IMG/VR virus record: IMGVR_UViG_3300036770_003629 | Location: 1-20,972 of that record | Length of the DNA stretch: 20,972 bases | Strand: one strand, 5' to 3' | DNA from: a virus | Shown here: positions 1-20,972 of the stretch, one piece after another | Position numbering within the stretch: position 1 is the stretch's first letter | How the letters are laid out: each line of letters opens with the position of its first letter | Notes under the pieces: generated by a model | Seen by the model: the letters and a program-made list of their open reading frames with translations, nothing else | Told to the model about the DNA's origin: nothing | Database searches by the model: none | Made by a program: the position numbers and the translations under genes

Positions 1-108
1 AACGGAAACGCAGACGCAATGTTAGAAGACATCGAACGCTCAGTAGTGATGATTGAAGACTACGAGGCAGCAGCAGTAGTACGTGATTTCAGAAATAAAT
101 TAAAATAA
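1..108 (+). CDS. 3' end of a gene with a UVR-like helical motif (partial)
   Basis: An open frame runs from base 1 to a TAA at 106-108 and encodes the last 35 residues of a protein that starts outside the window. The visible stretch, including DIERSVVMIEDYEAAAVVRD, fits the UVR motif of UvrB and UvrC: a leucine/glutamate helix, then a (D/E)(F/Y)E.AA..RD..(K/N).L helix ending near the C-terminus. In UvrB/UvrC this helical hairpin mediates protein-protein contact. In phages it also occurs on small stand-alone proteins, so excision repair should not be assumed. The next gene starts one base after the stop, suggesting co-transcription. The frame is solid; the family call is moderate because only the motif is visible. 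Confidence 0.6.
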   Translation, partial: NGNADAMLEDIERSVVMIEDYEAAAVVRDFRNKLK

Positions 109-109
109 C

Positions 110-376
110 ATGAAATATCTAACATTAGTAGCAGCATTATTACTTACATCGTGTATAAACGATCCGATTTCAAAAGAACAATTAGGTAAGGATGATGGAT
201 TTGAAGTTGAATACCTATTCGAAAAGGATGGTATCAAAATATATCGATTCTTAGACAATGGCCGTTACCATTACTTCACTACAGGTGGAACAACAATGAG
301 TACATACCAGTCAAATAAGCAAACGTATACAGAAGATATCCCTCATGAAGCAAATCTACCTACAAACAACAATTAA
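110..376 (+). CDS. small phage lipoprotein
   Basis: The 88-residue product starts MKYLTLVAALLLTSC, a short lipoprotein signal peptide with lipobox LTSC, so Cys15 should be lipidated after signal peptidase II cleavage. The mature part is about 74 residues, polar and acidic, with tyrosine/phenylalanine-rich stretches (for example YRFLDNGRYHYFTTGG) and an Asn-rich tail. It should sit in the host cell envelope. Phage lipoproteins of this size may act in superinfection exclusion or as outer-membrane spanin subunits, but no lysis gene is nearby and nothing in the sequence decides between these. The start is one base after the preceding stop. The lipoprotein call is strong; the role is unknown. Confidence 0.75.
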   Translation: MKYLTLVAALLLTSCINDPISKEQLGKDDGFEVEYLFEKDGIKIYRFLDNGRYHYFTTGGTTMSTYQSNKQTYTEDIPHEANLPTNNN

Positions 377-380
377 TTAT

Positions 381-509
381 ATGTTCCAAACCGATCCGGA
401 AGGAACACAACGCATGTTTGAAGAGATGCCAGTCGAGCCGCAAATGAGAGAATTCATCGGTAGCGATGATGTACCAATTAGATACTATGTGTACGATTTG
501 AAAGAATAA
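381..509 (+). CDS. hypothetical 42-residue acidic protein
   Basis: A short frame begins at an ATG four bases after the lipoprotein stop, behind the A/T-rich leader AATTAATTAT, and ends at TAA 507-509. It encodes 42 residues starting MFQTDPEGTQRMFEEMP and ending YVYDLKE, acidic and probably soluble. No family is recognised. Support comes from its tight placement between two genes, its ordinary amino-acid composition and the start of a repeated promoter-like element immediately after its stop. The host-type -33 box (TTTG, 497-500) of the next promoter lies inside its last codons. Confidence 0.6.
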   Translation: MFQTDPEGTQRMFEEMPVEPQMREFIGSDDVPIRYYVYDLKE

Positions 510-531
510 AATTTCCAGATTACATTTACAA
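497..531 (+). promoter_or_regulatory. repeated early promoter element, copy 1
   Basis: ATTTCCAGATTACATTTAC lies at 511-529. The core TACATTTA (521-528) fits the Bacteroidetes -7 box TANNTTTG except at the last base, and a TTTG (497-500) lies 20 bases upstream, the expected spacing. In this copy the ATG of the next gene (533) follows immediately, with no TGTAATAAATAA leader, so the transcript would be leaderless or nearly so. Confidence 0.65.
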
Positions 532-532
532 T

Positions 533-763
533 ATGGAAAATAAGAAATATCTAGAACTATGTGCCAAGAGTACAGTATACCACATATACTTTGGAACCGA
601 CGATTACGATGAAGAAGATAATGATGAGTATAAAGTAATCAAAATCGAAAAAAACGGTGAAGTAACTTGGAAAATCGAATCACTAATTACAGGTGATTCA
701 ATTGCTAAAAGCTCTAACGTAGGTAAAAAATTAATAAAATATTGTATCGAAAATGACAAATAA
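533..763 (+). CDS. hypothetical 76-residue acidic protein
   Basis: The product starts MENKKYLELCAKSTVYHIYFG, has an acidic patch (DDYDEEDNDEY, about residues 23-33), then an alternating hydrophobic stretch (YKVIKIEKNGEVTWKIES) that suggests a small beta-sheet, and ends with a basic helix (KKLIKYCIENDK). No family is recognised. The ATG is four bases after the core of the promoter-like element, so it may be translated from a leaderless transcript. Its 3' end overlaps the next frame by 11 bases, indicating translational coupling. Confidence 0.7.
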   Translation: MENKKYLELCAKSTVYHIYFGTDDYDEEDNDEYKVIKIEKNGEVTWKIESLITGDSIAKSSNVGKKLIKYCIENDK

Positions 764-911
764 AACACAAGCCGAAAAAACAAACCGCGCATTTGAATTG
801 ATAAGTGAAATGGTAAAACAAAAATCCAAACACTTAACAGACGTTGCAATGCAACAAACCGATCGCAATAATTTAAAAACAGTATTCAGAGCATACGATA
901 ATGGAAAATAA
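753..911 (+). CDS. hypothetical 52-residue helical protein
   Basis: A small frame overlaps the end of the preceding gene by 11 bases and the start of the next by another 11 bases, a chain of overlaps typical of coupled phage genes. It encodes 52 residues (MTNKTQAEKTNRAFELISEM and onward), lysine- and glutamine-rich and probably one or two helices. No family is recognised. Its support is positional: it fills an otherwise empty gap and uses the same overlap geometry as the 2173/2411 pair. Confidence 0.6.
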   Translation: MTNKTQAEKTNRAFELISEMVKQKSKHLTDVAMQQTDRNNLKTVFRAYDNGK

Positions 912-1251
912 AACTATCACAATGCCTCTATCCGAGTATGAGTGGTTGATGAATAAAAATAAGGAATATGAAGAAATGGTTCAAATGAATATAGAACTTC
1001 AAAACGCTAAATTAGTAATACTTGATCGTAGAAAGACCGAAAATCCAACATACCAAACCAGAATTTACGGTAAGGGTGTAGAGTTGAATAAAGCTATAAA
1101 AGAACTACGTGATGAAGTTGATAAAATGTATATTCAGCATGTAGGGAATGTAGAAAAATGGGAAGAAGCAGTAGACGCTTATCAGAAAAAAGCATACCCA
1201 CTTTTAGCAATTAAATCAAAATGGTGGTATAAACTATTTAGTAAATTTTAA
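901..1251 (+). CDS. hypothetical coiled-coil protein
   Basis: The 116-residue product begins MENKTITMPLSEYEWLMNKN. The MPLSEYEWLM segment followed by a Lys/Glu/Met helix (about residues 8-45) is a layout often seen in small phage proteins of Bacteroidetes. Further helices follow (about residues 60-105), and the C-terminus is basic and aromatic (KSKWWYKLFSKF), which could contact membrane or nucleic acid. No catalytic motif is visible. It is the last gene of its group; the next promoter-like element starts at its stop codon. Confidence 0.7.
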   Translation: MENKTITMPLSEYEWLMNKNKEYEEMVQMNIELQNAKLVILDRRKTENPTYQTRIYGKGVELNKAIKELRDEVDKMYIQHVGNVEKWEEAVDAYQKKAYPLLAIKSKWWYKLFSKF

Positions 1252-1252
1252 G

Positions 1253-1282
1253 TTTCCTAATTACATTTACAATGTAATAAGA
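1253..1282 (+). promoter_or_regulatory. repeated early promoter element, copy 2
   Basis: TTTCCTAATTACATTTAC runs into AATGTAATAA. The core TACATTTA is at 1262-1269, with TTTA (1237-1240) 21 bases upstream as a possible -33 box. The sequence TTACATT-TAC-AATGTAA (1261-1277) is a perfect 7-bp inverted repeat. An A-rich leader (GATAAATAAACAAACATC) separates it from the ATG at 1299. Confidence 0.7.
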
Positions 1283-1298
1283 TAAATAAACAAACATC

Positions 1299-1640
1299 AT
1301 GAGCGAATTTTGGGATTTTTACAAGAAACGAGTAGAAGAAGGCGCAGTTAAATTATCGCCTCGACCTAACGAAGTAGATCAAAACATACTATGGTTGAAA
1401 GCATACGTACAAGAAAAATTCAGCAATGAAGGATATCACAGACACGTAGGAGAAGCAGGAACCGATTCATTCGGATTTACAGAAAAATACGTTAACTACC
1501 TAATGCATTATGCTTATGAAGCAGGTATGAAAGCACGTGATCATCAATTTAAAGAATCTACAAATAAAATGCATACCGCATTAGATAAGATTTATGATGT
1601 ATTAGAGGAAGTAGGTTGGGTAGAGAATAGTGGATGGTAA
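1299..1640 (+). CDS. hypothetical protein, first gene of a six-gene operon
   Basis: The product has 113 residues starting MSEFWDFYKKRVEEGAVKLS. It is probably soluble and mostly helical, with an aromatic central part (residues about 46-80, including HRHVGEAGTDSFGFTEKYV) and a C-terminal helix. No family is recognised. The start lies behind an A-rich leader and a copy of the repeated promoter. It heads a compact run of genes to 3057 in which each start overlaps or follows the previous stop by one base; the next ATG at 1634 overlaps this stop. Confidence 0.7.
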   Translation: MSEFWDFYKKRVEEGAVKLSPRPNEVDQNILWLKAYVQEKFSNEGYHRHVGEAGTDSFGFTEKYVNYLMHYAYEAGMKARDHQFKESTNKMHTALDKIYDVLEEVGWVENSGW

Positions 1641-1864
1641 ACAACAAGACAATGACAAATAAAAAAATAACAGTTAAGGTATTTACATTCCCATACATTC
1701 TAATTCAATTGCCGACGGCAATGATTGGATACACAATTCACAATAGTATTGGATGGGCAATCATGGATTTCATATTTACTCCCATTGTATGGTGTAAATG
1801 GCTAATCTACCAAGAAGTAAACATGAGCATCATTAAGCAAACATTTGACTTCTTCTTAAAATAA
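1634..1864 (+). CDS. small membrane protein, two predicted helices
   Basis: This 76-residue protein has two hydrophobic segments, about residues 17-36 (VFTFPYILIQLPTAMIGYTI) and 38-59 (including FIFTPIVWCKWLIY), with a basic N-terminus, so it should insert in the inner membrane. The chosen ATG (1634) overlaps the preceding stop in the pattern ATGGTAAA, also used at 2662. An internal ATG at 1652 (MTNKKITV) has an A-rich leader and is an equally reasonable start. No family is recognised. Confidence 0.65.
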   Translation: MVNNKTMTNKKITVKVFTFPYILIQLPTAMIGYTIHNSIGWAIMDFIFTPIVWCKWLIYQEVNMSIIKQTFDFFLK

Positions 1865-1865
1865 T

Positions 1866-2171
1866 ATGAGTATAACATTTGGAGGTGAGCATTTAACAAT
1901 ACAAGTCAGCACAAAGGCTCAAATGAATTCCTCAATTACAATAGCAGGTAGTGGAACGAAATTACCAATTACAATAATTGGTGAGTTCAAAGATATTCCG
2001 CCACACTTACATCAAATCTATATTCAAGCGATGTGGAGTTCGTATGGTAATACCAATGTGAATGATAACATAAAGGAAGAACCGTATCCAATGACAATAG
2101 AAGAAAAACAAAGTGAATGGAGATGGAATAGAATAATTAATATAATTGGTAAAGCAATAACAAAAAAGTAA
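1866..2171 (+). CDS. hypothetical 101-residue protein
   Basis: The start follows the preceding stop by one base. The N-terminal half (about residues 1-50) is rich in alternating Ile/Thr/Ser (MSITFGGEHLTIQVSTKAQM), suggesting beta-strands. The C-terminal half is polar and charged (EEPYPMTIEEKQSEWRWNRI) and ends in a basic helix. No motif points to a function. Operon position and an even, phage-like composition support it as a real gene. Confidence 0.65.
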   Translation: MSITFGGEHLTIQVSTKAQMNSSITIAGSGTKLPITIIGEFKDIPPHLHQIYIQAMWSSYGNTNVNDNIKEEPYPMTIEEKQSEWRWNRIINIIGKAITKK

Positions 2172-2172
2172 T

Positions 2173-2421
2173 ATGTTAAAGATAATCCAAGATACAATGA
2201 AAAATAAAACAGCGCTACAAGAGTTAATGGAATGGATGATTGAAGAAAGCGAAGTCATTCCAGTGGATCCAGGTGATGTATATCAGAAAGCAAAGGAACT
2301 ACTTCCAAAGGAGAAAGAGCAGATAATTGCATCATGGGAAAATGGGTTTTGGGAAGGATGTGAAGAGGAATTATCAGGCAATAGTGGATTACAATATTAT
2401 AACGAACAATATGAAAAATAA
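2173..2421 (+). CDS. small acidic helical phage protein
   Basis: The product has 82 residues if translation starts at 2173, or 74 from the in-frame ATG at 2197, which gives MKNKTALQELMEWMIEESEV. The latter resembles the usual start of a small protein common in Bacteroidetes phages (M..KTALQ.L...), so 2197 may be the true start. The rest alternates acidic helices (YQKAKELLPKEKEQIIASW) and ends in GFWEGCEEELSGNSGLQYYN, which recalls the F..GY..G / AE.YY..TY ends of that family. No catalytic residues are evident. It overlaps the next gene by 11 bases. Confidence 0.7.
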   Translation: MLKIIQDTMKNKTALQELMEWMIEESEVIPVDPGDVYQKAKELLPKEKEQIIASWENGFWEGCEEELSGNSGLQYYNEQYEK

Positions 2422-2668
2422 ACACTTCATAACACACGAGCAGTTACGAGATCTCAGACATTACGAACGCATGTTTGCTAATACAGCAGAAGACATAAAA
2501 AAGCTATCGGTCGGGGAAAACAACAAAATGCAACAAGGATTCGAATTAGGTAAACTACATTCAACATTACGTATGCAATCATTAAGTATGTTAAGTTTAT
2601 TAGGTGAAATAACAAATCAAACAATGGATGCAGTTCCAGCAATAAACCCAGATGAAATGCAATGGTAA
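2411..2668 (+). CDS. hypothetical 85-residue helical protein
   Basis: The frame is open from 2327, but I place the start at ATG 2411 (MKNKHFITHEQLRDLRHYER). That gives an 11-base overlap with the preceding stop, the same geometry as the 753/901 pair, behind the A-rich AACGAACAAT. The product is amphipathic and mostly helical, with methionine-rich regions near the C-terminus (LRMQSLSMLSLLGEITNQTM). No family is recognised. Its stop overlaps the next ATG. Confidence 0.65.
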   Translation: MKNKHFITHEQLRDLRHYERMFANTAEDIKKLSVGENNKMQQGFELGKLHSTLRMQSLSMLSLLGEITNQTMDAVPAINPDEMQW

Positions 2669-3057
2669 ATAAATCGCATTCATATAGTGATCCATTACCA
2701 ATGGAAACAATAAATGAGGTGTTAGCAAACGCGGAACGAGCAGCACAGCAATTAAAACAACAAACAATAAATACAACGAACATGACGGACGAGATGAGAA
2801 AGACAATAAATAATAATATTCAGACTAACACACCGAACACGAACACGGATTATCCGCCGATGTGGAAACGCCTCACAAAGTCATTCGTGGCAATGATGAT
2901 TGTGTTTTTATTCGTGTATACGGGTTTTAATATATTGACGTGGTTGTACGATACGTTAGGAATGCAACACGTAATGCCGACGTTGATTGGATTAGCATTG
3001 TGGGTAGCCGTGTATGATCACATGTATGGTACGGCAAGTAAGGCGCCGCGCGTATAG
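2662..3057 (+). CDS. membrane protein with polar N-terminal domain
   Basis: The product has 131 residues. The first 68 are polar and Asn/Thr/Gln-rich with a helical stretch (INEVLANAERAAQQLKQQT). Two hydrophobic segments follow, about residues 74-95 (FVAMMIVFLFVYTGFNILTW) and 102-119 (MPTLIGLALWVAVY), then a short basic tail. This fits an inner-membrane protein with its N-terminal half on one side. The ATG at 2662 overlaps the previous stop; ATG 2701 (METINEV) is a possible alternative. GC content and codon choice shift towards G/C near the 3' end, just before the non-coding stretch. It is the last gene of the operon. Confidence 0.65.
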   Translation: MVNKSHSYSDPLPMETINEVLANAERAAQQLKQQTINTTNMTDEMRKTINNNIQTNTPNTNTDYPPMWKRLTKSFVAMMIVFLFVYTGFNILTWLYDTLGMQHVMPTLIGLALWVAVYDHMYGTASKAPRV

Positions 3058-3164
3058 TAGTGATCATGTTTTTTTCGTGTAGAATCCACGTAGATCCCAC
3101 GTTTTTTTCGCATATATTTGTGTTATGTAGATGTGGAATATTTTTTTGTTAGTATGGAATGTGG

Positions 3165-3500
3165 TTAGACGGATGTGTAATTAGACGTTCGTGTAATTAT
3201 ATAAATGTGTAATGGTATGTGGAATGAATGGAGATGACGGTGGTGTGGTAAAGGGTTGTGTTCCAATTTTTCTCCCCACCCCTCCTACCATTTTTATAAA
3301 TACTTTGTATATACTTTAAAATTAGTAGAATAGCCCACACAAAGGTGGTGGGTTCACATGTAAGGAGACGCTTTCTTAGTAGAACAGTCCAATTTTGTGT
3401 CATTTTTTTGTTGTGAAACGATTAGACAACCGTCTAAATGGCGATTAAATGGTTCAACGACCGTCTAAATGGTGGTGGTGATGATTAAATAAACGTCTAA
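3165..3500. repeat. TTAGACG/CGTCTAA repeat cluster
   Basis: TTAGACG occurs at 3165-3171 and 3181-3187, and its complement CGTCTAA at 3431-3437, 3462-3468 and 3494-3500. ATTAGAC (3421-3427) and GTCTAAA form an inverted pair across AACC. The 13-mer ACCGTCTAAATGG is exactly repeated at 3429-3441 and 3460-3472, a 31-base period, about three helical turns. A repeated site with regular spacing suggests protein binding (operator or iteron). Confidence 0.55.
3322..3387. repeat. 12-bp direct repeat TTAGTAGAAYAG
   Basis: TTAGTAGAATAG (3322-3333) and TTAGTAGAACAG (3376-3387) differ at one base and lie 54 bases apart. Between them CCCAC and GTGGG can form a short hairpin (about 3334-3352). This lies within the non-coding region; the function is unknown. 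Confidence 0.4.
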
Positions 3501-3513
3501 TCATGTTTTTTTT
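3481..3513 (+). terminator. hairpin with T-run
   Basis: ATGATTA (3481-3487) pairs with TAATCAT (3498-3504) across a 10-base loop, followed by G and eight Ts (3506-3513). The shape is that of an intrinsic terminator, but the stem is AT-only apart from one base pair and so is weak. It would close transcription arriving from the upstream operon just before the next promoter. Confidence 0.4.
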
Positions 3514-3542
3514 ATACAATTTTTTGTGCTGGGAAAACAAAA

Positions 3543-3570
3543 ATGTCTTAATTACATTTACAGAGTAAAA
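3543..3570 (+). promoter_or_regulatory. repeated early promoter element, copy 3
   Basis: TGTCTTAATTACATTTAC is followed by AGAGTAAAAAAACAA. The core TACATTTA is at 3553-3560. The nearest upstream TTTG (3523-3526) is 26 bases away, further than usual. The leader AAAACAAACAT precedes the ATG at 3586. The element lies inside what would otherwise be an open frame from 3526, which argues for the start at 3586. Confidence 0.6.
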
Positions 3571-3585
3571 AAACAAAACAAACAT

Positions 3586-3747
3586 ATGGAATTATTTCAA
3601 ATTTTAGGTGCAGCAGCACTATTGACAGTAGCAGGTTATTACGTGTATAAAGTATACGCAAACATGTATTACGAAACAGCAGTAGACAAGTTCGGTCGTC
3701 GTCACAAACGTGATATCCGTAACGGTCGATTCGTTAAGGTAAAATAA
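3586..3747 (+). CDS. small single-pass membrane protein with basic tail
   Basis: The product has 53 residues, starting MELFQILGAAALLTVAGYYV. One hydrophobic helix (about residues 4-24) is followed by a Tyr-rich segment and a strongly basic C-terminus (DKFGRRHKRDIRNGRFVKVK), so the tail should face the cytoplasm. The frame is open for 20 codons further upstream, but those codons contain the promoter-like element, and the A-rich leader fits the start at 3586. No family is recognised. It lies between the repeated promoter and a tRNA-like gene, possibly on the same transcript. Confidence 0.7.
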   Translation: MELFQILGAAALLTVAGYYVYKVYANMYYETAVDKFGRRHKRDIRNGRFVKVK

Positions 3748-3755
3748 GAGTACCC

Positions 3756-3847
3756 GGTTAGGTGGCGGAATGGTAGACGCTAATTAACAGATAGAGGGAA
3801 TAAAGGAATGGTTATCTCTCATACAGGTTCGAATCCTGTCCTAACCA
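3756..3847 (+). tRNA. tRNA-like gene, leucine-type, anticodon arm unresolved
   Basis: The ends are clearly those of a tRNA. The acceptor stem GGTTAGG (3756-3762) pairs perfectly with CCTAACC (3840-3846). The D-arm is GCG/CGC (3765-3767 with 3778-3780) around GAATGGTAGA, as in tRNA-Leu. The T-arm is ACAGG-TTCGAAT-CCTGT (3823-3839), and the discriminator base is A3847; CCA is not encoded exactly. The 42 bases between D- and T-arms do not form a normal 5-bp anticodon stem with a 7-base loop. The best pairing there is AGATAG/TTATCT (3789-3794 with 3812-3817, one G-U), enclosing 17 bases. A UAA-like triplet occurs at 3785-3787. It may be a degenerate tRNA, a tRNA with an insertion, or a tRNA mimic. 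Confidence 0.6.
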
Positions 3848-3874
3848 CAATATTGTTTATTAGTTAATTATTAC

Positions 3875-3912
3875 AGATGCATAAGAGGGAGCCCGTGGCT
3901 CCCATCTTTGTT
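3875..3912 (+). terminator. strong GC-rich hairpin downstream of the tRNA-like gene
   Basis: GGGAGCC (3887-3893) pairs perfectly with GGCTCCC (3897-3903) around a CGT loop. AGAT (3875-3878) and ATCT (3904-3907) can extend the stem past a bulge. The following ATCTTTGTTCTATTTTAATT is T-rich but not a pure T-run. This is the most convincing terminator in the small-gene region and separates the tRNA-like gene from the gene at 3984. Confidence 0.7.
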
Positions 3913-3983
3913 CTATTTTAATTATATATATTTCTTTATTATATTTAATATATAAATAATTAAATAATATAAATAATATAAAA

Positions 3984-4244
3984 ATGGAAAAAATGGAAAA
4001 TGTATTAATTGAATGGTTTGGATGTGGAAATGATAATGAGTATGAAGTTGGTAAGAGAATTGAAGAATTATGGTTAGATATTGAGTATAGTGATAGAGAA
4101 AATTATGATGATGAATTTGTAGATGGTTGGATTGATTTAAAAAATAGATTAAGAAATGGAAATATAGTAAATGATGAGTGGGATGTAGAGATGAATTTTG
4201 AATTGAGAGGAGAAGATATATTAATGTGGTTTATAGAAAAATAA
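3984..4244 (+). CDS. hypothetical acidic protein
   Basis: The 86-residue product starts MEKMENVLIEWFGCGNDNEY (the second Met is at 3993). It is very acidic and aromatic (for example ELWLDIEYSDRENYDDEFVD) and ends in a hydrophobic helix (EDILMWFIEK). Its DNA is unusually poor in C on the coding strand, mostly A, T and G, unlike neighbouring genes, which could indicate a separate origin. The leader is an extremely AT-rich stretch (3911-3983) without the repeated promoter element. No family is recognised. It ends in a strong hairpin. Confidence 0.65.
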   Translation: MEKMENVLIEWFGCGNDNEYEVGKRIEELWLDIEYSDRENYDDEFVDGWIDLKNRLRNGNIVNDEWDVEMNFELRGEDILMWFIEK

Positions 4245-4249
4245 ATAAA

Positions 4250-4280
4250 AAGAGGGAGGTATGGAAATGCCTCTCTCTTA
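4250..4280 (+). terminator. hairpin after the 3984 gene
   Basis: AAGAGGGAGG (4250-4259) pairs with CCTCTCTCTT (4270-4279) over 10 bp with one G-U pair, around a 10-base loop. It is preceded by A-residues and followed by TTAATT, so it could end transcription on either strand. It directly abuts the next promoter-like element. Confidence 0.6.
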
Positions 4281-4308
4281 ATTACCATTACCATGTAATA
4301 AATAATTA
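4278..4308 (+). promoter_or_regulatory. repeated early promoter element, copy 4
   Basis: TTAATTACCATTACC is followed by ATGTAATAAATAATTAAC. The core is the variant TACCATTA (4283-4290), with no clear -33 TTTG. It overlaps the 3' arm of the preceding hairpin. The ATG of the next gene is at 4314. Confidence 0.6.
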
Positions 4309-4313
4309 ACAAT

Positions 4314-4472
4314 ATGAGTAACGATTTAAAATTCGAATTAAAATTAAAACAATTAGAGGATGCGATTGAGCGCCTAGAAAAGTTCCAAGCCAAAGGCTGG
4401 ACATTAATGGTTGAGTCAACCAAGAAACAAATCGCCAAATTAGAGGCAGAAATTGACGCGTTGGAAGGATAG
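4314..4472 (+). CDS. 52-residue coiled-coil peptide
   Basis: A short frame from ATG 4314 to TAG 4470-4472 encodes 52 residues starting MSNDLKFELKLKQLEDAIER. Leucine and isoleucine recur with heptad spacing (LKQLEDAIERLEKF, then KKQIAKLEAEIDALEG), so two helices joined near KGWT are likely, forming a coiled coil or helical hairpin. No family is recognised. It has its own promoter-like element and A-rich start context (AATTAACAAT). Confidence 0.65.
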   Translation: MSNDLKFELKLKQLEDAIERLEKFQAKGWTLMVESTKKQIAKLEAEIDALEG

Positions 4473-4504
4473 AAATTCAAGGTTACATTTACGATGTAAT
4501 AAAT
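4461..4504 (+). promoter_or_regulatory. repeated early promoter element, copy 5
   Basis: AATTCAAGGTTACATTTAC is followed by GATGTAATAAATAATAAATA. The core TACATTTA (4484-4491) lies 20 bases after TTG (4461-4463), ideal Bacteroidetes spacing. TTACAT and ATGTAA form an inverted repeat. The gene start is at 4516. Confidence 0.7.
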
Positions 4505-4515
4505 AATAAATAAAC

Positions 4516-4704
4516 ATGAAAGTATACGTAGTAAATAAGGAACATTGTAGTGGTGAGAGTAATAGTACCGATCTAGAGAAAATATTCACTACATTAGAAA
4601 AAGCAAATAACTATATAGCTGAAATGGAAGTTAAATATAAAGATAGTTTTGGATTCCAGTATAAATGGTATTATTGGGATGTTGAAGAGGTTGAAGTTGA
4701 ATAA
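4516..4704 (+). CDS. small acidic phage protein (KVYVV...TLEKA type)
   Basis: The 62-residue product begins MKVYVVNKEHCSGESNSTDL and continues with FTTLEKANNYIAEMEVKY. A beta-strand beginning KVYVV, a turn, then (V/I)F(T/S)TLEKA..YI resembles a family of small phage and plasmid proteins with a strand-helix fold and no known activity (possibly DUF7336-like). The C-terminus is aromatic and acidic (WYYWDVEEVEVE). It is a single-gene unit with its own promoter; the TTG of the next promoter lies inside its last codons. Confidence 0.7.
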   Translation: MKVYVVNKEHCSGESNSTDLEKIFTTLEKANNYIAEMEVKYKDSFGFQYKWYYWDVEEVEVE

Positions 4705-4740
4705 TTTCCAGATTATCATTACCATGTAATAAATAATTAA
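4691..4740 (+). promoter_or_regulatory. repeated early promoter element, copy 6
   Basis: ATTTCCAGATTATCATTACC is followed by ATGTAATAAATAATTAAC. The core TATCATTA (4714-4721) lies 20 bases after TTG (4691-4693). The leader AAAACAAACAAAC precedes the ATG at 4756. Confidence 0.7.
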
Positions 4741-4755
4741 CTAAAACAAACAAAC

Positions 4756-4971
4756 ATGTCAGCAACAATTCACAACCCAGGAATCAAGAACATCAACCCA
4801 TCAGTAGTACCGGTTAAACACTTCAACGGAGACACTTATATTCGCTTTGATTACTGTACAGCGCGTCATGAAGAATTCATTACAATCAACAATGTAGTGT
4901 ATTACAAAATGAAGACAGTTAAGAAACACACGAAACGCAGAGTTAAAAAAGCGCCTATTATGATTAGATAG
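4756..4971 (+). CDS. small basic protein
   Basis: The 71-residue product starts MSATIHNPGIKNINPSVVPV. It has a likely beta-rich core (YIRFDYCTARHEEFITINN) and a strongly basic tail (KMKTVKKHTKRRVKKAPIMI), which suggests nucleic-acid binding. The family is not recognised. The last codons and stop (TAG 4969-4971) lie inside a perfect hairpin (4951-4975). It is a single-gene unit with its own promoter-like element. Confidence 0.7.
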   Translation: MSATIHNPGIKNINPSVVPVKHFNGDTYIRFDYCTARHEEFITINNVVYYKMKTVKKHTKRRVKKAPIMIR

Positions 4972-4975
4972 GCGC
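4951..4975 (+). terminator. perfect hairpin overlapping a stop codon
   Basis: GCGCCTAT (4951-4958) pairs perfectly with ATAGGCGC (4968-4975) around a 9-base loop, with the stop codon inside the 3' arm. There is no T-run downstream, but six As lie directly upstream, so the U-tract form would work on the opposite strand. It may act as an mRNA 3'-end hairpin rather than a standard intrinsic terminator. Confidence 0.5.
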
Positions 4976-4977
4976 GT

Positions 4978-5008
4978 GTGTCCTGATTAACTTTACCCTG
5001 TACATAAA
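4978..5008 (+). promoter_or_regulatory. repeated early promoter element, copy 7
   Basis: GTGTCCTGATTAACTTTACC is followed by CTGTACATAAAAACAAACG. The core variant TAACTTTA is at 4988-4995, with TTAG 20 bases upstream. This is the most diverged of the nine copies. The gene starts at 5020. Confidence 0.5.
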
Positions 5009-5019
5009 AACAAACGAAC

Positions 5020-5265
5020 ATGAAAACTCAAATCATCAAAAAAGCGGCAGTTAAGAAACCAGAATTCACAGTTGGACAACATATTACATTCATGTATGAA
5101 GCACCAGTACAGAATATAGGATGGGGATATGAGAAAAGTACAGGCGTAATCCAAAAAGTAAACCGAGTTACAGTTCACGTATTAGATAATGAGGGTAACT
5201 TATGGAAAGTAAATAATGATGACGTGATATACCAACATGAAGTAAATGTTGAAAACATGTTATAG
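5020..5265 (+). CDS. small protein, likely beta-barrel
   Basis: The 81-residue product has a basic N-terminus (MKTQIIKKAAVKKPEF) followed by FTVGQHITFMYEAP, GYEKSTGVIQKVNRVTVHVL, and DNEGNLWKVNNDDV. The order "F.VG..I.F, G.I..V....V.V.D..G....V...D" is that of a small SH3-like or KOW-like barrel such as occurs in nucleic-acid-associated proteins. No catalytic residues are visible. It is a single-gene unit with its own promoter-like element. The fold call is an inference from pattern only. Confidence 0.7.
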   Translation: MKTQIIKKAAVKKPEFTVGQHITFMYEAPVQNIGWGYEKSTGVIQKVNRVTVHVLDNEGNLWKVNNDDVIYQHEVNVENML

Positions 5266-5270
5266 TGTCA

Positions 5271-5310
5271 ATTTCCAGATTATATTTACCCTGTAATAAA
5301 TAATTAACTA
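5271..5310 (+). promoter_or_regulatory. repeated early promoter element, copy 8
   Basis: ATTTCCAGATTATATTTACC is followed by CTGTAATAAATAATTAAC. The core TATATTTA is at 5281-5288; no clear -33 box is present at 20 bases. The leader up to ATG 5327 is A-rich (ACAAAATAATAAAAAC). Confidence 0.65.
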
Positions 5311-5326
5311 ACAAAATAATAAAAAC

Positions 5327-5530
5327 ATGACACAAGCTCAAATCCAAGAAATCGCACGTAAGCAAGCTCAAACTAAGAAAAACGGAGCAGCAATCCTAGC
5401 TATACTAGGTACAATGTTAGTGATGATCGCATGCTACGGAATGGTATTCACTAATGATATGGATTACGTAGTGGTCCTAGTGTTTGGATTCCTAATAGCA
5501 ATGTTCGGGTTCGTAAGTTCAAAAGAGTAG
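5327..5530 (+). CDS. small membrane protein, two predicted helices
   Basis: The 67-residue product has a polar, basic N-terminus (MTQAQIQEIARKQAQTKKNG) and two hydrophobic segments, about residues 20-41 (AAILAILGTMLVMIACYGMV) and 45-63 (DYVVVLVFGFLIAMFGFV), joined by a short acidic loop. The positive-inside rule predicts both ends in the cytoplasm. A holin would have a similar shape, but no endolysin is nearby and early-type control argues against that. No family is recognised. Confidence 0.7.
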   Translation: MTQAQIQEIARKQAQTKKNGAAILAILGTMLVMIACYGMVFTNDMDYVVVLVFGFLIAMFGFVSSKE

Positions 5531-5540
5531 GGTCCGACAG

Positions 5541-5580
5541 ATTTCCAGATTACATTTACATCATAATAAAACGTAATAAC
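5541..5580 (+). promoter_or_regulatory. repeated early promoter element, copy 9
   Basis: ATTTCCAGATTACATTTAC is followed by ATCATAATAAAACGTAATAA. The core TACATTTA is at 5551-5558; no clear TTTG lies 20 bases upstream. It is identical to copy 1 over the 19-base element. The leader ACAAATAAACAAACAAAC leads towards the ATG at 5604. Confidence 0.65.
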
Positions 5581-5603
5581 AAATAAACAAACAAACATTC
5601 ATT

Positions 5604-5969
5604 ATGAAAAATCAAGAAAACAAATCAGCACAATTAGGTCGTCCAGTAAATATGAATTCAGCTCGTCAAATCCGTTTAGCTGAGATCCAAGCAAAGCGTG
5701 AAGCAGGTTTAATTAAGCGTGGTCGTCCATCAGTTCCAGGTTCTGCTAATGCATTAAAGAAAGAAATGCAATTAGCTAAGAAATTATCAGGTGTAGATAT
5801 TAAGCGTGGTCGTCCAGTTAATCCAGAAAGCGCTCGTGCAAAGCGAATCGCTGATTTAGAAGCACGTCGTGCAAGTGGAACATTGAAATTAGGACGTCCT
5901 AAAATGGTAGTGGTTGAAGTGCCGGTTAAAGCGAAAGCAAAGGTTAAGACAAAGGTAGTGGCTGAATAA
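5604..5969 (+). CDS. AT-hook-repeat DNA-binding protein
   Basis: This 121-residue basic protein has four GRP cores, at residues 12-14, 40-42, 69-71 and 97-99, spaced 28, 29 and 28 residues. Two have the classic AT-hook form KRGRP (38-42 and 67-71); the others are LGRP. Units 1 and 3 share (L/R)GRPVN...SAR..R(L/I)A.(I/L)(Q/E)A(K/R)R. The C-terminus is a basic tail (KAKAKVKTKVV). AT-hooks insert into the minor groove of AT-rich DNA, which suits this genome, so a nucleoid-like or architectural role is likely; host transcription interference is also possible. The product looks like three tandem helical units with a final half unit. It has its own promoter-like element and ends in a hairpin over the stop codon. 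Confidence 0.75.
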   Translation: MKNQENKSAQLGRPVNMNSARQIRLAEIQAKREAGLIKRGRPSVPGSANALKKEMQLAKKLSGVDIKRGRPVNPESARAKRIADLEARRASGTLKLGRPKMVVVEVPVKAKAKVKTKVVAE

Positions 5970-5978
5970 GCCATTACC
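5954..5978 (+). terminator. hairpin overlapping the AT-hook gene stop codon
   Basis: GGTAGTGGCT (5954-5963) pairs with AGCCATTACC (5969-5978) over 10 bp with one G-U pair, around a 5-base loop. The stop codon (5967-5969) is in the loop and first stem base. No T-run follows. Confidence 0.5.
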
Positions 5979-6018
5979 AATTCAATCCACCTAAGTTCAA
6001 CCATTTAACCCACTACAC

Positions 6019-6171
6019 ATGACTAAATTAACTAACCCAAAACACCGTTCATATCGTCCAATTCAATTCAGTAATATACACCGTATTGCAAAATACCAAA
6101 TTGAGTCACATGTTCACGCCTATCATATGGATGATGCTGGGAATGTGACGTATTACACAAAGGTTAGGTAG
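6019..6171 (+). CDS. hypothetical 50-residue basic protein
   Basis: A frame from ATG 6019 to TAG 6169-6171 encodes 50 residues starting MTKLTNPKHRSYRPIQFSNI. It is His/Tyr/Arg-rich with a likely beta-strand end (GNVTYYTKVR). The start context CCACTACAC is less A-rich than elsewhere and no promoter-like element precedes it, so it may be read through from the AT-hook gene 50 bases upstream. No family is recognised. It is the last gene before a non-coding stretch. Confidence 0.5.
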   Translation: MTKLTNPKHRSYRPIQFSNIHRIAKYQIESHVHAYHMDDAGNVTYYTKVR

Positions 6172-6192
6172 TTTACGTGTATAACAAAAAAG

Positions 6193-6220
6193 TGCGCGTA
6201 TCACAAAAAGGATGCGCGTG
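6193..6220 (+). terminator. GC-rich hairpin after the 6019 gene
   Basis: CGCGTATC (6195-6202) pairs with GATGCGCG (6211-6218), eight pairs including one G-U, extendable by two wobble pairs, around the loop ACAAAAAG. TTAAAAAAATTTT follows shortly. It probably ends transcription of the small-gene region. Confidence 0.5.
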
Positions 6221-6257
6221 TTAAAAAAATTTTAAAAGATACGGTCGATAGCGGGTC

Positions 6258-6300
6258 GATCGCGGTTCGTGTGCGGGTTGCTCCCACGTTAACCGCGGTC
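6258..6300 (+). ncRNA. candidate structured RNA hairpin in GC-rich island
   Basis: GATCGCGGTT (6258-6267) pairs with AACCGCGGTC (6291-6300) over 10 bp with one G-U. Stacked inside it, CGTG (6268-6271) pairs with CACG (6285-6288) after a TT bulge, and GGG (6275-6277) pairs with TCC (6282-6284) around a TTGC loop. Such a long bulged stem in an AT-rich genome is unlikely by chance and suggests a functional RNA or a DNA extrusion site. No riboswitch or known RNA family is recognised. Confidence 0.45.
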
Positions 6301-6514
6301 CCTATGCGGGGTGGGTGGGGCCGTGTCTTAACCATGCGCACTCTCAACACGTATACACTTTTACACCCAACCCCTCGTATATACAAATATAACCAATAAG
6401 TCAAATAACGTTTCAACAGTCTAAATATAATAGAGAAATTTTAGGGATCAAATTCCAAAATAACCCTTTTGGGATAAAACCGCAAGATCCGAAATTTTAA
6501 CCTCTACAAAATTT

Positions 6515-6545
6515 TTTGGAAATACAAGCGTATATACGATCTTTG
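6515..6545 (+). promoter_or_regulatory. host-type promoter for the T5orf172-like gene
   Basis: TTTG (6515-6518), 19 bases, then GATCTTTG (6538-6545) matches the Bacteroidetes pattern TTTG-N19-TANNTTTG apart from the first base of the -7 box. The spacer ends in the palindrome CGTATATACG (6529-6538), a possible repressor site. The gene begins at 6602. Confidence 0.5.
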
Positions 6546-6601
6546 GAACCTCAAACTGTCCTTACCACATTCCCAGGTTATGAAAAATAAATAAACATAT
6601 A

Positions 6602-7072
6602 ATGGAAAATTTAACAGGTAAGGACACATCCGAATTTTATGAGATGAACGCTCAACAAGTGCGAGATAACGTTCGTTCAGCTCGAGCATACGACTTTGTT
6701 GATGACGGACAAAATGCATGGAAAGTGCGCTATTTTAAAAAGAAATTTGGTCATAAAACCTCCCCACATTCAACAGGCCATATTTACGTTCTACAAAACA
6801 CTTCGGTGCCTGGAATATTCAAAATTGGGTTTACTGAGCGTTCGGTTGCTGATCGTGTGAATGAAATAAACTCTGCTACGGGTGTGATTACACCGTGGCA
6901 AATTCGTGATTTTTGGTTTACCCAAAATCCATACGCGGCAGAACAAGAAATTCATGACCGTTTGAATGAATATAGAGTGGAGAATAATCGCGAGGGATTT
7001 GCGGTAAATTTTATGGTTGCGCGTGACGTGATTTTTGAAGTTTTGGGCATACCTAACGAGGATCTCACGTAG
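6602..7072 (+). CDS. T5orf172/GIY-YIG-like domain protein
   Basis: The 156-residue product has a polar, charged N-terminus (residues 1-55) followed by a T5orf172 (MUG113-like) domain of the GIY-YIG superfamily. The domain shows GHIYVLQN (59-66), FKIGFTER (73-80), an arginine at 85 in SVADRVNEIN, a beta-strand WQIRDFWFT (99-107), AEQEIHDRL with Glu116 and His118, and NREGFAV (129-135). In GIY-YIG nucleases the (G/H)IY and KIG strands, an Arg and a Glu build the active site; the equivalents look present, so DNA binding and possibly cleavage are reasonable. It could be a homing-type or host-DNA-attacking enzyme, or only a binding protein. It is flanked by non-coding regulatory DNA with its own promoter. 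Confidence 0.75.
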   Translation: MENLTGKDTSEFYEMNAQQVRDNVRSARAYDFVDDGQNAWKVRYFKKKFGHKTSPHSTGHIYVLQNTSVPGIFKIGFTERSVADRVNEINSATGVITPWQIRDFWFTQNPYAAEQEIHDRLNEYRVENNREGFAVNFMVARDVIFEVLGIPNEDLT

Positions 7073-7116
7073 ATCCCAAATATATATATTTATTATAAAA
7101 CAAAATAAAATTTTAT

Positions 7117-7392
7117 ATGGCAACATATCTATTTAAAGATGCTAATAAAGCAGCTTTTGTAAACGGAGTAAATACTTTATTTAAAGATAATGGTTTGGAT
7201 CGTGAAATTTCTTCAACCGATTTACTCGATGCTTTACCCGGTAAAGCCGAATTTACATTTTTTATTACTGACGATCCACAAGAGGATGATATTTTAAAAG
7301 ATGCGGAAAAAAATAAATATTTTTCATTTCCATTCCGCGCTATTGATTTAAAGGAAATGATTAAAGAGTCTAAAAAGAAAAGAAAAAAATAG
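7117..7392 (+). CDS. hypothetical protein with basic tail
   Basis: The 91-residue product starts MATYLFKDANKAAFVNGVNT. It is probably soluble with mixed helix and strand (EFTFFITDDPQEDDILKDAE in the middle), and ends in a helix with a strongly basic tail (KEMIKESKKKRKK). The upstream stretch 7079-7116 is almost pure A/T and carries TATATTTATTATA, which may be a promoter. No family is recognised. It may belong with the preceding gene. Confidence 0.65.
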   Translation: MATYLFKDANKAAFVNGVNTLFKDNGLDREISSTDLLDALPGKAEFTFFITDDPQEDDILKDAEKNKYFSFPFRAIDLKEMIKESKKKRKK

Positions 7393-7423
7393 TTTGGCAA
7401 TGGAAATTTCTCACGTATATTTA
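7393..7423 (+). promoter_or_regulatory. host-type promoter at the start of the late block
   Basis: TTTG (7393-7396), 19 bases, TATATTTA (7416-7423) fits the Bacteroidetes promoter pattern well except for the final base. Predicted transcription start is near 7430, immediately followed by a hairpin and AAACGTT repeats, so the promoter is probably regulated. The first gene downstream starts at 7531. Confidence 0.5.
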
Positions 7424-7452
7424 AATGTTTGGTGTTTTGAACCAAACGTTTA
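7422..7452 (+). promoter_or_regulatory. 12-bp hairpin downstream of promoter
   Basis: TAAATGTTTGGT (7422-7433) pairs with ACCAAACGTTTA (7441-7452), 12 bp with one G-U pair, around GTTTTGA. It has no T-run behind it. Its position at the predicted transcription start suggests an operator or a 5' leader hairpin rather than a terminator. Confidence 0.55.
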
Positions 7453-7522
7453 GAACGAATGAGAAAAAGAACGTTCAAACGTTTGCAAACGTTACCAAAC
7501 ATCACATAAACGCGTATATACG
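7444..7522. repeat. AAACGTT repeats with 16-bp palindrome
   Basis: AAACGTT occurs at 7444-7450, 7477-7483 and 7487-7493, and AACGTT also at 7470-7475. AACGTTTGCAAACGTT (7478-7493) is a perfect 16-bp palindrome. CGTATATACG (7513-7522) follows, identical to the palindrome in the promoter of the T5orf172-like gene. The cluster looks like a multi-site operator in front of the late block. Confidence 0.6.
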
Positions 7523-7530
7523 TATTAAAA

Positions 7531-7722
7531 ATGAGGTATAAAGACCAAGCTTTGGATAGAATTAACCAATTGACGAACATTGCTCGTACATTGGATTTTC
7601 AAGTTTCAAGATTAGAATCACAAGATTCGATTTTACAAACAATTCAAGATTTAAAAGAAAAGATTGAAGAAGTTCAATCATTAATTTCAATCGAACATGA
7701 TGAGTTTTCATCATACGTTTAA
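7531..7722 (+). CDS. small coiled-coil protein
   Basis: The 63-residue product starts MRYKDQALDRINQLTNIART. Almost the whole length is predicted helix with hydrophobics at heptad positions (FQVSRLESQDSILQTIQDLK, then EKIEEVQSLISIEHDEF). No family name is certain, but small coiled-coil proteins of this kind often sit near the HD-hydrolase and gp55 genes of marine T4-like phages. It is the first gene of the late block, 19 bases before the HD gene. Confidence 0.7.
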   Translation: MRYKDQALDRINQLTNIARTLDFQVSRLESQDSILQTIQDLKEKIEEVQSLISIEHDEFSSYV

Positions 7723-7741
7723 ACTTTAAAATAAATAGGTT

Positions 7742-8512
7742 ATGTTGAATGAACAACAATTATTAGATAATTGGAATACTTTTTTGGATTTTATTAAATC
7801 TGAAATTAAGGGCGAACGTGGTACTAAATTATTACAATTCTATGAAAAGTACGAAGAACGTTTTATTCTATTACCTGCATCGCACAAACCACAATATCAT
7901 AATTGTTTTCCTGGAGGATATGTTGAACATGTTAACCGTGTTGTAAATGCATCTTTAGATATTTTTGAGGTTTGGACAAAATACGGCGTCAAACCAGTGT
8001 TCACACGTGAGGAAGTTGTTTTCTCCGCGCTTAATCATGATTTGGGAAAGTTTGGAACATTGGAATATGAAGCTGTATTACCGAATCCGTCTGAATGGCA
8101 TGTGAAAAATCGAGGTGAAATTTATACTTTCAACACTCAGATGGATTATATGACAGTTCCAGACCGAGGTTTATGGTTATTATCACAAATCGGTGTTGAA
8201 GTTTCTAAAAATGAGTATTTAGCAATCAAATTACATGATGGTTTATATGATGATTCTAATAAATCATATTTAATGTCATGGTCTCCAGAAACTAAATTAC
8301 GTACATCATTACCGTTTATTATCCATCAGGCTGATTTATTAGCTGCTCGTATTGAATTTGAACGTGAATGGTTAGATAAATTAAACGGAACACCAGTTAC
8401 TGCACCTAAACCCGCAACAACACAAACTTACAATAAGAAACCACAAATTAATGTAGACGCATTACCTCAATCGGGTTTAAAAGATATTGTAAGTAATTTC
8501 TTTAACGATTAA
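7742..8512 (+). CDS. HD-domain phosphohydrolase
   Basis: This is a 256-residue HD-superfamily metal-dependent hydrolase. The metal ligands are visible in order: His63 in GGYVEHV, His99-Asp100 in LNHDLGKFG, and Asp198 in HQADLLAAR, with His165-Asp166 in KLHDGLY and His195 as likely further site residues. The region NCFPGGYVEHV and the HDLGK motif resemble the 3'-5' exoribonuclease YhaM and nucleotidase-type HD enzymes, and such genes are common in T4-like marine phages. Nucleotide or RNA phosphodiester substrates are possible; the sequence does not identify one. The C-terminus (about residues 215-256) is a Pro/Thr-rich linker and a short helix. The next gene starts after one base. Confidence 0.85.
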   Translation: MLNEQQLLDNWNTFLDFIKSEIKGERGTKLLQFYEKYEERFILLPASHKPQYHNCFPGGYVEHVNRVVNASLDIFEVWTKYGVKPVFTREEVVFSALNHDLGKFGTLEYEAVLPNPSEWHVKNRGEIYTFNTQMDYMTVPDRGLWLLSQIGVEVSKNEYLAIKLHDGLYDDSNKSYLMSWSPETKLRTSLPFIIHQADLLAARIEFEREWLDKLNGTPVTAPKPATTQTYNKKPQINVDALPQSGLKDIVSNFFND

Positions 8513-8513
8513 T

Positions 8514-8795
8514 ATGGAAACTATATTACTATTTACAGTATTAAGTTTATTTGTCCTTACGTTAGGATATATAATATATAATTTACTTAAAAAAACAGAA
8601 CGTTTAGAAAAATTGGTTGATGAACAAGACCAATATATTACTAATATTTCTGAACTTATTGAATTGTCGAATAAAAAAATTGGGGAGTCTGAAGTAGCAC
8701 AAGCTTTTAAAGCAGACGATGATATTGGTTTTTTCTTTGAGACATTACAAGAAATTCAAACTCAATTGAATTCTTTTAAAACACGAAATAATTAA
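8514..8795 (+). CDS. membrane-anchored coiled-coil protein
   Basis: The 93-residue product has an N-terminal hydrophobic helix (about residues 4-24, LLFTVLSLFVLTLGYIIYNL), then a basic KKTERLEK start to a coiled coil (about 25-55) and a C-terminal part with DDDIGFFFETLQEIQTQLN. It is probably a type of inner-membrane protein with its coiled coil in the cytoplasm. The segment DDIGFFF(E/K)T..EI recurs, to my recollection, in small proteins beside gp55 in marine T4-like phages, but the role is unknown. Junctions on both sides are one base, so it is in one operon with the HD hydrolase and sigma factor. Confidence 0.7.
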   Translation: METILLFTVLSLFVLTLGYIIYNLLKKTERLEKLVDEQDQYITNISELIELSNKKIGESEVAQAFKADDDIGFFFETLQEIQTQLNSFKTRNN

Positions 8796-8796
8796 T

Positions 8797-9552
8797 ATGG
8801 ATTTAATATCCCCTCCAGAAGAAGAGGTACTTCTTACCAAGAAAGGTACTATACGTAAACGTAAGCCTAAGAAATCAATTCTATATTTTACTTCAGATAC
8901 TGAAGAAGCAATTATAGAATATTTAGCGTCTAAAGATCAAGACGAACGTAATCATATATTTGATCAACGTATTGACTATGCTTTTCATAAATTAGCAGAA
9001 AATATTATTCATACATTTAAGTTCTATTATACGGATGTTGATACTATTAATGAGTTAAAACATGAAGTAGTTGCTTTTTTACTTGAAAAACTTCATTTAT
9101 ATGATCAGTCTAAAGGTAAAGCATATTCTTATTTTGGTACTATTGCTAAGCGTTATTTAATTATTTATAATGAAAAAAATTATAAAAAAATTAAGGGTAA
9201 AGGCGAATTAGAAGAAGTAGATGAAGATAAAATTATTGTTGAAGACTTAGTTCGTGAAGCTAATAACGATGCTGATTTAAATGACTTTATAGATTATTTT
9301 GTTCGTTATATGGATGTTAATCTTGAAAAAATATTTTCTAGGATTCAAGATCAAAAAACAGCAGACGTAATTTTAGAATTATTCCGTAAACGCGAAAATT
9401 TAGAAATATTTAATAAAAAAGCTATCTACATTTATATTCGTGAAATGATAGACGTTGATACTTTTCAAATAACTAAAGTAATTAAAGTACTAAAAAAGAT
9501 ATATTATCGTTTATATAACGAATACTACGAAACAGGTTTTGTAAAAATCTAA
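8797..9552 (+). CDS. gp55: gp55-like late-transcription sigma factor
   Basis: The 251-residue product has a basic N-terminus (KKGTIRKRKPKKS, about 15-27), then a core (about 28-130) matching gp55-type sigma factors of T4-like marine phages: SDTEEAIIEYL, RNHIFDQRIDYAFHKLAENI, IHTFKFYYTDVDTINELKHE, and GKAYSYFGTIAKRYLI. In sigma-70 region 2 the equivalent helices bind core polymerase and the -10 element. T4 gp55 (185 residues) replaces the host sigma at late promoters with gp33 and gp45. Here the C-terminal extension (about 140-251) is longer and helical, ending IKVLKKIYYRLYNEYYETGF, which could hold extra DNA or partner contacts. It precedes the structural genes it would be expected to activate. 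Confidence 0.75.
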   Translation: MDLISPPEEEVLLTKKGTIRKRKPKKSILYFTSDTEEAIIEYLASKDQDERNHIFDQRIDYAFHKLAENIIHTFKFYYTDVDTINELKHEVVAFLLEKLHLYDQSKGKAYSYFGTIAKRYLIIYNEKNYKKIKGKGELEEVDEDKIIVEDLVREANNDADLNDFIDYFVRYMDVNLEKIFSRIQDQKTADVILELFRKRENLEIFNKKAIYIYIREMIDVDTFQITKVIKVLKKIYYRLYNEYYETGFVKI

Positions 9553-9557
9553 GAAAA

Positions 9558-9567
9558 TATATTTATA
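9558..9567 (+). promoter_or_regulatory. candidate late promoter motif TATATTTATA
   Basis: TATATTTATA lies 13 bases before the first virion gene (ATG 9581), in a 28-base gap at the boundary between the sigma-factor gene and the structural block. It recurs at 20614-20623. Its last eight bases are the reverse complement of the T4 late motif TATAAATA. In such AT-rich DNA the match could be chance. Confidence 0.35.
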
Positions 9568-9580
9568 ATAAATAAATATT

Positions 9581-9955
9581 ATGGATTTTGATCAAAAAAT
9601 ATTTGGAAATAAATCATTTTCCGATCTTTTAAAAAACATTTACGATAATTCCCGAGAAAAAGAAAAACAAATTAAAGATCTTATCTCGGGACTTAAACCG
9701 TTTGTAGCCGATACTCAATCGGCTTTAATGGTTGTTCCATTAATTAAAGAATATCTTGACGTTTCTGTTAAGAATGATGATTCATTAATTAAAATGGCTG
9801 GTATTGTACAACGTGCTATGGCTAATTCTGGTGGTAATGGTGATAGTGATTTTTTAAGTGAAGCTGAATTAGAACAACTAAGAGGAGAAGTACAGAAAAT
9901 AAGCAACGAAGTAGAAAAACCGGTAAATGTAGATGGCAACAATAGTAAGGAATAA
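9581..9955 (+). CDS. probable small virion structural protein
   Basis: The 124-residue product starts MDFDQKIFGNKSFSDLLKNI. It is mostly helical with a hydrophobic patch (ALMVVPLIKEYLDVS, residues about 48-62), a Gly/Asn-rich turn, and an acidic C-terminal coiled coil (EAELEQLRGEVQKISNEVEK). It overlaps the next gene by 23 bases. Its place between the sigma factor and the spike gene in a virion operon suggests a structural, assembly or chaperone role, but no motif confirms this. Confidence 0.65.
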   Translation: MDFDQKIFGNKSFSDLLKNIYDNSREKEKQIKDLISGLKPFVADTQSALMVVPLIKEYLDVSVKNDDSLIKMAGIVQRAMANSGGNGDSDFLSEAELEQLRGEVQKISNEVEKPVNVDGNNSKE

Positions 9956-11096
9956 TCAAGGTGTTTTATTTAACTCTTTAAGTTCTGTAGGAGGGAGTAA
10001 TACTCAATCTTCTATAGTTGGAAGGGTATACCATGTTGTTATAGATAAAAATTCACCTGGATTTTACGGAGATTGGAGTAATATAGGAAATGTATATTAT
10101 GTTTCTCCAAATAAACCAGTCCCTTCAGATATTAACGATGAGTCGTTAAAGAAATTAAATTTTGCAAAACCCTTATTTCCATTTAATTCATATATTCCAT
10201 TAATTGAAGAATTAGTATTATTAGTAGATTTACCTTCAAGTAATTCTTCTGATGTGACTGATCAAAAACAGATATATTATTTAAGTTCTATTAATTTATT
10301 TAATAATACAAACCATAATTCTCAGGCTGTTTTTAATGTTAAAGAAAACAACTCCATTAAGTTAGGAGAAAGTATTGAAGAAAAAGAAACAATTAATTCT
10401 TTACTACCATTTGAAGGAGATCATATATTATATGGAAGATGGGGGCAAGGTTTACGCTTAAGTGGTACTTTAAAATTTAACGAAACCGAAAATTTTTGGT
10501 CTAAAGTTGGAAACAATGGTGATCCTATTACATTATTAGTTAATGGATATAATTTCCCCAAAAATTCAGTTACACCTTATATAGAAGATATAAATAAAGA
10601 TGATTCATCTATTTATCTTACTTCAACACAAATAATCCCATTAGAAGTCTCACGGTTAATTGATTCAAATCCATTAACTTCTCCATTAAATCCAAATAAA
10701 TATTCGAATAGCCAAATAATAATATCATCTAATAGAATCACATTAAATTCTAGAAAAGATGAAATTATGCTTTATTCGGGTACTAATATAGAATTAAGTG
10801 CTAGTCAAATAATTCATTTAAATTCTAATAGTAGTATATTATTAAATAGCCCTAAAATTTATTTAGGTGTAAAATCAACAGGTAAAACACCAACAGAACC
10901 TGTATTATTAGGAGCAAAAACAGTAGATCTACTTTCTAAATTATTAGAAGCATTAAATGGATTTGCTTCTGATATCAGACATGCTAGATCACCATATACT
11001 TATAATGTACATGCTGCTACTTTATTTGGTAAATTAAATACATTGCGTGGTAAATTAAATGATATATATTCTGAAACTGTATTTGTATCTAAATAA
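9933..11096 (+). CDS. gp5-like baseplate central spike protein
   Basis: The 387-residue product has an N-terminal beta-rich domain (about 28-180; from SSIVGRVYHVVIDKNSPGFY, then DHILYGRWGQGLRLSG), consistent with the OB-fold of spike proteins. A repeated strand region follows (about 258-312: IIISSNRITLNSRKDEIMLY, then IHLNSNSSILLNSPKIYLG), the short-repeat beta-helix of T4 gp5 and VgrG, and then a helical C-terminal part. T4 gp5 carries a lysozyme domain between the two (575 residues in all); none is visible here, so this is the shorter lysozyme-free form. The spike forms the membrane-piercing tip of the tail. It overlaps the next gene as TAATG. Confidence 0.75.
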   Translation: MATIVRNNQGVLFNSLSSVGGSNTQSSIVGRVYHVVIDKNSPGFYGDWSNIGNVYYVSPNKPVPSDINDESLKKLNFAKPLFPFNSYIPLIEELVLLVDLPSSNSSDVTDQKQIYYLSSINLFNNTNHNSQAVFNVKENNSIKLGESIEEKETINSLLPFEGDHILYGRWGQGLRLSGTLKFNETENFWSKVGNNGDPITLLVNGYNFPKNSVTPYIEDINKDDSSIYLTSTQIIPLEVSRLIDSNPLTSPLNPNKYSNSQIIISSNRITLNSRKDEIMLYSGTNIELSASQIIHLNSNSSILLNSPKIYLGVKSTGKTPTEPVLLGAKTVDLLSKLLEALNGFASDIRHARSPYTYNVHAATLFGKLNTLRGKLNDIYSETVFVSK

Positions 11097-12268
11097 TGGC
11101 AGAAAAATCTAAAGAAGTTCAAGGATTAGTTAGTAAAGATAATAATCTTATAGCTAAAAGTAAAAATAAACTTGGATTAGGTAAAAAATTAAAAGCCCAA
11201 TATGCTAAAACTGTACGTATTCTTGAACTTGAAGTAGAGCAACAAACTCTTGAAATGAAAATTGATGAGTTGAAATTAACAAAACCATTTCTACTCAATC
11301 AAATTCGTAATAGCCCATATATCAAAGATGAAGAACGAGATACATTAGTTACAAATTTAGAAAATAGTATTAACGATCAAATTCAAACATATGAAGATCA
11401 AATATTAGAAATTCAAAAACAACAAGATTTAATTTCTGATCTTCCTGAAGAAGATGTTCAAGTTGCTAAATTAAAAAAAGATAATATAAAAGAAAAAGCA
11501 AAAGAATTTATCTATGATGCAAAGAACAAAGCAAAACGCAAACCATCATTCGATGATATAGTAGAAGCTATTGCTTTTATTACTACTATTATTTTAGAAA
11601 ATGTAGCTATTAATAATACAAAAATTGAAAAATTAGTTGATGAAACTAATGATATTATATTTAATGTTAAAACTCAAACGGATTTTGATACTGCTAAATT
11701 AAAGCGAGGTACTGCTTTAAATATAATTTTAACTAACGAACGTTTATTAGATACAATAGAAAAAATATTAGAAATATTAAATATATTAACTACAATATTA
11801 ACAGCTATAATAGAAATATTATCATTATTCCCTTTTACTTCACCAGTAAATAAAATATTGTTAAAAATACAAAATATATTAAATAAAATCAATCCATTAA
11901 TTCAAGTTGCTTTATTATTAGTTAATAAATTACAAGAAAATTTAGCTGAACATAAAGCAAGATTAGCTGAATTAGGTAGAATATTGCAAGGAACACTTGA
12001 ACAAGTTCCGCAATTAATAAAATCAATATCTAATGAGGGTTTAGGGTATTTAAGTGGATATGATTATAAAGGATTTCAATTTTTTGTTAAAGAAGAAATA
12101 AATCCTTTAACTAGAAACGTAATACAAGGAAATAAACGACGTTATGCTGTCGCTATAAATAGAGATGGTAATGAAGCTGTAAGAAGTTCATTCTCATTTA
12201 CTTTAGATCCTGATGTATTAGTTGAAGAATTAAAATTAATAATAGACCAAAAGGGTCTCGTAGCTTAA
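11096..12268 (+). CDS. virion protein with long hydrophobic helices
   Basis: The 390-residue product has a lysine/glutamine coiled-coil N-terminal half (about 1-150) and a central Ile/Leu-rich hydrophobic region (about 215-290; LLDTIEKILEILNILTTILT, FPFTSPVNKILLKIQNILNK). The C-terminal domain (about 315-390) reads GYDYKGFQFFVKEEINPLTR, GNKRRYAVAINRDG, LDPDVLVEELKLIIDQ. I recall this C-terminal pattern in structural proteins of marine and Bacteroidetes T4-like phages, where it is annotated only as a virion protein. The helical hydrophobic core could be tape-measure-like or a baseplate hub component. It lies between the spike and gp25 genes and overlaps the spike gene by one base. Confidence 0.65.
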   Translation: MAEKSKEVQGLVSKDNNLIAKSKNKLGLGKKLKAQYAKTVRILELEVEQQTLEMKIDELKLTKPFLLNQIRNSPYIKDEERDTLVTNLENSINDQIQTYEDQILEIQKQQDLISDLPEEDVQVAKLKKDNIKEKAKEFIYDAKNKAKRKPSFDDIVEAIAFITTIILENVAINNTKIEKLVDETNDIIFNVKTQTDFDTAKLKRGTALNIILTNERLLDTIEKILEILNILTTILTAIIEILSLFPFTSPVNKILLKIQNILNKINPLIQVALLLVNKLQENLAEHKARLAELGRILQGTLEQVPQLIKSISNEGLGYLSGYDYKGFQFFVKEEINPLTRNVIQGNKRRYAVAINRDGNEAVRSSFSFTLDPDVLVEELKLIIDQKGLVA

Positions 12269-12276
12269 TATTTATA
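12268..12276 (+). promoter_or_regulatory. possible late promoter motif ATATTTATA
   Basis: ATATTTATA shares nine of the ten bases of the element at 9558 and 20614, but begins inside the preceding stop codon and lies only three bases before the ATG at 12280. If it were a promoter the transcript would start inside the gene, so it may be only AT-rich spacer. Confidence 0.2.
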
Positions 12277-12279
12277 ATC

Positions 12280-12588
12280 ATGAAAGTAGACGTATTTAAA
12301 AAACTTATTAAAGAAGCTGTTCGTGAAGTTCTAAGAGAAGAATTATCACAGGTTCAACCTACTCCCATAAAAGAGAACAGAACTATGAGCTTTACAACTC
12401 AGGATGTTGATATGATGGCGTATAGACAAAATTTAGCCGCATCTATGGGTTTAACACCTCCAGTTCAATCACAATATTCAAAACCTCAAGCTGTATCCAC
12501 AGGAAATCCATACTTAGACATTATAGCTGAAACTGCTGCTAATATGACTCCTCAAGATGTAGCTGCAATGAGACAATATAACGAGTAA
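12280..12588 (+). CDS. small structural-operon protein with amphipathic N-terminal helix
   Basis: The 102-residue product starts with a strongly amphipathic helix (MKVDVFKKLIKEAVREVLRE), followed by a Pro/Gln/Ser linker and a C-terminal helical part (NPYLDIIAETAANMTPQDVA). N-terminal helices of the type (V/I)...IKEA(V/I)REVL(R/K)EE recur in small phage structural and scaffold-like proteins, possibly as docking peptides. No catalytic motif is seen. It lies 11 bases after the preceding stop and two bases before the gp25 gene. Confidence 0.65.
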   Translation: MKVDVFKKLIKEAVREVLREELSQVQPTPIKENRTMSFTTQDVDMMAYRQNLAASMGLTPPVQSQYSKPQAVSTGNPYLDIIAETAANMTPQDVAAMRQYNE

Positions 12589-12590
12589 TT

Positions 12591-13010
12591 ATGCCAATTC
12601 CTGTAGTAACTAGAATAGATCCTAGAGATCTAGATAAAAACCGAGCTGTAGGAATAAGTCTTCCATTTAATGGAGGTGGTGTATTTAATAAAACATATTC
12701 AACTCAAGATCAAGTTAAATCAAATTTAATTAATCTATTATTAACATATAAAGGAGAACGAATACTGAATCCAGAATTTGGTGCTGATTTACCTAGATTA
12801 TTATTTGAACCTATAAATAATGAATTGATTACAAAAATACAAGATCAAATAATAAATAATGTTAATATCTATGTTCCTGAAGTTATATTAACTAATATTG
12901 AAGTAACCCCAGATACTGATCATAATACATTATATGTTATGGTTGAATACCAATTAAAAATTTCTGGGAATAAAGATAAAATTATAATAGACTTTTCTAC
13001 ATTAAAATGA
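12591..13010 (+). CDS. gp25: baseplate wedge protein gp25
   Basis: The 139-residue product belongs to the gp25/GPW family, the small wedge protein that helps join the baseplate to the sheath. It shows the family core LLLTYKGER (49-57), NPEFGADLPRLLFEP (60-74) with the conserved PEFG and FEP, the helix TKIQDQIINN, then the beta-strand pair VILTNIEVTPD and LYVMVEYQL. T4 gp25 is 132 residues, so the length fits. The 3' end overlaps the gp6 start as ATGA, indicating coupled translation with its partner in the wedge. Confidence 0.9.
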   Translation: MPIPVVTRIDPRDLDKNRAVGISLPFNGGGVFNKTYSTQDQVKSNLINLLLTYKGERILNPEFGADLPRLLFEPINNELITKIQDQIINNVNIYVPEVILTNIEVTPDTDHNTLYVMVEYQLKISGNKDKIIIDFSTLK

Positions 13011-14812
13011 TAACTGAGGATAAAAATATAAAATATGTAAATAAATCATTTAGTGATTTTAAAACATCCCTACAGGAATTTGCTAAAACATACTTCCCAG
13101 ACACATATAATGATTTTTCAGAATCATCTCCTGGAAATATGTTTATTGAAATGGCATCATATGTAGGTGATGTTTCATCATTTTATGTTGATACTCAAAT
13201 ACAAGAAAATTTCTTGAACTTAGCTAAGGAAAAAGAAAGTTTATACAACTTAGCTTACTCATTTGGTTACCGCCCTAAAGCATCATATGCTGCAACTACG
13301 ACAGTTGATTTATACCAATTAATTCCTGCTGTTGCTGGTTTACCTAATTTAGAATATTCATTAATCATCCCAGCTAATACAACATTAACAAGTAATACTA
13401 ATTTTACTAAGTTTATTACTACTGACGATGTTGATTTTTCTCAAACATCATCTGCTGAAATAACATATTATAACAGTGATTATTTTTTAATTAAAAAATC
13501 CGTATCAGCAATATCAGCAGAAATTAAAGAAACAACACTTGCTTTTTCCTCACCAACAAAGTTTAATTCAGCAACGATTAATAATTCTAATATATTACAA
13601 ATATTAGAAGTTACAGGTTCTGACGGAAACAGATGGTATGAAGTACCTTATTTAGCACAAGAAACTATATTTACTCCAACTGCTAATCCTACTTCAGGAA
13701 GTGATGGTATTAATTATTTAATTAACTTACAACGCGTTCCTAAACGTTTTGTTACTAGAATTCATAATACTGGATCTATCGAATTACAATTTGGATCTGG
13801 TATTTCAAACCAAACAGATATTCAGATTATACCTACTCCTGATAATATTCAGTTGGGATTAGTACCTAGTGTATCTGATAGAATAGATGACTATAATAAA
13901 GCGTCTGTTTTTTATACTAAAAATTATGGTATAGCACCATCTTCAAATCTTTATGTTAAGTATTTAGTTGGTGGTGGTGTTGAAGCTAACTTACCTGTTA
14001 ATTCAATTACAACAATTGATACATCTAATGCAGCTAATTGGTTTAAATATAGTCCATCAGATACAAATATTAAAACTTTAATTACATCAAACTTATTAGT
14101 AAATAACCCAACTCCCGCAGTTGGTGGTAGAAGTGGCGATAGTGTAGAAGAAATACGTTTAAATACATTAAACGCATATACTTCACAAAATCGCGCTGTA
14201 ACTAAAGAAGATTATATTGTTAGAACATTAAGTTTACCATCAAAATATGGTGCAATTGCTAAAGCATATATAACACAGGAAACATTTAATTCTACAGGCA
14301 ATTTATTAAGTGAAAATCCATTAAGTTTAGATTTATATATACTTGGATATGATTCAAATAAAAAATTAACTAACGCAAATAACACATTAAAATCAAATCT
14401 TAAAACATACCTTAATGAATATCGTATGGTTACAGATGCTATTAATATTAAAAATGCGTTCTATATTAATATAGGAGTTAATTTTGAAATAAATTCTGAT
14501 CCGAGCTATAATAATAAGGAGTTATTATCTACATGCATATCTTCGCTTAAAACATATTTTGCGGTAGACTCATGGCAAATAAATCAACCTATTATATTAT
14601 CCGAGATTAACGCGCTTTTATTACAAATACCTGGTGTTAGATCGGTTTCAAAAATTGAAATAATAAATAAACAAGGTGGAGATTATTCTCCATACGGATA
14701 TGATATACACGCTGCTACTAGAAATGGAATTTTATATCCATCGATTGATCCAAGCATGTTTGAGATTCGTTTCCCTGATAATGATATAAACGGTAGAATA
14801 ATTACATATTAA
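13007..14812 (+). CDS. gp6: baseplate wedge protein gp6 (Baseplate J-like)
   Basis: The 601-residue product is close to T4 gp6 (660 residues). Family features include the N-terminal helix FSDFKTSLQEFAKTYFPDTY, SSPGNMFIEMASYVGDVSSF (40-59) with DTQIQENFLNLAKEKESL and then YSFGYRPK, and the Baseplate_J core around GGRSGDSVEEIRLNTLNAYT (about 372-391) with the following NRAVTKEDYIVRT. The C-terminal part (SEINALLLQIPGVRSVSKIE) fits the gp6 end that contacts neighbouring subunits. gp6 dimers make the inner ring of the baseplate. It overlaps the gp25 gene by four bases. Confidence 0.9.
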   Translation: MITEDKNIKYVNKSFSDFKTSLQEFAKTYFPDTYNDFSESSPGNMFIEMASYVGDVSSFYVDTQIQENFLNLAKEKESLYNLAYSFGYRPKASYAATTTVDLYQLIPAVAGLPNLEYSLIIPANTTLTSNTNFTKFITTDDVDFSQTSSAEITYYNSDYFLIKKSVSAISAEIKETTLAFSSPTKFNSATINNSNILQILEVTGSDGNRWYEVPYLAQETIFTPTANPTSGSDGINYLINLQRVPKRFVTRIHNTGSIELQFGSGISNQTDIQIIPTPDNIQLGLVPSVSDRIDDYNKASVFYTKNYGIAPSSNLYVKYLVGGGVEANLPVNSITTIDTSNAANWFKYSPSDTNIKTLITSNLLVNNPTPAVGGRSGDSVEEIRLNTLNAYTSQNRAVTKEDYIVRTLSLPSKYGAIAKAYITQETFNSTGNLLSENPLSLDLYILGYDSNKKLTNANNTLKSNLKTYLNEYRMVTDAINIKNAFYINIGVNFEINSDPSYNNKELLSTCISSLKTYFAVDSWQINQPIILSEINALLLQIPGVRSVSKIEIINKQGGDYSPYGYDIHAATRNGILYPSIDPSMFEIRFPDNDINGRIITY

Positions 14813-14814
14813 AA

Positions 14815-15888
14815 ATGGCTGTATATAAAATATTTCCTACTAAAGACGCTTCTCTATATTCATATTATCCTGGTAAAAATACTGGTATAGATGAAATATT
14901 AGATCTTAGTATATATAAATCACAAGCAGATGCTGGGGAAGTATCTCGTATTGCTATTGCATTCTCACCTACTGAAATTTCTGATGTATTAACATCAAAA
15001 GTAAATGGTGCTACATATGATGCATATTTGAAATTATATTTAGCAAACGCTACTGAAATACCATTAGATTATACAATTTATTGCCACCCTATCTCTGGTT
15101 CTTGGAGTATAGGTAGTGGTAGAGCAGCAAACGTTCCTTCATCGTCTAATGGAGTTAGCTGGAAGTATAGAGACTTAGAAGGTGGAAGTATATTTTATGG
15201 TACTTCGACTGGTGTTACTTCATCATATTCATCTACTGTAGGTGGTGGTACTTATTGGACTGGTAGTAATTTAGTTGCTACTCAATCATTTGATTATCAA
15301 GCAGCTAAAGATATTGAATTAAAAGTAACTAATGCTATTAGTTCTAGTTATTATACTGATGGATTTTTAATCAAACATGCATCTAACTTAGAGTTTAATA
15401 CATCATCAATATTTGAAACTAAATATTTTTCAATAGATACTCATACTATCTACACTCCATGTTTAGAATTCAGATGGAATGATTTCATTTATTCAACAGG
15501 TTCATTATCAGCTGTTACTACAGACTTAGTATCTATATCATTATCTAATAATAAAGGTGAATTCCAAGAAGATTCAATTAATCGTTTTAAAATAAACGTG
15601 AGGGATCGCTACCCAACTAGGACATTCCAGACGTCTTCATTATATTTAAATAATAAAGTATTACCTACATCTTCATATTATGCTGTAAAGGATATTAAAA
15701 CTGAAGAGTTCGTAATAGATTTTGATACTACTTACACTAAGTTATCTGCTGATTCAACAGGTAATTATTTTGATTTATATATGAATGGATTACAACCTGA
15801 AAGATATTACCAAATATTGATTAAATCAGTAATAAACGGAAGTACAGTAGTATTTGAAGACAATAATTATTTTAAAGTAGTAAGATAA
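14815..15888 (+). CDS. structural protein with DNRLRE-like domain
   Basis: The 357-residue product starts AVYKIFPTKDASLYSYYPGK, then a strand-rich stretch (LDLSIYK, SRIAIAFSPTEISDV, YDAYLKLYLA). That order, T(K/A)DA.(L/I)....P..N.G....L, and ..L.L(Y/F), is the DNRLRE/CBM96-like jelly-roll domain found on secreted polysaccharide-binding proteins and phage particles. The middle is Gly/Ser/Thr-rich; the C-terminal half (about 240-357) has further beta-strands and may be Ig-like. Its place directly after gp6 suggests it is a baseplate or adhesin component. It is not clearly homologous to T4 gp7 or gp8. Confidence 0.7.
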   Translation: MAVYKIFPTKDASLYSYYPGKNTGIDEILDLSIYKSQADAGEVSRIAIAFSPTEISDVLTSKVNGATYDAYLKLYLANATEIPLDYTIYCHPISGSWSIGSGRAANVPSSSNGVSWKYRDLEGGSIFYGTSTGVTSSYSSTVGGGTYWTGSNLVATQSFDYQAAKDIELKVTNAISSSYYTDGFLIKHASNLEFNTSSIFETKYFSIDTHTIYTPCLEFRWNDFIYSTGSLSAVTTDLVSISLSNNKGEFQEDSINRFKINVRDRYPTRTFQTSSLYLNNKVLPTSSYYAVKDIKTEEFVIDFDTTYTKLSADSTGNYFDLYMNGLQPERYYQILIKSVINGSTVVFEDNNYFKVVR

Positions 15889-16226
15889 TGAGTGAACTTA
15901 TCGATTTAGGTAAAACCACATTTAGTAGAAAGAATTTTGAAAAAGTAGTTGATAACCGATTTAAACAGTTGTTAAATAATAAAGCAACAGTTGATGAGGT
16001 TTTTACTATTGATGATTTTTTTCAACTATATGATGACTTATTTTATCAAATACCTAAAGAAGGTGAAATACAATCTCATCGATTTATCTTAAACCAAACA
16101 TCAGAATACTTAGGAGTTAGTCTTAATGATGGAACAGATGTTCAAGCTTTATTAGATGAAATTACTACATTGAGAAATGAATTGCTAAACGTAAATAAAA
16201 CATTATTAGATTCAGTTAAGAAATAA
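15888..16226 (+). CDS. small helical baseplate-operon protein
   Basis: The 112-residue product starts MSELIDLGKTTFSRKNFEKV. It is mostly helical with acidic patches (DEVFTIDDFFQLYDDLFYQI) and a C-terminal coiled coil (LLDEITTLRNELLNVNKTLL). The overlaps with both neighbours are TAATG. Its role is unknown; it could be a chaperone or assembly factor for the large protein that follows, judging only by position. Confidence 0.65.
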   Translation: MSELIDLGKTTFSRKNFEKVVDNRFKQLLNNKATVDEVFTIDDFFQLYDDLFYQIPKEGEIQSHRFILNQTSEYLGVSLNDGTDVQALLDEITTLRNELLNVNKTLLDSVKK

Positions 16227-19200
16227 TGGCGAATAATATCAAAATAATTGGAAACATTAACAATACTAGTCGAGTATCTAGAATTGATAATGAGGATTTA
16301 AATTTATTATCTCCTGAGATAAAAAACCAATACTTTGGTTTTGAAAATGATTATATTGAACTATTCGTTTATGATACTTCTAATAACTTATTAGTATCAA
16401 ATTACAATTATAAAAGTTTTAAATTACCCTCTAATTCAGGATTAAGTGTAGAAAATACATTACCTATAATTGAAATAGACCCTGTACAGGATTTACAAAA
16501 TTTAGGTTACGTTTCTGGTGAGTTTTCTACTCAATACCATTTTCAGAAACGTTATATCTCTAATGCTGATTCAGTTGAATTATTTATTTCTGAAATATCG
16601 GCAGATAGAACAGAGATTAGATTAAATTCAACATCATTAACGTCTGAAGATTTACAGACGTTATCTGAAAAGTTAATTCAAGATATTGAAGTATCAACTG
16701 ATGCAAAATATTATTTATTTAACTTACCACAAAATCAACAATTCTTAATAATTAATGCTGCTGTCGATAATGAATCACAAACACCAACATTATTATTAAA
16801 ATTATATACTCCTTTATCCGAAACTATACAAGTAAAGGAAAGCGGATGGATAACTGAAGAAATTATTGAACCGTATGTGTTTGATATTAATTTAGATACT
16901 TCAGTAATACCTGCTTTACCTCCACAGTTAAAAGGACCTAACTTTGATATCGATATTGATATCAAACAAAATGTAGGAACAAAATACGAAAATTATTCAT
17001 CATTAGTATCATCACTGACTGGATCATCATATCATAGAGTTTTAAACTATATGAATGATAGTTCATATGATTTAAATATTGATTATACTTCGTTTGAAAA
17101 TTTCATCCATTTTAGCTCAGCTAAAAAACGTTTAGAAGTATTTTATGATAAAATAAAACAGATTGAAGATTATAATACAAGTATTTCAATTATTAATGCT
17201 TCTACATCTATATTAAAGAATGAGGAAACAGCATCTATTCGTTTAAAGATAGACGATATAGTAACTAAGTTTGATGGGTTTGAATCATATATGTATTTTG
17301 AATCAAGCTCATACGCTTGGCCTAAAACATCGATTATAAAACCATATACTTTATCATCCACATCATCAGCTAATACATGGTATGTTTCATATACTAGTTC
17401 TGCTGCTAATTATGATGAAGAAAATTTAGACCGTTTATATAATGTAATACCAAATTATATTAAAAACGATCCAATAAATTATCAACCATACTATGATTTT
17501 ATAGATATGATTGGTCATTATTTTGATAATATATGGATTTATATTGATTCAATCAATGAATTATATAACGCAGATAATAACTTAGAAAAAGGTGTATCTA
17601 AAGATATAGTATACGATGCTTTACGTTCATTAGGTGTTAAACTATATAACAGTAAAGGCGATAATGAATTTGATAATTATATTGGTGGTTTAAATAGTGG
17701 TAGTACATTATTTATTGATGATTTCTCTATAACTAGTAGTTACTTAAATAACGTACCTAAAAAAGACCAACTAGCTGAATTATATAAAAGAATATATCAT
17801 AATATACCTTTACTAACTAAAACTAAAGGCACAGCAGCTGGTTTACAGAACTTAATAACAACATTTGGTGTTACTAGTAGTATATTTGCTCCTAAGGAAT
17901 TAGGTGGTTCTACTAGAACTGGTGGTTTGAAAGGATACGATAATGATAAGATAACAATACAAAATAATACTGTAACAGGTAGTGTATTATCTCCATTCAT
18001 TTCAGTTCAACAACCATTTACCGGATCATCTGATTTTACATCAACGGACTTACACTTTATTGATTTATCATTCAGCCCTCAAACTGCGTTGGACTCTAGA
18101 GTATCTGCATCAATTGCTACTTCTAAACCAACGTTTTCAATAGATGATTATATTGGTGATCCTAGATTAATGGAATCTAGCTCATACGATGCATTAAATT
18201 TACAAAAACAAGAATATTTTATTGTATCTGGAAGTATAACTGATCGATTAGACTATAAAGGATTTTTCGAATTAGTTAAATATTTCGATAATAGCTTATT
18301 CAAGATGCTAAAGGATTTTGTTCCTGCTAGAACAAATGCTTTAACTGGTGTAACTATAAAATCACCTGTACTTGAACGTAATAAAATAAAATCATATCAA
18401 CCTAAAGCAACTGAAGAAACAGTTTATGATGCTGAATATAATGCTCCTATTATTTCAGAAGATGCAGATTATCATTACGATAAAATAGCGGGTAATAAAG
18501 CTGCATTCTATACCGGTGAATATTCGGGATCATATGCAAATATCAATGAGGTATTTGAACAATCAAATCCGAATCTATATTTAATTCCATCCCATTCAGT
18601 TGATATAAATCAATTTAATCATAGTGAGTTTAATGTTACTTTAAATAACGTATCGGAAAATAGAATATCTACTAGTAGAACTAAATTAGAAGATTTATAT
18701 AATTCATTATTGCAAATCGTTGGTACATTAACATCATCAGTTGAATTACAAGATAGTAATGAATCATTATTAGGATATAAACGTTCACGATATGATGGTA
18801 CTAGATTATCTAGTTTAAAATATAACACATATACTACATCATCATTAACTTATACTGGTGATACATCATTTGGTAAATCAGCAGTTATCGATCGTAATAA
18901 TGTTAAGTTTGGTACTGTTAGATCAGTAAGTGCTAAAAATATTAACTTCCGTGATAAGTCGAATATTAGATTAAAGTATTTAGTTACTAAAGATAGCGAT
19001 TTAAATGAATTAAACTTAGAAAATAAAAAGTGGTTCGAAGTACAGAATACATTTAAGGCTGGTGATAATTTGATTATATCACTAAGTGATCCATCAAAAG
19101 ATAAAAATTCATTTAGTGGTGAAAAAACTATATGGCAAAGTGGATACTCATATAATCCTGTATTATATCGTGAATTAAATGAAACTTTATATTTTGAATA

Positions 19201-20596
19201 CACATCATCTATTGGCACTTATCAAGTAAATTTAGGTGTTAAAGCAACTACTCCATCATCTTTTAGATATGAATATATAACTGAAAACGCAGATGCTATA
19301 CCACCTACATCAGTACCAGATGCAACATCTGCTCCTTATGTTTGGTATAAAAACGGAACTTTACAATCTGGAGTTGCAATGGCTACCACAGCAGTAACAG
19401 CAACAGATTGGTTACATAATGCTGTTTCTGGATTAGCAGTTGATACTACATCTATGAATATGGAAAGTAATTTAGGGACTGTTAGTACTACTTTTAATGA
19501 TAGAACAGGAGATGAATATCGTAAAGTATACGGATTTGATTTATTAACATTTTCATCCACCGGAAGTTCTGGTTCATATAATAATGAAATATCATCTGAT
19601 ACTTTTTCTCCTATTAATGATGTTTACATGTATAAAGTACCACGTACTTCAGATTATGTAATAAGTGGTAGTATACGATTTGGTATTGTTGGCCATGATG
19701 CAGATACAGGACCTAGTGTATTTAGAATTTCTGGAGTTGTTGAATCTTCAACGGATCCAACAAATCCCGCTTCATGGACTCATGTTGCTCATACTACTTT
19801 AACTCCTGTTGGTAATCCATTTACCGCTAATGGAGCTACTATTAGATATAATCAAACTGAAAGTACTATTTGGTTTGATACTGATATGAATTCATTATCT
19901 AAATTTGATTTAAAAGTATCAACAATAGCATCTTCATTAACTGAAGGCACATATGTAAGATTTAGGTTATATTGGGTAGATATGAGTGCGTTTCATATTC
20001 AACAAGCAGGAGCATTAGCTGCTAATTACTTAGTATTTACAATTGATCCGAATGCATCATTTGAAATATATGATAGTTTAACTCCATTAACTAAGTATAT
20101 TACTACTGGTTCTATTGGTCAAAGTTCATCATTATTTACTTTATCAACAACAAACGTATCAAATGATACTTTAATATTTGATAGTGCTTCATTTAACCAA
20201 TTTCTATTTAAAAGCACATTTATATCATCTTCAGTATATGGATCAGATTATACTACACCAGTAGATTTAACATCAATCTATTCACAAGATTTAATTCGTA
20301 TTGGTGCTTTCAACAATCCAGGAAGTAAATATTATACTGTATCTACTAGTTCGATTATATCGGGAAATTATAAAGTAGTATTAGATAGTGGAGTTGATAC
20401 ATCATTATATAATAATGCACAAAACTTTGCTATATTTAGAAAAAAACCAGACGAAACATCTATCTACATAAATAACACTAAAGATCCAGGTACTCAAACT
20501 GATAAAATGTATATTATACCTACTGACTTATCTGGCTCAATTAAAGACGATATCGGTAATATCTTACAAAAACTAGATCCTTACATTATATCGTAG
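16226..20596 (+). CDS. very large baseplate wedge/tail protein (gp7-like position)
   Basis: The 1456-residue product is the largest gene here. The N-terminal part (about 1-260) is beta-rich. A segment at about 420-475 (YDFIDMIGHYFDNIWIYIDS, then VSKDIVYDALRSLGVKLY) and 519-549 (AELYKRIYHNIPLLTKTKGT, AAGLQNLITTFGV) resembles the P2 gpI-type tail protein pattern, in which a KGT..G(L/I)..L(L/I)..(F/L)G motif ends the core. T4 gp7 (1032 residues) occupies this position next to gp6 in T4 baseplates, but homology to gp7 is not certain. Residues about 1010-1275 have a different composition and resemble an inserted adhesin module. It probably forms the outer wedge and host-contact arm. Confidence 0.75.
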   Translation: MANNIKIIGNINNTSRVSRIDNEDLNLLSPEIKNQYFGFENDYIELFVYDTSNNLLVSNYNYKSFKLPSNSGLSVENTLPIIEIDPVQDLQNLGYVSGEFSTQYHFQKRYISNADSVELFISEISADRTEIRLNSTSLTSEDLQTLSEKLIQDIEVSTDAKYYLFNLPQNQQFLIINAAVDNESQTPTLLLKLYTPLSETIQVKESGWITEEIIEPYVFDINLDTSVIPALPPQLKGPNFDIDIDIKQNVGTKYENYSSLVSSLTGSSYHRVLNYMNDSSYDLNIDYTSFENFIHFSSAKKRLEVFYDKIKQIEDYNTSISIINASTSILKNEETASIRLKIDDIVTKFDGFESYMYFESSSYAWPKTSIIKPYTLSSTSSANTWYVSYTSSAANYDEENLDRLYNVIPNYIKNDPINYQPYYDFIDMIGHYFDNIWIYIDSINELYNADNNLEKGVSKDIVYDALRSLGVKLYNSKGDNEFDNYIGGLNSGSTLFIDDFSITSSYLNNVPKKDQLAELYKRIYHNIPLLTKTKGTAAGLQNLITTFGVTSSIFAPKELGGSTRTGGLKGYDNDKITIQNNTVTGSVLSPFISVQQPFTGSSDFTSTDLHFIDLSFSPQTALDSRVSASIATSKPTFSIDDYIGDPRLMESSSYDALNLQKQEYFIVSGSITDRLDYKGFFELVKYFDNSLFKMLKDFVPARTNALTGVTIKSPVLERNKIKSYQPKATEETVYDAEYNAPIISEDADYHYDKIAGNKAAFYTGEYSGSYANINEVFEQSNPNLYLIPSHSVDINQFNHSEFNVTLNNVSENRISTSRTKLEDLYNSLLQIVGTLTSSVELQDSNESLLGYKRSRYDGTRLSSLKYNTYTTSSLTYTGDTSFGKSAVIDRNNVKFGTVRSVSAKNINFRDKSNIRLKYLVTKDSDLNELNLENKKWFEVQNTFKAGDNLIISLSDPSKDKNSFSGEKTIWQSGYSYNPVLYRELNETLYFEYTSSIGTYQVNLGVKATTPSSFRYEYITENADAIPPTSVPDATSAPYVWYKNGTLQSGVAMATTAVTATDWLHNAVSGLAVDTTSMNMESNLGTVSTTFNDRTGDEYRKVYGFDLLTFSSTGSSGSYNNEISSDTFSPINDVYMYKVPRTSDYVISGSIRFGIVGHDADTGPSVFRISGVVESSTDPTNPASWTHVAHTTLTPVGNPFTANGATIRYNQTESTIWFDTDMNSLSKFDLKVSTIASSLTEGTYVRFRLYWVDMSAFHIQQAGALAANYLVFTIDPNASFEIYDSLTPLTKYITTGSIGQSSSLFTLSTTNVSNDTLIFDSASFNQFLFKSTFISSSVYGSDYTTPVDLTSIYSQDLIRIGAFNNPGSKYYTVSTSSIISGNYKVVLDSGVDTSLYNNAQNFAIFRKKPDETSIYINNTKDPGTQTDKMYIIPTDLSGSIKDDIGNILQKLDPYIIS

Positions 20597-20605
20597 TAAA
20601 ACCTT

Positions 20606-20623
20606 TAAATATATATATTTATA
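20606..20623 (+). promoter_or_regulatory. candidate late promoter with 16-bp palindrome
   Basis: TAAATATATATATTTA (20606-20621) is a perfect 16-bp palindrome, and its right half with the following TA gives TATATTTATA (20614-20623), the same motif as at 9558-9567. It is in the 47-base gap before the last gene and 20 bases from its ATG (20644). A/T-only palindromes are easy to find by chance in such DNA. Confidence 0.35.
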
Positions 20624-20643
20624 CCAAAATAACAGAATAAATT

Positions 20644-20972
20644 ATGGCAATTCTAAATAACACTACAGTAACCGTAGATGCTATATTAACTAAAAAAGGA
20701 CGCGAATTATTAGCTAGAAACGATGGTTCGTTTCAAATTACTCAATTTGCATTAGCTGATGATGAAATCGATTATACTTTATATAATCCATCTCACCCAT
20801 CTGGATCCGCTTTCTATGGCGAAGCTATTGAAGCAATGCCTATGCTTGAAGCATTCCCTGATGAGGCTCAAATTATGCGTTATAAATTAGTAACTTTACC
20901 TCGTGGTACTTCTAAGTTACCTGTTATTTCTTTAGGTTACAATACTATATCATTAAAACAAGGTGCTACAAT
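20644..20972 (+). CDS. phage structural protein, 5' part only
   Basis: The frame starts at ATG 20644 and remains open to the window end (about 109 residues), so the gene is partial at its 3' end. It begins MAILNNTTVTVDAILTKKGR, continues ELLARNDGSFQITQFALADD, with EIDYTLYNPSHPSGS and later EAIEAMPMLEAFPDEAQIMR. This start is typical of a conserved structural protein in marine T4-like phages, usually annotated only as virion or structural protein. The start context is AACAGAATAAATT, without Shine-Dalgarno, as elsewhere here. Confidence 0.75.
   Translation, partial: MAILNNTTVTVDAILTKKGRELLARNDGSFQITQFALADDEIDYTLYNPSHPSGSAFYGEAIEAMPMLEAFPDEAQIMRYKLVTLPRGTSKLPVISLGYNTISLKQGAT

Follow-up and report, generated by a model that had tools for sequence, protein, structure and literature searches.

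A single-copy array of 11-bp direct repeats at a conserved locus of uncultured large T4-like phages

A short GC-rich island in the non-coding DNA of an AT-rich phage raises the question of whether it works as an RNA or as DNA and, if as DNA, what it does. The window, by which we mean the whole stretch of 20,972 bases analyzed here (an IMG/VR virus record), has an overall G+C content of 30.6%. The island (6236–6350) reaches 61.7%, the maximum of the window and a value attained by only 0.04% of 115-nt windows in a scan, so that the initial annotation was correct in describing a GC-rich island in an AT-rich genome. The island resides inside a 430-nt non-coding gap, between the end of a 50-aa ORF at 6172 and a plus-strand gene (6602–7072) encoding a T5orf172-domain protein of the GIY-YIG superfamily (Pfam PF10544, E 4.8e-16). 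Beyond the T4 model, little is known of where large T4-like phages begin replication, and a single-copy element conserved over many phage lineages, with an analogous array in a cultured relative, provides a concrete 160-bp candidate for an origin, an operon switch, or a packaging site.

RNA and coding readings of the island

The initial annotation read the island as a candidate non-coding RNA built on a long hairpin, and all of the features that it named are present or can be drawn: positions 6258–6267 (GATCGCGGTT) can form 10 pairs, one of them U–G, with positions 6291–6300 (AACCGCGGTC), a G-run (GGGGTGGGTGGGG) occupies 6308–6320, and CGTGT at 6322–6326 is complementary to ACACG at 6347–6351. 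The pairing, however, does not exceed chance. The RNA of 6236–6360 folds at −45.8 kcal/mol, compared with −44.4 ± 3.9 kcal/mol for dinucleotide shuffles (z −0.36), and 63 of the 200 shuffles are at least as stable as the native RNA; the other (minus) strand gives a z of −1.1. Among 20 divergent relatives, 74.7% of the cells of the 10-bp stem are paired, compared with 74.8% after shuffling of the partners, with stem covariation scores of 0.150 and 0.149, respectively, and the RNAalifold consensus of these relatives is −5.2 kcal/mol, its covariation term being −0.19. Both strands were folded in these tests, which also included RNAalifold on near relatives and an all-column mutual information analysis with a helix scan. 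The G-run varies among relatives (e.g., GCGCGGCGGGTAGG), the CGTGT/ACACG pair is not kept among them, and a scan with Rfam covariance models returned no family at the gathering threshold and only chance matches (E ≥ 0.56).

The only pairing common to all sequences is that of GCGG with the CCGC of repeat unit +1 (see below), and this pairing can be drawn equally from any upstream unit. Direct repeats predict exactly this, and the repeat register therefore explains the pairing; GCGG direct repeats beside CCGC are a trap, as they can mimic an RNA hairpin. The hairpin described in the initial annotation is thus refuted, no covarying pairs being found among the relatives. A structured non-coding RNA or ribozyme of some other form, to which the high G+C content and the apparent 10-bp stem in one genome would point, is highly improbable given the absence of covariation, of additional folding stability, and of a matching Rfam family. 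The accompanying statement that nothing here is coding is borne out, as the arrays lack a codon period and every reading frame is closed in at least some of those sampled. A 71-aa minus-strand ORF (6201–6416) was considered as a gene and discarded as a by-product, since it lacks a codon period and is interrupted by 1-nt indels in two relatives (L022 and L026).

A phased direct-repeat array and its distribution

Related phage contigs were retrieved from IMG/VR with three protein queries from the window, and approximately 20 of the contigs found in this way carry the island at the equivalent position, at 68–85% identity. A DNA pattern based on the most conserved part (GCTCCCACGNTNNNYGCGKTCC) recovered 51 contigs, many of them from quite different phages, and nearly all 51 were confirmed by a profile search. 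Two additional scans contributed three more contigs (L212–L214), and a further candidate (L146) was rejected as a chance match in other DNA. In total, 46 distinct arrays were recovered from uncultured large T4-like phages of three lineages; these are mostly close relatives within the three lineages, with an effective number of 8.6 at 80% identity.

When distant relatives are set alongside the window, the island resolves into 11-bp direct repeats in a single register (6247–6312), a repetition that exceeds chance and was missed in the initial annotation. The in-register alignment of the 46 distinct arrays defines six plus-strand units in the window. Unit −3 (GATAGCGGGTC, 6247–6257), immediately preceded by a partial unit (GATACGGTC, 6238–6246), is followed by unit −2 (GATCGCGGTTC, 6258–6268), which supplies the 5′ arm of the claimed stem with its first 10 bases, and by unit −1 (GTGTGCGGGTT, 6269–6279). 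The core unit 0 (GCTCCCACGTT, 6280–6290) is followed by unit +1 (AACCGCGGTCC, 6291–6301), which contains the 3′ arm of the claimed stem, and by unit +2 (CTATGCGGGGT, 6302–6312), which in most other lineages has the form ATCGAYGG. Across the 46 distinct arrays, GCGG occupies positions 5–8 of the upstream units. CTCCCAC of unit 0 is invariant in the sampled arrays, and GCG and TCC of unit +1 are nearly so; as the scans selected on units 0 and +1, this invariance is partly by construction; no such selection acted on the upstream units, on unit +2, or on the relatives retrieved with protein queries, which also show unit 0.

The periodicity is evident within the window itself, where the lag-11 identity over the first three units (6247–6279) is 0.68, compared with 0.30 for shuffled sequences (p = 0.0002). 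Among 10 representatives that are less than 80% identical, it is 0.52, compared with 0.26 ± 0.024, and none of 2000 shuffles is as high. The column entropy of the arrays has a strong 11-base period and no 3-base period, with its minimum at unit positions 5–7. The register is seen most clearly in contig L147 (GATAGCGGGCC GATAGCGGATC ATTAGCGGGAT GCTCCCACGTT AGCCGCGGTCC ATCGATGGTGC), and three other contigs (L126, L130, and L140) have one or two extra units upstream and an occasional 10-bp step. The array thus shows the regularly spaced direct repeats expected of iterons, in an 11-bp register held across 46 arrays. Conservation in at least 46 distinct arrays, together with the 11-base entropy period, also upholds the earlier suggestion that the element is selected.

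The array is present in one copy in each of eight records of 57–170 kb, giving one locus per replicon; the 170-kb record G003, with its 127-bp end repeat, is probably a complete genome. Sequence scans found no match to the array in GenBank phages or plasmids, and 85,000 bacterial and archaeal genomes in GTDB yielded two chance matches only, both in GC-rich coding-type DNA, so that a host or plasmid origin was rejected. The suggestion that the island was acquired from elsewhere finds no support, since every relative examined has the array at one and the same syntenic position, and no other occurrence of it was found.

Two further repeat-bearing features lie upstream in the window. Directly 5′ of the array, imperfect tandem repeats of approximately 19–20 bp with A-runs (CGTGTTAAAAAAAAGTGCG) occupy 6176–6229, and their copy number varies among relatives. 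A few hundred bp 5′ of the array, positions 5604–5969 encode an AT-hook-like protein composed of (K)RGRP-NxxSxRQxRLAE repeats, whose relatives are found farther upstream in lineages other than that of the window.

Downstream boxes and gene neighborhood

The array is followed by conserved A/T-rich elements, in a genome that is A/T-rich as a whole. Box B1 (TCTCAACACG...TCGTATATACAAATATA, 6342–6391, plus strand) ends in TATATAC-NN-ATATA, and its TATATAC begins at 6378, 98 bp past the core unit. Across the 47 segments examined, the distance from the invariant GCTCCCACG unit to the start of TATATAC is always 95–99 bp, despite the fact that the intervening DNA is barely alignable across lineages. 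Farther downstream, the alignment reveals a conserved A/T-rich block (AAATTCCAAAATAACCCTTTTG..., 6450–6545, plus strand) that contains box B2 (GTATATAC, 6530–6537, plus strand), the full pattern of which is AAAATCT-N-TTTTTTG-N-GTATATAC. Two lineages have the A/T-rich block and B2 within 100–150 bp of B1. The B2-like boxes of lineage C lie 0.3–1.2 kb downstream, beyond inserted cargo genes and just before an ATG, and each box of this lineage, B1 as well as B2, is a few bases 5′ of an ATG. In the genomes tested, the B1 and B2 profiles match at the array locus only, with a single B1 match per genome, and a generic phage promoter class was rejected on the basis of this uniqueness. The T4 late promoter (TATAAATA) is absent from the array locus.

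The place and the boxes can outlast the repeat sequence. In three more distant genomes (G009, G010, and G011), with no more than approximately 50–60% identity in their HD or gp55-like proteins, the place and the boxes are kept and the array has diverged, with GACCCCACAGC at the expected core position in G009 and CCTCGATTAATATATACGAATAT-type boxes in G010 and G011. The likewise more distant group of contig L087 has an 11-bp GCGG array with CCATCGATG. The sequence TCGTATATAC is similar, in part only, to a general intergenic motif of these phages (TCGTATATTTA/TATATTTA). The form TATATTTA is shared by G001, G002, and G003, often approximately 25–35 nt before start codons, and a subclass of this motif in their intergenic regions (TTGG-N17-TCGTATATTTAC) is promoter-like in appearance.

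Downstream of the array, a plus-strand gene cluster (7531–13010) is syntenic in approximately 25 contigs and encodes, in order, a 63-aa protein, an HD-type protein, a 93-aa protein, a gp55-like protein (8797), a 124-aa protein, a gp5-like protein (9933), a 390-aa protein, and gp25 (12591; Pfam). The gp55-like and gp5-like assignments are putative and represent our own reading of the sequences; neither family libraries nor a PDB profile search confirmed the gp55-like protein, and the gp5-like protein had no family match. In the neighborhoods mapped, the array has one orientation and lies 5′ of the cluster of 63-aa protein, HD protein, gp55-like, gp5-like, gp25, and gp6 genes, which run in the direction of the array; the upstream genes differ, and cargo may intervene. 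The T5orf172 gene frequently adjoins the array yet is separable from it, none being seen near the array in three contigs (L129, L136, and L161).

Four long genomes (G001–G004) are transcribed almost wholly from one strand, and in three of them the GC3 skew of the uniformly oriented genes drops from positive values to negative ones across the element. This shift is opposite to the usual leading-strand pattern and therefore fits a boundary between gene classes better than an origin; GC skew was accordingly set aside as origin evidence, its shift being in the wrong sense and found in only three of the four genomes.

Possible roles of the array

Sites spaced by one helical turn, a fixed distance to A/T-rich boxes, single copy, and conservation together argue for a protein–DNA machine at a unique site, and the array is very probably a DNA-level array of protein-binding sites. 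This architecture is seen in iteron origins and packaging sites, as well as in a few dedicated control regions. Among these, replication initiation at an iteron-type origin is the assignment that we favor, tentatively. Six or more units of 11 bp, each corresponding to one helical turn, would present the same helix face to a multimeric DNA-binding protein. The A/T-rich box ending in TATATAC lies approximately 50 bp past the array at a fixed distance, followed in most lineages by the A/T-rich block and the second box, and initiator units assembled on the array may bend or open these boxes and load the phage replisome. An origin is favored because the locus is unique and the A/T-rich boxes are at a fixed spacing, and because, of the T4 origins, oriE alone has been described as containing direct repeats at even spacing (PMC3016281). 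Counting against it, no initiator was identified near the array, and the box–ATG layout of lineage C looks like gene control. In addition, T4-like phages often use several R-loop origins, for which iterons are unneeded.

Control of the downstream operon is a less likely but substantial alternative, in which the array would bind an activator or repressor and B1 and B2 would be promoter-like elements feeding the gp55-like and baseplate operon; the element would then mark the early-to-late boundary. The downstream cluster lies on the strand of the array in the neighborhoods mapped, B1 (in lineage C) and B2 are immediately 5′ of start codons, and TCGTATATAC resembles the general motif, which usually lies approximately 25–35 nt before an ATG. 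Box placement in one lineage, this resemblance to TATATTTA, and a GC3 skew that shifts near the element in the sense opposite to an origin are the reasons for ranking operon control second. A promoter class is, however, expected in multiple copies, and B1 and B2 are found at the array locus only; operators usually diverge faster, no host-type TTG...TANNTTTG pair is present, and if TATATAC served as a −10 box, the messages of lineage C would be almost leaderless.

A pac-like packaging site, at which the array would bind small-terminase rings and the TATATAC boxes would be cut, also accords with a single-copy, helically phased array at a fixed distance from near-palindromic boxes. Five contigs (L120, L135, L138, L161, and L163) start 3–87 bp 5′ of the core, whereas no contig was seen to terminate shortly past it, a pattern reflecting either strain variation upstream that breaks assemblies or real DNA ends. 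These ends are scattered, however, and fall on the variable-cargo side, where strain variation breaks assemblies, and in each of the five genomes with an identified large terminase gene, this gene lies approximately 40 kb downstream, in place of the usual (though not absolute) proximity to pac; packaging is unlikely because of this distance. A partition-like or other DNA-tethering site is very unlikely. The parC site of plasmid R1 consists of 11-bp direct repeats in helical phase that are bound by the ribbon-helix-helix protein ParR, and the present array shares this spacing and phase but differs in that it is not beside a parM promoter, no motor gene was seen, and the sequence is unrelated. 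A ribbon-helix-helix-like protein is encoded in the four long array genomes compared and in the nearest cultured relative, but no ParM or ParA partner was seen, the small protein also occurs in many other contigs, which may or may not have the array, and a lytic phage has no known need for partition.

The same 63–66-aa ribbon-helix-helix-like protein is a weak lead as a binder of the array under the favored origin assignment as well. In G001–G004, its gene lies within a few kb of a clamp-loader-like gene, and its loci (L237:3001-3198, L189:19414-19602, L176:5951-6139, and, on the minus strand, L195:18698-18895) are near clamp-loader and exonuclease-like genes. The PHROG family ‘Arc-like repressor’ is matched weakly by 26 of 38 members of the family (best E 0.001), and the predicted model (pLDDT 79, pTM 0.47) had no structural match in the PDB. 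More than 300 viral contigs encode relatives of the protein. The T5orf172 neighbor was also considered as a partner, given that the T5orf172 nuclease Odn of ICP1 cuts the iterons of a satellite origin (PMC8263062), and it was rejected, as the array and the gene each occur without the other.

Iteron origins are known from plasmids and satellites, such as the RepA iterons of PLE (PMC7145576, PMC8263062), and the present locus resembles them in combining a repeat array with adjacent A/T-rich DNA at one non-coding locus per replicon. PLE-type origins, in contrast, have semi-palindromes of approximately 30 bp, unlike the 11-bp repeats in unbroken register described here, and no Rep or RepA gene was found near the array. 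T4 oriE contains evenly spaced 12-nt ‘iterons’ near baseplate gene 5, with syntenic counterparts in relatives; their role is unproven, and a 2010 review termed it ill-defined (PMC3016281). Evenly spaced direct repeats near baseplate genes are common to both, but the present array is non-coding, 11 bp in period, and GC-rich, and is accompanied by fixed A/T boxes. Near T4 oriE, the strongest repeat with even spacing that we observed recurs every 24 nt within the codons of gene 5 (T4 79,426–79,557; L215:5427-5558), and it may correspond to the published 12-nt cluster.

The nearest cultured relative is Flavobacterium phage immuto (NC_055915), whose gp6 is 46% identical; from this single cultured relative, the host is probably a member of the Bacteroidota. 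Immuto has neither the 11-bp array nor the GCTCCCACG core. At approximately 66,312–66,904 (L207:4313-4905), it has an unannotated array of 22 phased ACCYG-type units, present once in the genome and arranged in blocks of 9 and 13, with mostly 12-bp spacing, some steps of 11 or 13, and one gap of 19. GTATATAC lies between the two blocks, and the array is approximately 10 kb 5′ of the homologous gene cluster. It is an analogous phased single locus that differs from the present array in repeat (ACCCGT), period, and two-block layout. Together, the two arrays may represent a deeply conserved class of loci, not described before, that initiate replication or switch both replication and late transcription in uncultured, probably Bacteroidota-infecting T4-like phages. 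In this doubtful though conceivable generalization, a phased iteron array with an invariant GCTCCCACG would act at a fixed distance on paired TATATAC boxes, and the repeat would be swapped wholesale between lineages (11-bp GCGG, 12-bp ACCCGT) while architecture and place are kept. Two annotated small ORFs of immuto, gp150 and gp149, overlap the repeats and look spurious.
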